IMG/VR virus record: IMGVR_UViG_3300021420_000007
Span: 1-51,748 of that record
Direction: 5' to 3' (one strand)
Source: a virus
DNA: 51,748 nt
Made by a program: the position numbers and the translations under genes. The first letter of the stretch is position 1. Every line of letters begins with the position of its first letter. Below are positions 1 through 51,748 of the stretch, piece by piece. Under the pieces are notes generated by a model. That model did no database searches. It was not told where the DNA came from and saw only the letters and a program-made list of their open reading frames with translations.

Positions 1-127
1 GAAGGGTGCCGACATGCATGCGCTGGCGACGGACCTACGAAAAACCTACGGTGTGTCGCGTGACCGGGCGGCCACGATAGCAAGGGATCAGAACAACAAA
101 GCCAAGGCCATCATTGAGAAAACGCGC
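1..127. repeat. Terminal redundancy, left copy
   Basis: These 127 bases are identical to 51622-51748 at the right end. The reading frame of the minor head gene runs through the join, so the two copies are one locus in a circular map. A 127-base exact overlap equals a common assembler k-mer length, so it is more likely an assembly signature of a circular or circularly permuted genome than a physical terminal repeat. Confidence 0.95.
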
Positions 128-388
128 CGCGAAGAACTTGGGATTACGGAAGCATATTGGCAGCATTCGGCTGGCGGCAAAGTACCACGCGTAACCCACG
201 TGGCTATGAGCGGTAAGCGCTACCGGTTGTCGGAAGGCATGTATGATTCTGCGGCCGGCAAATACATCATGCCCGGCGAACTCGTGAATTGTAGATGCAC
301 TAGTAAAGCTATAATTCCTGCATTTGACACGGAACGGCCCGCGACAGCGACACCGCTGTTACGTGCAGCGGCGGCCCGCGCTAGATAA
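2..388 (+). CDS. Minor head / head morphogenesis protein, C-terminal part
   Basis: This is the 3' part of the gene that begins at 51128; across the circular join the frame is unbroken and the whole protein is 293 aa. The C-terminal region has the pattern of the SPP1 gp7 / Mu gpF head morphogenesis family: a helical stretch with 'RDQNNKAKAIIEKTRREELGI', a tryptophan, the 'PRVTHVAMSGKRY' strand and the closing 'PGELVNCRC' cysteine motif. Proteins of this family sit at the portal and help procapsid assembly and DNA delivery. It lies after the portal and just before the maturation protease, the usual order. Function is by family resemblance. Confidence 0.85.
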   Translation, partial: KGADMHALATDLRKTYGVSRDRAATIARDQNNKAKAIIEKTRREELGITEAYWQHSAGGKVPRVTHVAMSGKRYRLSEGMYDSAAGKYIMPGELVNCRCTSKAIIPAFDTERPATATPLLRAAAARAR

Positions 389-405
389 TCTTCAGGCAGA
401 TCGGC

Positions 406-411
406 TACACT
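406..411 (+). promoter_or_regulatory. -10-like hexamer TACACT, 6 nt before an ATG
   Basis: TACACT ends 6 nt before the protease ATG at 418, which has no convincing Shine-Dalgarno sequence. The stretch around it closely resembles the one before the portal ATG (46860-46872: TAAACT, then GCCCGGT). No good -35 hexamer is visible at 17-18 nt, so this is weaker than the other leaderless candidates. Confidence 0.3.
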
Positions 412-417
412 GCCGGT

Positions 418-1167
418 ATGCCTCTTGAATCTGGTAAATCAAAAACTGCATTTTCTCATAACGTCGCTGCGGAAAAAAACGCAGGCAAGCCGACGGCCCA
501 AGCTGTCGCCATCGCATACAGCAAAAAACGAGGCGACAAAAAGCCGGCCGTTGATTGCGAAGTCGAGATGGATGAGGATGTAGAGAACGATTGCGCGGCG
601 ATGGATTCCAGCCGACGCCTCGCGTTCGACCGACGCATGGAAACTATCGACGGGCATTTGGTTGTGACCGGCTGCCACATTACGAAAGCGAATGTGTGCC
701 CATATCTCGGCGCAGAGATTCCGAACAGCGAAGCGCTCGGCCTCAAGCCTGACAAAATTTATAACCTGTACCGTGACGCCGCAGAAATTCAGGCGGCCAA
801 AGAATCATACAATCGTGTGCCATTGCTCATGCAACACGTGGCCGTAAGTGCGGATGCTCCGCAACAGTTCCTCACGGTCGGCACTGCGAGTAATGCGCGG
901 TTCACGCATCCTTACCTTGACGCAGATCTTACGATTTGGACGCGTGAAGGTATCGAAGCGATTGAGTCGGGCGCACAGCGGGAAATATCGGCGGGATATA
1001 GATACATCGCAGACATGACGCCCGGTACCTCGCCTGAGGGTGAAAAGTATGATGGGCGCATGACTCGGATAATCGCCAATCACATTGCGCTTGTTGAGGC
1101 AGGACGCTGCGGGCCAGATGTTATGGTTGCTGATGCTCGCTTGCATATCGTTCGCCCATTGTCGTAA
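418..1167 (+). CDS. DUF2213 capsid maturation protease (putative)
   Basis: A 249-aa protein. Residues about 75-235 follow the DUF2213 pattern: 'GHLVVTGCHITKANVCPYLG', a central 'YNRVPLLMQHV' with a His, then 'REISAGYRY' and 'NHIALVEAGRCGPDV'. DUF2213 proteins are predicted prohead proteases; the His, the Ser of 'EISAGY' and the second His are plausible catalytic positions but I cannot assign them firmly. The N-terminal 60 residues are a basic segment followed by an acidic one. It follows the minor head protein and precedes a charged scaffold-like protein and the capsid, the usual head maturation cluster. In many relatives the protease and scaffold are one polypeptide; here they are two genes. 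Confidence 0.75.
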   Translation: MPLESGKSKTAFSHNVAAEKNAGKPTAQAVAIAYSKKRGDKKPAVDCEVEMDEDVENDCAAMDSSRRLAFDRRMETIDGHLVVTGCHITKANVCPYLGAEIPNSEALGLKPDKIYNLYRDAAEIQAAKESYNRVPLLMQHVAVSADAPQQFLTVGTASNARFTHPYLDADLTIWTREGIEAIESGAQREISAGYRYIADMTPGTSPEGEKYDGRMTRIIANHIALVEAGRCGPDVMVADARLHIVRPLS

Positions 1168-1227
1168 TATTGTTCCTACACGTGATGCACGTCACAGTTT
1201 TCCGCACATTCTCAGGAATAACGAACC

Positions 1228-1941
1228 ATGAAACTTTCTCTTGTTGCTACCGCCGTAAAGGCATTGCTCGCCACGGACGCCAAGCCGACCGAAGCGCAAA
1301 TTATGGCCGCATGCATCGCCGCCGACAAGAAAGGCAAGGACGAAGGCGGCCTTGGTAATGTCGAGATTCAAAACAAGGCCAAAGACGAAAAGGAAAAGGC
1401 TGAGGACGCGAAAGAGTTTGGCGCCAAGGATGCGGAAGCCAATTACTTCGGCCACACGAAAGACGAATGGGAAGATATGAGCGCCAAGGATCGTAAGAGC
1501 GCGCGCGATAAAGCGCACGATGGGAATGACGATCCCGAACACACGAACGACGGCGAAGTTGAAGCCGAGGACGACGAGCAGCCCAAGAAAACCGGCACGG
1601 GCAACAGCGGCGCAGGCGGCGAGGAACCGGCAAAAGACAAAAAGGGCATGGACTCGAAAGGCGTTGCCGCTCTGATCGCAGCCAATGACGCCAAGCACGC
1701 CGCAGCGCGCGAAGTCGAATCGATTCTCGGCGTGGTTGTGTACGATTCGGCGTCAGCCTATTACAAGGCGGCTCTCGATAAGCTCGGCGTTGACACGGCT
1801 GGCGTCCATGCTTCGGCGTTCCCGACTTTGTTGAAGTTGGCGAAAGACAAGGTTGACGCGCAGACGCCTACGCTCGCCACTGACGCCGCGCGCGTATCTA
1901 CGATGGCCGGCGCAATCAAAGGCTACAGCCGCCTCAAGTAA
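1228..1941 (+). CDS. Scaffold-like, highly charged protein
   Basis: A 237-aa protein. Residues about 30-150 are almost entirely Lys, Asp, Glu, Ala and Gly, typical of an extended scaffold. The last 80 residues ('KGVAALIAANDAKHAAAR', then 'YDSASAYYKAALDKLGVD' and 'HASAFPTLL') resemble the C-terminal segment that follows the protease domain in long DUF2213 proteins. I infer a core/scaffolding protein cut by the upstream protease. The ATG has an AGGAA-type ribosome site (CTCAGGAATAACGAACC). No enzymatic motif is visible. Confidence 0.6.
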   Translation: MKLSLVATAVKALLATDAKPTEAQIMAACIAADKKGKDEGGLGNVEIQNKAKDEKEKAEDAKEFGAKDAEANYFGHTKDEWEDMSAKDRKSARDKAHDGNDDPEHTNDGEVEAEDDEQPKKTGTGNSGAGGEEPAKDKKGMDSKGVAALIAANDAKHAAAREVESILGVVVYDSASAYYKAALDKLGVDTAGVHASAFPTLLKLAKDKVDAQTPTLATDAARVSTMAGAIKGYSRLK

Positions 1942-1990
1942 GAGGCCCCAGCTTCACGTTTAATTTTTTCTCGATTATAGGAATACGAAC

Positions 1991-2893
1991 ATGCCCTTTC
2001 AAAAGACCATCAACAACACTCAGGCGCCCGGCGTCGCTGGCGACTTCGCAAGCACCAATCCGTTTTCGTCCGTGCTCGCTGGCCCGGGTGCGCTGGTAGC
2101 CCCTGAAGGCGGCCTCGTCGTCGGTAACTTCGCGTGGGTCGGTCCTGCCGGCCAAGTGTCGCAGTCGTTCGTAAGCGGCTGGCAGATTGGCTTTCTCGGC
2201 CGCAATGAGCAAGCACTCATTACCGAGTTCCTCGGTGAATTTTCGATGGTCGTTCCCGAAGGTTTCATGGTCACGCTGTTCGATGGCGGCGACTTTTGGG
2301 CTTACTTCGCGGATGGCGCTACGGCGCTCGCAACGGTATACGCCGACGAAGACACGGGCGCCCCGCAAATGCAGGCGACCAACACTGTAACTGGTGAAGT
2401 CGGTTTCACGGGGACTGCATCGTTCGCTACTGACGTTATGACTGTTGTCACGAATACGTCAGGAATCATTCTGCCGGGCGACGCGGTTACGTCTGCGGGT
2501 GTTACGAGCGGCACGACCGTTACTGCGCTGTTGACCGGAACGCCGGGCGCAGTCGGCAGCACGTACAGCTTGAGCACTTCGCCGGGCACTATTGCGACGC
2601 AGGCCGCGACAACGGCAAGTTCGACGCTGAATGTTACCGCAGTCCTCACGGGCGGACTGTCCGTTGGCGACGTGATTACCGGTACCGGCGTAACGGCAGG
2701 TACGAGCATTGCCAGTTTCGGCACGGGCACGGGCGGCGTCGGCACGTATAACTTGGCCATCCCGGGCGGCGTTCCGTTCCATACGGCGGCTGAGACGATT
2801 ACCGGACCGGCGAATACGGCGACCAATTTCACCGTTGGCGCTATCACTCTGACTGGTGCCGGCGTGGCCAAGATCAGCGCGAACGTTACCTAA
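1991..2893 (+). CDS. Capsid cement/decoration protein, gp24-like, with extra beta module
   Basis: A 300-aa protein. Residues 1-125 match the 'structural cement protein Gp24' pattern: an N-terminus like 'MPFQKTINNTQAPGVAGDFA', a Gly/Val-rich beta core, then 'PEGFMVTLFDGGDFWAYF'. Family members bind the outside of the shell and stabilise it. The remaining 175 residues are an insertion/extension of two Thr/Gly-rich beta repeats with the pattern 'GDxITGTGVTAGTSI' followed by 'GTGTGGVGTYNL'; the same module recurs in the proteins at 5139 and 7417. It stands directly before the major capsid gene, and a second, smaller relative follows the capsid at 3987. Confidence 0.75.
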   Translation: MPFQKTINNTQAPGVAGDFASTNPFSSVLAGPGALVAPEGGLVVGNFAWVGPAGQVSQSFVSGWQIGFLGRNEQALITEFLGEFSMVVPEGFMVTLFDGGDFWAYFADGATALATVYADEDTGAPQMQATNTVTGEVGFTGTASFATDVMTVVTNTSGIILPGDAVTSAGVTSGTTVTALLTGTPGAVGSTYSLSTSPGTIATQAATTASSTLNVTAVLTGGLSVGDVITGTGVTAGTSIASFGTGTGGVGTYNLAIPGGVPFHTAAETITGPANTATNFTVGAITLTGAGVAKISANVT

Positions 2894-2933
2894 TTGATTT
2901 TGACGAACTGAGAACTAGACAGGAAACACGAAC

Positions 2934-3968
2934 ATGACCCGCATTGCAATTGACCACGCTGACCTTGGCCGCCGTTATGGAATCCATTTCATGTCGGGGC
3001 TTATGCAGGAAGCTCGCGGCATGTCCCTCATGGACAAGTCCATGAGTTTCGACGCGCAGCCGACTTTGATTACTTCGGCCAATGCCGGTATCCCGTCGCT
3101 GTTCACGACCTACGTTGACCCCAACATTATCGAAGTGTTGGTGAGCCCAACCAAGGCTGCGGAACTGTACGGTGAAACCAAGAAGGGCACGTGGGTTGAT
3201 GATACGGCCATGTTCTTGATGGCGGAACGTACTGGTGAAGTCGCGAGTTACGGCGATTTCTCACAGGACGGAATGTCGAACAGCAATGAGAATTTCCCGC
3301 AGCGTCAGAGCTATCACTATCAGACCAATACGCGTTGGGGTGAGCGCGAGTTGGCGCGGGCGGCGGCAGCCAAGATTGACAAGGCCAATCAAGTCAACAT
3401 GGCCTCGGCATTGGCACTCAAGAAATTCCAGAACCTGACATATCTGTACGGCGTCGCCGGATTGCAGAACTACGGCGGGACGAACGATCCTAGTTTGCCG
3501 AATCCCATCAGCGTGACGGGCACTTGGTTCGGCGCCGCAGGGGACTTCATCTATGCTGACGTGCTGCGTCTCGTGCAGCAAATCGTGGCACAGGGCAATG
3601 GTTTGATTGACGCGGAAACGGTGTATACGCTTGGGATCAGCCCGGGCAATGCGTTGAACTTCAACAACACGAACCTGTACAACGTAAACGTGTACACGCA
3701 GATCAAGACGAATTTCCCCAACCTGAAAATCGTCACGGTCCCTGAATTCGCCATTAACGGCGGCGGCGGCGCGAGCGGCACGGAATTCGTTCAGTTGATC
3801 GCGGACAACGTCGAGGGGCAGCGTACCGTCGAGGCGGCTTTCACTGAGAAAATGCGCGCCCATGCCATCGTGACCAAGACCAGTTCTTGGGAACAGAAGA
3901 AGTCACAGGGCACTTGGGGTACGATTGTTTACCGGCCGGTTTTCGTGGCTGCAATGGTGGGCGCGTAA
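2934..3968 (+). CDS. Major capsid protein (DUF2184 type)
   Basis: A 344-aa protein with the features of DUF2184 capsid proteins: 'EARGMSLMDKSMSFDAQP' near the N-terminus, 'PNIIEVLVSPTKAAELYGE', an 'NFPQRQSYHYQT' strand, 'FQNLTYLYGVAGLQNYGG', and 'TNFPNLKIVTVPEF' near residue 260. The fold is HK97-like in this family. It forms the icosahedral shell. A purine-rich ribosome site (ACAGGAAACACGAAC) precedes the ATG, as expected for a strongly expressed gene, and two hairpins follow its stop codon (3992-4013 and 4021-4051). Confidence 0.88.
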   Translation: MTRIAIDHADLGRRYGIHFMSGLMQEARGMSLMDKSMSFDAQPTLITSANAGIPSLFTTYVDPNIIEVLVSPTKAAELYGETKKGTWVDDTAMFLMAERTGEVASYGDFSQDGMSNSNENFPQRQSYHYQTNTRWGERELARAAAAKIDKANQVNMASALALKKFQNLTYLYGVAGLQNYGGTNDPSLPNPISVTGTWFGAAGDFIYADVLRLVQQIVAQGNGLIDAETVYTLGISPGNALNFNNTNLYNVNVYTQIKTNFPNLKIVTVPEFAINGGGGASGTEFVQLIADNVEGQRTVEAAFTEKMRAHAIVTKTSSWEQKKSQGTWGTIVYRPVFVAAMVGA

Positions 3969-3986
3969 GCGTCCGTTGATTTCAAC

Positions 3987-4586
3987 ATGACAGGCTGTTG
4001 CAACGGGCAGCCTCAATACAGCGCCCTCAGTGCTAACGCATGGGAGGGCGCTTTTGCGTCGCCGCCCCTTCTACAAAATCTTGAATTACGAGCCCCATTT
4101 GCGTCAGTTACGGCGGGACCTAACGCGCCTCGGTCAAACGTACCGGGCACTATTCAAGGAAATTTTGGTTGGCTGAATTCGGCCACGGGCCTCGTGAACA
4201 ATACGCGCATTGCGTCTGATGATGTGCGCGGCGTCGTGATCCCATTCCGCTCAATGAGCGGCGTCAATGGGGGCGTTGTAGGCGGCCCTAGAGGGCTAGC
4301 AGGGCCGCATGCATCTTGGTCATGGGAGTTTTTAGACTGCAGCGTGTCGCCGCCTGTGCTGCGTGTACGGCCGGGTTTGATAGTTACACTACATGCACGC
4401 GGTAATTTTTGGCTGCGATTCGCAGGCGGCGCGCTCTACGGCAACAAAGTATATGCGTCGCTTACTGACGGTTCGGCTATCTCAGGGCCAGCGGGCGGCG
4501 CGGAGTTGACGCCATTTCTGGTATGCTCTACTGCGCCGCCAGGTAGTTTGGCAATTGTTTCGAGTGCGGCATTTTTCACACCATAG
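3987..4586 (+). CDS. Second cement-like protein, paralogue of the protein at 1991
   Basis: A 199-aa protein. Residues about 60-160 have the cement layout: 'GNFGWLNSATGLVNN' corresponds to 'GNFAWVGPAGQVSQS' in the 1991 protein, and 'RPGLIVTLHARGNFWLRF' corresponds to 'PEGFMVTLFDGGDFWAYF'. I infer a second decoration or capsid-stabilising protein. The start is uncertain: the ATG at 3987 has no Shine-Dalgarno sequence and two perfect hairpins lie inside the first 22 codons, so translation may begin further in. The N-terminal 50 residues have no counterpart in the larger paralogue. Confidence 0.55.
   Translation: MTGCCNGQPQYSALSANAWEGAFASPPLLQNLELRAPFASVTAGPNAPRSNVPGTIQGNFGWLNSATGLVNNTRIASDDVRGVVIPFRSMSGVNGGVVGGPRGLAGPHASWSWEFLDCSVSPPVLRVRPGLIVTLHARGNFWLRFAGGALYGNKVYASLTDGSAISGPAGGAELTPFLVCSTAPPGSLAIVSSAAFFTP
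3992..4013 (+). other. Hairpin 1 downstream of the capsid gene
   Basis: AGGCTG (3992-3997) pairs perfectly with CAGCCT (4008-4013) across a 10-nt loop. It begins 24 bases after the capsid stop codon and is followed by a stronger hairpin. Confidence 0.5.
4021..4055 (+). terminator. Terminator-like hairpin after the capsid gene
   Basis: GCGCCCTC (4021-4028) pairs perfectly with GAGGGCGC (4044-4051), loop of 15 nt, followed at once by TTTT. This is the shape of a partial rho-independent terminator or mRNA 3'-end stabiliser. It lies 53 bases past the capsid stop but inside the reading frame of the next gene, so attenuation rather than full termination is likely. Confidence 0.5.
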
Positions 4587-4605
4587 ACGATAGGAGTTAA
4601 GGACC

Positions 4606-5133
4606 ATGGCACAGACAGAGAAAGCGGCAACATTGCCGATACAAACAGAACGCAGCGCCCCGACAACGGGAACGGCGACCGTAATTATCGGTTGTCGCCT
4701 ACCTTCAGGCATCACGCTTGAAGTTGGCTTACAGACGCGAGAAAAGAACAGCGACGGTAAGCTTGTGACAATGGTAAAGCGGCTTGACAATTACGAACGA
4801 ATCGTACTTAAGGGCTGGCATTACCATAATACGACAGGTTTGCAAATGCCGGCCGGTATGCAATCCGAGCGGCCATATCTCAATCGTGGCGTGTCGAAAG
4901 CCGCGTGGGAACAATGGAAACTAGAACATGCCGGCTCGTGGCTGCTCAAGAACAATATTCTATTCGAGGCGGATAGTGAGGCTGAAGCACAAGGCAAAGC
5001 AATTGATTTCGCCAAAGCCCCGACAATACTGGCGCCCATCAAGTTGACCAAGGATGGTAAGCCAATTGTTGACGGGAAACCGGTCAAGGATGTTGAAACG
5101 GCCGAATTTCAGCCCGGCGTTAAGAAGGATTAA
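4606..5133 (+). CDS. Conserved phage protein, unknown, head/connector cluster
   Basis: A 175-aa protein with no domain I can name. It has a beta-rich start ('GTATVIIGCRLPSGITLEVG') and a middle with 'AAWEQWKLEHAGSWLLKNNILF'. Position between the capsid/cement genes and the DUF4054 connector suggests a virion or head-completion role. The ribosome site is TAGGAG 9-10 nt before the ATG. Confidence 0.5.
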   Translation: MAQTEKAATLPIQTERSAPTTGTATVIIGCRLPSGITLEVGLQTREKNSDGKLVTMVKRLDNYERIVLKGWHYHNTTGLQMPAGMQSERPYLNRGVSKAAWEQWKLEHAGSWLLKNNILFEADSEAEAQGKAIDFAKAPTILAPIKLTKDGKPIVDGKPVKDVETAEFQPGVKKD

Positions 5134-5138
5134 TCCTC

Positions 5139-5906
5139 ATGCCCGTAGTTCCGTGTACGACTGTTCAGCCTGTTTTCGGTGTCGTCAATTATGCGGCGTC
5201 CGAGTTTTTGGCGTCGTACCCGGAATTCACGGGTATCAACAACGCGACGCCGCAAGCGCTCGCTAATGATTTCGTAGGTGCCACGTTCTTGCTCAACAAC
5301 ACGTGCTGCAGCCGCGTCAAGGATGCAAATCAGCGTCTATTCTTGCTATATCTGTTGACGGCACATCTGGCCGCGATTCACCAAGGGCTAAATGACGGTG
5401 GCGTGGGTTCACCAATATTTACCGGCATCGGCTCGATTGCGCCAGGCGCGCCGGCCGTACTTACAGTTACGGCAGCGAATCAAGGCGCCCTTTTCGTTGG
5501 AGCGCCGCTCTATGACGGACCCTCGGGTACGATCATACCCGGTACCGTCATTGCCAGCCTTGGCAGCGGAACGGGCGGCCTTGGCACGTATAACTTAAAT
5601 GTTTCACAAACGGTACTTTCGGAAAGCTTTATAGTGCCGGGCGTGCCAAATATCGTGCCGCCGCTTGGTATTGTCGGGCGTATCAATAACGCGAGCGAAG
5701 GCGATGTTAGCGTGACCGCAGAATGGTCCGCGCCACCGAACGCAAACCAAGCATATTTTGTGCAGACGAAATATGGCGCTCAGTACTGGACAGCCGTTGC
5801 CAGGTATCGGTTGGCTGTTTTCCTGCCGGCGCCAGCTTCCGCATACGATCCGCTAGCCGGCTATGGCATTGGGCCGTTCTTGCCGGGCGGCCCTCGTGGC
5901 TTCTAA
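5139..5906 (+). CDS. DUF4054 head-tail connector protein with inserted beta module
   Basis: A 255-aa protein. The N-terminal half has 'FLASYPEFTGINNATPQAL' and 'NQRLFLLYLLTAHLAAIHQG', and the C-terminal part has 'GRINNASEGDVSVTAEW' and 'QTKYGAQYWTAVARY'; together these are the DUF4054 head-tail adaptor pattern. Between them (about residues 90-170) sits a Gly/Thr-rich insert ending 'GTGGLGTYNLNVSQTV', a copy of the beta module found in the cement protein (1991) and the sheath (7417). At DNA level the 14-mer at 5583-5596 equals 2741-2754. DUF4054 proteins form the ring between portal and tail. Confidence 0.75.
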   Translation: MPVVPCTTVQPVFGVVNYAASEFLASYPEFTGINNATPQALANDFVGATFLLNNTCCSRVKDANQRLFLLYLLTAHLAAIHQGLNDGGVGSPIFTGIGSIAPGAPAVLTVTAANQGALFVGAPLYDGPSGTIIPGTVIASLGSGTGGLGTYNLNVSQTVLSESFIVPGVPNIVPPLGIVGRINNASEGDVSVTAEWSAPPNANQAYFVQTKYGAQYWTAVARYRLAVFLPAPASAYDPLAGYGIGPFLPGGPRGF

Positions 5907-6348
5907 AAATCAAGTCATTGGCGGCAAGCGACTTGCATTAGCGTTGCAATCCATTGAGCATAAAATCACTAACGCGAGCGTATTGCGTATGGGATTTCTT
6001 GAGGGCTCGAAAGATCCTACAGGCATGTCAAACGCGCAAAAAGCATTTTGGGCTGAGTACGGCACGGTCAATGCGCCTGCACGTCCAGCGTTCCGCACCA
6101 CGATTGCGCAACAGTCGCCTACATGGGGCCGTAAACTTGGGCTCGCGGTTAAAGCCACGAACTACGACGGAGCCAAAGCACTCGCGTTGTTAGGGCAGTC
6201 TATGCGCGATGATTTGGAAAGTTCGATAGCACAATGGTCAACGCCGCCGAATGCGCCATCAACGATTGCGAAGAAAGGATTTAATAAACCCCTAGTGGAC
6301 AAGGGTGACATGCAACGCGCGCCAGACTACGAAGTGAAACCGAAATGA
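5896..6348 (+). CDS. HK97 gp10-like / virion morphogenesis protein
   Basis: A 150-aa protein from the GTG at 5896, preceded by GGGCGG; an ATG at 5863 is deeper in the previous gene and less likely. The pattern 'VLRMGFLEGSK', 'AFWAEYGT', 'PARPAFRTTI', 'APSTIAKKG' and 'PLVDKGDM' is that of HK97 gp10-type tail-completion proteins, which join the tail to the head. It overlaps the DUF4054 gene by 11 nt and is overlapped by the next gene by 4 nt, indicating coupled translation. Confidence 0.72.
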   Translation: MASKNQVIGGKRLALALQSIEHKITNASVLRMGFLEGSKDPTGMSNAQKAFWAEYGTVNAPARPAFRTTIAQQSPTWGRKLGLAVKATNYDGAKALALLGQSMRDDLESSIAQWSTPPNAPSTIAKKGFNKPLVDKGDMQRAPDYEVKPK

Positions 6349-6776
6349 ACCTTCACGGTATAGTGCGAGGCGCGATCAATTCGGTTAACGCCGATAGGTC
6401 GGCGTTGTATCTTCGCAGCACGGGCAACACTGTCAATGCGGATTTTTCGCAGACGCCGACCTATGCGCCGGGCGTCCCCGTGCGTATTCAAGTGCAACCG
6501 CTCGGCAAAGAGGAACTACGGCACGTCGAGAAATTAAACATGCAAGGCGTGTTCCGTACCGTGTTCATGTACGGTAACACGCAAGGCGTTGTCCGCGTCC
6601 TATTACAGGGCGGCGATTTACTGCAGTTCGCGCCGTTTCAAGGTCAAGCCTTCCAAAATTGGAAAGTAGTTGGCCCTGTTGACGGACCTTGGAATGTCGA
6701 ATATGGCGGATGGACTAAGGTGCTTGTGCAGTTGCAGACTGACATGCCGACCCCAATACCTGAGAGCGGCCCATGA
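6345..6776 (+). CDS. Conserved connector-region protein
   Basis: A 143-aa protein that starts in an ATGA overlap with the previous gene. It begins 'MNLHGIVRGAINSVN' and contains 'VEKLNMQGVFRTVFMYG' and 'QGVVRVLLQGGDLLQF', a pattern I recognise from unnamed proteins at this position in phages of similar layout. It lies between the gp10-like protein and the neck terminator-like protein, so a neck or tail-completion role is likely. No enzymatic motif is visible. Confidence 0.6.
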   Translation: MNLHGIVRGAINSVNADRSALYLRSTGNTVNADFSQTPTYAPGVPVRIQVQPLGKEELRHVEKLNMQGVFRTVFMYGNTQGVVRVLLQGGDLLQFAPFQGQAFQNWKVVGPVDGPWNVEYGGWTKVLVQLQTDMPTPIPESGP

Positions 6777-7339
6777 GCGCGCCAGTAGCCACCGTAGCAA
6801 ATACGTTGACTGACGTGTATACCGCACTTGGAGCGTTCATAGTGTCCATGCTCGGACTCAACGCCGGGCAAGTCATACAAGGGTATCCCAACCGCACATC
6901 TATGCCGGTTGGCCCTTTCGTGGCTATGTCGGCCATACTCAAAAAACGCTTACGCACCAACGTGGATAATTTCGCCGGCACTGTTCTCGTACCTCCTGCG
7001 CCCGGCCCCGTGACAAGCGAACAAGGGCAACAGGTTGACGTGCAGTTGGATTGCTACGGCCCGGCGTCCTCGGATTGGTCAGATATTCTTACGACGCTTT
7101 TACGCGACAATATAGGTTGTATAGCCCTCGCGCCGAAGTGCCAGCCATTGTACGCGGACGATCCGATACGGGGACCGTTGACTAACGCCGAGGCGCAATA
7201 CGAGGACCGCTGGATAGTGACAGCACGCATTCAATTTAACCCAATCACGACAACAGCGCAGACTTATGCAACCGTACTCGGCCCTGTCGATATTGTTGAC
7301 GTGACGCCGGGCGGAGGATTTGCGCCGCCATTGCCTTAA
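6773..7339 (+). CDS. Neck terminator-like protein (gp12-type)
   Basis: A 188-aa protein overlapping the previous gene by 4 nt (ATGA). It has 'AGQVIQGYPNRTSMPVGPFVAM' split by few changes from the family pattern, 'QQVDVQLDCYGP', 'LYADDPIRGPLTNAEAQYED' and 'RIQFNP', which match the phage neck terminator gp12-like family. Such proteins cap the end of the tail tube where it meets the neck. The gene is the last before a 77-nt spacer and the sheath gene. Confidence 0.72.
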   Translation: MSAPVATVANTLTDVYTALGAFIVSMLGLNAGQVIQGYPNRTSMPVGPFVAMSAILKKRLRTNVDNFAGTVLVPPAPGPVTSEQGQQVDVQLDCYGPASSDWSDILTTLLRDNIGCIALAPKCQPLYADDPIRGPLTNAEAQYEDRWIVTARIQFNPITTTAQTYATVLGPVDIVDVTPGGGFAPPLP

Positions 7340-7416
7340 CCCGCTCAAAATCGTATTATGCGACTTGAATCACATTTTACGGGATAACCCCGTGACGCAC
7401 GTCTAGGAAACCGACC

Positions 7417-9141
7417 ATGCCTCCATCAATTCCGGCCTCGCGCCTTGCTCAAGTAATTCCTGGCGTGCTGTCGGCTGGCGGCAACCCGCTATCGCTTAAC
7501 TCAGTTTATCTCACGCCGGACACATCCATTCCCATCGGGACTGCGCAGCCGTTCGCGAGCGCGGCCGACGTGTCGGATTGGTTCGGTCCGACCGCGCCTG
7601 AGACGGTTTTGGCCAATGTCTATTTTGACGGTTTCATTAATTGCACTGTGTTGCCGAGTACGCTGTTTTTTGCGCAGTTCAACTCTGCGTCGGTTAATGC
7701 GTATTTACGTGGCGGTAGTGTCGCAGCTATGACGCTCGCGCAATTGAATGCGTTGTCTGGAACTATCGCACTCACGGTTGATGGCGTGCTGGTTACGTCG
7801 GCAGCAATCAATCTGTCGGGTGCTACCAGTTTCACCAATGCCGCGACTCTGTTGCAGGCAGGTTTGCAGACGACAGGCAACGTGTTCTCAGGTACGGCTT
7901 CGCAGTCACTCGGCGTGGTTGATATTCTTTCGACCGTTTCGGGATCGCTGGCCGTCGGCGACGTACTGAACGGCACTGGCGTCTCTGGGCCGGCCACCAT
8001 TGCGTCGTTCGGTACATACACCGTGCTTGCGGGAACCGGTACCGTGAATGTCAGTACGTCTGCCACCGTTACGACGGGAACGGCTACAGTCACGATTCTG
8101 CCGACTGTCACTTATGACACGCTGCGCAAAGCTTTCGTTATTACATCGCCGACGACTGGCGCCAATTCGAGCATTGGTTTTCCGGCCACGGGTGCGCTGT
8201 CTACAGGTATCAATCTTACGGCTGCTACGGGCGCTGTGTTGTCGCAAGGGGCCATCGCCGTAACGCCGGCCGGTCTTATGGGGCAGGTTGTCGCCGCGAC
8301 ACAGAATTGGGCAACGTTTATGACCGTCGCGGAGCAAATCCTATCAATCAAGGAAGCTTTCGCCGCATGGGTACAGACGACCAATCAGCGGTATCTGTTC
8401 GTGTGTCAGGATTCTGACGCGACGCCGACCACGAGTCCTAGTGCGACAGGATCGTTCGGCAACATCGTCAACGCTGCGCAGGATACTGGCGTGATGCCTG
8501 TGTATGATATCAGCGGTTCGAGCGTTATTGCTGCGTTCCAAACGGCCATTGCCGCGTCCATCAATTTCAATCAGCAAAACGGCCGTACAATAGCGGCGTT
8601 CCGTGGCCAAGCAGGACTCACGGCGCAAGTGACTAATGAGACGGTTTACAACAACCTGATCGCGAACGGTTATAATTGCTATGCGTCCTTTGCGACAGCT
8701 AACCAGCAATTTACGCAGAATCAGCCCGGCCAAATATCGGGAGCGTTCCGTTGGTTTGATACTTACATCGATCAGATTTACCTCAATAGCCAATTCCAAT
8801 TGGCTTTGATGAATCTACTGGCGAACGTGCCAGCCGTGCCGTACGTTACCCGTGGGTTCAATCTGATTCGTAGCGCGTTGCTCGACCCCATCAAACAAGG
8901 GTTGAACTTCGGCAGTATCGTCAAGGGCGTGACGCTTTCCTCGGCACAGTCGGCCGCGCTCAACAGTGCGACGGGCGATCTGAGCGCAACAGCCACGATT
9001 CAGAACACGGGTTGGTACTTGCAGATTCTCGACCCGGGCGCCATCGTACGCGGCGGGCGCGGTACGCCTACGATCAATTTCTACTACACCGACGGTGGCA
9101 GCGTGCAGCAAATCAGCATGTCATCGGTCGATGTTCTGTAA
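7417..9141 (+). CDS. Tail sheath protein (DUF3383) with inserted beta module
   Basis: A 574-aa protein. The N-terminus ('IPASRLAQVIPGVLSAGG', 'LNSVYLTPDTSIPIG', 'ASAADVSDWFGPTAPE') and the later 'QNWATFMTVAEQILSIKEAF' and 'RTIAAFRGQAGL' follow the DUF3383 pattern, the contractile sheath of many myoviruses. Around residues 165-230 a Thr/Gly-rich insert ('LAVGDVLNGTGVSGPATIAS') resembles the module in the proteins at 1991 and 5139, though more diverged. The C-terminal 60 residues ('GTPTINFYYTDGGSVQQISM') are the usual closing strand. With the tube gene at 9158 this establishes a myovirus morphology. Confidence 0.85.
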   Translation: MPPSIPASRLAQVIPGVLSAGGNPLSLNSVYLTPDTSIPIGTAQPFASAADVSDWFGPTAPETVLANVYFDGFINCTVLPSTLFFAQFNSASVNAYLRGGSVAAMTLAQLNALSGTIALTVDGVLVTSAAINLSGATSFTNAATLLQAGLQTTGNVFSGTASQSLGVVDILSTVSGSLAVGDVLNGTGVSGPATIASFGTYTVLAGTGTVNVSTSATVTTGTATVTILPTVTYDTLRKAFVITSPTTGANSSIGFPATGALSTGINLTAATGAVLSQGAIAVTPAGLMGQVVAATQNWATFMTVAEQILSIKEAFAAWVQTTNQRYLFVCQDSDATPTTSPSATGSFGNIVNAAQDTGVMPVYDISGSSVIAAFQTAIAASINFNQQNGRTIAAFRGQAGLTAQVTNETVYNNLIANGYNCYASFATANQQFTQNQPGQISGAFRWFDTYIDQIYLNSQFQLALMNLLANVPAVPYVTRGFNLIRSALLDPIKQGLNFGSIVKGVTLSSAQSAALNSATGDLSATATIQNTGWYLQILDPGAIVRGGRGTPTINFYYTDGGSVQQISMSSVDVL

Positions 9142-9157
9142 CCCGGAGCAATAGTAC

Positions 9158-9595
9158 ATGGCACGTTTCATTACCTCGGCGAATAGTGAATTCACTCTGA
9201 CCATTCCGGGTGTGTTTTCGGGTCCAGTTGTTCTACAAGGTTACGCAGTCGATGACGCGTTTGATACGGCGAACGTCAAGCCGGCCGAAGCTAAGAAAGG
9301 CGTTGACGGCCGCAAATCCTCAGGGTTCACTCCGTATCTCGTGGTCATGAAAATTCACTTGATGCCCGACAGCCCGGCCATCGACATTTTTGACCAATGG
9401 CTCGGCGCACTGAACGCGGCACGCGATGACTTGCCAGCAACCGAGGGTTCTATTTGGGCGCCATCGCTCGGTAAAGCGTGGGCATGCGCTAACGGCACTC
9501 TGACTGAGTCATCGGCTGTGCCGAACGCCAAAAAGCTATTCGAGGCACAGGAATACGAGATTACTTGGGACACTGTTGATGTGTCCAACGTCTAG
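9158..9595 (+). CDS. Tail tube protein (DUF3277-like)
   Basis: A 145-aa protein following the sheath by 16 nt, with a CGGAG ribosome site. 'VVLQGYAVDDAFDTANV', 'KKGVDGRKSSGFTP' and 'SPAIDIFDQWLGAL' fit the DUF3277-type tube protein that forms the inner rigid channel. Size and order (sheath, tube, chaperone, tape measure) match the family. Confidence 0.78.
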   Translation: MARFITSANSEFTLTIPGVFSGPVVLQGYAVDDAFDTANVKPAEAKKGVDGRKSSGFTPYLVVMKIHLMPDSPAIDIFDQWLGALNAARDDLPATEGSIWAPSLGKAWACANGTLTESSAVPNAKKLFEAQEYEITWDTVDVSNV

Positions 9596-9632
9596 TTGAT
9601 TTGCCCGCACCACGGGTATAGGAGTTGACCTC

Positions 9633-10070
9633 ATGACGCGACGTGTTGAACGTCTGATTATTCCTGGCGTTCGTTCTGAAACTGCCGGCGAACGCGACAA
9701 CGGCAAAACCTTTGTGCTCACCGAAATGGACGCGTATAGTGGTCAAGATTGGGCACTGCGGGCGCTCCTAGCGTTGGCCGCTAGCGGCGTTACGCTGCCT
9801 GATGGAGCCATGGCCACGGGATGGGCGGGATTAGCTGGCTTCGGCGTGACGGCTCTTCTACAGGCTCCGCACGCGGCCCTACGGCCCTTGCTGGACGAGA
9901 TGTTAGCGCAGGCCGCTTATCAGCATGACCCGAAGCACCCAGCGCAGCCAATCCGGCCCGGTCCGAACTGTGTGGTCGAAGAAATCAAAACCTTCTTGAC
10001 GCTACACTTGGCCCTCGTGAAATTACACACGGGTTTTTCTCCGGCCGTCGCCGCCCTGAGTACGGATTAA
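9633..10070 (+). CDS. Tail assembly chaperone, short form
   Basis: A 145-aa protein placed between the tube and the tape measure, the fixed position of the tail assembly chaperone. 'GKTFVLTEMDAYSGQDWALR' and 'LLALAASGVTLPDG' match the chaperone family of DUF3383-type myophages, and the end 'LHTGFSPAV' is where relatives end. Near the 3' end (10031-10037) the heptamer GGGTTTT lies in the correct phase for -1 slippage (G GGT TTT), and the -1 frame stays open for another 74 codons, giving a 209-aa long form. These proteins coat the tape measure during assembly and are not in the virion. Confidence 0.78.
   Translation: MTRRVERLIIPGVRSETAGERDNGKTFVLTEMDAYSGQDWALRALLALAASGVTLPDGAMATGWAGLAGFGVTALLQAPHAALRPLLDEMLAQAAYQHDPKHPAQPIRPGPNCVVEEIKTFLTLHLALVKLHTGFSPAVAALSTD
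10031..10037 (+). promoter_or_regulatory. Slippery heptamer for -1 frameshift
   Basis: GGGTTTT in phase X XXY YYZ with the chaperone codons Gly134 (GGT) and Phe135 (TTT). After a -1 slip both tRNAs re-pair (GGG, TTT) and translation continues in the frame of 10037-10261. I did not identify a stimulatory stem-loop. Confidence 0.7.
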
Positions 10071-10261
10071 CCCTACCTTCAGCGCGCGCGGGCGGCCTGA
10101 TTGATTATCCTAATTTACCGCCTATGTGTGGTGTGGTAATCTCTACGAGCAAAGCTACGCTATACGAATTGCAGTCGGTCTATGGTGTAGGCGACTTGTT
10201 TCAAATCTGCGAAGTTATCGCGGTCGATTCATACAACCGACGCGTCACGCAGGCTGAATAA
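10037..10261 (+). CDS. Tail assembly chaperone, -1 frame extension (gpGT-like)
   Basis: Seventy-four codons open in the -1 frame after the slippery site and ending in TAA one base before the tape-measure start. The extension ends 'GGLIDYPNLPPMCGVVI' ... 'ATLYELQSVYGVGDLFQ' and '...VDSYNRRVTQAE'. That composition (Pro-rich entry, Leu/Tyr-rich helix, 'D.YN.R' end) resembles the second half of frameshifted chaperones. It has no good independent start, which favours production as a fusion of about 209 aa with the upstream protein. Confidence 0.68.
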   Translation, partial: FSGRRRPEYGLTLPSARAGGLIDYPNLPPMCGVVISTSKATLYELQSVYGVGDLFQICEVIAVDSYNRRVTQAE

Positions 10262-10262
10262 A

Positions 10263-11792
10263 TTGGCAACAGTAATTGACTCTCTTGTTGTTCTACTCGG
10301 TCTTGACGCCAGTAATTACAAAAAAGGCCGCGAGACAGCCGAGAAAGAGACGACCGAGACGGCCCGCAAATCAAAAGAAGCGGCCGACGCAATCACGAAG
10401 TCGTTAACCGAAGTTGGCCGCACGGTCGCGAGCTTATTTCTTGGTTTTGAGTCGGTGTCAGGATTTACCAAATTCCTGAGCGGCCTTAATAGCGGTGAGG
10501 CGGCGTTGGGGCGTACGGCCGCCAACATAGGCATGAGCGCCCACGAACTGAACAAATGGGGCAACGCCGTCAAATTGGCTGGCGGCGACGCGACAGACGC
10601 GCAATCTGCGTTCTCTCAATTAACCGAAGATTTCCAGAAAATGACAACGACGGGCGAACAGTCCGCGCTGTTGCAATTCTTGCGTGCCCGTAGCGTAAAC
10701 ATTCGCGACGCCAACGGCAACTTACGCGATCAGGGTGAAATATTTGAAGAACTTGCCGACAAGACTGCGCAGTACGGCCGCGCTTATCAACAAACGATGT
10801 TTAAGCAAGTCGGGATATCGCAAGGTGAAATAAATTATCTCGTGCAGTCCAAAGCGCTCCGTGAGGACCAATTGCGCTTAGCAGAGAAAAATAACGGCGT
10901 GACCGAAGCTTCGATACGTGAAGCGCAACAGTTGCAAGAATACTGGCGTAATGTCGGCATACAGATTGAGGCGGCCGGCCAAAAAGTTCTCAATGTGCTC
11001 ACGCCGGCAGTTCGCGGCGCGTTTACCGAAGTATCAAAACTCATGGATGAATTCAAGAATACGGGTGGTCTTGACCGTGTCGGGCAGGTAATGCGTGTCA
11101 TCGGCAACATTGCTTCGGCTATTGGCAACAGTATTAGTTTTTGGGTCAAAACCGTAAACGACTCTGCGATTGGCAAATATTTCGATTTCATGTTCAAGTT
11201 ATATGGCAAAGGACTCGATTTACTTGCGCCGCCCACGCCAGGGGCGGCTGTCGCCGCGCCACGCAATACCGGCGCTGCCACGCCGCAAGTAAGCCCCGAT
11301 GTGGGTATAAACTACGTGCCGCCAGCCGGCAGCAAGGCGGCGCGGTTTAACAACCCGGGCAACATACTCGATAAAAGCGGCGTTGAACGTAAATATGCAA
11401 CGCTTGAAGAAGGCCGCGACGCGCTAGAAAAAGATCTACGCGTCAAGATGCAACGTGGTCTTAAAACGGTCGATGCCATCATTGATGCGTACGAAGGCGG
11501 CGACAATGTCAGAAATAATATCCCCGCATATACCGCGGACGTGCGCAACCGGCTTGGCAAGAACGAACTGACCGAAGCTGACATCAAACAATTGGCGCTC
11601 GCCATATCCACGCATGAAAGCGGCCCGGGCGTCGCGCGTGCCGCGCCTGCCGCTGGCAGTACGACGACCGTAGAGATTGATACGATCAACATACATTCGG
11701 CAAGCGCAGACCCGCGTGCTGTAGCCGAACAAGTACCGGCCGCGATTCAACGTAAGTTCTCAGTCACACAAGCCGACACGGGACAGAGCTAA
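10263..11792 (+). CDS. Tape measure protein with C-terminal NNPGN domain
   Basis: A 509-aa protein from a TTG start one base after the chaperone extension stop. The first ~310 residues are mostly helical with tape-measure features ('SLVVLLGLDASNYKKG', many Ala/Glu heptads, a hydrophobic 'VMRVIGNIASAIGNSISF' near 280). The C-terminal third (about 355-465: 'AARFNNPGNILDKSG', 'YATLEEGRDALEKDL', 'ALAISTHESG') is a lysozyme-like structural domain often fused to tail tips or tape measures and thought to act on murein. Tape length sets tail length; 509 aa implies a short contractile tail. The last segment is a beta-strand tail 'TTVEIDTINIHSAS'. Confidence 0.8.
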   Translation: MATVIDSLVVLLGLDASNYKKGRETAEKETTETARKSKEAADAITKSLTEVGRTVASLFLGFESVSGFTKFLSGLNSGEAALGRTAANIGMSAHELNKWGNAVKLAGGDATDAQSAFSQLTEDFQKMTTTGEQSALLQFLRARSVNIRDANGNLRDQGEIFEELADKTAQYGRAYQQTMFKQVGISQGEINYLVQSKALREDQLRLAEKNNGVTEASIREAQQLQEYWRNVGIQIEAAGQKVLNVLTPAVRGAFTEVSKLMDEFKNTGGLDRVGQVMRVIGNIASAIGNSISFWVKTVNDSAIGKYFDFMFKLYGKGLDLLAPPTPGAAVAAPRNTGAATPQVSPDVGINYVPPAGSKAARFNNPGNILDKSGVERKYATLEEGRDALEKDLRVKMQRGLKTVDAIIDAYEGGDNVRNNIPAYTADVRNRLGKNELTEADIKQLALAISTHESGPGVARAAPAAGSTTTVEIDTINIHSASADPRAVAEQVPAAIQRKFSVTQADTGQS

Positions 11793-11794
11793 TC

Positions 11795-12526
11795 ATGGCA
11801 TTCATTACACAAGGTTGGGGCGCAGGACTCGGTATTTCTATCACCGTGCACATTCCGCAGTTTCCGAGTGTTGCCAATCTGCCTGGCGTCCCGCAGTTGG
11901 CCCGCTCACCGCTCGCGGGAGTGTTAGCGCCGCCCGTTCTTGGGTTTGCCGCCAACCCCGACACGCTTTGGCAGGCTACGCAGGCAGCGCCCGTGTGGGG
12001 TATATTCGACAGCGCCAACAATCTCGTCGTGAACGCCGACAGCGTGCAAGATTTCGGTTGGCGCAAAGAGAACCGTATATCGAACTTTCCAATTCAGTCG
12101 GGGCAATTCGGTACGTACAATCGTGTCGGGTTGCCGTCGGAAACTTCGGTCGTATTGACCAAGGGCGGCTCACTCAGTGCCCGCACAACGTTCCTGGCGC
12201 AGATTGACGCCATCGTCGCACAACAGAACATCAATCTATACACGATTCGCACGCCTGAAAAATCGTACAACAATGTCAGTGTGAACCGTGCCGAACTGTC
12301 ACGACGTGGTGTAGGTAACGCGTTTTATTTTGATGTTGAAGTCTACTTCATCGAGATAGCTCAAATTGCCGCGCAGTACAGCACGACGGCGACGCCTACG
12401 AATAACGCGAGTGTACCGAGTGCTCTTCCCGCGACGAATCAGGGATTGAGTCAATCGACCGTGCCGACGACGGCCATACAACAAAGCGCGTTGACGGCCA
12501 TCACGCCGCCCGTGCCGACAGGTTAG
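11795..12526 (+). CDS. Dit-like baseplate hub protein
   Basis: A 243-aa protein immediately after the tape measure. Its first residues are glycine and proline rich; 'VWGIFDSANNLVVNADSV' followed by 'ENRISNFPIQSGQFGTYNRV' matches the N-terminal domain of Dit-like tail proteins of simple contractile tails, and 'AELSRRGVGNAFYFDVEVYF' closes the beta fold. The last 45 residues are Thr/Pro/Ala-rich and probably flexible. Dit-like proteins connect the end of the tube to the central hub. Confidence 0.68.
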   Translation: MAFITQGWGAGLGISITVHIPQFPSVANLPGVPQLARSPLAGVLAPPVLGFAANPDTLWQATQAAPVWGIFDSANNLVVNADSVQDFGWRKENRISNFPIQSGQFGTYNRVGLPSETSVVLTKGGSLSARTTFLAQIDAIVAQQNINLYTIRTPEKSYNNVSVNRAELSRRGVGNAFYFDVEVYFIEIAQIAAQYSTTATPTNNASVPSALPATNQGLSQSTVPTTAIQQSALTAITPPVPTG

Positions 12527-12530
12527 CCCT

Positions 12531-12896
12531 ATGCTGCAAATACCAGTGAGCGCCGTTGCATCGCAGACGCTTTCAATCGTGCTCGACAATCAGAGTTGCC
12601 AAATTGCTATCTATCAAAAGCAACCGATTGTCGATGAATACGGGGTAGCGGCCGGGCTATTTTTTGACTTGATTGTAGGCGGCGTGCCGATCATCAATAC
12701 GGCGCGTTGTCTCGACCGTACACGGCTATTGCTCGACCGACAGTATCTTGGTGTGGTCGGTGATTTCATGTTTCTAGACACGACTGCGACCGAAGGCGGC
12801 CCGCCAACATTTAACGGAGCGCCACCGTACTATACGGGTCTCGGATCGCAATTCGTGTTGCTTTATCTTGAGGCATCTGACCTTGCCAGCATCTAG
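12531..12896 (+). CDS. Baseplate plug protein, Pam3 gp18-like
   Basis: A 121-aa all-beta protein: 'IPVSAVASQTLSIVLDNQSC', 'QIAIYQKQ', 'YGVAAGLFFDLIVGGVPI' and 'YLGVVGDFMFLDT'. This follows the pattern of the phage baseplate plug family described for cyanophage Pam3 gp18. Located between the Dit-like protein and the hub, as in other simple baseplates. Its end overlaps the start region of the next gene. Confidence 0.65.
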   Translation: MLQIPVSAVASQTLSIVLDNQSCQIAIYQKQPIVDEYGVAAGLFFDLIVGGVPIINTARCLDRTRLLLDRQYLGVVGDFMFLDTTATEGGPPTFNGAPPYYTGLGSQFVLLYLEASDLASI

Positions 12897-13815
12897 TTAC
12901 ACAGTCAAAAATCTGCGTGTGACATTCACGTTAACAGGCAGCAATGCTGTGTTCCCGGGCACGACAGCGAATAAACTGCAAGTGTCTGGACTGCGCATGT
13001 CCGCGGTAATCAAAGGCTCGGGGTTGCCGGCGTTTCCCGAGGCATCATTGCGTATCTACGGACTTGCGCAGCAAGACATGAACGCACTGGCCATTGTGCC
13101 TGTGCAGGGCGGCAAACCTGAGTTTTCATTCAATACGGTGCAGATTGAGGCGGATAGCGGCAATGGTTTTACGTTCGTTTTCTCAGGTCAAATATTTCAG
13201 GCCGGGCCGGACTACTCGAACTTGCCCGACGTGTGTTTATTCGTTCATGCACAGTCAGCCGGATTTGACCAACTTACGGCGGCCAATCCGACGGCCTATC
13301 CTGGCACAGCCAACGTGGCTGATATCGTGGCCAATCTCGCTTCAAAAATGTCTATGGCTTTTGAGAATGACGGTGTGACCGGTACGCTCACGGGGGCGTA
13401 CTACTCGGGCACTCTCACGAGCCAATTGCGCAAGCTGTGTCAGGATGCGAATATTTACTACGCCATGGAAAACCAAAACTTGCTCGTCATCTCGCCGGCC
13501 GGCGTAGCGCGCAAGAATGTTGACACATGGGTATTGACACCAACGTCAGGGCTCGTCGGCTACCCGGAAGTGCTCGGCAATGGGTACCTCAACGTCCGTT
13601 CATTGTTCAATCCTGCATTCCGGCAGAATGGGCCGATAACGATTCAAGGTAGCGACGTGGTTATTGACCCGTCGCTGCCCAAGACCCTCAACAGCCTGGC
13701 CGATGGGGATTGGGTCATAGGTCCGCTGACCCATACGCTCGAATGTCAGAAGCCCGGCGGCGCGTGGTTCACTGATATGAAACTCTATCCCCCTAATGCG
13801 GTGCCCGCAGCATGA
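12883..13815 (+). CDS. Baseplate hub protein (gp27/gpD-like)
   Basis: A 310-aa protein if translation starts at TTG 12883, which has GAGG 9 nt upstream; TTG 12868 is an alternative. Sequence features are two beta-rich domains, with 'KLQVSGLRMSAVIKGSGLP' near 30 and 'YYSGTLTSQLRKLCQDANIYYAM' near 190, the latter like the region in hub proteins of Mu/P2 type. It lies directly before the spike gene, which it overlaps by 4 nt. Inferred role: the trimeric hub that holds the spike. Confidence 0.62.
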   Translation: MPASSYTVKNLRVTFTLTGSNAVFPGTTANKLQVSGLRMSAVIKGSGLPAFPEASLRIYGLAQQDMNALAIVPVQGGKPEFSFNTVQIEADSGNGFTFVFSGQIFQAGPDYSNLPDVCLFVHAQSAGFDQLTAANPTAYPGTANVADIVANLASKMSMAFENDGVTGTLTGAYYSGTLTSQLRKLCQDANIYYAMENQNLLVISPAGVARKNVDTWVLTPTSGLVGYPEVLGNGYLNVRSLFNPAFRQNGPITIQGSDVVIDPSLPKTLNSLADGDWVIGPLTHTLECQKPGGAWFTDMKLYPPNAVPAA

Positions 13816-15536
13816 GCGCCGTAGGTCAAGCCAACCCGTTCAGTGATGCAAGCGAGTTCAACACGCTGGCGTTTATCATCGACCGTGCAACCGAGGAAAT
13901 GCAAACCGTGTCGATTGTCCAAGTCAAGGCCGTCAACACGGGCGCACAAACGGTGGACGTGCAAGTACTCGTCAATCTCATGACGGGTGCGAATATCTCG
14001 GTACCCCACGGGGTCATATCGGCGCGGCCATACTTTCGCGCGCAAGGCGGCACGAGCGGTATTATTCTGGATCCCGTCGTGGGCGACATTGGCGTCATGG
14101 TGTTTGCCTCGCGAGACTCCTCGGCCGTCATTTCGGCGAAGGGACTTGCAAATCCGGGAAGTAAACGTAGGTTCTCGTGGTCAGATGGCGTCTACTTTGG
14201 GGGCGTTCTAAACACGCCGCCAACACAGTACGTGAAGCTCAATTCATCGGGCATCACCATTCTGTCACCGACCGCGGTATTGATTCAGTCGCCGGCTAAC
14301 ATGGTGTCAGGTCCGCTCGCAGTCAGTGGCGCTACCACGCTGCAAGCAACGCTGCATGTGATCGGCAATGTGCAAATGGATGGCACGCTAAACGTTAACG
14401 GAATAATTACCTCGGGTACGGAAGTGTCGGCGCCCATTGGGTCATTTGGGTCGCTGGTAGTTTCCACAGGCCCCGTGACTGTGCCAGCGGCCAGCATTCC
14501 CACATCAGCGCTTGGCCCGTCAGGAGTCACGGCAGGCAGCTATACGAACATGAACGCGACGGTGAACGCCGCAGGGATCATAACAGCAGCGGCGAATGGC
14601 TCAAGCTCAGGCTCACCGTTGACCACGAAGGGCGATCTATTCGGCTACAGTACGACAGTTGCACGCGTGCCTATTGGCAGTAACGGACAAGTTTTAACTG
14701 CGGACAGCACGCAAGCCTTAGGACTCAAATGGGCAATACCTAGCAGCGGATCACTGTCAATTACGGACGGTACGACGACGGTGGCAGGCACCACATCGCT
14801 TACTGTAGTTGGTGGCGTGGTATCAGGCGCAACGCCGAACGCCACATTGACGATTGCGGGCGGCAGTCCGGGCATACCTGCAACGATTCCTGATCTTTGC
14901 TATTGGTGGCAGGCTGATATTCCTTTGACGACGGTGGGTTATCCGATTCAGCGTCTAGTTGATAGTGGCCCCTCTAGCCAAAACCATGCAGGATTTCAAT
15001 CAGGATCAGGTGTAGTGTTATCGGCGACGCAATTAAACGGCAAGAATGTTTATACCTGGCCGGGCGCTACTTCGGGACGTGTATTTTTCTCTACGCCAAT
15101 CTATCTTCCTAAAAGCACAATGTTTTTTGTGGTGCGAACTAAAGCGAGTGGTACGCAAGCGTTCAATATTTCAGGTCCGAATGGCGCGTATCAGATCGGG
15201 CAAGATTCCACTAACAACAAAATTGCGTTAGTTAAGGCCGCTGTAATTATTATTGGTGAATCTTCAGCATTGGCGCCTAACACAGCCGTACAGTTCAATG
15301 CGACTTACGACGGCACGACGGGTAATTATGCCATTCGTATATCGCAGGCCAATGATTCAAGCGGAACGAATTTTCAAACTATTACTAATGTAACGAATTC
15401 TTTCGGGTTCAACGCCGCTTCTGGTGCTGAAGATATCGTAGGCGACACCGCGGAACTGGTCATATACGATAGGATTTTAACGCTAACCGAAATTCAATCA
15501 GTGGAATCCTACCTACATACAAAATGGGGTGTCTGA
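13812..15536 (+). CDS. Membrane-puncturing spike with fibre repeats and C-terminal LamG-like domain
   Basis: A 574-aa protein. Residues 1-150 resemble gp138-type spike proteins: 'TVSIVQVKAVNTGAQTVDVQ', 'VISARPYFRAQGG', 'PVVGDIGVMVFASRDSS' (OB-fold pattern) and 'RRFSWSDGVYFGGVLN'. Residues 160-250 are short beta repeats as in spike needles. Around 275-310 is the fibre-type motif 'TTKGDLFGYSTTVARVPIGS'. From about 359 the protein is a concanavalin/LamG-like domain ending 'ELVIYDRILTLTEIQSVESY'. Spike proteins normally end in a metal-bound tip; a carbohydrate-binding-type domain there is unusual. It overlaps the hub gene (ATGA) and the next gene. Confidence 0.7.
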   Translation: MSAVGQANPFSDASEFNTLAFIIDRATEEMQTVSIVQVKAVNTGAQTVDVQVLVNLMTGANISVPHGVISARPYFRAQGGTSGIILDPVVGDIGVMVFASRDSSAVISAKGLANPGSKRRFSWSDGVYFGGVLNTPPTQYVKLNSSGITILSPTAVLIQSPANMVSGPLAVSGATTLQATLHVIGNVQMDGTLNVNGIITSGTEVSAPIGSFGSLVVSTGPVTVPAASIPTSALGPSGVTAGSYTNMNATVNAAGIITAAANGSSSGSPLTTKGDLFGYSTTVARVPIGSNGQVLTADSTQALGLKWAIPSSGSLSITDGTTTVAGTTSLTVVGGVVSGATPNATLTIAGGSPGIPATIPDLCYWWQADIPLTTVGYPIQRLVDSGPSSQNHAGFQSGSGVVLSATQLNGKNVYTWPGATSGRVFFSTPIYLPKSTMFFVVRTKASGTQAFNISGPNGAYQIGQDSTNNKIALVKAAVIIIGESSALAPNTAVQFNATYDGTTGNYAIRISQANDSSGTNFQTITNVTNSFGFNAASGAEDIVGDTAELVIYDRILTLTEIQSVESYLHTKWGV

Positions 15537-15906
15537 CATGGCCGCGCCGTTCTCAACTTTATTGCTCGATGTAGGCTCGTGGGATTTGACCCTCGACGCC
15601 TTTGGCAACATTGCCGTTGCTGCGCCGCCCTATGCGCTCGCGCAAGACGTGGCTAGCGCGTGCCGTACTGTGCTCGGTGAGGTATACTACGACACATCGT
15701 TAGGTGTGGATTACTTTGGACTGATTTTTGGCAAGACGCCGCCCGCCCCAGTATTCCAAGAACAGTTTGTAACGGCTGCAAAGACAGTGCCTGGCGTTGT
15801 TTCTGCGACGTGCATTATTGAATCATATTCGGCCGCGACACGCGAAGCCACGGGGCAAGTTTTGTTTACCGATATCAACCATCAGACGCAGACGATAGGA
15901 CTATAG
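15529..15906 (+). CDS. Baseplate wedge protein, gp25/gpW-like
   Basis: A 125-aa protein starting inside the end of the spike gene. 'WDLTLDAFGNIAVAAPPYAL', 'ASACRTVLGEVYYDTSLGVDY' and 'VPGVVSATCIIESY' match the gp25-like wedge pattern (an acidic lysozyme-like fold without activity). It lies before baseplate J, as usual. Confidence 0.72.
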   Translation: MSDMAAPFSTLLLDVGSWDLTLDAFGNIAVAAPPYALAQDVASACRTVLGEVYYDTSLGVDYFGLIFGKTPPAPVFQEQFVTAAKTVPGVVSATCIIESYSAATREATGQVLFTDINHQTQTIGL

Positions 15907-15910
15907 GAAC

Positions 15911-17173
15911 ATGGTAGACACAACTAATGTACCTTCGCCGGTATTCACGCCTACAGGTCTTGTGCTACCGCAAGAGGCTGCCATTTTGGCCGGCGTGCAG
16001 CAAGATTACAATGCGGCATTTGGCGGCAATCTCAACCCGGCATTGAACTCTCCGCAAGGCCAATTGTGTTCAAGCACGGCCGCCATGATTGCGAATGGTA
16101 ACACGGTATTCGCCACGTTTGTCAACCAAGTAGATCCTGACACGGCAACGGGATTCATGCAGGACGCAATCGGCCGTATCTATTTCATGAATCGCAAAGG
16201 CGCCGTACCTACCACGGTAAATTTGCAATGTGTCGGCGCGTTCGGTACGCCCATTCCAGTCGGAGCGCTTGCGCAAGACACGAGCGGAAACATTTATTCA
16301 TGTACGCAAGCTGGAAATATTCCGGTTGGCGGTTCGATTACATTGGCGTTTGCTAATATCATTGCGGGACCAATCGCGTGCCCGCCTAATACTGTCACGA
16401 TCATTTATCGAGGAATCAACGGTTGGGAGTCGGTCAACAATTCTGCGGCCGGTACGATTGGTGCTAACGTCGAGTCGCCGGCTGCATTTGAATATCGCCG
16501 GCAACAGTCTGTCGGGATCAATGCACAAGGTTCGATACCAGCGATCTACGCTGCATGCTTCAGCGTAGCCAACGTTATCGATGTATTTGTCACACAAAAC
16601 AATACGGGCGCGGTCATTTCAGGACCCATCAACAACAACCCGAACTCGACTGCTTATCCAGTCGCTGCACATTCGGTTTACGTGGCCGTGACAGGCGGCG
16701 CTGCACAACTTGTGGCTAATGCCATATGGCGCGCCACAAACATCGGCGCCGCTTATCAGACTGCGGCCGGCAGTGCGGGTGCGACACTCGTATCAGAAAC
16801 CGTAACAGACAATAGTGGGTACAGCATCCCAGTGCCGGCGTATACAGTCAATTTCATCAACCCGGTTGCGACGCCGATTTTCTTTGCCGTCACATTGGCT
16901 GCCAGCGCGTTGTTGCCCTCGAACATTCATACGCTTGTACAACAAGCCATCATTGCACAATTCACAGGGGGGACACCCGGAAGTCTGCGCGAGCGTATAG
17001 GCGCGCAAGTTCTCGCATCTCGATACTTTGGTCCAGTTCAAGCGATAGGTCCTGAGGTTTCGATTTTGACTATCACTATCGGGTTTAACTCGGGTGTCGG
17101 CAATGCAAGTTTGCAAATGGGCATTGACCAAGAGCCAACGATAACGGCCGTCAATATCGCGGTATCGCCGTAA
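15911..17173 (+). CDS. Baseplate J-like wedge protein
   Basis: A 420-aa protein. It opens 'FTPTGLVLPQEAAILAGVQQ' and contains 'SPQGQLCSSTAAMIANGNTV', 'ATGFMQDAIGRIYFMNRKGA' and 'ESPAAFEYRRQQSV', which is the baseplate J pattern. The J protein forms the wedge ring that couples sheath contraction to baseplate opening. The stop overlaps the first base of the next start codon. Confidence 0.82.
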   Translation: MVDTTNVPSPVFTPTGLVLPQEAAILAGVQQDYNAAFGGNLNPALNSPQGQLCSSTAAMIANGNTVFATFVNQVDPDTATGFMQDAIGRIYFMNRKGAVPTTVNLQCVGAFGTPIPVGALAQDTSGNIYSCTQAGNIPVGGSITLAFANIIAGPIACPPNTVTIIYRGINGWESVNNSAAGTIGANVESPAAFEYRRQQSVGINAQGSIPAIYAACFSVANVIDVFVTQNNTGAVISGPINNNPNSTAYPVAAHSVYVAVTGGAAQLVANAIWRATNIGAAYQTAAGSAGATLVSETVTDNSGYSIPVPAYTVNFINPVATPIFFAVTLAASALLPSNIHTLVQQAIIAQFTGGTPGSLRERIGAQVLASRYFGPVQAIGPEVSILTITIGFNSGVGNASLQMGIDQEPTITAVNIAVSP

Positions 17174-19773
17174 TGTCATTCTCAGGTTCAACTCCGCTTC
17201 TTAGTCCGTCTGAATTTACGATCACGGCGACGCCGCCCGATTCAAATAGTTTCGGCGGCTATTCCGTTGGTAGCGGCGAAGCACGCGCCACACAAATATC
17301 CAATCATGAGACAACGGGATTTCTGTTTGTATCGACCACGTCGGGCGCACAAACGGATAATTGTTATGTCGCCATAGACATTCCCGCAGATAGTGAATAC
17401 TACAGTTTAGGCGCACAGTTTGAGCCGGGATTTGGCCTAGACGGAACTCATTTTTTCACGCTTGAATTTTTCTTGAGCGCGGGTACACCGCAAGTACTTT
17501 CCCAAGTCAACGTCATCATTAATAACGGTGGCGCATCTTATACGACGCCTGTTGATCTTTTATCTATTCCACGTTTTGCTCACGACGGAACGTTGCCGTT
17601 ATCCGTTGCCGCCGCGCTATCCGGGACAATGCTGACGGTGTACGCGCGTAATGGTGCTACCGGCCCGTGGTTTGCCTGTACGCCTGCATTTGATCTTACC
17701 CCCTATGTGAGCGCGGCAACACTTCTCACGTGGGCGGCAGCCATGCGTGGATATTCGGGTGGTGTGCCTACGACCGCAACGCGCGCCAGTGCGATGTACT
17801 GGGGTCCAATTTCCGATTTGACAGGTCCGTCATGTGACATAAATTTCAATGATGTAGTCTTGCTACTGCCATTCGATGGCACAAATGGATCTACGGCCTA
17901 CCCCGATTTATCGAACTACGCAAACACGGTAGTTCAAGGAACGGGCGCATCGCTGACTACGAGTAATCCGCTTTTTGGCACAGCGTCACTGGCCGTTGCG
18001 GGTCTGAATCATCTTGGTAGTTTTGCAACCGCTGTTCCATATGCGGCAGGATCGCCGCTTGATATTTTTGCTGATTCGTCCTGGTCTATTGAATGTGCCA
18101 CATACATAACTGTCTACGGGGCACAACAGTCTCCCATTATTGACTACGGCGGAGTGCAGACTAGCGGGGCGTCGTCCGATGTTGTTGTCTTTGCGGGGCT
18201 CAACAATGATGGAATAACGGGATACGTCAACGTCACGGATAATTCGGCTTTTAGCTCCGGGGTAACGCTTAGTGCCACTGGGCCGATGACCGCGAATACA
18301 TGGCATCGCATAGGAATTTTTAATAATGCGGGCGTGACAACAGTCTATCTCGATGGAGTCGCAGGAACATCTACGACTCTATGGACACCCGCACACTACA
18401 CGCATAGTGGTGCCACGAATGTAGTGATTGGATCGTGGGCGCAATTGAGCAATTCTTCGCCGCCCGTGCAAATAGATGAGCTAAGGATTACGGCAGGTAT
18501 TGCTCGGCAGACTTCAAACTATACGCCGCCCATCAATGCGTTTCCGACGATTAGCTGTACGGCGACCGTTCCGAATGTCGAAGGATTATTTGACGCTCCG
18601 GCGCGTGCTGCGATCATAGCGGCAAATCTTGTCGTTGGAACTGTAACGATTATTGCCGGAAGTCCCCCCGGCCAAGTTGCGTTGCAGTCCCCTATAGGGG
18701 GAACCATTGTTCCAACAGGTAGTATGGTCAATCTCACGGAGTACGAAGGGGTTTTAGTCCCTAGCGTTGCCAACACGTCGCTCTCTGTCGTTGCACCTGC
18801 CATTCTATCGGCCTCGGGTTTTATCGTAGGTACGGTCACGTATGAAGCCAGCGGCACCATAATTGCCGGCAATGTCATACGTCAGTCGCCCGCGGCCGGC
18901 TCATTCGCTTCTAGCGGTTCTGGCATCAACTTAGTTGTATCCTCGGGTCTGCCGTCGCTTCGCGTGCCGGATATATTCGGCCTATCGCGGACGGATGCAA
19001 TTAACGCTTTGCTCAGTCTTGGTCTTGTGGTTGGTGCGATCAGTTCAGCGCCGTCCATGATTGTTCCACCCAATACAGTACAGGCACAAAATCCAAGCGC
19101 CGGTACTCCCGTTGCCGCTGGCACTATTGTCAGTTTTGTCATGTCGACGGGCATACCGGCCGTTGGCACTGAATTTGACTTTGAAGCTACCGTTATTTCG
19201 CAATATGCGAACAGCCCAATCATTTTGCAGCTAGTTAATAATCTCAATCAGTACATCGACCAATCGGCAAACTTTGCCAATTTCTACAATTTCGTTTGGA
19301 ATGTTGACACGGCTGTCGGTTTCGGCCTCGACGTATGGGGCAAGATTGTCGGCGTGTCGCGGTTGCTACAGATCCCGAACACGACCGACTACGTAGGATT
19401 CGACAATGGCACGCGGTCGCCACCTGATTGGCAAAGCATGGGCAGCAATCAGCCGCCCGGGCCGCCCGTTGGGGGTGCAATGTACACGGGGTACAACGCA
19501 ACGACCGCATATTTGCTTGGCGACGATGCATACCGGCAATTGATTCTTGCCAAGGCATTCGCGAATATTGCAGCGACAACCGCGCCGGCTATCAATCAGA
19601 TTTTGCAAAATCTTTACGGTCCGGGTACCGCGTGGGTACTCAACACGGGGCCGATGGCCATTTCATATAACCTGAGTTTCAAGCCATCTGCAATCCAATT
19701 GGCGATACTCGAACAGTCGGGCGTTATCCCGACGCCTCCGGGCGTTTCCGTGACAATCGTAGTCCCGCCATAG
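17173..19773 (+). CDS. Baseplate DUF2612 protein with LamG and three PASTA domains
   Basis: An 866-aa multidomain protein. Residues 1-220 form a beta sandwich of unknown type. About 230-455 is a LamG-like domain ('VVLLLPFDGTNGSTAYPD', 'WSIECATYITVYG', 'QIDELRITAGIARQTSNYTP'), typical of phage fibres. About 460-660 are three PASTA-type repeats, each 'VPxVxGL..A...L...GL.VG.V', then 'V..Q.P.aGt.V..G..V.l'. Residues ~664-866 ('EFDFEATVISQYANSPIILQ', 'GLDVWGKIVGVSR', 'YRQLILAKAFANIAATT') are DUF2612, usually a stand-alone ~200-aa baseplate protein. PASTA domains in bacteria bind peptidoglycan. I infer a host-binding baseplate component; the DUF2612 end anchors it. Confidence 0.78.
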   Translation: MSFSGSTPLLSPSEFTITATPPDSNSFGGYSVGSGEARATQISNHETTGFLFVSTTSGAQTDNCYVAIDIPADSEYYSLGAQFEPGFGLDGTHFFTLEFFLSAGTPQVLSQVNVIINNGGASYTTPVDLLSIPRFAHDGTLPLSVAAALSGTMLTVYARNGATGPWFACTPAFDLTPYVSAATLLTWAAAMRGYSGGVPTTATRASAMYWGPISDLTGPSCDINFNDVVLLLPFDGTNGSTAYPDLSNYANTVVQGTGASLTTSNPLFGTASLAVAGLNHLGSFATAVPYAAGSPLDIFADSSWSIECATYITVYGAQQSPIIDYGGVQTSGASSDVVVFAGLNNDGITGYVNVTDNSAFSSGVTLSATGPMTANTWHRIGIFNNAGVTTVYLDGVAGTSTTLWTPAHYTHSGATNVVIGSWAQLSNSSPPVQIDELRITAGIARQTSNYTPPINAFPTISCTATVPNVEGLFDAPARAAIIAANLVVGTVTIIAGSPPGQVALQSPIGGTIVPTGSMVNLTEYEGVLVPSVANTSLSVVAPAILSASGFIVGTVTYEASGTIIAGNVIRQSPAAGSFASSGSGINLVVSSGLPSLRVPDIFGLSRTDAINALLSLGLVVGAISSAPSMIVPPNTVQAQNPSAGTPVAAGTIVSFVMSTGIPAVGTEFDFEATVISQYANSPIILQLVNNLNQYIDQSANFANFYNFVWNVDTAVGFGLDVWGKIVGVSRLLQIPNTTDYVGFDNGTRSPPDWQSMGSNQPPGPPVGGAMYTGYNATTAYLLGDDAYRQLILAKAFANIAATTAPAINQILQNLYGPGTAWVLNTGPMAISYNLSFKPSAIQLAILEQSGVIPTPPGVSVTIVVPP

Positions 19774-19785
19774 TAGAATAGCGTT
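19750..19785 (+). promoter_or_regulatory. Promoter candidate for the tail fibre gene, leaderless type
   Basis: GTGACA (19750-19755), 18-nt spacer, TAGAAT (19774-19779), then 6 nt to the ATG at 19786. There is no Shine-Dalgarno sequence before this ATG. Transcription starting at or next to the ATG would give a leaderless mRNA. Confidence 0.45.
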
Positions 19786-21006
19786 ATGCCAAGTACTCTC
19801 GTAACTCCGCTGTTGATTTCCGTGCCGTGGGGCGTCGGCGCCGCGAATCCAACTTATATTAAGTTGCCGATTCCTGTGCCGTCACAGATTTCCACAACGA
19901 TCAATTCCGCGTCGTTCACAGATGGTTTCCCGCCGAACACCATGACCCCGGAAGCTTCAGGCGGCCTGCCATTTTTTGGCCAGGAAATGAACGGTATTCT
20001 GTGGATGATATCGGCCTACTGCGCTAATTTCGCGGCCGGCGCTCTGTCGCCTTATAACGCTACATTATCGGCTGACATTTCTGGTTACCCGGTTGGCGTC
20101 GTTCTTGTGAATGCCAACGGCGATGGTCTTTGGATCAATCAGGTAAGCGGTAATACGACCGATCCTGACACGGGCGGCGCGGGTTGGTTGCCGGCCGCTG
20201 GTGTCGGTGCGGCTGCGCAAGCGCTCGCATCGTCAAACGTGACGTTGACCGCGCTACAATCCGCATTGCCGTATGTCGCATTGTCGGGAACACTTGGCGC
20301 GAACGTCAACGTCGTATTTCCAACCAACGACGGGCAATCGTGGATCGTGTCGAATTCCTGTACGGGCGCTTTTACCGTGACAGCCAAAACGGCCGCGGGC
20401 ACGGGCGTTACAATTCCCGCGACAGGTACCACGGCGCCCACGTCGATTTATTGTGATGGCACGAATATACAAAATACGGGCGTCTCAACGGCGGGTCTTG
20501 CGCCGATCAACAGCCCTGCGTTAACCGGCACGCCGACGACGCCAACAGCAGGCGCTACTAGCAACACGACACAAATCGCCTCGACGGCTATGGTGCAAGC
20601 GGCGATTACGGCCGCATTGTCGCTGTATGCGCTCAAGGCTTCGCCGATATTCTCAGGTACGCCGACTGCACCGACGCCAGCCGCCAATGACAATTCACTC
20701 AAGCTCGCGACGACACAGTATGTTGACCGGGCCGTCACCGGCACTAGCTCGCTGACAGGTAACGGATATGAAATCCGGCCGAGCGGTGTCATCGAGCAAT
20801 GGGGTTATGCGGGACCATCCTCAGGCGGCGGCCAGGTCGTTACATTTCCGATCCCATTTCCAACGGCGTGTTTTGCAATCGTTGCGACAGCTTCACCGAG
20901 CAATGGCACTATCAACGTGTCCAATCCTGCATCGAGCCGCACACAATTCACTCTCACCAATGGAGCTTCGGGTAATTTTACCTCGTGGCGTGCAATAGGG
21001 CATTGA
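19786..21006 (+). CDS. Tail fibre protein with gp53-like C-terminal domain
   Basis: A 406-aa protein. The N-terminus ('GFPPNTMTPEASGGLPFFGQ', 'NGILWMISAYCANFAAGALS') is the baseplate/fibre attachment pattern of many fibres. The middle has fibre repeats, including 'INSPALTGTPTTPTAG' and 'ASPIFSGTPTAPTPAANDN'. The end ('NGYEIRPSGVIEQWGYAG', 'VTFPIPFPTACFAIVATAS', ending 'WRAIGH') is the gp53-like C-terminal receptor-binding domain. Inferred role: host recognition. Confidence 0.78.
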   Translation: MPSTLVTPLLISVPWGVGAANPTYIKLPIPVPSQISTTINSASFTDGFPPNTMTPEASGGLPFFGQEMNGILWMISAYCANFAAGALSPYNATLSADISGYPVGVVLVNANGDGLWINQVSGNTTDPDTGGAGWLPAAGVGAAAQALASSNVTLTALQSALPYVALSGTLGANVNVVFPTNDGQSWIVSNSCTGAFTVTAKTAAGTGVTIPATGTTAPTSIYCDGTNIQNTGVSTAGLAPINSPALTGTPTTPTAGATSNTTQIASTAMVQAAITAALSLYALKASPIFSGTPTAPTPAANDNSLKLATTQYVDRAVTGTSSLTGNGYEIRPSGVIEQWGYAGPSSGGGQVVTFPIPFPTACFAIVATASPSNGTINVSNPASSRTQFTLTNGASGNFTSWRAIGH

Positions 21007-21007
21007 T

Positions 21008-21277
21008 ATGAACGAAGTTTCAAACGAAGCCATAATGGGCGTATTGCTCGATATCAAGGGCGATATCGGCGAACTCAAAGGCCATGTGACAAGTACGCAG
21101 AGCGCACTTGCCGCGCACGTCATAGACGACCAACGGTTAGGCGAAGCTGTGCAGCGGTTACAAATCACACAGGCCAAACAGCGCGGATTCGTCGCGGCGC
21201 TATCCACGGTCGGCGCGGTCCTAGGCGCGGGCCTTGGAGCCGCAGTCGACTACTTTTCGCGCGGTGGCCACCATTGA
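21008..21277 (+). CDS. Small coiled-coil membrane protein of the lysis cassette
   Basis: An 89-aa protein beginning 2 nt after the fibre stop. Residues 5-55 form an amphipathic helix; residues ~58-80 ('FVAALSTVGAVLGAGLGAAV') form one membrane segment near the C-terminus. It ends in a TGA that overlaps the TTG start of the lysozyme. It is a holin or lysis-regulator candidate by position and topology; not assigned to a family. Confidence 0.5.
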   Translation: MNEVSNEAIMGVLLDIKGDIGELKGHVTSTQSALAAHVIDDQRLGEAVQRLQITQAKQRGFVAALSTVGAVLGAGLGAAVDYFSRGGHH

Positions 21278-21735
21278 ACCTCATTGATTTCGTCAAAGCT
21301 CGTGAGGGCCGCGCGACTGACAACCACGATGGCACGGTTACGGCGTACCTAGATACCAATGCCAAGCCGCCAGTGCCGACCATTGGTTATGGGACGACAG
21401 GCCCCGAAATCGTGCTTGGCCTCATATGGACCTACGCGCAGTGCGATGCGGCCCTAGCCGTCAAACTCGACCGTGCCCGGGCGCAGCTTCTCGCGCTGTC
21501 GCCCAGCGTGACATGGCCGGCCGGCGCTCAAGACGCACTGACAGATTTCGTTTATAACGAAGGCTCAGGCAATTACCAGCATTCAACCGTGCGTAAATGC
21601 GTCGAGGCAGGCGATTGGGCCGGAGTCCGTGCCCATCTACTCGACTGGGAATTTGCAGGCGGGAAGCGTCTAGGCGGCCTCGTAACACGCCGCGTGGATG
21701 AGACAGCTATGATCGGCATTACATCTGCGGTATAA
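21274..21735 (+). CDS. Endolysin, GH24 lysozyme
   Basis: A 153-aa protein from TTG 21274, overlapping the previous stop. It has the GH24 layout: Glu11 in 'VKAREGRAT', Asp27 in 'AYLDTNAK', Thr36 in 'TIGYGTTG', then 'DALTDFVYNEGSGNY' and 'GGLVTRRVDE'. This corresponds to the T4 lysozyme Glu-Asp-Thr triad. It cleaves glycan strands of peptidoglycan. No signal peptide or SAR segment is visible, so export should depend on a holin. Confidence 0.88.
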   Translation: MNLIDFVKAREGRATDNHDGTVTAYLDTNAKPPVPTIGYGTTGPEIVLGLIWTYAQCDAALAVKLDRARAQLLALSPSVTWPAGAQDALTDFVYNEGSGNYQHSTVRKCVEAGDWAGVRAHLLDWEFAGGKRLGGLVTRRVDETAMIGITSAV

Positions 21736-21736
21736 T
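21731..21736 (+). promoter_or_regulatory. Perfect -10 hexamer TATAAT before the gene at 21769
   Basis: TATAAT overlaps the lysozyme stop codon and is 32 nt before the next ATG, which has its own AGGAG site. No good -35 hexamer is seen at 16-18 nt. It could be a secondary lysis promoter. Confidence 0.3.
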
Positions 21737-21768
21737 CCGCGGCGTTCGTTTCATCAGGAGATTATGAC

Positions 21769-22089
21769 ATGTCCAACAACAACCCATTCGCAAATGTGAA
21801 AGCTACTGAAGCTGCTGTTGAGGGCGCGCTGTCCAAGGCTGCCGCTTTCGTGACCGCTGAGACGCCTATCGTAAAAGCAGACATTGCGACCATTAAGGCG
21901 GATGTATCTCAAGCCGCTGTCGTCGCTAAGGCCGACCTGACGAAAGTCAAAGCCGCGCTGTCGACGGCCAAGACCGACGTAGTCGTTACGCAGAGCAAGC
22001 TAGCCGCGTTCATCAAGAACAACGCCGGCAAGATTGCAACGAGTTTGCTCGTGGCTGGCGGTTTGGTCATTTGGCACTTCCTGAAATAA
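21769..22089 (+). CDS. Amphipathic helical protein with C-terminal membrane anchor
   Basis: A 106-aa protein. Residues 8-80 are an Ala/Lys/Val-rich amphipathic helix with repeating 'KADxxxxKADVSQAAVVAKAD'-type heptads; residues ~88-104 ('IATSLLVAGGLVIWHFL') are a single membrane segment. A strong AGGAG site precedes the ATG. Placement between endolysin and spanins suggests a lysis function such as holin or antiholin. The family is not recognised. Confidence 0.5.
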   Translation: MSNNNPFANVKATEAAVEGALSKAAAFVTAETPIVKADIATIKADVSQAAVVAKADLTKVKAALSTAKTDVVVTQSKLAAFIKNNAGKIATSLLVAGGLVIWHFLK

Positions 22090-22292
22090 TTCAGGCTCGC
22101 GATATACGCGATTGGCTAGTCATGGGGCTAGTTACAATCGCGTGGATCGCTGCGACTGTGTTTCTGTACAAGTTCCACAGCGACATGAATTTCGCCACGT
22201 GGGCCACGTTTTCGGCCACGATTACCGGCGTGTATCATTGGCTCACTGTGCATGACGACAAAACCCCGGACTGCAACCATGACGCCAATTAA
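22071..22292 (+). CDS. Holin-like two-segment membrane protein
   Basis: A 73-aa protein from TTG 22071; ATG 22122 is an alternative start. It has membrane segments 'WLVMGLVTIAWIAATVFLY' and 'FATWATFSATITGVYHW' and a short charged C-terminus. This is the size and topology of a class II holin. It overlaps the previous gene by 19 nt and the i-spanin start by 14 nt. Confidence 0.5.
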   Translation: MALPEIIQARDIRDWLVMGLVTIAWIAATVFLYKFHSDMNFATWATFSATITGVYHWLTVHDDKTPDCNHDAN

Positions 22293-22737
22293 GCTCTATT
22301 CGTATCTTGCCGTTATTCTACTTGCGGCCGGTCTGTTCGGCGGCTATACGCTGCACGAACGGCATGTGCAGCATGCGAAGGACATAGCCGCGGCGGCCCG
22401 TGTCGTCGCGAAAGATAATGCAATTGTCGCTGCCGATGATTCTCACGCTCAAACTACAGAGACTCAAAATGCGCTTATTTATAAACAGGTTGTTTCAATT
22501 CCTGCCGTTGCTGATATTGGCCTCGTGTGCGAGCGCGCCGCCGGTAGTGTTCCACTGCCCTCGGCCGACGCCGTCGCAACAGCCCCAACTAGAGACGACG
22601 CCGCCCAGCGTGGAGTCAGACCAAGCTACAATCCTTCAGGGGCCATCCTCACTCGCGCCCGTGACGCCGACGCCGAAATAGCATATTTGCAGCGCCGTGT
22701 GGCAGAACTTAAAAAGCAGATGAACGACGCGCCTTAG
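22279..22737 (+). CDS. Rz: i-spanin (Rz-like)
   Basis: A 152-aa protein from ATG 22279; ATG 22252 would add nine residues and is less likely. It has an N-terminal inner-membrane anchor ('YLAVILLAAGLFGGY') followed by a periplasmic helical region ending 'EIAYLQRRVAELKKQMND', a coiled coil. The o-spanin is encoded inside it in the +1 frame (22469-22681), the lambda arrangement. With Rz1 it fuses inner and outer membranes at lysis, so the host is Gram-negative. Confidence 0.8.
   Translation: MTPIKLYSYLAVILLAAGLFGGYTLHERHVQHAKDIAAAARVVAKDNAIVAADDSHAQTTETQNALIYKQVVSIPAVADIGLVCERAAGSVPLPSADAVATAPTRDDAAQRGVRPSYNPSGAILTRARDADAEIAYLQRRVAELKKQMNDAP
22469..22681 (+). CDS. Rz1: o-spanin lipoprotein (Rz1-like), embedded in Rz
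   Basis: A 70-aa protein wholly inside the Rz gene in the +1 frame. It starts 'MRLFINRLFQFLPLLILASC' with the lipobox L-A-S-C (Cys20 lipidated) and has a proline-rich mature part ('CASAPPVVFHCPRPTPS'), the hallmark of Rz1. It is anchored to the outer membrane and pairs with the i-spanin. Confidence 0.8.
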   Translation: MRLFINRLFQFLPLLILASCASAPPVVFHCPRPTPSQQPQLETTPPSVESDQATILQGPSSLAPVTPTPK

Positions 22738-23249
22738 TTACATTCAAAGCGGCGTAAATATTCTACCGCTCGCATGAGGCCGGCGAGATTATCGCCCAAG
22801 TTTCCGATGGCTAAATTACACGGTCCGCATAGCCACCCCCGAAAAATTTTTGTTTTGTGGCAGTGGTCTAACGCAAAACCTCGCGAAGTAGAAGGACGCT
22901 GGCAGCATTCGCAATTTATAGGTTCCGGTCGTGTTGGCTCAGGCAGTCCCATTTTTTCCCGTCGATGCGCGCGACTTTGAAGTTTCTTTTTCTCACCGTA
23001 CAATAATTTATATTTAGCATTATACGCCGCAGTGTATGCGCGTCCTTCAGGGCTAGCTCGCCACATTCGTTGTCGTTCGTTTAATTTATCGCGATTGCGT
23101 TGTTGATGGCCAGCGCGCCAAGCTTTATGTTTCTGTGTTTTACGGTGTTCTCGCGCCTTCGCCGCCCTAACTCCATTTGCCGTAACGGGGACCGCGCCAT
23201 CCTCCGCGGGCGAATATCGGCCATCCTTTTGCATAGGTCGGTAAGTCAT
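22734..23249 (-). CDS. HNH endonuclease, recombination endonuclease VII type
   Basis: A 171-aa protein. The first ~100 residues are basic and helical; the C-terminal part has the endonuclease VII zinc/HNH pattern: 'CECC', then 'ALDHCHKTKIFRGWLCGPCN' and 'IGNLGDN'. It overlaps the polymerase 3' end by 83 nt in another frame and the Rz stop by 4 nt on the opposite strand. A close relative lies at 39906, sharing 'MGLPEPTRP' and the whole HNH block. I infer a free-standing homing-type endonuclease rather than a packaging resolvase, though the latter is possible. Confidence 0.75.
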   Translation of the reverse strand: MTYRPMQKDGRYSPAEDGAVPVTANGVRAAKAREHRKTQKHKAWRAGHQQRNRDKLNERQRMWRASPEGRAYTAAYNAKYKLLYGEKKKLQSRAHRREKMGLPEPTRPEPINCECCQRPSTSRGFALDHCHKTKIFRGWLCGPCNLAIGNLGDNLAGLMRAVEYLRRFECN

Positions 23250-25419
23250 TCATGCATGCCTCTAATTGCTCAACCGTAGTATTATACTGCATACCTTGCT
23301 CTATCACAATTTCATCATAGGTATGCATTACTATATTAAGCCCTTCGGCGGCACAATTCTCCATCCCGTGCATCATGATATCGCGCGCAGTGCCGCCGGT
23401 CGCGTTCTGCGTGAGCACGCCGCCGTACAAATCCATTTGTATCCACGCGGGCGGGCCCTTTTCGGGGTTCGTGTTCCAGCCCCAATAGGTAAGCGCGAGT
23501 TCCCACGGGCTCGCCCATTGCCGCGTGGCCGGCGCGAGGCGCGGAGTGTGGTACTGAATAAATCGGCCGCTCGGCAATACCATGTACAGACAATCATCAG
23601 AGCCAAGCTGAAACAATATAAGCCCTACGCGGAAGCACTGCCCGGGATTCTGCACGGCGCGAATTGCGGCGCCCTCAAGGCCGTACAGTTCCTCTCGCTC
23701 GGGTTCATAACTGCCGTCCGGCGCGCGATTGAATTTGTTGCGTGTCTGGCCGCCCCAAAATTCAACCGTGTTGGGAACAGTACTACGGTAATCGAGGATA
23801 GCCGCCTTAATTTCAGCATCGCTGTCATAATATTCGTCCGCGCCAAATTTCTTCCATCCATTGATCCATGACGCATAACCGCCGCTCAATTTTGCTAGCT
23901 TACCTTGCTGGCGGAGCGGATGGTGCTTGCCGCCTTTGATCGATAGAAGGCGGCCCGCGGCGTCATACGTGGCTATGCCACCCGTGTCAGTTCGATGTTT
24001 GACGAAGTCCTCAAATGGTACGCCGGTCATGCGCGCAATCTGCGCTTCGTAAATCATGCCGTGCGTATGATGCACGTCGAGCACCCATTGTTCACCCGCG
24101 AGTGCGGCAAGTACCACATCCTCAATTGCGGAATAATCTGACGATACGAGTTGCATGCCAGGGCCGGCCACGAACAGCGAACGCAAGCAATTGTTGACCA
24201 CATCGAGAGCGCCAAGATTCGGATAAGTCGCCTCAACCGCCGCGAGGCTCCGTGTAGCTATAACAGCCAAGGCGGCGTCTACTTCTTCGGGCGTATGCCA
24301 GTCGCCCTTGTATAAATTCGCCGGCTGTGGACCATACCCACCTGTCCGGCCGTGGTGCGTGGCGTGCATCATGTACATACCGTGCACTCGGCCATCGCTC
24401 GCAGTCATGGCGCGCAGAGCATACAATTTTTTGACGCTCGCACTGCCGAGCAATTGGCGAATGGTAAGAGCGCGCAGCACGGGCAGGTTTCTGTGAGGCT
24501 CAAGCGGCCCGGGCGTTAGACGCTCAATCATCGCGTCAATTGTTTTTTCGGTCATGTCATACATGTCGACGCCGCGCGCTGCGCACCAGCCTTTAAGCTG
24601 TTGCAGTTCAGTCGGTTCAATGCCGCCTGTTAATGTGCGGAATTCTTCGCCGTAACGATGGTACGATTGCTCAACGATGGATATGCAATCCTCAATGCCC
24701 TTGGAATCAACCGCCATACCGCGGTCATTGATTTGCTGATCGAGAAACCATCGGCGCTGCTCATCGGGCGGCAAATTGGGCACGCGCTCGGACACCTGAT
24801 ACTCGCTGCGTATGTCCGTTAGATTGTAGGCTTTGTATTTCGCCCATTCTTCAGGTGCTTCATGCGGTAGTGTAATGACGCGTGAATCTTTCTTAGTCGG
24901 CTGTCGCGGAATGCTGAACAGCTTCATGAGCCGGCCGCCGTCCTTGTCCTTTTTGATAGGCGTGTCAAGAACTTCAACCACGTTGGCGAGTTTACCCGGA
25001 TAGCCGGCCGCGCGGCATTTGACTGCGCTGCACCGCTGTTGCTCGATATGCAGGCGCGGCCAGTGCCATTTCGGCACACAAAAATAGTTCCACGCTTCGC
25101 GCTCGAATTCGGCATTGTGCGATTCGAGCAAGCCGCCGCGCTCGACGTGGTCGAACAGCGGCGCGAGTATGTCGAAAGACTGGCCGTATTCCCACTGGAC
25201 GGCAAACGCGCCGCCGTACTGTGGCATCAAATCATAAGCGAGTAACTGCGGGTAGAACGTCTCATGTTCGACGTAGACGCGCGTGCCGACAGCTTCAAGG
25301 CCGCGTTTTTGATTAGAGAAGCCGGGTAGCGATTCCCAACGTCCTAAGTTATCGTCGGCCGGACACGTCCATGTGTAGCCGGCAAATGACACAGTTTCAA
25401 AATCAGCTACAGGTATCAT
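23167..25419 (-). CDS. DNA polymerase, family A
   Basis: A 750-aa protein. The 3'-5' exonuclease motifs are Asp6/Glu8 in 'DFET', 'SHNAEFERE' at 100-108, and 'TDIRSEYQ' at 201. Polymerase motif A is 'SSDYSAIE' with Asp428; motif B is Arg503-x3-Lys507 with Tyr515; motif C is 'HTYDE' with Asp702. All catalytic residues expected of a proofreading family A enzyme are present. The 5' nuclease domain is absent, as usual in phages. The ATG follows the TAG of a 34-codon open stretch without a gap, so its translation is probably coupled to what lies upstream. It replicates the phage DNA. Confidence 0.9.
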   Translation of the reverse strand: MIPVADFETVSFAGYTWTCPADDNLGRWESLPGFSNQKRGLEAVGTRVYVEHETFYPQLLAYDLMPQYGGAFAVQWEYGQSFDILAPLFDHVERGGLLESHNAEFEREAWNYFCVPKWHWPRLHIEQQRCSAVKCRAAGYPGKLANVVEVLDTPIKKDKDGGRLMKLFSIPRQPTKKDSRVITLPHEAPEEWAKYKAYNLTDIRSEYQVSERVPNLPPDEQRRWFLDQQINDRGMAVDSKGIEDCISIVEQSYHRYGEEFRTLTGGIEPTELQQLKGWCAARGVDMYDMTEKTIDAMIERLTPGPLEPHRNLPVLRALTIRQLLGSASVKKLYALRAMTASDGRVHGMYMMHATHHGRTGGYGPQPANLYKGDWHTPEEVDAALAVIATRSLAAVEATYPNLGALDVVNNCLRSLFVAGPGMQLVSSDYSAIEDVVLAALAGEQWVLDVHHTHGMIYEAQIARMTGVPFEDFVKHRTDTGGIATYDAAGRLLSIKGGKHHPLRQQGKLAKLSGGYASWINGWKKFGADEYYDSDAEIKAAILDYRSTVPNTVEFWGGQTRNKFNRAPDGSYEPEREELYGLEGAAIRAVQNPGQCFRVGLILFQLGSDDCLYMVLPSGRFIQYHTPRLAPATRQWASPWELALTYWGWNTNPEKGPPAWIQMDLYGGVLTQNATGGTARDIMMHGMENCAAEGLNIVMHTYDEIVIEQGMQYNTTVEQLEACMNDLPTYAKGWPIFARGGWRGPRYGKWS

Positions 25420-25524
25420 CTAGAATGGAATGCAATTTTCATCGCAATACGGCCACGAGAGACGTCCGTCGGGCAACGTTAATATCTCATGGCCGTCGCA
25501 ACAATACCGCTTCGCCGGCTCCAG
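25420..25524 (-). other. In-frame open extension after the SSB stop, Cys-rich, ending Ile-Pro-Phe
   Basis: Thirty-four sense codons follow the SSB UGA in the same frame and end with TAG directly abutting the polymerase ATG. The encoded stretch has 'RYCCDGHEILTLPDGRLSWP' then 'YCDENCIPF'. Bacterial SSBs end in an acidic tip closing with Ile-Pro-Phe, and this ends Asp-Glu-Asn-Cys-Ile-Pro-Phe. The only independent starts would be CTG at its first codon or an internal TTG. It could be a readthrough tail of the SSB, a small zinc-binding protein with a rare start, or the remnant left by a nonsense mutation or read error in the SSB gene. Confidence 0.5.
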
Positions 25525-26484
25525 TCAACCTGTATACCCGTCCACGCGCAATTGATCGATTGTCCAGCCTCTTGCCAGATAGGAATCAATCGGGAAGCCC
25601 TTATGCGAAGGGCGCGTAGCGGGTGGTTGCGGAGGCATGGCGGTTGCAGCGGGCGCGGCCGGAACGGTGGGTATAGTAGGTATCCCCATAATGGCTGGCG
25701 CGGGCACAACGGCCGTAGGGGCGGCAGCGGGCGGCACAGCAGCCGGAAGCGCCACGTACGGCGCAGGCGCAGTAGCCGGAAGCGCCGCAGAAAGCGCAGG
25801 AGCGGCCGGCACGGCGGGCGCAACAAAGCCTGCCGGAGGCGTGAGTGACGCGCCAGGAGGCAGAGCGCCGCCGAATTTGCCCTTTACATCGACTCCCGCC
25901 GACTCGATCCGTTTACCATAGCCTTTCAGGCCGACGGCCGCATGATTAAGGTAAATTCCAGGCGAATTACCTGTGTTGCCGGCCATTGTGCCAGCAACCT
26001 GCACATAGTCGCCTGGCAGCACGGCGTTTGGGGTGTCGAGCGCGGGCGGGTTCTCGACGTTGCGGGACGCATCATAAATCTTCGGTGCAAACTGCGAGGA
26101 AAATTTCAAGATCCAGCAACCCTTGTGGCCTTCACGGTCGCAGGGCGCAACCTTAGATTTGCTCTTAGGCGGAATGCGTGTCGAGTCGCCATCGGTAATC
26201 TTCCATGAGAATTCTGGCGCCATAGCGGGCGACTTGTCGCCGCCCGCAAACGCTGCGTGAGCAGTCGCCCACGCAAGTTGGCCCCAACCCGGCTCATTGG
26301 CGAAGTGCGCCTGCGTCTTTGGGACGGCCACGCCGAAGTCGTACATCACATACGGTTTACCGGCGTCAACACCCTTTTTATAAACGAGGGGATTGCCGTC
26401 AAAGTCCGTGTCGCGCGGCTCGTACAATGAACCCCAAACAAGCTGCCCTGGCGGCGTGGTGAATTCTACTGCTTTAGTCGTCAT
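25525..26484 (-). CDS. Single-stranded DNA-binding protein (DUF2815/gp2.5-like)
   Basis: A 319-aa protein. Residues 1-200 resemble phage SSBs of the DUF2815/gp2.5 group: 'GQLVWGSLYEPRDTDFDGNP', 'KPYVMYDFGVAVPKTQ', 'ILKFSSQFAPKIYD', 'VLPGDYVQVAGTMAGN' and 'GIYLNHAAVGLKGYG'. Residues ~210-290 are a Pro/Ala-rich linker. The last 25 ('FPIDSYLARGWTIDQL') form a short helical motif. The stop is UGA followed by C; beyond it the frame continues (see 25420-25524). An AGGAG site precedes the ATG. It lies in the replication operon next to the polymerase. Confidence 0.68.
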   Translation of the reverse strand: MTTKAVEFTTPPGQLVWGSLYEPRDTDFDGNPLVYKKGVDAGKPYVMYDFGVAVPKTQAHFANEPGWGQLAWATAHAAFAGGDKSPAMAPEFSWKITDGDSTRIPPKSKSKVAPCDREGHKGCWILKFSSQFAPKIYDASRNVENPPALDTPNAVLPGDYVQVAGTMAGNTGNSPGIYLNHAAVGLKGYGKRIESAGVDVKGKFGGALPPGASLTPPAGFVAPAVPAAPALSAALPATAPAPYVALPAAVPPAAAPTAVVPAPAIMGIPTIPTVPAAPAATAMPPQPPATRPSHKGFPIDSYLARGWTIDQLRVDGYTG

Positions 26485-26552
26485 GTCTCAAAAACTCCTG
26501 CTGTGGTTAATCGTTGCCCTTGCCCCGCTATATAGTTGCGGCTCCTAGCGGG

Positions 26553-26900
26553 TTAGGTAGCTTCTGCGGGCGTAGTGGGCGGCTGCGCGTCCGCGCCGGT
26601 TGGTGTATTGCTGTTGTCGGCCGTCGCGTCTGTCTGTGCGGCTTCAGCGCCTTCGCTCGGCGTATCATTGGCGGCCTTCGGCGGCGTCGGTATGCCGTAC
26701 ATCAGCACGTGCTTGATTGCCCAAAATGACGCTTCTTCAATGGCCTTGCGCGCGTGTTCCATTGGTACAGACGTGAGCCGCTGCCCATCGTCGTTTTTGT
26801 GCTGCAAGGTATTGAGATATTCGTGCAGCGAATTGAACACAGATCCAATCTGCGCGGCGGCAACCTGCCGTTCCGGGGTAATCGTTTGTGGCTCTGTCAT
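26553..26900 (-). CDS. Candidate Acb2-type (anti-CBASS) helical-hairpin protein
   Basis: A 115-aa protein. Residues ~15-70 form a helical hairpin ending 'ARKAIEEASFWAIKHVLMYG'. The spacing A-x-x-x-[I/L]-E-E-A-x-[F/M]-W-A-x-K is the signature I recall from the Acb2/Tad1 hairpin family, cyclic-oligonucleotide sponges that block CBASS and Thoeris signalling. Residues 72-115 are a low-complexity Thr/Pro/Ala/Glu tail. It is tightly packed in the replication operon and overlaps the DUF2800 start by 4 nt. The assignment rests on a short motif, so it is tentative. Confidence 0.5.
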   Translation of the reverse strand: MTEPQTITPERQVAAAQIGSVFNSLHEYLNTLQHKNDDGQRLTSVPMEHARKAIEEASFWAIKHVLMYGIPTPPKAANDTPSEGAEAAQTDATADNSNTPTGADAQPPTTPAEAT

Positions 26901-28012
26901 GTCTTGAAACTCCGTGTTTTGGTTGAATCAGGGACTAACTTAAAAGCCCCGTTAGGTCGGGCAGAATATTCGGAAATGACACGGGCGTCAAGTATTTTCC
27001 GGTCACGTGCTTGCGTCGGCGTAATGGGTTTAGCGGGTGCCATGATAGTTTTGCCATTAAGTTGTGCAACCATTTCGACAACGGCAATATCACCCATCCA
27101 CGCAAGCCGCCCTATCGTTTGTTCGAATGAGAAATACGGTACACGCTTGCCTTGCCGGATCATAGCTTCGGCAAGTGCGGACAGTCCCGTTTCGCGCGCC
27201 TCAAGCCGCTTGATGAACTCTTGCACAATTTTAAGTTCGCGGCCTACGTCCTCCGGCGTGGATACCATTGGATCGGCACGTCCCGCAAAATCAATAGCGT
27301 TGCCAATCGTCTTACGATACGTGTCACACGTCGCACGGGCAGGGCAGTACGTGCAATGCGTGCCGCTCATGACGCGCGGATTGGGCCCTTCAGCCTCGGC
27401 AACAGCCAAACGCATACACTCGGCATAATGCCAAAGCTCCTGCGTTTGAATCGACCATGTGCGTATTGGATTGCCGTTGTAATAACGCGGCTGCACTACA
27501 GTCATTTCGATCTTAACGCCGGGATCGTTGAAAACGCCAAGTTCGTCGGCCACGCCTACGGCATAACTTAGCATTTGCCAATTCTCGAATTCGTCCACGA
27601 AACCATGGCCATATTTATAATCCGCCACGCGGATAGTTTTCGTGACTGCCGCCCATTGTCGCGCATCAGGAGTGCCCCAACATTTGGTCGGATGAATGCG
27701 TTTGATTTGCACGGTCTGTTCGAGCTTGGCTGGATAACCTTCCAACGCTTCAGCCCATAGCGCCGCGCCATCAATCATTTCCTCGGTTACCTCAACGCCA
27801 TTGGATGCAATCGCGCCCACGATGAATGGCGCCAGATTAACATTACCGACGGCAGCGGCATAACGCTCTGCAACCTCGTGGCCAGCGTCGCCTTCGCGAC
27901 TTGCTTCTGTCTCTGGTTCGGGCGGCAGTAGACTGGCTTGTTTTTTCCAGCCCGGACACGCAACCGTCAAGTACATTGAGGACGGAGCCCACGGGGCATG
28001 CATTTCGGTCAT
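26897..28012 (-). CDS. DUF2800 PD-(D/E)XK nuclease, Fe-S type (Cas4/RecB-like)
   Basis: A 371-aa protein. 'GTPDA' (Asp116) and 'VADYKYGHG' (Asp131, Lys133) form the PD-(D/E)XK core, followed by 'ENWQMLSYAVG', the QxxxY-type motif. Cys19 ('VACPGW') and 'CTYCPARATC' (Cys220, 223, 229) make four cysteines arranged as in the 4Fe-4S cluster of Cas4/AddB nucleases. DUF2800 proteins accompany phage SSB and polymerase A genes; the likely role is exonuclease or recombination at replication forks. It overlaps both neighbours by 4 nt. Confidence 0.78.
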   Translation of the reverse strand: MTEMHAPWAPSSMYLTVACPGWKKQASLLPPEPETEASREGDAGHEVAERYAAAVGNVNLAPFIVGAIASNGVEVTEEMIDGAALWAEALEGYPAKLEQTVQIKRIHPTKCWGTPDARQWAAVTKTIRVADYKYGHGFVDEFENWQMLSYAVGVADELGVFNDPGVKIEMTVVQPRYYNGNPIRTWSIQTQELWHYAECMRLAVAEAEGPNPRVMSGTHCTYCPARATCDTYRKTIGNAIDFAGRADPMVSTPEDVGRELKIVQEFIKRLEARETGLSALAEAMIRQGKRVPYFSFEQTIGRLAWMGDIAVVEMVAQLNGKTIMAPAKPITPTQARDRKILDARVISEYSARPNGAFKLVPDSTKTRSFKT

Positions 28013-28224
28013 AGAGGCGCCCGAGTAACGCTGATTGGTGTGTGTTCCCGCTCCTCGAATGTTTCCACGATGCGACGGACAACGAAATGCTCGTCAACAA
28101 TCTGTGTCGCCGTTGCGAATGTTAAATTTTCCGCAATGACCGTCGGCCCCGAGGCAATCCGGTAGCCATTCGCGCTGTCAGGTTGGGCGACAACTACCCA
28201 AATCGTTTTGTCAGTTCTAAGCAC
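28009..28224 (-). CDS. Small conserved protein, unknown
   Basis: A 71-aa protein in the replication operon, overlapping both the DUF2800 gene (ATGA) and the next upstream gene. It is beta-rich with 'KTIWVVVAQPDSANGYRIAS' and a C-terminal acidic helix. No domain is recognised. Confidence 0.5.
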   Translation of the reverse strand: MLRTDKTIWVVVAQPDSANGYRIASGPTVIAENLTFATATQIVDEHFVVRRIVETFEEREHTPISVTRAPL

Positions 28225-28414
28225 TTCGCTTGCTCCTAGCTATCTGTTGTTCAACCGTCGGCTCATATTCGACACACGTGGCAACCACGTACCCTAAATG
28301 CGTTCCGTCAATCGGATTGACCCATCGGTACGTGTTGCCTTGCACGTGCTCAGCCGCTACTCCCGCACGGAAATAGTACCGGGCGGGCGGGTTGGAACTC
28401 ACGAAGCTAAGCAC
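28217..28414 (-). CDS. Small protein, unknown
   Basis: A 65-aa protein overlapping neighbours on both sides (8 nt and 16 nt). It contains 'YYFRAGVAAEHVQGNTYRWV' and 'LGYVVATCVEYEPTVEQQIA'. No family is recognised; the compact operon position supports it as real. Confidence 0.45.
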   Translation of the reverse strand: MLSFVSSNPPARYYFRAGVAAEHVQGNTYRWVNPIDGTHLGYVVATCVEYEPTVEQQIARSKRSA

Positions 28415-29388
28415 TTATCGACAGCCGCGTTGACACTCGCAATCAATGGCGTATTGTTGATTAGTTGCGCCATTTCTTCAGGCTTAAGGCCAATACCCGC
28501 AAGTATGGTAGTGACTTGATCCGCCGTTAGTTTGCCGTCAGCCGTCGCTTTTTGAATTTTCTGCATGAGGCCGCGAAAATCAATCGCCGCAGGCACGACC
28601 GCAGCCAGGACAGCAGCGCCAGCCGTAGGGCTTAGAAGGGGCGGCGGAGGCGGCGCAATATTTGCAACCGTTGGGGCGGCCGCAGCCAGGACAGCAGCGC
28701 CAGCCGTAGGGCTTAGAAGGGGCGGCGGAGGCGGCGCAATATTTGCAACCGTTGGGGCGGCTAACGTGGCTAGGATGCCAGTAGCATGCGAAACCGTCGC
28801 AATCGCGGCAGGTTGCGCGACAGCGAACGCATTCGGTGCACTCGACATGTTTCCCGGTTTGTTTTGTGCCTCGCAAGCAGTCACAAGATTTGCGTCAACG
28901 CCGCGCTTGTTTTTCCATGAACCGTCAAGTTTTTTAGCGCGGTTCAATGCATGGATGCGCGAATCCCACGGAAAACCGCGTTTGTCCAATTCGGCAGACA
29001 CAGCCGGGCCGGGCGGCGCTGGCGTCGCAGGCGGCAGAGGGGATGTTGCCGTATGATGAAACGTCACGTCTACGGAAATCGGAGGCGGCGCGGCAGGCAA
29101 TCCAACTGCGGTTGTCAATGCCGTCACATTGCCAGCGTCGTCAATTTCAACCTCTACATCGTCGTCGCTGACAATATCGGCTATGGTTGATGGAGGCGCG
29201 GGTGGCAAGCTCGGCATAACGTTTGCGGTGAGTATTACAGGAGCATTCATTGGATCAACAGGTAACGGCGCTTCTATCAATGTTCCAAGCGCGGCGGCCG
29301 GCGGCGTCTCTGATAGACTTCGCAAAAATGTCGAGATTCGATAGAGTTGTTCAGGCGAATCGGTCGCCGTGTCGATCATAATTTGCAC
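28399..29388 (-). CDS. Pro/Ala-rich protein with tandem duplicated segment, replication operon
   Basis: A 329-aa protein from GTG 29388, chosen because GGAG stands 8 nt upstream and a promoter lies at 29423-29451; a TTG at 29451 would overlap that promoter. The middle holds 'KRGFPWDSRIHALNRAKKLD' followed by 'KNKRGVD', a motif I recognise from unnamed phage proteins near SSB and nuclease genes. Residues ~205-265 carry a perfect 27-residue tandem duplication ('APTVANIAPPPPPLLSPTAG' plus seven). The C-terminal 70 residues are helical. It is the first gene of the leftward replication operon. Function unknown. Confidence 0.6.
   Translation of the reverse strand: MQIMIDTATDSPEQLYRISTFLRSLSETPPAAALGTLIEAPLPVDPMNAPVILTANVMPSLPPAPPSTIADIVSDDDVEVEIDDAGNVTALTTAVGLPAAPPPISVDVTFHHTATSPLPPATPAPPGPAVSAELDKRGFPWDSRIHALNRAKKLDGSWKNKRGVDANLVTACEAQNKPGNMSSAPNAFAVAQPAAIATVSHATGILATLAAPTVANIAPPPPPLLSPTAGAAVLAAAAPTVANIAPPPPPLLSPTAGAAVLAAVVPAAIDFRGLMQKIQKATADGKLTADQVTTILAGIGLKPEEMAQLINNTPLIASVNAAVDKCLAS
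28600..28761. repeat. Perfect 81-bp tandem duplication
   Basis: 28600-28680 and 28681-28761 are identical, 81 bp (27 codons) each, inside the Pro/Ala-rich protein gene. In-frame length and zero divergence suggest a recent slippage duplication. Confidence 0.95.
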
Positions 29389-29422
29389 TGTATTGACTCC
29401 GTTTGGTATTGACGTAGGGCGG

Positions 29423-29451
29423 ACTTTAAGGCAACCTGACGCGTCTGTCAA
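29423..29451 (-). promoter_or_regulatory. Promoter of the replication operon with dyad at -35
   Basis: On the minus strand TTGACA (29451-29446), 17-nt spacer, TAAAGT (29428-29423). The -35 is the left half of the dyad TGACAGACGCGTCA (29450-29437). It lies 35 nt upstream of the GTG at 29388. Confidence 0.5.
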
Positions 29452-29463
29452 CTGTGAGACGAA

Positions 29464-31194
29464 ATGCTAAGGGATTTCCAGCAAGAGCTAAAGACGCGTG
29501 CATATGACGCATGGGCGCGCGGTGCTCGTAATGTCATGGTCGTTGCCCCAACAGGCGGCGGCAAAACCGTCCTATTCTGCAATATCGTCGCCGAGCTTGA
29601 TTTGGCTACAGTCCTTATAAGCCACCGACAAGAACTCGTCGGGCAAGCCGCACTAGCCTTAAACCGCGAACAAGTGCCGCACGGTATCATTGCTCCGCAA
29701 GCAATTCAACGCCAAATCATCACGCTTGAACAAGAAATGCATGGCCGTAGCTTCTACAGTCCTCGGGCGCCGGTCCGTGTGGCAGGCGTAGATACGCTCA
29801 TCGGCCATGATAAGGCTGATCCCTGGCTGCGCCAAGTCGGGCTCGTCGTGCAGGATGAAGGCCATCACGTATGCCAAGAAAATAAATGGATGCGTGCCCA
29901 AGCGATGTTTCCCGCTTCGCGCGGTTTACTTGTCACGGCGCATGCATTGCGTGCAGACGGTCGGGGTCTAGGCCGGCCGCCAACGGGGGATGGTCTTGTT
30001 GATGAACTTGTGATAGGTCCCTCAGCACGACAGATCATAGACCGCGGCTTTTTGTGCGATTATCGACTGATTGCGCCGCCGTCTGACATCCATGTCGAAG
30101 ATATCGACGTGGGCGATTCAGGAGAATACAACCAAAAACAAGTACGTGCCCGTGTCCATGCATCTAAAACCATCGTCGGCGACGTAGTGGCGCACTATCT
30201 TAAGTTCGCGGGCGGCAAGCTCGGTATAACGTTTGCAGTCGATATCGAGGCGGCGGCCGAAATCGCGACTAAATATCGCAGTGCCGGCATATCCGCTGAA
30301 ATCATCACAGCAAAGACCCCGCTATATGTTCGCGGCCAACTCATGCGCCAGTTCCGAATGCGAAAAATCCTTCAACTCGTGTCGGTCGATGTACTTGGCG
30401 AAGGGGTGGACGTGCCCGCCGTCGAAGTTGTGAGCATGGCGCGGCCTACGGCGTCGTTCCAACTTTACTCGCAACAGTTCGGCCGCGCGCTGCGTCTCAT
30501 GTTGACCGACGAACAGAACGCCACGTGGAACGACCGTACCGACGCGCAACGACTCGCGGAAATCGCCGCGAGTGTTAAACCCAAAGCGCTCATAATCGAC
30601 CACGTTGGGAATTACGACATTACGCGCGGCGGCCACGGATTGCCTGACGTGGAACGTTCCTACACTCTTGCACGAGCCGAACGTCGTAGCCGCAAGAAAA
30701 AAACTGACGAAATTCCTTTGCGCTATTGCATCAATCTCGAATGCCTCGAACCGTACGAAGTCACGCTGTCTGTATGCCCTAAGTGCGGAACACCGCGGCC
30801 GGCGCCGCAACGCCGCGGTACGGCCGAAGAAGTCGACGGTAATTGCTTTGAACTTGATCCCGAAATACTGCATACCATGCGTGTCGAACAAGCCAAAATT
30901 GACGGACCGGCGCGCGTACCGCCAGGCGCTGCCGACAATATTAAGGGTGCTATTCGTCGCACTCATCATGAACGCCAGGAAGCACAACGCAAATTGCGCG
31001 CCATCATGAGTTTGTGGGCCGGTTGGCAGTATCATAAACTCGGGCATGATCCGGCTGAAGTCCAACGTAAGTTTTTCTTTAAATTCGGCTGTGATGCGAT
31101 GAGCGCGCAGATACTTGGGGCATCCGAAGCCAATGCGCTACGTGAGCGCGTGGCGGCTAGCTTGGCGGCGGCGAATATCGTGGCAGCAACATGA
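29464..31194 (+). CDS. SF2 DEAD/DEAH-type helicase
   Basis: A 576-aa protein. The Walker A is 'APTGGGKT' (residues 28-35), motif II is 'DEGHH' near 131, motif III 'TAHALR', and motif VI is 'QQFGRALR' near 338. After the helicase core, two Cys pairs ('CINLEC' and 'CPKCG') form a zinc-ribbon-like element, then a helical C-terminal part. It resembles the phage UvsW/RadD-like helicases, acting on forks or recombination intermediates. It starts only 76 nt from the divergent replication operon start and its ATG has no clear Shine-Dalgarno sequence. Confidence 0.85.
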   Translation: MLRDFQQELKTRAYDAWARGARNVMVVAPTGGGKTVLFCNIVAELDLATVLISHRQELVGQAALALNREQVPHGIIAPQAIQRQIITLEQEMHGRSFYSPRAPVRVAGVDTLIGHDKADPWLRQVGLVVQDEGHHVCQENKWMRAQAMFPASRGLLVTAHALRADGRGLGRPPTGDGLVDELVIGPSARQIIDRGFLCDYRLIAPPSDIHVEDIDVGDSGEYNQKQVRARVHASKTIVGDVVAHYLKFAGGKLGITFAVDIEAAAEIATKYRSAGISAEIITAKTPLYVRGQLMRQFRMRKILQLVSVDVLGEGVDVPAVEVVSMARPTASFQLYSQQFGRALRLMLTDEQNATWNDRTDAQRLAEIAASVKPKALIIDHVGNYDITRGGHGLPDVERSYTLARAERRSRKKKTDEIPLRYCINLECLEPYEVTLSVCPKCGTPRPAPQRRGTAEEVDGNCFELDPEILHTMRVEQAKIDGPARVPPGAADNIKGAIRRTHHERQEAQRKLRAIMSLWAGWQYHKLGHDPAEVQRKFFFKFGCDAMSAQILGASEANALRERVAASLAAANIVAAT

Positions 31195-31514
31195 GTTCAC
31201 CGAAAATATATCGAGACATGGAAGCACGCCTAATCGCTAATTCGGTGCTCGACCCCGTGACCGAATGTTGGATATGGATCGCAGCGCGAGACAAGCGCGC
31301 ATCTACGCCATACGGTAAAATTACGATATGGTGTAAGAAACTTTGTCGAAAATTGAAGCGGCAAGCGCATATTGTCAGTTACGAAACGTTCATCGGGCCA
31401 ATTCCTGAAGGCTACGAAATAGACCATACATGTCGTAATACTTTCTGCATCAACCCCGGGCATCTTGAAGCTGTGCCCCAAACTGTCAATTTAGCTCGGA
31501 GAAAGAGAGCATGA
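31191..31514 (+). CDS. HNH endonuclease (homing type)
   Basis: A 107-aa protein starting in an ATGA overlap with the helicase. It has 'CWIWIAARDKRASTPYGKI' and the HNH core 'YEIDHTCRNTFCINPGHLEA' (His-x-Cys ... Cys-x-Asn-Pro-x-His). This is the HNH_3 layout common in phage homing endonucleases. It overlaps the next gene by 4 nt, so it is integrated into the operon. Confidence 0.78.
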   Translation: MSSPKIYRDMEARLIANSVLDPVTECWIWIAARDKRASTPYGKITIWCKKLCRKLKRQAHIVSYETFIGPIPEGYEIDHTCRNTFCINPGHLEAVPQTVNLARRKRA

Positions 31515-31783
31515 AGCAATTTAAAATTTTTGCGTTTTGGTTCGCTGCTGAATTTATACTGTATGCACTCGTTGTTGCCAATGGCCGCGCTTATAACCAA
31601 GCAAACTATGCGGCCACATTGATTTATGACATGATGATATCGGCGTTTAATTTTTGGTTCGCCGTCAAATTCATCGAAGGTAAAGACAATCGCTCATGGC
31701 CGGCACTCGTCGGTTGTGTATTCGGTGGCGGTACGGGGTCGCTATGTTCTATCGCATTGACCAAATGGGCGTACGGACAATGA
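31511..31783 (+). CDS. Small membrane protein, unknown
   Basis: A 90-aa protein with three hydrophobic segments: 'IFAFWFAAEFILYALVV', 'LIYDMMISAFNFWFAVKFI' and 'LVGCVFGGGTGSLCSIAL'. It overlaps both neighbours by 4 nt. No family is recognised; an inner-membrane function during infection (for example exclusion) is speculation. Confidence 0.5.
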   Translation: MKQFKIFAFWFAAEFILYALVVANGRAYNQANYAATLIYDMMISAFNFWFAVKFIEGKDNRSWPALVGCVFGGGTGSLCSIALTKWAYGQ

Positions 31784-32172
31784 CCGCGAGTGAAAGCAAC
31801 GTACAATCACGAGTCAGACTGCGGGCGGCCGATTTCTTCATGCGCCTATGGCGCAACAATCGCGGCGCATTCCAAGATATTACGGGACGACTCGTACGGT
31901 ATGGCCTTGCCAACGATAGCAAGGAACTCGGTAAGCGGCTCAGGACACATGACTTAATTGGCTGGCGTCGTGTTACGATCACCCCCGAGATGGTGGGCAA
32001 GGTTATAGCACAATTCGCTAGCATCGAGTGTAAACCTGAAGGATGGGCGCCGCCCAGACCCGGACCGACTGAGGCTTACGAGCATTACAAAGGCCAGTTA
32101 AATTGGCGTGATTTAGTCAACCGGGAGGGCGGTTATTCAATGTTTGTTACTGATCCCTCGCAATTAACTTGA
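31780..32172 (+). CDS. VRR-NUC domain nuclease
   Basis: A 130-aa protein from ATG 31780, which overlaps the previous stop (ATGA). 'LWRNNRGAFQDITGRLVRYG', 'THDLIGWRRVTITPEMVGKV' and 'FASIECKPEGW' are the VRR-NUC pattern, with Asp, Glu and Lys of the PD-(D/E)XK core in 'HDLIG' and 'IECK'. VRR-NUC phage proteins act in DNA repair or recombination, possibly on Holliday junctions. No Shine-Dalgarno is needed in this coupled start. Confidence 0.78.
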   Translation: MTASESNVQSRVRLRAADFFMRLWRNNRGAFQDITGRLVRYGLANDSKELGKRLRTHDLIGWRRVTITPEMVGKVIAQFASIECKPEGWAPPRPGPTEAYEHYKGQLNWRDLVNREGGYSMFVTDPSQLT

Positions 32173-32197
32173 CACTCGTGGCATACTACGATGCCAC
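32169..32197 (+). promoter_or_regulatory. -35 box with dyad and inverted repeat before the TetR-like gene
   Basis: TTGACA at 32169-32174 is part of the dyad-like TGACACTCGTGGCA (32170-32183). It overlaps a second inverted repeat, GTGGCAT (32178-32184) and ATGCCAC (32191-32197), with perfect 7-bp arms. No good -10 is seen at 16-18 nt. This looks like an operator, possibly for autoregulation by the following gene. Confidence 0.45.
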
Positions 32198-32213
32198 ATA
32201 GGAGTATTTTACC

Positions 32214-32504
32214 TTGGATAAGCAAACGATTTTAAACGCGGCCGTCAACCTGGCCGAAACCCGTGGATACCTTGGCGTATTCAAACGCAATGTTGCGCTC
32301 ATGCTCGGCTGCGGTATGGGTACCGTGAACTATCATTGGGGCACGATGGATGCATTGCGCATTGCCATCGTTCACGAAGCCATACGGACCGGCAACCGAG
32401 CAATTGTGTTGCAGGCCGCAGCGCGTCGTGACCCGGTGTTGCATCACAAGCGATTGAGTCCAAATCTCCGGGTGAAACTGACGGCGCTAAACGTTACGTT
32501 GTGA
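32214..32504 (+). CDS. Small TetR-like HTH regulator
   Basis: A 96-aa protein from TTG 32214, with AGGAG 9 nt upstream. 'TILNAAVNLAETRGYLGVFK', 'VALMLGCGMGTVNYHWGTMD' and 'LRIAIVHEAI' follow the N-terminal DNA-binding domain of TetR regulators. There is no ligand-binding C-terminal domain. It is the only transcription regulator recognised in the genome. Dyads in its own upstream region and at several other promoters are candidate targets. It overlaps the next gene by 4 nt. Confidence 0.65.
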   Translation: MDKQTILNAAVNLAETRGYLGVFKRNVALMLGCGMGTVNYHWGTMDALRIAIVHEAIRTGNRAIVLQAAARRDPVLHHKRLSPNLRVKLTALNVTL

Positions 32505-32974
32505 ACCCGCTGTATGAGGCGCTGGCCTCACGGCGGATGTTCGTATTGTACAAGCTCGTACCGCTAGCTAGTGGCGGAACGGACAAAGTGCCTATAAACC
32601 CCGCTACCGGCGAAAACTCTAACGCACAAGATTCCGCGACGTGGATGTTATCCGCCGTTGCTGTGGGATATGCGGCGCTCTACGGCACAGGCTATGGTGT
32701 AGGTATCGTCATACACGAAGGTAGCCAATTGTTCTGCGTGGACATTGATGGTGCCGTGGCGGTCGACGGGACGCTGTCCGACATAGCGCGCAAACTCGTT
32801 GCTGAATTTGCCGGCTGTTATATCGAATGCAGTCAATCAGGCAAAGGGCTGCATATCATCGGCTCATATACGGGCGACCCACCAACACACGGAACCAAAA
32901 ACAAAGAACATCACATTGAACTTTATACATCAAAGCGTTTCATTGCACTGACCGGGAATCTCTACCGTGCATGA
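32501..32974 (+). CDS. Primase-polymerase-like N-terminal protein
   Basis: A 157-aa protein from GTG 32501. 'RRMFVLYKLVPLASGGTDKV' followed by 'PINPATG', 'LFCVDIDGAV', 'CYIECSQSGKGLHIIG' and 'HHIELYTSKRFIALTGNLY' are the pattern of the prim-pol N-terminal domain that precedes VapE/D5-type helicases in phage replicative primases. The acidic 'VDID' is the metal-binding pair. In many phages the two parts are one polypeptide; here the frame ends in TGA at 32974 and the helicase part starts at GTG 32967 in the +1 frame. Confidence 0.68.
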   Translation: MNPLYEALASRRMFVLYKLVPLASGGTDKVPINPATGENSNAQDSATWMLSAVAVGYAALYGTGYGVGIVIHEGSQLFCVDIDGAVAVDGTLSDIARKLVAEFAGCYIECSQSGKGLHIIGSYTGDPPTHGTKNKEHHIELYTSKRFIALTGNLYRA

Positions 32975-34790
32975 TGTGCTAAAGGATGTAACCGCGCAAT
33001 TGTGGGCGACTGCGTTTTCATATTTTCGTAAGGCAGCGACTGACACGCCTGTCGAATGGACAACAATCGATGATCCGGCTTGCACTATCACGGGGTCTGA
33101 CGATGAGCGCATTGCGTATGGCCTGAAAATGAAATCGATGGCTGCCAAGCTCGGCAGCGGCAAAGCTACTTTCGCAGACTTGTGGAATTGCAACATTGAA
33201 ATATTGGCTCGCACATGGCCAGGGAATGATGGTAATGTCTACGATGCATCTAGCGCGGATCAAGCCCTTGCTAACGGGTTGGCTTATCTGTTTGCCAACA
33301 ATGGCGACACTGTTTTGCGTGTCATGCTTGAGCACCCCGGTTGCCAGTTACGTCGAGAAAAATGGAATCGGCCCGATTATCTCCGCGGCCGCACCATACC
33401 CAAAGCCTTGGCGCTCGTCAAACGATGGCCGGCGAAACGTTCCCGCTCAAGTCTCACGGCAGTTCCCGCGGTCGCCCCACATCCCCCCACGACAGTCGAA
33501 ACACGGCCACAATTCACACAAACACAGCCGAACATTCCGACCGCGGAAATTGTATCGCTAGTACCGCTAGCGCCAATGGCCATGCCTGTACCGGCGTTGC
33601 CGTCAATGATGACGAATGCCAAAGACAAGTACGATGCATGTCTAGATTACGTTGAACGCACATTGGAATCTGATGGTCTTTTGTCGTTCGACACATTCCG
33701 CGGGACTGTGATGATTCAACGCGGCATTGTGCGTCAGCCAATGACTGATACCGATATGATAAATATGCGATTGCAATTCGAGCGAGAAAAAAACTTTGCT
33801 TCAATCAGCAAGGAACTCATGCGCGATGCGTGTCAGTTAGTCGCCGAACGACGCCAGTTTGATAGCGGTATCGAATGGCTAGATGCCCAAATATGGGATG
33901 GAACGCCGCGAGTCGACACATTTATGGCCACGCATTTCGGCGCTACAGATGACGAATATACGCGGGCCGTCGGCCGTTACATGTGGACGGGTCTAGCCGG
34001 CCGTATGTACGAGCCAGGCTGCCAACTCGATATGGTCGTGGCTTTACAATCCAAACAAGGGACGGGAAAATCAACTGGTCTTAAGGCATTGGCGCCTGAT
34101 CCTGAATATTTCACGGATGGTCTGTCGTTACACGAGGACAACGACAATTTTAAACGTCTGATGCGCGGCAAAGTCATCGTTGAGATTGCCGAACTTGCAG
34201 GCCTGAGCAAAGGCGACATAAATGTCGTCAAGCGGGCAATCACTCGCACTACTGAGAAATGGATCGAGAAATACCAAACAAAAGAAACCTCTTACCCTAG
34301 GCGCTGCATGCTATTCGCGTCGACCAATGAACAAGAATTTTTGCCGCCCGATGAGACAGGACAGCGTCGTTGGCTCCCAGTCGTCATAACTGAAATTAAT
34401 CGACCCCTCGTAGTCGCTGATCGAGCGCAATTATGGGCCGAAGGCGCGGCGATTTGGAAGGCAGCGGGCATTGCCTACGCCGAAGCTGAACGCCTGGCCG
34501 CGGGCCGTCACAAAGTGCATGAAGTGACCGATTTGTGGATCACGAGAATAGGCGAATGGCTGACAGTGGCGCCGGCTAGCGGCGAACCGCCATATTTGCG
34601 TGCTTTAGCGATTTCTGAAGTCCTAGAAGGGGCGTTACGCATGCAACCCTCGCACATGGATGCCAAAGCGGGACAACGCGCTGGGCGTGTCCTGCGTCAG
34701 CTAGGATACATATCCAAGAACGTCAAAATTAACGGTCGTATGGTCAAACGTTGGACACTCGATGTACCGCCGCCTCCGCCGAGGGTCTAG
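32967..34790 (+). CDS. VapE-type helicase of the primase-helicase pair
   Basis: A 607-aa protein from GTG 32967. The ATPase core starts near residue 270: 'FDSGIEWLDAQIWDGTPRVD', then the Walker A 'SKQGTGKST' at ~362-370, 'EIAELAGLSKGDINVVKRAI' with the Walker B-like acidic pair, 'RRCMLFASTNEQEFLPPDET' and 'GQRRWLPV'. This is the virulence-associated E / D5-like superfamily III helicase pattern. The first 110 residues continue the primase pattern, and residues 170-210 are a Pro/Thr-rich linker. It probably acts with the upstream prim-pol as the replicative primase-helicase. Its stop overlaps the stop of the convergent gene. Confidence 0.82.
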   Translation: MHDVLKDVTAQLWATAFSYFRKAATDTPVEWTTIDDPACTITGSDDERIAYGLKMKSMAAKLGSGKATFADLWNCNIEILARTWPGNDGNVYDASSADQALANGLAYLFANNGDTVLRVMLEHPGCQLRREKWNRPDYLRGRTIPKALALVKRWPAKRSRSSLTAVPAVAPHPPTTVETRPQFTQTQPNIPTAEIVSLVPLAPMAMPVPALPSMMTNAKDKYDACLDYVERTLESDGLLSFDTFRGTVMIQRGIVRQPMTDTDMINMRLQFEREKNFASISKELMRDACQLVAERRQFDSGIEWLDAQIWDGTPRVDTFMATHFGATDDEYTRAVGRYMWTGLAGRMYEPGCQLDMVVALQSKQGTGKSTGLKALAPDPEYFTDGLSLHEDNDNFKRLMRGKVIVEIAELAGLSKGDINVVKRAITRTTEKWIEKYQTKETSYPRRCMLFASTNEQEFLPPDETGQRRWLPVVITEINRPLVVADRAQLWAEGAAIWKAAGIAYAEAERLAAGRHKVHEVTDLWITRIGEWLTVAPASGEPPYLRALAISEVLEGALRMQPSHMDAKAGQRAGRVLRQLGYISKNVKINGRMVKRWTLDVPPPPPRV

Positions 34791-35023
34791 ACCCCGGCGC
34801 GGTCATCGGGCACAATTTCGCGGCCGAGTGTCACAATGAAATCGCGTAGCAAAAAAGCAGCGTGTCCGTTCTGCATGTTGAGATAAGCAGCTAGATCTTT
34901 AGGCAGCCGGCCACGGGGGAAGAACCATAGCCGGTCGCCAGCAAGATCCACGAGGGCAACGACGCCGCTTTCACGGACTAGGTCATTGACTTGGCGGCCG
35001 GTCGTTTGGGTAGTCATGTTCAA
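34787..35023 (-). CDS. Small protein, unknown
   Basis: A 78-aa protein; ATG 35017 is an equally possible start. 'VNDLVRESGVVALVDLAGD' and 'RLWFFPRGRLPKDLAAYL' suggest an alpha/beta fold. It is the last gene of the leftward small-gene cassette and overlaps the convergent VapE gene end by 4 nt, with no terminator between. Confidence 0.5.
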   Translation of the reverse strand: MNMTTQTTGRQVNDLVRESGVVALVDLAGDRLWFFPRGRLPKDLAAYLNMQNGHAAFLLRDFIVTLGREIVPDDRAGV

Positions 35024-35162
35024 GCTGTCTAGTTCCTCGTCTCAGCGTGGCACAGACGGCAGCGATTAAGCAAATGTAGGCGAGTGCAGAGAGAACTATT
35101 ATTGTCAACAAGACGTATACCCCTATTGTGATGCACGTCTCAATTATCGGCTGGACTGACAT
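34983..35162 (-). CDS. Small membrane protein
   Basis: A 59-aa protein from ATG 35162. It has one long hydrophobic segment ('IGVYVLLTIIVLSALAYICL'), then an Arg-rich and acidic tail. The ATG lies 5 nt after the stop of the upstream gene, between the -35 and -10 boxes of a promoter candidate, so this gene would be expressed only from upstream promoters. Confidence 0.5.
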   Translation of the reverse strand: MSVQPIIETCITIGVYVLLTIIVLSALAYICLIAAVCATLRRGTRQLEHDYPNDRPPSQ

Positions 35163-35171
35163 TCGTGTCAA
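35143..35171 (-). promoter_or_regulatory. Strong sigma70-like promoter with dyad at -35
   Basis: Minus strand TTGACA (35171-35166), 17-nt spacer, GATAAT (35148-35143). The -35 overlaps the dyad TGACACGAATGTCA (35170-35157). It lies at the start of the 59-aa membrane gene, so it would drive the gene at 34787-35023 or a shorter product. Confidence 0.5.
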
Positions 35172-35401
35172 GTTACGAATCCATTGCGCCGATTGTAAGC
35201 GCGCACGGCGCGACGCTTTGAATACTCGGCGTCGCATAAAGTGCAATGACATGCGCTGAGTATACCCATTGCGGAACGTTTGGCGTATTTAGGCGCGTGC
35301 TGTCGTGCAGCACCATTCCAGGATCGCAATGTACCGCAATAAGGATACACGAGCCGTTTGCATGCATCACAGATAGCGGCAAGTCGATTGGTTTGGCTCA
35401 T
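35168..35401 (-). CDS. Small zinc-ribbon-like protein
   Basis: A 77-aa protein from ATG 35401, in an ATGA overlap with the upstream gene. 'CDAC' near residue 12 and 'CTLC' near 55, each followed by basic residues, suggest a zinc-binding ribbon. It is rich in Arg and Lys and may bind nucleic acid. No family name. Confidence 0.5.
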   Translation of the reverse strand: MSQTNRLAAICDACKRLVYPYCGTLRSWNGAARQHAPKYAKRSAMGILSACHCTLCDAEYSKRRAVRAYNRRNGFVT

Positions 35402-35592
35402 TTTAAATTCATCGTATGTTCGACATGTGAGCCCCAACCGGCGCGGAACCAATGCCAGGCATCCCATGTTGCCTCGCGTCCATACATTCGGCCGCGCATC
35501 CGTTCACGAAAAGCAGCGCGCATAGCTGGACGTGCCTCCCGCCAGGTTAATTGGAAGCGCAGTATCTGCGCGATAGGTGTTGAAAGTCTCAC
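35398..35592 (-). CDS. Small basic protein, unknown
   Basis: A 64-aa protein from GTG 35592, which overlaps the upstream stop (GTGA). Arg- and Trp-rich ('AAFRERMRGRMYGREATWDA', 'WHWFRAGWGSHVEH'). Coupled start and stop on both sides support it. No family is recognised. Confidence 0.45.
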   Translation of the reverse strand: MRLSTPIAQILRFQLTWREARPAMRAAFRERMRGRMYGREATWDAWHWFRAGWGSHVEHTMNLK

Positions 35593-35873
35593 CCAAGCAC
35601 CCGGCGCATAGCCGCGTACCAAGCATATTGTATATTCGCTGCGCGGCGAATTGCTACGCGCTCAGGGTCGCCGATAGCTATACCTTGCGCATGCATCGTG
35701 GCCACATAATCATTGACAATGGCGTCAAGCACATCGTCAGGCTTAGGTAAATGCAAGTCGTCGTATCGCTCAGGCTCAAACTCTTTCGGGATTGCTCGGC
35801 CGTCAGATAATTTGAAATATCCTTCAAATTCTGCCAGTACGGTAGCTTTTCCGACTATGTCGCCTATCTTCAT
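35589..35873 (-). CDS. Small conserved protein, unknown
   Basis: A 94-aa protein. The first 40 residues look like a small beta barrel ('MKIGDIVGKATVLAEFEGYF', 'KLSDGRAIP'), the rest is helical. The ATG overlaps the upstream stop (ATGA). No family is recognised. Confidence 0.5.
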   Translation of the reverse strand: MKIGDIVGKATVLAEFEGYFKLSDGRAIPKEFEPERYDDLHLPKPDDVLDAIVNDYVATMHAQGIAIGDPERVAIRRAANIQYAWYAAMRRVLG

Positions 35874-36067
35874 GATTGCGCACCCCGGGCCGCTTTGCGC
35901 GCTCGTTTGGTTTGAGCCGCTGCGATCCGCTCAGCTTCTTTAGGACTGCCGCGTTGCGCTCTGTCGGTGTGCAACCGATTGCCGCTGACAGCCGACGATG
36001 GGTTGCGAAACGCGCCCGAGGTAAATCCCATGAGCAGTGCGGCCGCCACATTGTGATTGATTTTCAT
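35870..36067 (-). CDS. Small basic protein, unknown
   Basis: A 65-aa protein from ATG 36067 (ATGA overlap with the upstream stop). It has a short hydrophobic start ('NVAAALLMGFTSGAF') and a Lys/Arg/Ala-rich helical C-terminus. No family is recognised. Confidence 0.45.
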   Translation of the reverse strand: MKINHNVAAALLMGFTSGAFRNPSSAVSGNRLHTDRAQRGSPKEAERIAAAQTKRARKAARGAQS

Positions 36068-36288
36068 GCGTCCACTGTATTGCTGCGCGAAGAATGTTCC
36101 CACGTGCTCAATGCTGATGCGAGCATGCCGCACAATGCCGCGGCGCGTAGTTCATTGGCGGCTGATGCCAAACGCTGATCGCTGCCGCGTTGCCATACTT
36201 CCCATATGACAGAATTGTCAGACAGAACGTTTTTCTTGATTGAGAACACAGGATTGTACGAGATATTACTGGGCATCTGTGCTGACAT
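36064..36288 (-). CDS. Small protein, unknown
   Basis: A 74-aa protein from ATG 36288, with an AGGAG site at the right distance. 'NPVFSIKKNVLSDNSVIWEV' is beta-like, followed by an Ala/Leu-rich helix. No family is recognised. Confidence 0.5.
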   Translation of the reverse strand: MSAQMPSNISYNPVFSIKKNVLSDNSVIWEVWQRGSDQRLASAANELRAAALCGMLASALSTWEHSSRSNTVDA

Positions 36289-36296
36289 AAATGCTC

Positions 36297-36407
36297 CTAT
36301 AACCAAATGAAGAGAAGAATAACGAGGACGCCGCCGAGTGCCCATGTCTGCGAGCGCATGATGGATTCGCGCTGATGACGGTTGCCAAGGGTGCTTGCGG
36401 TAATCAT
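36297..36407 (-). CDS. Membrane peptide, 36 aa
   Basis: A 36-codon gene with an AGAGG ribosome site and an ATGA overlap with the upstream gene. The N-terminal 20 residues are polar and basic; the rest ('TWALGGVLVILLFIWL') is one membrane segment ending at the C-terminus. Function unknown. Confidence 0.5.
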   Translation of the reverse strand: MITASTLGNRHQRESIMRSQTWALGGVLVILLFIWL

Positions 36408-36511
36408 GTGAACCTCTGTGTCTCACGGAGCCGTGCCCGAGCAGCGGCGAAGTGCTTAGCATACCGGTAGGGCTGGATGTTTGAAAGCAACCAACGAATG
36501 ACGGTTTTCAT
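36404..36511 (-). CDS. Small basic protein, 35 aa, leaderless start candidate
   Basis: A 35-aa protein ('MKTVIRWLLSNIQPYRYAKH' then an Arg-rich helix). The ATG at 36511 has no Shine-Dalgarno sequence and lies exactly 7 nt after a -10 hexamer (36524-36519). ATG 36520 is a possible alternative but overlaps the -10. Its stop overlaps the next ATG. Confidence 0.45.
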   Translation of the reverse strand: MKTVIRWLLSNIQPYRYAKHFAAARARLRETQRFT

Positions 36512-36518
36512 GAGACGC

Positions 36519-36547
36519 ATTCTGGCGCCAACTGACAGATGTGTCAA
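36519..36547 (-). promoter_or_regulatory. Promoter with dyad at -35, leaderless type
   Basis: Minus strand TTGACA (36547-36542), 17-nt spacer, CAGAAT (36524-36519), then 7 nt to ATG 36511. The dyad is TGACACATCTGTCA (36546-36533). The 7 nt before the ATG (GCGTCTC) recur before the ATG at 48623. Confidence 0.5.
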
Positions 36548-36726
36548 GGTCGTTTTTGTGACTCAGTCGGCAGTTTCGGCATGTGAAATGTCAATATGTT
36601 AAGGTGAAACGTCTCAAGCCGGCGCTGATGGCCGAACTCGATACAGCCTTGTAATCCTGCACGTGCTACGAGGCAGCCGACACGGCCATCAGGCACTTGT
36701 ACTAATTGAGGATTAACCGTTACCAC
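36544..36726 (-). CDS. Small protein, unknown
   Basis: A 60-aa protein with beta-like 'VTVNPQLVQVPDGRVGCLVA' and a His/Leu-rich second half. It overlaps the upstream gene by 14 nt and its stop overlaps the -35 of the promoter at 36519-36547. No family is recognised. Confidence 0.4.
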   Translation of the reverse strand: MVTVNPQLVQVPDGRVGCLVARAGLQGCIEFGHQRRLETFHLNILTFHMPKLPTESQKRP

Positions 36727-36904
36727 GCTGGCCGGCCGCCGTCGAGCAATTGAAACGCTTGTATGCGATGAACTTCAGTGCCTCAAACGCATCCGCAAAC
36801 GTGGCTACCCACACTTGTCCATCAGCGCCGCCCGTCACGACTTCCTCACCCTCGCATACGTGCGTCGCTATCAATGTCATAGGCGATACGCGCTCTACAG
36901 TCAT
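36713..36904 (-). CDS. Small protein, unknown
   Basis: A 63-aa protein from ATG 36904, in an ATGA overlap with the upstream 30-aa gene. 'EEVVTGGADGQVWVATFADA' then 'FEALKFIAYKRF' suggests a small alpha/beta fold. No family is recognised. Confidence 0.45.
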   Translation of the reverse strand: MTVERVSPMTLIATHVCEGEEVVTGGADGQVWVATFADAFEALKFIAYKRFNCSTAAGQRGNG

Positions 36905-36993
36905 TGCGCGAGCATCGATGCTACGCACATGAGGAACACACCGAGGCCGAGAAACAACCCCAGCGCTAGCATCGTCAAGAGTAGATATTTCAT
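36901..36993 (-). CDS. Membrane peptide, 30 aa
   Basis: A 30-codon gene with an AGAGG site before the ATG and ATGA overlaps at both ends. Almost the whole product ('LLLTMLALGLFLGLGVFLMC') is one membrane segment. Tiny and hydrophobic; function unknown. Confidence 0.5.
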   Translation of the reverse strand: MKYLLLTMLALGLFLGLGVFLMCVASMLAQ

Positions 36994-37196
36994 GTCTGAT
37001 ACCTCTTACCCCAACAGTAGATGAACACCGTGTTTCCGTCCGGTGTTGTCACGAATTCTTTGTATTGGTGCGGACAGTCCGCGGCCGGCGATTGGCCTTG
37101 ACCATGATTGCCAGTCGGCGAACGGGTAGGCAGTGAGTGCAGAGGCACGCTTGCACAGCCGGTCAAAGCGAAGGCGATAATGGCGCACCATTTCAT
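36990..37196 (-). CDS. Small lipoprotein
   Basis: A 68-aa protein from ATG 37196 (ATGA overlap). The signal 'MKWCAIIAFALTGC' ends in the lipobox L-T-G-C, so Cys14 is probably lipidated. The mature part has two further Cys and 'FVTTPDGNTVFIYCWG'. A phage lipoprotein outside the lysis cassette may act in superinfection exclusion or receptor masking; that is inference only. Confidence 0.6.
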   Translation of the reverse strand: MKWCAIIAFALTGCASVPLHSLPTRSPTGNHGQGQSPAADCPHQYKEFVTTPDGNTVFIYCWGKRYQT

Positions 37197-37378
37197 GTGA
37201 GTTCCTTGATCAATATCTCGTCGGGGTCTGTACGTTCCTCGCGCGGCACACTCAGCACTTTGTTTGTGTTGTTGCGCACAGCGAACATAAGCCGACACAT
37301 CTTGCAATCAGTGCTTGGACTGATCTTTGCTTGGTAGTTCGGATGCTTCGGACATTGAATCGTGATAGTGAAACTCAT
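37193..37378 (-). CDS. Small zinc-binding protein
   Basis: A 61-aa protein with 'CPKHPNYQAKISPSTDCKMC': Cys-x2-His plus Cys-x2-Cys, a zinc-ribbon pattern seen in unnamed phage proteins. ATGA overlaps on both sides. Function unknown. Confidence 0.6.
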   Translation of the reverse strand: MSFTITIQCPKHPNYQAKISPSTDCKMCRLMFAVRNNTNKVLSVPREERTDPDEILIKELT

Positions 37379-37608
37379 ACTATCCCCAACGAATTGAGCG
37401 GATAAGTAACTGCGGATAGCGGGCCGATTGTGACTGTGACAATATCTGACACGCGTATCATACGCTCAGGCTGCCGGCCGCCACGTCTCGCATACTGACG
37501 CTTGTATCGACGGCGGCAAATCTCTTTACGCTCGGCCCGCGCAATATCGCGTGCATCATTGAGGGCTGATAGATCAGCCGGTGTTAAGTTGACATTCGTA
37601 TCAGTCAT
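37375..37608 (-). CDS. Small basic protein, unknown
   Basis: A 77-aa protein from ATG 37608 (ATGA overlap with DUF1643). A helical, Arg-rich middle ('ARAERKEICRRRYKRQYARR') is followed by a beta-like end. Possibly nucleic-acid binding. No family is recognised. Confidence 0.5.
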   Translation of the reverse strand: MTDTNVNLTPADLSALNDARDIARAERKEICRRRYKRQYARRGGRQPERMIRVSDIVTVTIGPLSAVTYPLNSLGIV

Positions 37609-38120
37609 GGCATGCGCCTCGGATATAATAAATTGCCTGGCAAATACAGCGGATGTGAAGGCTCTCCGCCCCGCGTGAGCATCAAATAGTAGCGCGTCGC
37701 GTTCTGAATGATGTCGGGCACGGGATCGATACGATTGCCGCCCCATGCGCAGACGAACATCCGCATAGTAGACAGTCCGAGCCATTGCTCGATGTGATAT
37801 TCGTTCTGGGGGCCGGCACGATAGTCAGCATCGAGCTTACGTAGTTCAGCCGGGTTGGTCGCCCGATATGCGTAGAGATTGACGACGATGGCGCGGCCAA
37901 ATCCCCACGAGTCAGAGAAACCCACCACGCGACGCAACGTCGGGTCGTCTATATGCGCGTCCGCCGTACTCGGATTCAACATGCACCACAGTACATAAGG
38001 ACTGTTGGCATCCGCACCCGACCAACGACGTTCCAGCCAGTAACGATATGTGCCGCCCGGGCTGATCAGCGCGTCGCGGTATTCGATGTCAGGAAGCGGG
38101 AACGGACGACTACGGATCAT
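37605..38120 (-). CDS. DUF1643 protein
   Basis: A 171-aa protein. 'YRYWLERRW', 'YVLWCMLNPSTADAHIDDPT', 'GFGRAIVVNLYAYRATNP' and 'VCAWGGN' are the DUF1643 pattern. The family occurs in bacteria and phages and has no established activity. It overlaps both neighbours by 4 nt. Confidence 0.8.
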   Translation of the reverse strand: MIRSRPFPLPDIEYRDALISPGGTYRYWLERRWSGADANSPYVLWCMLNPSTADAHIDDPTLRRVVGFSDSWGFGRAIVVNLYAYRATNPAELRKLDADYRAGPQNEYHIEQWLGLSTMRMFVCAWGGNRIDPVPDIIQNATRYYLMLTRGGEPSHPLYLPGNLLYPRRMP

Positions 38121-38425
38121 GTGCGCGTACGTATGCGGTTGGTGCCAAACAATCCATTTTTAGCCGATGTGTAGCTCGGGGTCGCTGCACGCTCAGCACG
38201 TTTGGCTGCCGCACATTGACGCTGATATCGAGTTAACGCCTCATCAACACAGAGTGGAGGCACACCGCTCTTGAGCAACCGTACTACGCGCCCGAAATGC
38301 ACGCGGCTGCGAGCTTGAGAGCCAGTCTCATTGACATGACCACACGTAAGGCACTTCATATGAGCGTGCATTGTGTCCATGCCGCACGTAGGGCAGGGCT
38401 GACGACTAATATTGCGGATTCCCAT
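38117..38425 (-). CDS. Zinc-ribbon protein, leaderless start candidate
   Basis: A 102-aa protein from ATG 38425; an ATG at 38437 coincides with the -10 hexamer and is less likely. 'CPTCGMDTMHAHMKCLTCGH' is a clear two-CxxC zinc ribbon, followed by a basic helical part. The ATG has no Shine-Dalgarno sequence and is 7 nt after the -10. Confidence 0.55.
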   Translation of the reverse strand: MGIRNISRQPCPTCGMDTMHAHMKCLTCGHVNETGSQARSRVHFGRVVRLLKSGVPPLCVDEALTRYQRQCAAAKRAERAATPSYTSAKNGLFGTNRIRTRT

Positions 38426-38432
38426 GTCGCGC

Positions 38433-38460
38433 ACCATAGCATAGCTGACGCGAGTGTCAA
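38433..38460 (-). promoter_or_regulatory. Promoter with dyad at -35, leaderless type
   Basis: Minus strand TTGACA (38460-38455), 16-nt spacer, TATGGT (38438-38433), then 7 nt to ATG 38425. The dyad is TGACACTCGCGTCA (38459-38446). Confidence 0.5.
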
Positions 38461-38463
38461 TCT

Positions 38464-38544
38464 TTACTCGGCGGCCTCATCGTCAGGCCCATCATTAGGG
38501 CCACCGCGGCCGGGTCCGTAATCGTCGCTGTCGGGAGGGGGCAT
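38464..38544 (-). CDS. Acidic micropeptide, 26 aa
   Basis: A 26-codon gene with a strong TAGGAG site before the ATG. The product is Asp/Gly/Pro-rich ('MPPPDSDDYGPGRGGPNDGP' then six residues) and probably unstructured. The ribosome site is the main argument that it is translated. Confidence 0.4.
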   Translation of the reverse strand: MPPPDSDDYGPGRGGPNDGPDDEAAE

Positions 38545-38591
38545 GGCAATCTCCTAAGGGATGAAGCCATTATCCTCTCTGTCGCATCGCA

Positions 38592-38888
38592 TCATGTGGG
38601 CGATTTGACCCGCGTAGCAAGAAAAGCCGGGACACATTGAAATTGCAGGTAATTGAGCAACACGACTCGATCAGCCGCCGCCATATCTCCCGGGACTGTT
38701 ATGTCTAGCGCTAGGTTTCCGTTTCGCACGCGCCGAGGGGCCGGGTTCTTCGTGGGGTTGCAAGCGCAGCCTATACACTCGTCGTTTTTGACGTAGCGGC
38801 CTGACGTATGGCCTCGCGAGCAAGAGCTACCGTCATAGTAACGATGATTTCCCGCGGCTATGGCTTCGGATTTACTAAATAGTTCCAT
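38592..38888 (-). CDS. Treble-clef zinc protein, first gene of the leftward cassette
   Basis: A 98-aa protein. 'SEAIAAGNHRYYDGSSCSRG' with 'GHTSGRYVKNDECIGC' is a recurring phage zinc module (Cys-x2-Gly-His and Cys-x2-Cys), structurally akin to HNH treble clefs. An AAGGAG site precedes the ATG and a promoter candidate lies at 38916-38945. Function unknown. Confidence 0.6.
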   Translation of the reverse strand: MELFSKSEAIAAGNHRYYDGSSCSRGHTSGRYVKNDECIGCACNPTKNPAPRRVRNGNLALDITVPGDMAAADRVVLLNYLQFQCVPAFLATRVKSPT

Positions 38889-38915
38889 AATATACTCCTT
38901 AGTTAAACGCGGCTA

Positions 38916-38945
38916 ATTGTATCATAGTATCACTTAAATACTCAA
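38916..38945 (-). promoter_or_regulatory. Promoter of the leftward small-gene cassette
   Basis: Minus strand TTGAGT (38945-38940), 18-nt spacer, TACAAT (38921-38916), followed by a 27-nt leader with AAGGAG before ATG 38888. One arm of the 16-bp direct repeat covers the -10. Confidence 0.5.
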
Positions 38946-38956
38946 GATACTCTTCA

Positions 38957-39054
38957 CTTTCTATTGTTATACCTCTACCCCTCTTCCCCCCTCTTCCCCC
39001 CTCTTCCCCCCTCTCTAGTTAACAATAATCTTTCTAAAGCACAACAATAGAAAG
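38957..39054. repeat. Inverted repeat, 12-bp perfect arms
   Basis: CTTTCTATTGTT (38957-38968) and AACAATAGAAAG (39043-39054) are exact reverse complements, 74 nt apart, and enclose the pyrimidine repeat. Confidence 0.8.
38981..39010. repeat. Three tandem copies of CTCTTCCCCC
   Basis: Three perfect 10-bp units, all pyrimidine on the plus strand, preceded by a degenerate fourth (ACCTCTACCC). Such homopyrimidine tracts can form triplex structures or bind proteins at one-turn spacing. Confidence 0.9.
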
Positions 39055-39142
39055 CTAGGGGTATCTAAAGTATCATAGTGGCACTATACCATTGCTTACA
39101 GATTCTTGTGGCTACTATGCTTACTCTTCAAGTGAACGGGAT

Positions 39143-39171
39143 TTGCGGCTTACTTTGGTTTCGCGTAACTT
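39143..39171 (+). promoter_or_regulatory. Weak promoter candidate before terminase small subunit
   Basis: TTGCGG (39143-39148), 17-nt spacer, TAACTT (39166-39171), 6 nt to the ATG at 39178. The ATG has no Shine-Dalgarno sequence. Confidence 0.3.
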
Positions 39172-39177
39172 AGCAAT

Positions 39178-39909
39178 ATGGACGCCCTACCCACCACGGC
39201 AGGTCCGCCCGCCGCGACACTGCCGCCCATACCGTTGTTGACTCGACGACAGGAAAACTATGCTCGTTGCGTGGCTATGGGTATGTCGTACGCCGAAGCG
39301 TTCCGCCAAGCGGGTTGTGTGGCCAGCACGTATGGCAGCATGTCGCAGCAAATTCAAGGGCTGAACAAAACGCTTCACGTCCGTCAGCGCATCGCAGAAC
39401 TACGAGAACGGGCCGATGCACAAACCGTCTCGACGATTGCTGAACGTATGTTGTGGCTGCGCCTGATTGTGACGGCTGACCCCGAAGAATTATCGCGTGT
39501 CGTGCATGATCCATGCGGCAATTGTTGGCCGGACGTTGAGATAGCTAGCGCTTATGCAGCGCATTTTGCGCCTTGCGAACTAGGCAATAGGCCGGCGCTG
39601 CCTGACTCGACCAAGCCCCGCATAGATTGCCCGCATTGCATGGGCGCCGGCACGACACGTGTCGTGCTCACGCCCACGGATGAACTGAGCCCCGCGGCCC
39701 GCGCGCTGTTCAAGGGCGCCAAGCAAAACGAGAAAGGCGTCATAGAAATTCAGATGCATGATCAAATGGCCGCAGCCGAAATGCTGAACAAACTGCAATC
39801 GGCCTATGTCACACGCAGCTTGAATCTCAACGCCAACGTTGCTGTCCACGCTGCACGTGAAGTAAAGCCCGAGGATTTGGCCGGTCTGCTAGAATCGTTC
39901 AACACATGA
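39178..39909 (+). CDS. terS: Terminase small subunit
   Basis: A 243-aa protein. 'LTRRQENYARCVAMGMSYAE' plus 'AFRQAGC' is the helix-turn-helix DNA-recognition start of small terminases, followed by 'RQRIAELRERAD'. The middle contains 'CGNCW' and 'CPHCMGAGTTR', a zinc-binding insert seen in several phage TerS proteins. The end ('HDQMAAAEMLNKLQSAYV') is helical. It selects the packaging site and directs TerL. Its gene lies beside the repeat-rich region at 38889-39177, where a pac or cos site would be expected. Confidence 0.75.
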   Translation: MDALPTTAGPPAATLPPIPLLTRRQENYARCVAMGMSYAEAFRQAGCVASTYGSMSQQIQGLNKTLHVRQRIAELRERADAQTVSTIAERMLWLRLIVTADPEELSRVVHDPCGNCWPDVEIASAYAAHFAPCELGNRPALPDSTKPRIDCPHCMGAGTTRVVLTPTDELSPAARALFKGAKQNEKGVIEIQMHDQMAAAEMLNKLQSAYVTRSLNLNANVAVHAAREVKPEDLAGLLESFNT

Positions 39910-40244
39910 CGCCAGCCCGCAAGCGAGCCGTACGCAAATGGAAAGCGGCAAACCCTGACAAACTCAAGGCTATGAGCCGTAGCTATCTGAACCGCAACCG
40001 CGCAACGATGCGTGACGGCCATCGTAAGTACATGGGGCTGCCTGAGCCGACGCGGCCGGCGCCCGAAGCGTGCGAGTGCTGCGGCGGCCGAGATACAAAC
40101 GCCGTATTGTGCCTCGACCATGACCACACGACGGGCGCGTTTCGCGGCTGGCTATGCAAGCGCTGTAACTCGGCAATCGGCCTGCTAGGCGATACGCTGT
40201 ACGGCGTGCTATGCGCCGTTGATTACCTGATGGCGCGCAAATGA
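39906..40244 (+). CDS. HNH endonuclease, recombination endonuclease VII type
   Basis: A 112-aa protein wedged between TerS and TerL with 4-nt overlaps on both sides. 'CECCGG', 'CLDHDHTTGAFRGWLCKRCN' and 'AIGLLGDTLYG' are the endonuclease VII zinc/HNH pattern. It is a paralogue of the gene at 22734. Endonucleases next to terminases can aid packaging (branch resolution or cos cleavage); a homing role is the alternative. Confidence 0.75.
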   Translation: MTPARKRAVRKWKAANPDKLKAMSRSYLNRNRATMRDGHRKYMGLPEPTRPAPEACECCGGRDTNAVLCLDHDHTTGAFRGWLCKRCNSAIGLLGDTLYGVLCAVDYLMARK

Positions 40245-42106
40245 CGCCGGCCGAGGCGCTTATCGTTGCTGCCGACGCGGCGCACGAGGCTATGTGCAGG
40301 CCCCCCGCGGTCGCCCTTCGATTCGACGAGTTGCGCACGAGCCCGTACCGCGACGCATTCATTGCGGCCATGACCAACGACGAGCGGGCCGAGCTATCCG
40401 CCTATACAATGAGGCGTATCGAACTGCGCGACATATACGGGGCGCAGGCCGAGGCGTTGCATGCGCGCGAGTCGCGTTTAGCATGGCTGCGGCGCGGCGA
40501 CAGCGCCAAGCGGGTAGCGTTGGTCAAAGCATATTACGGGCGCAACGCCGATACGATGGCTACGTTTATCGACTCATGGGGCTACACAGTCGATCCGCGG
40601 CTACTGAGCGAAGGCAAAAATCCCGTATGCGCCTTTACGCTATTTCCCAAGCAGCGCGAGATGATAAAGTGGCTCATCGGCTGTTGGCTCGCGAGCAAGC
40701 CCGGTGTAGTTGTCAAGTCGCGCGACGTGGGCGCCTCGTGGGTCGCCATGGCGCTCCTTGCCACACTGTGTATATTTCGCAATGGCTTCGCGGCCGGCGT
40801 GGGCTCAGCGGTCGAGATTAAGATTGATCGTAGTGGCGATCCTGACACGCTGTTCTACAAAATCCGTTCGTTCCTTGAGCATCTGCCGGCTGAGTTTAAT
40901 GCGGGATTCAATATAGACCAATGCTCGGCTGACAAGCGTGTCAATTTCCCGCTCACAGGATCTAGCATCACAGGTGAAGCGGGCGACCAAGCGGGGCGCG
41001 GCGGACGTAAGGCTATTTTCATTGTTGACGAGTCGGCACATTTCGAGCATCCCAAAATCATCGACAAGAATCTGAGCGCTAACACTAAGTGCCGTATCGA
41101 CATGTCCTCAGTCAACGGCATGGCGAACAGTTTTTACACGCGCGCACACAACCCGGCTATTGAGCGATTTGATTTCACCTGGCGCGACGACCCACGCAAA
41201 AATTACGAGGGATCGAATTGGTACACAACACAACAAGCCGAACTTGACGAAGTTGTACTCAAGCAAGAAATTGATTGCGATTTCGCCGCGTCGCTTGAGG
41301 GTGTATGTATCCCGTCCATATGGGTACAGGCTGCTATCGACATTGATAAATTCCTCGGTATCGATATGGAAGCGGGCGCATGGCGCGCGGCGCTCGATAT
41401 CGCGGATCGCGGCAACGACAAGTGCGCGCTCGTACTCACGAAAGGCCGCAAATATATGTTCGCCGCGCAATGGTCTGGCAAGGCGTCGGATACGGGATAC
41501 AGCGTGCAGCGCGCATTCAGCATTTGTGAAGCGTACGGCATAACGGCGCTCGACTACGACGCGGACGGCATGGGCGGCGCGGCCGTGCATTCGGATGCTC
41601 GGCTCATCAACGAAGCACGTGGCGAGACCCAAACCAAGCTCAAAGATCCTACGCCCGGCGAGTATTTCGCGCACGGGACTATCGGCACATATCCTTACCG
41701 CGGTTCGGAGGCTGTCGTGCGTCCCGAGGCTATCGTGCCCGGAACGAAGCGTAAGGCTAAGGATCTATTCACTAACCGCAAAGCGCAAACCTGGTACGAA
41801 GGCCGTCTCGGATTTTTTAACGCATGGAAGGCTCGTAACGGCAAGCCATACGATCCGTTGCGTATGATATGCATCGCTGGCGATCTAGCCAATGAGGACG
41901 GCAAGCCATCCTTGCGCGACTTGCTTGTGTCGCAATTGTCGCAGGCCACGGTCAAGGAAACGATTGCCGGCAAGATCCAAATTGACAAAGCGCCCGATGA
42001 CGTGGCAAGCCCCGACGTGGCCGACGCCGCGTTGATGACTACGGCCCCGCGCAAGTCGAGCATGAATAACATGGGCGCACTGCTTGCCATAGTTACATCG
42101 GCGTAG
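40241..42106 (+). CDS. terL: Terminase large subunit
   Basis: A 621-aa protein. The ATPase has a deviant Walker A 'KSRDVGAS' (159-166) and Walker B 'IFIVDE' (Asp263, Glu264). The nuclease domain has acidic motifs 'LDIADRG' (Asp386), 'LDYDADG' near 438 and 'SPDVADAA' near 592. It drives DNA translocation into the capsid and cuts the concatemer. The first 100 residues are helical and less conserved. It starts in an ATGA overlap with the endonuclease. Confidence 0.87.
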   Translation: MTPAEALIVAADAAHEAMCRPPAVALRFDELRTSPYRDAFIAAMTNDERAELSAYTMRRIELRDIYGAQAEALHARESRLAWLRRGDSAKRVALVKAYYGRNADTMATFIDSWGYTVDPRLLSEGKNPVCAFTLFPKQREMIKWLIGCWLASKPGVVVKSRDVGASWVAMALLATLCIFRNGFAAGVGSAVEIKIDRSGDPDTLFYKIRSFLEHLPAEFNAGFNIDQCSADKRVNFPLTGSSITGEAGDQAGRGGRKAIFIVDESAHFEHPKIIDKNLSANTKCRIDMSSVNGMANSFYTRAHNPAIERFDFTWRDDPRKNYEGSNWYTTQQAELDEVVLKQEIDCDFAASLEGVCIPSIWVQAAIDIDKFLGIDMEAGAWRAALDIADRGNDKCALVLTKGRKYMFAAQWSGKASDTGYSVQRAFSICEAYGITALDYDADGMGGAAVHSDARLINEARGETQTKLKDPTPGEYFAHGTIGTYPYRGSEAVVRPEAIVPGTKRKAKDLFTNRKAQTWYEGRLGFFNAWKARNGKPYDPLRMICIAGDLANEDGKPSLRDLLVSQLSQATVKETIAGKIQIDKAPDDVASPDVADAALMTTAPRKSSMNNMGALLAIVTSA

Positions 42107-42112
42107 TAGTCT
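42084..42112 (+). promoter_or_regulatory. Promoter candidate before the BIG2 gene, leaderless type
   Basis: TTGCCA (42084-42089), 17-nt spacer, TAGTCT (42107-42112), then 7 nt to the ATG at 42120, which has no Shine-Dalgarno sequence. The 7 nt (GCGCGGT) resemble those before the portal ATG (GCCCGGT). Confidence 0.4.
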
Positions 42113-42119
42113 GCGCGGT

Positions 42120-42947
42120 ATGACAGTCGCCCTTAGATACGTTTCGAGCCCTGTAGCCGTTACGCTGCAAAGCTATTACAGCGCGGCTTCGACAGGCTTC
42201 GCCACGTGGGCCGGTAAAGGTGATGGCACGCAGCCGCCCGGCACGCCATACGTTCAGCAAATCTCATTGCAGGAAAGTCCTTGGAACGTCGTTGATGTAA
42301 ACGCCACGACATGGCTTGCATCGTTTATTTCGTCACGCTCCGCCGATACGTTGCTGTCCCAGATTGCCATTAATGCGACGGTATTCCCGCCGCCGAATTC
42401 AGTACCGGGCACAGTCGTGCCGCCGCAGTTACCGATGCCGTTGTCAATTTCTGTGACGCCCGTAACACCGACTGTCGCCAAGGGTAACACACAACAATTT
42501 CGGGCGTTTGGCGTTTATGCGAGCGGCGATGTTGATTTGACCAATGCAGTTACTTGGGCGTCGTCAGCTGCGAGCAATGCGACGATTGCCGCTGGTGGAC
42601 TTGCGACAACGCTGGCCGTTGGGCCGACGACCATATCGGCCATGTTCGACGGCGTCGTGGGATCTACCACGCTGACGGTGGGCGCCGCCGCGCTCGTATC
42701 GGTTGCCGTAACGCCTGCCGCGCCGACAATTGCGCACGCGGCCACGCAACAATTTACGGCGACTGGTACGTACACGGACAGTTCAACACAGGATTTGACT
42801 TCGACGGCTACGTGGGTATCATCCGACCCGACCAAAGCAACGATTGCCGCTGGCGGCTTGGCGACGGGCGTAGCTGCCGGCACCACGAATATTACTGCGC
42901 AGTCAGGCGCTGTTGTATCGCCTACCGATACACTGACTCTCACGTAA
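42120..42947 (+). CDS. BIG2 Ig-like domain protein, virion decoration candidate
   Basis: A 275-aa protein. Residues 1-100 are a unique beta domain ('FATWAGKGDGTQPPGTPYVQ'). Residues ~105-190 and ~192-275 are two BIG2-type Ig-like domains: each 'V.VTP..PT.A.G.TQQF.A.G.Y..', 'TWASS', 'ATIAAGGLAT' and a closing strand. Ig-like domains are common on phage surfaces and bind cell-surface glycans weakly. It sits between TerL and the secreted protein gene. No signal peptide, so a virion protein is more likely than a secreted one. Confidence 0.68.
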   Translation: MTVALRYVSSPVAVTLQSYYSAASTGFATWAGKGDGTQPPGTPYVQQISLQESPWNVVDVNATTWLASFISSRSADTLLSQIAINATVFPPPNSVPGTVVPPQLPMPLSISVTPVTPTVAKGNTQQFRAFGVYASGDVDLTNAVTWASSAASNATIAAGGLATTLAVGPTTISAMFDGVVGSTTLTVGAAALVSVAVTPAAPTIAHAATQQFTATGTYTDSSTQDLTSTATWVSSDPTKATIAAGGLATGVAAGTTNITAQSGAVVSPTDTLTLT

Positions 42948-42977
42948 CGTTTTTTCCACAACGACAGGAGTAGACCC

Positions 42978-43490
42978 GTGAAGACTTTGAAAGTATTGGG
43001 GATAGGCGTAATCGCTCTGTTTGCGGCAAGCTTCAGCATGGCTGCGACGCTCGCGCCGTTGGCGATACCGACAGGAATTCCGCCCGGATATTACGTGCAT
43101 GTGTCTTGTACGGCTGCGACGTTCAACGCGGATAATTCCGTTAGCGGCACGTGCGACAGACGGACAGCAAGCGGCAGTAGCGGGCGCGGCGGCCATCCGA
43201 CATACACCAACGCCATCTATACCGCCTCGTGGGACGTGAACGGCAATGCCCTGACGGCGGCCGCGTATTGCGGAACGTTCATAGTGAACTATCCATACGT
43301 CCATGTCTGGACATATGCGCCTGGTTTTAACGCTTCGACTTGTTACCTGCCTGTCCAAGGTTCAACGCAAGTCGCGCTGTACGACCCCTCACGCGGATAC
43401 ACCGATTGGTGGTTTTACATCACTACATCGGCGAACGGAGCTTACGAACTGCTCACACAAGGCGGGTCTGGCTACATCTACGGGTTCTAG
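42978..43490 (+). CDS. Secreted/periplasmic protein with signal peptide, unknown
   Basis: A 170-aa protein from GTG 42978, with ACAGGAG upstream. The N-terminus 'MKTLKVLGIGVIALFAASFS' followed by 'MAATLAP' is a clear Sec signal peptide with a likely cut after Met-Ala-Ala. The mature part is Gly/Thr/Tyr-rich with four Cys that could form two disulfides ('HVSCTAATF', 'SGTCDRR', 'AAYCGTF', 'STCYLP'). Exported phage proteins outside the lysis module are uncommon; candidates are superinfection exclusion or a host-envelope effector. Not assigned. Confidence 0.6.
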   Translation: MKTLKVLGIGVIALFAASFSMAATLAPLAIPTGIPPGYYVHVSCTAATFNADNSVSGTCDRRTASGSSGRGGHPTYTNAIYTASWDVNGNALTAAAYCGTFIVNYPYVHVWTYAPGFNASTCYLPVQGSTQVALYDPSRGYTDWWFYITTSANGAYELLTQGGSGYIYGF

Positions 43491-43497
43491 TTACACT

Positions 43498-43755
43498 GTG
43501 AATAATTTCTTGACCCGGCTTGTCACGCCTGCATTTATTACGTGGCAAGCGCATATGTGGTTTGCCTATGCCGTTGCGTTTACGTGGTGCAACACGTGGA
43601 CTGTCGGCGGCGCAGTCGTGGCGGCCGGCGTCAAGGAATTTTACATCGACAAGCATTTTGAGGATACGCAGACGTTTGACGACAATGCACGAGACTTCGC
43701 CGGCTACATGGCTGGCGTTGTTCTTGCGGTCCTTGCGCGCCGGGCCGGACTGTAA
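43498..43755 (+). CDS. Membrane-associated conserved phage protein
   Basis: An 85-aa protein from GTG 43498, 7 nt after the previous stop; the start is uncertain since no ribosome site is clear. 'AHMWFAYAVAFTWCNTWTVG' and 'GAVVAAGVKEFYIDKHFED' plus 'DFAGYMAGVVLAVLARR' match small phage membrane proteins with two hydrophobic segments around a 'KEFYID' loop. It is the last plus-strand gene before the convergent small-gene cassette. Confidence 0.55.
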   Translation: MNNFLTRLVTPAFITWQAHMWFAYAVAFTWCNTWTVGGAVVAAGVKEFYIDKHFEDTQTFDDNARDFAGYMAGVVLAVLARRAGL

Positions 43756-43852
43756 TAAGCTGGAGTCGGTTCCGGGCATTCCCTTAAATCCGCGCGCGTC
43801 TTGAGCGTTTGCGGTTGGGCTCAAACTCCTGCCCGTGGTGGCCGCGAACGTC

Positions 43853-43984
43853 TCAGGGCCGCGTCAAATCATCCAATATATAGTAAATCAGCGCGGCGAA
43901 AATGCACCATATCGTGATGGCGTTAACGCCGCGCATGAACATAACGGAGTATTCGTAGATCTGCTTGTGAGTCGGCCGTTTCAT
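43853..43984 (-). CDS. Membrane peptide, 43 aa
   Basis: A 43-aa protein from ATG 43984, in an ATGA overlap with the upstream gene; ATG 43993 is an alternative. One membrane segment ('AITIWCIFAALIYYILDD') near the C-terminus. Last gene of the second leftward cassette. Confidence 0.45.
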   Translation of the reverse strand: MKRPTHKQIYEYSVMFMRGVNAITIWCIFAALIYYILDDLTRP

Positions 43985-44226
43985 CGCGGCCATTCGTGCA
44001 TAACCGGATTCCACGGATAACCCGCCGCACGCTCCGTGAGCCAATCTGCAACGTGCTGCGCTTCGGCCTGCGTCACGTAATACTGCGAATGCGGTTGAAA
44101 CGTTTTCGCCCGGTAGCGGCGCGCACAGGGCCACGAATGGTTATCGCGGACGATGTAGCCACCATGCGGGCTGGATATAACCTCGAACCGGGGACGCTGC
44201 GCCGAACACTGATCGAAGCGCATCAT
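43981..44226 (-). CDS. Small protein, unknown
   Basis: An 81-aa protein (ATG 44226 or 44223). 'RPRFEVISSPHGGYIVRDNH' and 'VTQAEAQHVADWLTERAAGY' suggest a beta hairpin followed by a helix. Overlaps both neighbours. No family is recognised. Confidence 0.5.
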   Translation of the reverse strand: MMRFDQCSAQRPRFEVISSPHGGYIVRDNHSWPCARRYRAKTFQPHSQYYVTQAEAQHVADWLTERAAGYPWNPVMHEWPR

Positions 44227-44420
44227 GTGGCATTATCGTCAGGTACGATAATGACCGGCACTACGCGATATGAAAAGTCGCGGGGCGGCTTGTGGAATTG
44301 TTGTTGATAACGTGTCGAGGCCTCAGCCCCAAGATCACTACAAGCTTTATATGTGTCGCAGATGGCGGCGCCGCGTTCAGGCTGGCCGAGGATTGCAAGA
44401 ATCAACATGAAGGCATGCAT
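44223..44420 (-). CDS. Small exported-like protein
   Basis: A 65-aa protein. The first 12 residues ('MHAFMLILAILG') are hydrophobic but short for a signal peptide; two Cys follow. Overlaps the downstream gene by 4 nt. No family is recognised. Confidence 0.45.
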   Translation of the reverse strand: MHAFMLILAILGQPERGAAICDTYKACSDLGAEASTRYQQQFHKPPRDFSYRVVPVIIVPDDNAT

Positions 44421-44423
44421 GGT

Positions 44424-44603
44424 TTATACCTCATCAGGGGTGTAAAACTCGCTTGCGTCGTGCAGGCGCGGGCGAGGTTTTGTGAAATCTATTCGTTGTA
44501 CCACAACGCGCGGCCAGTGACGTACAAACCGCGAAGCGGCCTGTATGTTTGGGGCTTGCATCGTGGATACGACTTTGCCGACGATTACGATGTAGGTTTT
44601 CAC
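44424..44603 (-). CDS. Small conserved protein, unknown
   Basis: A 59-aa protein from GTG 44603, in a GTGA overlap with the upstream gene. 'KTYIVIVGKVVSTMQAPN' opens a small alpha/beta fold. No family is recognised. Confidence 0.45.
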   Translation of the reverse strand: MKTYIVIVGKVVSTMQAPNIQAASRFVRHWPRVVVQRIDFTKPRPRLHDASEFYTPDEV

Positions 44604-44800
44604 GCGATAACTTCCGGGCGCAGCGGCGCAGTGCCGCCCCGGCGCCCGGTTGGGCCTTCGACACCATGCGCGAATGTCGGCAAGCGCATGCGCGCCGTGT
44701 CCGTCAATGCTGCGTGGGCCGTGTATTCGCTTCGTTCGCTTCGCTTGTCCATGGTGAGAGTATCGGCCACGTTGCGCGGGGCTTGAGTGATGTGCGTCAC
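44600..44800 (-). CDS. Small protein, unknown
   Basis: A 66-aa protein from GTG 44800, overlapping the upstream stop (GTGA). Polar, with 'AALTDTARMRLPTFAHGVEG'. The GTG lies within one copy of the near-palindrome found also at 1182 and 45451. No family is recognised. Confidence 0.4.
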   Translation of the reverse strand: MTHITQAPRNVADTLTMDKRSERSEYTAHAALTDTARMRLPTFAHGVEGPTGRRGGTAPLRPEVIA

Positions 44801-45174
44801 AGTTCGTCACGGTAGCCGTATGGGCATTCCGGCATGTGCGCTTCGTCACAATGCGATAGGCAGCAATCGCGCACTACGTCCACCATGGGCGCAACTAGGA
44901 TAACCGTTGGCCCCCTGCGCTGCGCTCGGGCCTGCGCGTCGGGTTCTACAATGTCAACCGTCCATGCCGGCGCCGGCTGCATCTTGGCCAGCACGTTGGT
45001 GCAGATGGCCACGACTTGCGCGTAGCTGTTCGCATTCATGGGGATGCGCTGCCCGGCTGTTATAAGCCACTGGTACAACTCGCGAGCGAAGGCGCGGTAA
45101 ATCCAACGGCGCAGTATGTCCACTTCTTGCGCCTCGGTGCGCAACTTGGGGGCGCGATACATGAGCCGGTTCAC
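44797..45174 (-). CDS. Small protein with C-terminal cysteines, unknown
   Basis: A 125-aa protein. The first 70 residues are helical ('RRWIYRAFARELYQWLITAG', 'NSYAQVVAICTNVLAKM'); the end has 'DCCLSHCDEAHMPEC', a Cys/His cluster that may bind metal. No family is recognised. Confidence 0.5.
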   Translation of the reverse strand: MNRLMYRAPKLRTEAQEVDILRRWIYRAFARELYQWLITAGQRIPMNANSYAQVVAICTNVLAKMQPAPAWTVDIVEPDAQARAQRRGPTVILVAPMVDVVRDCCLSHCDEAHMPECPYGYRDEL

Positions 45175-45205
45175 GTGGCGAACCCGATGATTGCTTGGTA
45201 TATAT

Positions 45206-45391
45206 TCATTTGATGTCTGCGCGCAGCGGCGCAGTCAGAGGCGCAAGGGTCTCTACCGGACTGCGCGTGTAACGGTTGGCGACGCGGCACATGTGCAGGG
45301 CGTCGAGTATGTTGGCGTGAGTCGAGAGGCCAACCGTGTCGTCCGTGCGGGCCACTAAGTAACCATTAACGTGTGTGCGGATCTGGTACAT
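45206..45391 (-). CDS. Small protein, unknown
   Basis: A 61-aa protein ('YQIRTHVNGYLVARTDDTVG'), separated from its neighbours by 31 and 69 nt. A GGAG site lies before the ATG and a weak promoter candidate at 45413-45441. No family is recognised. Confidence 0.4.
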   Translation of the reverse strand: MYQIRTHVNGYLVARTDDTVGLSTHANILDALHMCRVANRYTRSPVETLAPLTAPLRADIK

Positions 45392-45412
45392 TTACTTGAC
45401 TCCGTTGATGTT

Positions 45413-45441
45413 CATGTAGCGTATTCTGACGCAAATGTCAG
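45413..45441 (-). promoter_or_regulatory. Weak promoter with dyad at -35
   Basis: Minus strand CTGACA (45441-45436), 17-nt spacer, TACATG (45418-45413), 21 nt before ATG 45391. The dyad-like sequence is TGACATTTGCGTCA (45440-45427). The -10 is poor. Confidence 0.3.
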
Positions 45442-45460
45442 GCCGTGTATGTGATGCGCG

Positions 45461-45673
45461 TCACGATTTTGAATACCGGCGATAAAAGCCATTCGCCCAC
45501 GGTTGCGGCCCGCGATTGTATGGGATGGCGCCCGCGCTCATGGTACCGCGAATGTGAGTTTGCTGATACGTGGCTGGATGAACGCCCGCTAGGTATTCAA
45601 GTTCGCCATGCGGCGCGCCGGCCTGCCAGTCGAACCGATGATAACGGTTACGGGAGAGGTTAGGCCCATTCAT
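45461..45673 (-). CDS. Small protein, unknown
   Basis: A 70-aa protein from ATG 45673 (ATGA overlap with the upstream gene). Rich in Tyr, Arg, Pro and Gly ('NLSRNRYHRFDWQAGAPHGE'). No family is recognised. Confidence 0.4.
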   Translation of the reverse strand: MNGPNLSRNRYHRFDWQAGAPHGELEYLAGVHPATYQQTHIRGTMSAGAIPYNRGPQPWANGFYRRYSKS

Positions 45674-45873
45674 CTGCAGCCCCCAACTATCAACCACTCC
45701 CGATGGTGCCGCACTGCGTCGTCCACGACCCCGTCGGCGTACTGTTGCTTAGCTTCACACTGCCGGTACCGACGGTCGCAGACAGGCATACGCTGCGTCT
45801 GTTCGAGCGGGTCTGATTCGAGCGTCATGTCGGCTGCCGCGGTCAACGCTCGATTTGCATCATATTCGTTCAT
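45670..45873 (-). CDS. Small helical protein, unknown
   Basis: A 67-aa protein from ATG 45873 (ATGA overlap); ATG 45888 would add five residues. 'NEYDANRALTAAADMTLESD' is helical and acidic. No family is recognised. Confidence 0.45.
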   Translation of the reverse strand: MNEYDANRALTAAADMTLESDPLEQTQRMPVCDRRYRQCEAKQQYADGVVDDAVRHHREWLIVGGCR

Positions 45874-46478
45874 GTCGTCGTCATCCATTCGCCGTCAATG
45901 AACGTATACAGCGGACGTAAGCGCAAGACTTCAGCATTCGCCGCGTCACGTTCGGTTTCGGCACGCCTCCGCTCATCAACGAGCTTGTTGTATCCCTCGA
46001 CCGGCAACGTAACATAGCCATTGCCGACGGCGTGCTTGCGTGCCTGGTCCTCATGGGTTTGGGCGCAGGGTTTCTTGAGTTCGGCCCACGCGTTGCGCGC
46101 ATCGGTTCGGGCCTCGTCTCGTTGGTCGCGCGCCTCGAACAGTTGCTTGCGCAGGATATCGGCCGCCTCGCGGGCCTCACGCAAAAGCCCGTTCGTGTGG
46201 TCGAGCGTGGCTTGCCAACGGGTTTCGAGGGCGAGCGCGTTGCGGCGTGCTGTCTCAGTCTGCGCCTGCCAATGCGATGCGTGCAGGTTGGTTCCGTTGA
46301 GCATGTCGGCAATCTGCCGGGCAACGGCCTCGTCGTACGACCATGCGCGTATGCCGTCGCGGCTCATGGGCTGCGCGGCGTGCGTGTCGATGACTCGCCA
46401 AGAAATCTTGGGTACTGCGCCGCGGCGGGTGCTGTACGCACTTTGCCAAACGGTCATGGGGGCTACTTGGTATCGCAT
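45870..46478 (-). CDS. Coiled-coil protein, unknown
   Basis: A 202-aa protein. A short N-terminal alpha/beta part ('ISWRVIDTHAAQPMSRDGIR') is followed by a long coiled coil, residues ~70-140 and 165-185, rich in Arg, Glu and Ala. 'YVTLPVEGYNKLVDERR' lies between the helices. The longest gene of this cassette. Possibly a host-interaction protein; no family is recognised. Confidence 0.5.
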   Translation of the reverse strand: MRYQVAPMTVWQSAYSTRRGAVPKISWRVIDTHAAQPMSRDGIRAWSYDEAVARQIADMLNGTNLHASHWQAQTETARRNALALETRWQATLDHTNGLLREAREAADILRKQLFEARDQRDEARTDARNAWAELKKPCAQTHEDQARKHAVGNGYVTLPVEGYNKLVDERRRAETERDAANAEVLRLRPLYTFIDGEWMTTT

Positions 46479-46495
46479 GTGAGGAAACTCCCTAA

Positions 46496-46717
46496 TTATA
46501 ATTGCACGTAATAGACAGTGCGGACGCGACCGTCAGGAACGCCAAAGGATACATAAGGGCGAAGCTGACCGCGAAGCGCGAAACCGGTAGCTTTTTCGCC
46601 GTTGGCGCGACGGCGTTTCAATTCGATATTACGCGCACGTAGGGCTTGTTTTTGTGCGTCATCCTGAGAAATATCTTGCGCGTCCATGAAATCAAGAGGA
46701 TCGAATGAAAGTTGCAT
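46496..46717 (-). CDS. First gene of the second leftward cassette, unknown
   Basis: A 73-aa protein with TAGGAG before the ATG. Acidic N-terminus, helical basic middle ('AQKQALRARNIELKRRRANG'), beta-like end ('YVSFGVPDGRVRTVYYV'). It is the leading gene behind the best dyad promoter of the genome. No family is recognised. Confidence 0.55.
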   Translation of the reverse strand: MQLSFDPLDFMDAQDISQDDAQKQALRARNIELKRRRANGEKATGFALRGQLRPYVSFGVPDGRVRTVYYVQL

Positions 46718-46746
46718 CTGGTAATCTCCTAGTTGTGTGTGGCGCT

Positions 46747-46775
46747 ATTCTGATAGCATCTGACACGCGTGTCAA
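46747..46775 (-). promoter_or_regulatory. Promoter with perfect 14-bp palindrome at -35
   Basis: Minus strand TTGACA (46775-46770), 17-nt spacer, CAGAAT (46752-46747), then a 29-nt leader with AGGAG. The palindrome TGACACGCGTGTCA (46761-46774) is perfect and is the best member of the dyad family. Confidence 0.6.
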
Positions 46776-46805
46776 CTCGTATATTGAGACTCATATCACA
46801 AAAAT

Positions 46806-46838
46806 TGGCCGATATATGGCCGATATATGGCCGATATT
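46806..46838. repeat. Three 11-bp direct repeats upstream of the portal gene
   Basis: TGGCCGATATA at 46806-46816 and 46817-46827, and TGGCCGATATT at 46828-46838. The 11-bp period places each copy on the same DNA face. They lie between the leftward promoter and the portal promoter candidate, a typical place for an operator or iteron array. Confidence 0.85.
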
Positions 46839-46865
46839 GTGACGCCGGTCGCATTCGGCTAAACT
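46837..46865 (+). promoter_or_regulatory. Portal operon promoter candidate, leaderless type
   Basis: TTGTGA (46837-46842), 17-nt spacer, TAAACT (46860-46865), then 7 nt to the portal ATG at 46873, which lacks a Shine-Dalgarno sequence. The -35 overlaps the last 11-bp repeat. Confidence 0.45.
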
Positions 46866-46872
46866 GCCCGGT

Positions 46873-48585
46873 ATGAACCAAACACCGTTAGCTGCTCTTG
46901 TGGCCGCCCTTGCTGTATCCACGCCTGCAGCGCAAGCTGCGCCTGTCAAGCCTCCCATGGTCATCTCGCGCGCATTGCGGGCCATTGCGCAACAGGTGCA
47001 GGACGGCGACCTTATTCATCCGCAGCGGCCCGAGCGTCCGGCTGATGTCTACAGTTTCCCTGAACTACCGCCCGGCGTTATTCCTAAGGACAAGACTGCG
47101 CTGACGATTGCAATGGACGGTGCTTACAGTGCCGCCGCGCCGGTCATACTGGCCACAGGAGAAGTCAAACGCACTGAACTTGCTATGGACTCGGGCGGCG
47201 GATTCGCGCCGTCGTGGGGTCTCCTAGGCGGCCAGGGATTCGCGGGCGGCCTATGGTTTCCGGGGTATCCGTACCTTGCTGAACTCACGCAAATATCCGA
47301 GTACCGCGAGCCATGTGAAACAATCGCCACGGAAATGACGCGCAAATGGTTCGAGCTACAGAGCAAGAGCGGCGGCGACAAGTCCGAGAAAATCGCACAG
47401 ATCATGGCCGAGTGCGAACGGCTCAAAGTGCGAGAGAATTTCTATCGGGCGTTCCTGCTTGATTGCGAATTCGGCCGCGGACAGATTTACTTGAATATTG
47501 CAGATGCTGACGAAGGCAAGCGGCAGCTACCTCTTGAGATATCGCCTGGGGGAATCCCTAAAGGCTCGCTCAAATCCATTCAATGTTTCGAGCCCTATTG
47601 GTCGACGCCATATTCATGGAATGCACAATATCCCGAGCGTACGGATTTCTACAAGCCCACGTCCTGGTACATCATGGGTCGCAAGACCCATAGCGACCGC
47701 ATACTAACGTTTATCGGCCGTGAAGTGCCCGACTTGCTCAAGCCGGCATACAACTTCAGCGGCATTTCAATGATTCAGCTAGGCGAGATGGCCGTAAACA
47801 TGTGGTTGCGGACCCGCAAGGCCGTCAATGATTTGATCAACAATTACTCGTTGCTTATCTTGTCGACTGATCTAGGGGCGACACTTGAGGAAGGCGGCGA
47901 ACCCGGTACGGGACTTATCCCCCGTCTGAAAGCATTGACAGCTTTGCGCAACAATCAGGGCGTCAATGCGATCAACAAAGACTCTGAGGAAATGGCATTC
48001 GCTGAAGCGACGCTGGCCGGTCTTGATAAATTACAGGCGCAAAGCCAGGAGCATATGGCGGCCGTGTGGGGCATACCTCTAGTCAAGCTCACGGGTGTTA
48101 CGCCCTCGGGCCTCAACGCTTCTAGCGAAGGCGAGATAACGGTATGGTATGACCGGGTCGGCGCCATGCAGGTACGCATAGGGCAACCCAATCTCGAAAT
48201 CTTGCTCAAGGCTATACAGTGCTCACTGTTCGGCGCAATCGACGATGATCTTGTGGTGCATTGGATTACGCTTGACGAGCCGACCGAAAAAGAACTGAGC
48301 GAGATTCGTAAGAGCGACGCCGATATGGATACGGGCTATATCAACGCTGGCGTGATATCGCCCGACGAAGCCCGTACGCGCATACAGAGCGACCCGGATT
48401 CGGGTTACTCGAACTTGACCGGGCCGGCGCCCGAGCCTGAACCCGACCCTGAGCCAACGACCGACCCCGAAAGCGACGCATCACGTGAGCATGAATCGAC
48501 CGAAGCTGACAAGGACCGCAAGCATGAATTGGCGTTGGCCAAGACGCCGCCTGCCGTGCCGATTCGAGCCAAGACGGGCGAATAG
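46873..48585 (+). CDS. Portal protein (DUF1073 type)
   Basis: A 570-aa protein. 'WFPGYPYLAELTQISEYREP' then 'CETIATEMTRKWFEL', 'GRGQIYLNIADADEGKRQLP', 'GISMIQLGEMAVNMWLRTRK', 'AVWGIPLVKLTGVTPSGLNA' and 'EGEITVWYDRVG' are the DUF1073 portal pattern. It forms the dodecameric channel at one capsid vertex. The C-terminal 60 residues are Glu/Pro/Asp-rich and disordered. The N-terminal 23 residues look like a signal peptide ('MNQTPLAALVAALAVSTPAA'), odd for a portal; ATG 46957 is a possible later start, but the promoter spacing favours 46873. Confidence 0.82.
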   Translation: MNQTPLAALVAALAVSTPAAQAAPVKPPMVISRALRAIAQQVQDGDLIHPQRPERPADVYSFPELPPGVIPKDKTALTIAMDGAYSAAAPVILATGEVKRTELAMDSGGGFAPSWGLLGGQGFAGGLWFPGYPYLAELTQISEYREPCETIATEMTRKWFELQSKSGGDKSEKIAQIMAECERLKVRENFYRAFLLDCEFGRGQIYLNIADADEGKRQLPLEISPGGIPKGSLKSIQCFEPYWSTPYSWNAQYPERTDFYKPTSWYIMGRKTHSDRILTFIGREVPDLLKPAYNFSGISMIQLGEMAVNMWLRTRKAVNDLINNYSLLILSTDLGATLEEGGEPGTGLIPRLKALTALRNNQGVNAINKDSEEMAFAEATLAGLDKLQAQSQEHMAAVWGIPLVKLTGVTPSGLNASSEGEITVWYDRVGAMQVRIGQPNLEILLKAIQCSLFGAIDDDLVVHWITLDEPTEKELSEIRKSDADMDTGYINAGVISPDEARTRIQSDPDSGYSNLTGPAPEPEPDPEPTTDPESDASREHESTEADKDRKHELALAKTPPAVPIRAKTGE

Positions 48586-48614
48586 TTGACAAGCGTGTCG
48601 AGCGCTGATAGTTT
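48586..48614 (+). promoter_or_regulatory. Promoter with dyad at -35, leaderless type
   Basis: TTGACA (48586-48591), 17-nt spacer, TAGTTT (48609-48614), 8 nt to ATG 48623. The dyad is TGACAAGCGTGTCG (48587-48600). No Shine-Dalgarno before the ATG. Confidence 0.45.
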
Positions 48615-48622
48615 CGCGTCTC

Positions 48623-48859
48623 ATGCAAACACCAATTGTTGACGAGTATTCGGCGACCCGTATTGCACAGTCGATACGAACCGCTGCGGAAATGGGAAAA
48701 CGGCTTAATTCGTGCGGACTAAATCGGCGAGCGGTCGTGATTCTTTTACAGGATGCTACCGGCGTGGCCCAACGAGATATCAAATTGATTCTCGACGCAC
48801 TGCCGAAATTGTCCGCGTTTTATCTCACTGCACCAAACCCGCCGTCACGCAAGCCATGA
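48623..48859 (+). CDS. Small conserved protein after the portal, unknown
   Basis: A 78-aa helical protein: 'ATRIAQSIRTAAEMGKRLNS', 'RRAVVILLQDATGVAQRDIK'. Similar short proteins are common next to portal genes, but I cannot name a family. Possible leaderless start. It overlaps the next gene by 4 nt. Confidence 0.55.
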   Translation: MQTPIVDEYSATRIAQSIRTAAEMGKRLNSCGLNRRAVVILLQDATGVAQRDIKLILDALPKLSAFYLTAPNPPSRKP

Positions 48860-49299
48860 GACAACCCGACTTGATTATCGGTCCCCGCGACAACCCGCAG
48901 ACTCTACGGTGGCATATCTTCGTTTGGCGCGGCTGGCAGTTATCCCTGCACAAATGGCTACGCTCGGATGACGACCGCGCTCCACACGACCACAAAGCGG
49001 ATAACGTCTCGATACTGCTTATTGGCTGTTTCCGCGAAATGGTCCGCGGAATTGACGGCGTTGACCGATGGTATTTGCGCTGGCCTCTGCGCCCGTATTT
49101 CCGCAAGGGCGAAACGCTGCATCGCGTCGCGCTTCTATCTGAGCGGCCCGTATGGTCGCTATGGCTGCGATGGCCCGCGCGTCGGCGTTGGGGTTATGGC
49201 TGCCCTAAGGGATGGGTTGATGCCGACGATTACAACAGCAACAAACAGGATGAATATTACGCTACAGGCATTAGCGAAGTAGGGCGCGGATGCGGGTAA
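48856..49299 (+). CDS. Cupin-like conserved phage protein
   Basis: A 147-aa protein from ATG 48856 (ATGA overlap). 'HKWLRSDDDRAPHDHKADNV' followed by 'SILLIGCFRE', 'RKGETLHRVALLSERPVWSL' and 'RRRWGYGCPKGWVD' follow a cupin-like pattern with His of 'PHDH' and 'LHRV' as candidate metal ligands. This family recurs in phages as an unnamed cupin protein. No substrate can be proposed. Confidence 0.6.
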   Translation: MRQPDLIIGPRDNPQTLRWHIFVWRGWQLSLHKWLRSDDDRAPHDHKADNVSILLIGCFREMVRGIDGVDRWYLRWPLRPYFRKGETLHRVALLSERPVWSLWLRWPARRRWGYGCPKGWVDADDYNSNKQDEYYATGISEVGRGCG

Positions 49300-49460
49300 A
49301 AAAGCAAAGCATGCGGCAAGTGAAAGATGCTGCGCTTATCGGCGATGCAGTCGAACTGACTACGCCGCACCGACAGCCGAAAATACCTAAACTTTCAACA
49401 AAACTAGCTAGCGGAACATACTTCCGTGGCGCATTGATTCACCGTAGAACAGGAGTTTAA
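49290..49460 (+). CDS. Small basic protein, 56 aa
   Basis: A 56-aa protein from ATG 49290, overlapping the cupin-like gene by 10 nt, with AGGG upstream. Lys/Arg-rich ('MRVKKQSMRQVKDAALIGDA', 'YFRGALIHRRTGV'). It fills the gap before 49466. No family is recognised. Confidence 0.4.
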   Translation: MRVKKQSMRQVKDAALIGDAVELTTPHRQPKIPKLSTKLASGTYFRGALIHRRTGV

Positions 49461-49465
49461 TAGAC

Positions 49466-49756
49466 ATGGCGACGAAACCGAAAACATTAGCCGATTTTAA
49501 GGCTGCTCACGACCCCAACGTGATTGTGCCGAACAAAATACGCGTGGCATTGGCGGCTATCGAAAAAGAAGGGCCCGAAAACTGGCTGTACGAAGCTGAC
49601 TTTTTGAAATTGTCCGGATTGAGTACGACTCAGTTAGCTATGTTCCGCGATCAATTCGCCGCTCATATCGTGGAAGCGGCCGGCACTCGTAGCGGTAAAT
49701 CTGCCAAGCGTGTTTACTTCGGAAATGCTAAAGTAGCTGCCAAACTCCGAGGGTAA
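49466..49756 (+). CDS. Small conserved protein with DFKAAHDP motif
   Basis: A 96-aa protein with an AGGAG site 12 nt upstream. It begins 'TLADFKAAHDPNVIVPNKIR' and continues as a small helical domain ('NWLYEADFLKLSGLSTTQLA', 'FRDQFAAHIVE') that may be winged-helix-like. The adjacent gene repeats the N-terminal DFKAAHDP motif. Function unknown. Confidence 0.55.
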   Translation: MATKPKTLADFKAAHDPNVIVPNKIRVALAAIEKEGPENWLYEADFLKLSGLSTTQLAMFRDQFAAHIVEAAGTRSGKSAKRVYFGNAKVAAKLRG

Positions 49757-49759
49757 ACC

Positions 49760-50833
49760 ATGACACGCACAGCTAAAGATTTCAAAGCCGCTCATGATCC
49801 AGCAACTATCATTGCCGATCTGCGCCGACAATTAGAAGAGGCGCACACAGTGGCCAGCACGGCCGACGCACTGCGCGATGTTCTCGATACGGCCAAGCTG
49901 GCAACGCAAGAACTTGACTTGCCGAAATGGGTGGTTGAACCCAAGAAAGCTAAGGCGCCTGGCGTGCCTAAAATTATGTTGAGTGATTTGCATTGGGGCG
50001 AACAAGTGCGGTCCTCGCAAATCGGTGGCGTGAATTCGTACAACCTCGTTATTGCTCGACGCCGGTTGCGGCACGTGATTGAAACCGTAATCTCATTGTG
50101 TAGGATTCTCGATCCGACTATGTCGTATCCTGGAATTGTCTGCCCGCTCGGTGGTGATATCATAAGCGGCAACATTCACGATGAGTTGGCGGCAACTAAT
50201 GAACTAAACACCATGCCTACCGTCGTGGATATTTACAAGAATCTCATTGGAATCATTACGCTGCTTGCCGATACGTTCGGCCACGTGTTTCTACCTTGCG
50301 TGAGCGGCAACCATGACCGCGACACGAAAAAGATTTGGAGCAAGGATCGCAACCACACGTCATTCGGTTGGTTGCTCTATCAGTTATTGGCTGCGCATTT
50401 CGAGCATGACGAACGTGTCACGTTTTACATTCCCGACGGATCGGATGCACTATATCGCATCTACGGAACGCGATACCTGTTAACGCACGGCGATCAATTC
50501 CGAGGCGGCGACGGTATCATTGGGCCGCTTGGTCCTGTCACACGGGGCGAGCAAAAGAAAAACACACGTAATGCTGCGGTCGGCCAAGATTACGACGTGA
50601 TGGAATTCGGCCATTTCCACAAGCGGATGTTGACAGCGCGATTGCGCGGCAATGGTTCGCTCAAGGGATATGATGAATACGCGGCTGACAACAATTTTGG
50701 GTTTGAGCCGGCGTCGCAGAATTTTTGGGTTACGCATCCTGACCACGGTATTACATTTGACGCGCCCGTGTACGCTGACGCCGCCGTCAAGCGTGTCAAG
50801 ACGCTGCCGTGGGTTTCGGTACCCGGTAAATGA
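49760..50833 (+). CDS. Calcineurin-like metallophosphoesterase
   Basis: A 357-aa protein. The five metal motifs are in order: 'SDLHWGE' near 75 (Asp-x-His), 'GGDIISG' near 132 (Gly-Asp), 'GNHDRD' near 184, 'LTHGDQ' near 241 and 'GHFHK' near 285 (Gly-His-x-His). This is the complete set for a two-metal phosphoesterase of the DNA-repair exonuclease type. The first 70 residues contain 'AKDFKAAHDPATI', shared with the previous protein, and a helix. Such genes are often found near portals; the substrate is unknown. Confidence 0.8.
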   Translation: MTRTAKDFKAAHDPATIIADLRRQLEEAHTVASTADALRDVLDTAKLATQELDLPKWVVEPKKAKAPGVPKIMLSDLHWGEQVRSSQIGGVNSYNLVIARRRLRHVIETVISLCRILDPTMSYPGIVCPLGGDIISGNIHDELAATNELNTMPTVVDIYKNLIGIITLLADTFGHVFLPCVSGNHDRDTKKIWSKDRNHTSFGWLLYQLLAAHFEHDERVTFYIPDGSDALYRIYGTRYLLTHGDQFRGGDGIIGPLGPVTRGEQKKNTRNAAVGQDYDVMEFGHFHKRMLTARLRGNGSLKGYDEYAADNNFGFEPASQNFWVTHPDHGITFDAPVYADAAVKRVKTLPWVSVPGK

Positions 50834-51168
50834 GTCTTCCAACCGATGCGGCGGAGCGTAAAGCGCTGCCCGTTTTTACGTACGTCACGGAGTATTTCCT
50901 CGACGCGTTGCTGGCTGAAGTTGCTGTGGCTGTCGCGGGCAACGAACAGCATAATCCAGGTGAGCCATTGCACTGGGCTCGATCCAAATCTGCCGATCAC
51001 ATGGATAGCGCCTTACGTCATATGCTCGATCACAAGAAAAATCCGCGCGACATTGACGGGCAGTACCATTTAGCAAAAGCCATATGGCGCCTCAAGGCTG
51101 AATTGCAGTTACTGATAGAATCTGAGCATGCCGCAGTTACGCGCCAACCCGCCGCCGAACCAACGTAA
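50830..51168 (+). CDS. MazG-like dATP/dGTP diphosphohydrolase domain protein (DUF5664-like)
   Basis: A 112-aa protein starting in an ATGA overlap. 'FLDALLAEVAVAVAGNEQHN' and 'HWARSKSADHMDSALRHMLD' with 'DIDGQYHLAKAIWRLKAELQ' resemble the DUF5664 / dATP-dGTP diphosphohydrolase N-terminal family, an all-helical fold with acidic and His residues for metal. In other phages this activity changes nucleotide pools; no PurZ-like gene is present here. It overlaps the minor head gene by 41 nt. Confidence 0.6.
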   Translation: MSLPTDAAERKALPVFTYVTEYFLDALLAEVAVAVAGNEQHNPGEPLHWARSKSADHMDSALRHMLDHKKNPRDIDGQYHLAKAIWRLKAELQLLIESEHAAVTRQPAAEPT

Positions 51169-51748
51169 ACCCGTCACACTGCGCCCGATTCATGCGAGCG
51201 CGGCGACGGCGGCCTGGTACTTCGTTGAGCTTGAGCGGTTTGCGAATGCTATGCGGGCTGACGTTGAGCGGCATGTGCTAGCGGTATACGGTTCACTCGA
51301 ACCGCAAGAAATGGCGCACGACGCCGCCAACCCTTCGTTGTTACTGCGCGCGGCGTTACGTAAATGGGGCGGCTTGTGGATCAGTCGATTTGATCGGCTA
51401 TCATTGGATCTTGGTCAAGCCTTCGCGCGAAAATCGTTCGGCATTACGCAGACGCAAATGCGCGCGGCGTTGAAAGACGCCGGCTTTACCGTCAAGTTCG
51501 ATCCGACACCCGCGAGCCGCGCCGCGTACCAGTTGGTCATTGCTGAACAAGTCAATCTCATCAAATCGATACCTGCGCAATATCTCAAGGATGTTGAGAG
51601 TAAAGTGTGGAATTCAGTCATGAAGGGTGCCGACATGCATGCGCTGGCGACGGACCTACGAAAAACCTACGGTGTGTCGCGTGACCGGGCGGCCACGATA
51701 GCAAGGGATCAGAACAACAAAGCCAAGGCCATCATTGAGAAAACGCGC
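51128..51748 (+). CDS. Minor head / head morphogenesis protein, N-terminal part
   Basis: 207 codons run to the end of the window and continue in frame at position 2 of the left end after removal of the 127-bp redundancy (total 293 aa). The N-terminal part is helical: 'ATAAWYFVELERFANAMRAD', 'WGGLWISRFDRLSLDLGQAF', and 'VNLIKSIPAQYLKDVESKVW', as in SPP1 gp7-type proteins that bind the portal. The start at ATG 51128 lies within the end of the previous gene. Confidence 0.8.
   Translation, partial: MPQLRANPPPNQRKPVTLRPIHASAATAAWYFVELERFANAMRADVERHVLAVYGSLEPQEMAHDAANPSLLLRAALRKWGGLWISRFDRLSLDLGQAFARKSFGITQTQMRAALKDAGFTVKFDPTPASRAAYQLVIAEQVNLIKSIPAQYLKDVESKVWNSVMKGADMHALATDLRKTYGVSRDRAATIARDQNNKAKAIIEKTR
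51622..51748. repeat. Terminal redundancy, right copy
   Basis: Exact copy of 1-127. See the left copy; together they show that the sequence closes into a 51,621 bp circle. Confidence 0.95.

Follow-up and report, generated by a model that had tools for sequence, protein, structure and literature searches.

A phage gene for a single-stranded DNA-binding protein (SSB) very likely ends in a programmed leaky UGA, readthrough of which would give a minority of SSB molecules extended by a C-terminal tail. The gene lies in the window, by which we mean the whole 51,748-nt stretch of viral DNA analyzed here, and the UGA occupies positions 25527-25525. We also consider it likely that the tail is a mobile module, combining a zinc knuckle with an SSB tip, which is borne by unrelated gp2.5-like, ERF and RecT-type proteins, and is attached to them only by lineage-specific recoding, so that selection would act to hold the tipped form at a fixed minority. 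The preliminary description of this locus had proposed that readthrough of the UGA leads into a tail with the Ile-Pro-Phe end of SSBs. This is the best-supported reading, but two elements of that proposal, the coupling of the tail to the polymerase and the parallel drawn with bacterial SSBs as more than a resemblance, were not supported. The features of the region are listed in Table 1.

Table 1. Features around the SSB stop codon in the window.
Feature	Position	Strand	Description and evidence
Family-A DNA polymerase	23167..25419	-	phrog_17, E=1.1e-53; ATG abuts the TAG of the tail in the window
TAG stop of the extended product	25420..25422	-	Open reading frame
Putative readthrough tail, 34 codons	25423..25524	-	C-x2-G-H knuckle half, linker, W-P-x-C-x3-C, terminal Ile-Pro-Phe; alignments, dN/dS
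Predicted RNA stem-loop, candidate readthrough stimulator	25449..25496	-	12-bp outer stem; z -3.1 (fold), z -2.9 (synonymous-codon control)
TGA stop of SSB, followed by CTG	25525..25527	-	Proposed readthrough codon; GGY TGA CTG invariant in 8/8 distinct members
SSB gene	25525..26484	-	gp2.5/DUF2815-type ssDNA-binding/annealing protein; 0-frame product 319 aa

The SSB gene and the frame behind its stop codon

Residues 4-317 of the SSB matched the profile of Gp2.5-like ssDNA-binding and annealing proteins (phrog_7011, E=1.3e-51). Foldseek matched the predicted fold to the DUF2815 structures 4klk and 4jg2 and to the SSB of phage Enc34 (5odl/5odj; E 1e-6 to 5e-5), and the variant OB-fold of gp2.5/DUF2815-type SSBs was evident in the model. 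The protein is not a bacterial SSB; it belongs to the T7 gp2.5/DUF2815 type, and its tip has the bacterial one in common by resemblance only. In the AlphaFold model the pLDDT of the core was mostly 80-90, and the confidence in the tail was low, too uncertain for zinc geometry. An acidic C-terminal tail has been described as a hallmark of gp2.5/DUF2815-type SSBs, where it influences the preference for ssDNA over dsDNA (PMC5686142). The 0-frame SSB of 319 aa ends QLRVDGYTG, without an acidic tip, and a tip is present only past the TGA, where the in-frame peptide LEPAKRYCCDGHEILTLPDGRLSWPYCDENCIPF comprises 34 residues, includes four Cys and ends DENCIPF. Thus, the frame described earlier as staying open for 34 codons to an Ile-Pro-Phe end is indeed there, at the positions given. 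TGA terminates approximately 30 of the 62 ORFs that a crude ORF caller reported in the window; as about half of the ORFs stop at this codon, TGA is not reassigned, and a reassigned UGA was ruled out. Elsewhere in the replication cluster (28399-29451, minus strand) there is a proline-rich protein of 350 aa with two copies of the direct repeat APTVANIAPPPPPLLSPTAGAAVLAA.

The group of viruses with this UGA included the window and seven further distinct IMG/VR viruses (L002, L003, L004, L006, L007, L008 and L015; L015 and L016 are identical over 6.6 kb and were counted as one member). The SSBs of the relatives with TGA CTG and an in-frame tail were 54-76% identical. In a tree of the SSB core all eight members fall in one clade, and so they do not represent eight independent events. 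The junction GGY-TGA-CTG is kept in all eight, and in seven (the window, L002, L003, L004, L006, L007 and L008) the tail behind it is intact and in frame over 34-39 codons, with the aligned pattern CC-x-G-H...W-P-x-C-x3-C-I-P-F/W. The tip reads C[DT]x[DN]CIPF, with one member finishing in CIPW, so that an acidic run followed by Ile-Pro-Phe, as in bacterial SSBs, was found in the group. For close pairs, dN/dS of the tail was 0.047/1.29 (L004/L008), 0.035/0.70 (L004/L007) and 0.052/0.26 (L002/L003), which argues strongly for purifying selection at the amino acid level. The coding constraint postulated for the 34 codons was therefore borne out, and the alignment with relatives, in which the UGA is conserved together with the frame behind it and dN/dS is low, supports readthrough. 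The tail proteins of L004 and of L007/L008 are nearly identical despite far more diverged SSB cores, a hint that this part of the gene has recombined. The two ligand pairs, C-x2-G-H and C-x3-C, are conserved in 11 of 11 aligned tails, and we infer from these four Cys/His positions that the tail binds zinc.

Two lineages of the clade depart from this pattern. L015/L016 keep TGA CTG GA, and a frame slip inside the tail moves WPDCTEDCIPF to the +1 frame, which suggests that the tail there is either dispensable or lost. The slip (about 3985-4000) occurs at GCAGGCAGGG and is the same in contigs from two metagenomes. L020, which is nested in the clade by its SSB core (clade support 100/100), has no tail and carries TAA in place of TGA; judged by this position, it is a case of tail loss. 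Among tail-less relatives and homologues from cultured phages the stop is mostly TAA.

It had also been suggested that the tail exactly fills the gap to the polymerase gene and couples the two. The abutment is real in the window, but it is peculiar to it: in L002, L004, L006, L007 and L008 the tail is followed by a gap or by an HNH gene. We therefore rejected the coupling; since the downstream neighbor varies between relatives, the tail belongs to the SSB gene and not to the polymerase.

The RNA spanning the TGA and the whole tail folds more stably than dinucleotide shuffles in the seven intact members (z -3.1, -3.5, -4.8, -3.5, -4.0, -2.9 and -2.7), and in the broken tail of L015 the same test gave z -1.0. 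As coding alone could produce such an excess, we resampled synonymous codons. This control gave z -2.9, -2.3, -2.9, -2.1, -2.3, -1.1 and -0.8 (mean about -2.05), against a background mean of -0.06 (sd 0.97) in 57 control windows inside SSB genes. Hence, the RNA after the UGA appears to be selected for structure beyond the protein, as a 3′ stimulator would need, weakly so in L007 and L008, where there is little structure past the coding effect. The main stem in the window starts approximately 28 nt past the UGA, farther than is usual for a stimulator. The downstream hairpins differ among members in distance, size and loop, and the number of codons between the UGA and the first Cys varies too. 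An RNAalifold consensus of the tail region showed little covariation energy, and the synonymous-codon control is more telling.

The same tail in other annealing genes

We scanned viral and genome contigs with DNA patterns for the last 11-12 tail codons that were blind to frame and context. These motifs were derived from the UGA clade, and therefore other types of tail would be missed. Outside the UGA group the pattern scan gave three places (L037, L040 and L042), and a profile search added L128. All four tails sit in the 3′ part of annealing genes, past a stop or shifted in frame, and neither an in-frame fusion nor a stand-alone copy of the tail was found by the pattern and profile searches of viral and genome contigs.

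L040 encodes a distant gp2.5-like SSB that ends GGT CCC TAA C, and the tail NGRQCCAGHLGYGSDDWPDCDEDCIPF is in the +1 frame, where the eight codons from the upstream stop to the module include no start codon. L037 encodes an ERF protein (PF04404, E 2.6e-21) with the tail in the -1 frame; the 0-frame heptamer C CCC CCT is located 21 nt upstream of the module, and ATC is the sole conceivable start in the frame of the tail. A tRNA-Trp (CCA) gene (3225-3295, minus strand) also lies within this ORF, in the linker that immediately precedes the -1 shift site. L042 and L128 are two loci from one Rhizobium MAG, a RecT-like gene (phrog_561, E 1.8e-08; Pfam RecT only 0.11) and a RecT gene (PF03837, E 6.9e-34), respectively. 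In both, C CCT TTT in the 0 frame lies 6 nt upstream of the module, and the tail occupies the -1 frame, which offers no start codon; in L128 the upstream stop of that frame is just five codons away from the module. The frequency of such heptamers in background ORFs is 0.0034 per codon, which amounts to roughly 2% chance occurrence for L128. The two genes can be aligned in their C-terminal halves only (45% over 239 columns). Their N-terminal cores differ, and a C-terminal cassette with the shift site and the tail is common to both, suggesting that the cassette is exchanged. A single indel could account for L040 alone, and not for the dual-coding L037, L042 and L128. Given the absence of start codons, shifting is the simplest way to join the tail to the protein in these frameshift members; by homology with them, the simplest way in the UGA group is readthrough.

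Two further loci are less clear. In L011, the sister of L040 (100/100), the +1 frame after GGT GTT TAG ends ...GDSIDDDIPF*, and only one other comparable tip-ended short frame was found in the 1.67 million codons of all loci scanned; as a GTG start is possible there, L011 constitutes weaker evidence. In L148 (Agrobacterium phage 7-7-1) the -1 frame of the gp2.5 gene ends GSWSAALNDCIPF* near 2345-2360, with W and DCIPF at the spacing of the module. No slippery heptamer was found for this frame, which is only a lead and may represent a remnant or chance. The other eight gp2.5-like genes of cultured phages showed no hidden tail, and a tblastn search of sequenced phages and plasmids with the tail as query gave chance matches only. 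In 398 genomes of the phylum of the Rhizobium MAG the tail profile identified only the two loci of that MAG, with the remaining matches unlike the module, and of 80 ERF loci the query locus alone has the tail. We found no relatives of the RecT-type gene in viral contigs and none of the SSB in genome contigs.

Proposed mechanism and rival explanations

Conservation, coding constraint, RNA structure past coding and start-less shift sites in relatives can be seen in the sequences themselves, and the scheme we propose from them is as follows. Most ribosomes would stop at the UGA and yield the gp2.5-type SSB without an acidic tip, while a minority would decode the UGA by a near-cognate tRNA, probably that of Trp. 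Readthrough would add 35 residues, the one encoded by the UGA and the 34 of the tail, which would provide a zinc-knuckle-like motif (C-x2-G-H / C-x3-C) and an acidic tip resembling that of bacterial SSBs (...DENCIPF). The rate of recoding, i.e. the level of the leak, would be determined by the UGA-CUG context and the 3′ RNA stem-loop. The tips of bacterial SSBs have many binding partners among replication and repair factors, and by this likeness the tipped minority may bring replication or recombination partners to the phage ssDNA, with the untipped majority coating and annealing it. Phage RecT proteins have been reported to recognize the host SSB tip (PMC10711431). Other phage annealing proteins would gain the same tail by +1 or -1 frameshifting, and the selected trait would be the recoding-based access itself, and hence a fixed ratio of the two isoforms.

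The main rival to readthrough is termination followed by reinitiation at the adjacent CTG, which would make a separate peptide of 34-39 residues that acts alone through its SSB-like tip. CTG directly follows the TGA in all eight members and could be a rare start codon, no second NTG is common to all of them, and unusual starts seem to exist in the group, as the polymerases of L003 and L007 appear to begin at non-NTG codons. (In L007 the polymerase ORF lacks an NTG near its start, 3146-3173, where ATT is the likely initiator, and in L003 ATG is also missing at this place, 4557-4593.) We regard this explanation as unlikely. If the CTG served as a start, we would expect changes to ATG, GTG or TTG and a variable spacing, but neither is seen, and no consistent Shine-Dalgarno sequence was found upstream of the CTG among the UGA members. 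Moreover, the module frame has no start in L128, L042 and L040 and only ATC in L037, and the selection on RNA structure past coding also speaks against a separate peptide. Decoding of the UGA as selenocysteine fits the C that follows it, as in known bacterial Sec sites, and the presence of a hairpin downstream; yet the inconsistent distance, size and loop of that hairpin, the variable number of codons from the UGA to the first Cys, and the lack of an Rfam SECIS match or of a bSECIS at a fixed distance make it highly improbable, and the homologous tails are reached by frameshifting, without any decoding of UGA.

That the region acts as an untranslated RNA element only, such as a terminator or a regulatory hairpin, could be argued from the strength of the hairpins past the stop. 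It is just as hard to credit, since their shapes vary while the amino acid motif is constant, substitutions between close pairs are mainly synonymous, and the module is present in other frames of unrelated genes. As for a nonsense mutation, a read error or a decayed gene end, L015/L016 show that frame damage happens. However, the eight distinct viruses, which come from several metagenomes, all have TGA CTG and none has a sense codon there, and purifying selection downstream is strong. The mutation or error offered earlier as an alternative is refuted at the SSB locus, unless one assembly artefact is common to all eight, and we give this explanation almost no weight.

Significance and relation to known systems

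Readthrough is rarer than frameshifting in bacteria and in their dsDNA phages. Here three kinds of recoding apparently give access to one homologous tail in proteins that are unrelated but act in a single pathway, and three such routes make a strong natural argument that selection maintains the ratio of tipped to untipped molecules. It becomes testable how phages dose the contacts of SSB tips with replication or recombination factors of the host or of the phage. Since gene callers overlook such tails entirely, hidden ends may be present in more of the annealing and SSB genes of phages.

In the literature searched, which was that outside subscription journals, we found no SSB or annealing protein for which recoding had been described. 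The phage tail-assembly chaperone and dnaX are recoded genes in which access to a frame is conserved while the shift site changes. The tails described here are alike in this trait, but the proteins are of another class, and three types of recoding would serve one homologous module. The tip of bacterial SSBs (DDDIPF) similarly places acidic residues before a terminal Ile-Pro-Phe; it is not homologous, and here a Cys/His knuckle is added and the bearers are gp2.5, ERF and RecT proteins. T7 gp2.5 and Enc34 ORF6 (DUF2815) have their fold and family in common with the SSB of the window, and their acidic tails serve partner contacts and ssDNA preference (PMC5686142), but these tails are in frame on every molecule, whereas the acidic Ile-Pro-Phe tip here lies past the stop. 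In Listeria phage PSA a +1 shift at CCC_UGA has been proven (PMC5009743), and the slip of tRNA-Pro by +1 at a CCC ahead of a stop is what we propose for CCC_UAA in L040; in PSA it is the capsid and tail proteins that are extended, whereas L040 would gain an SSB-like tail. The closest likeness in the use of a single leaky UGA is that to the coat/A1 proteins of Qbeta, where a minority phage protein with the same start is extended at its C-terminus (PMC8310308). Qbeta, however, is an RNA phage and A1 a virion protein, while the extension proposed here would place a short tip-bearing module on a replication and recombination protein of a dsDNA phage.
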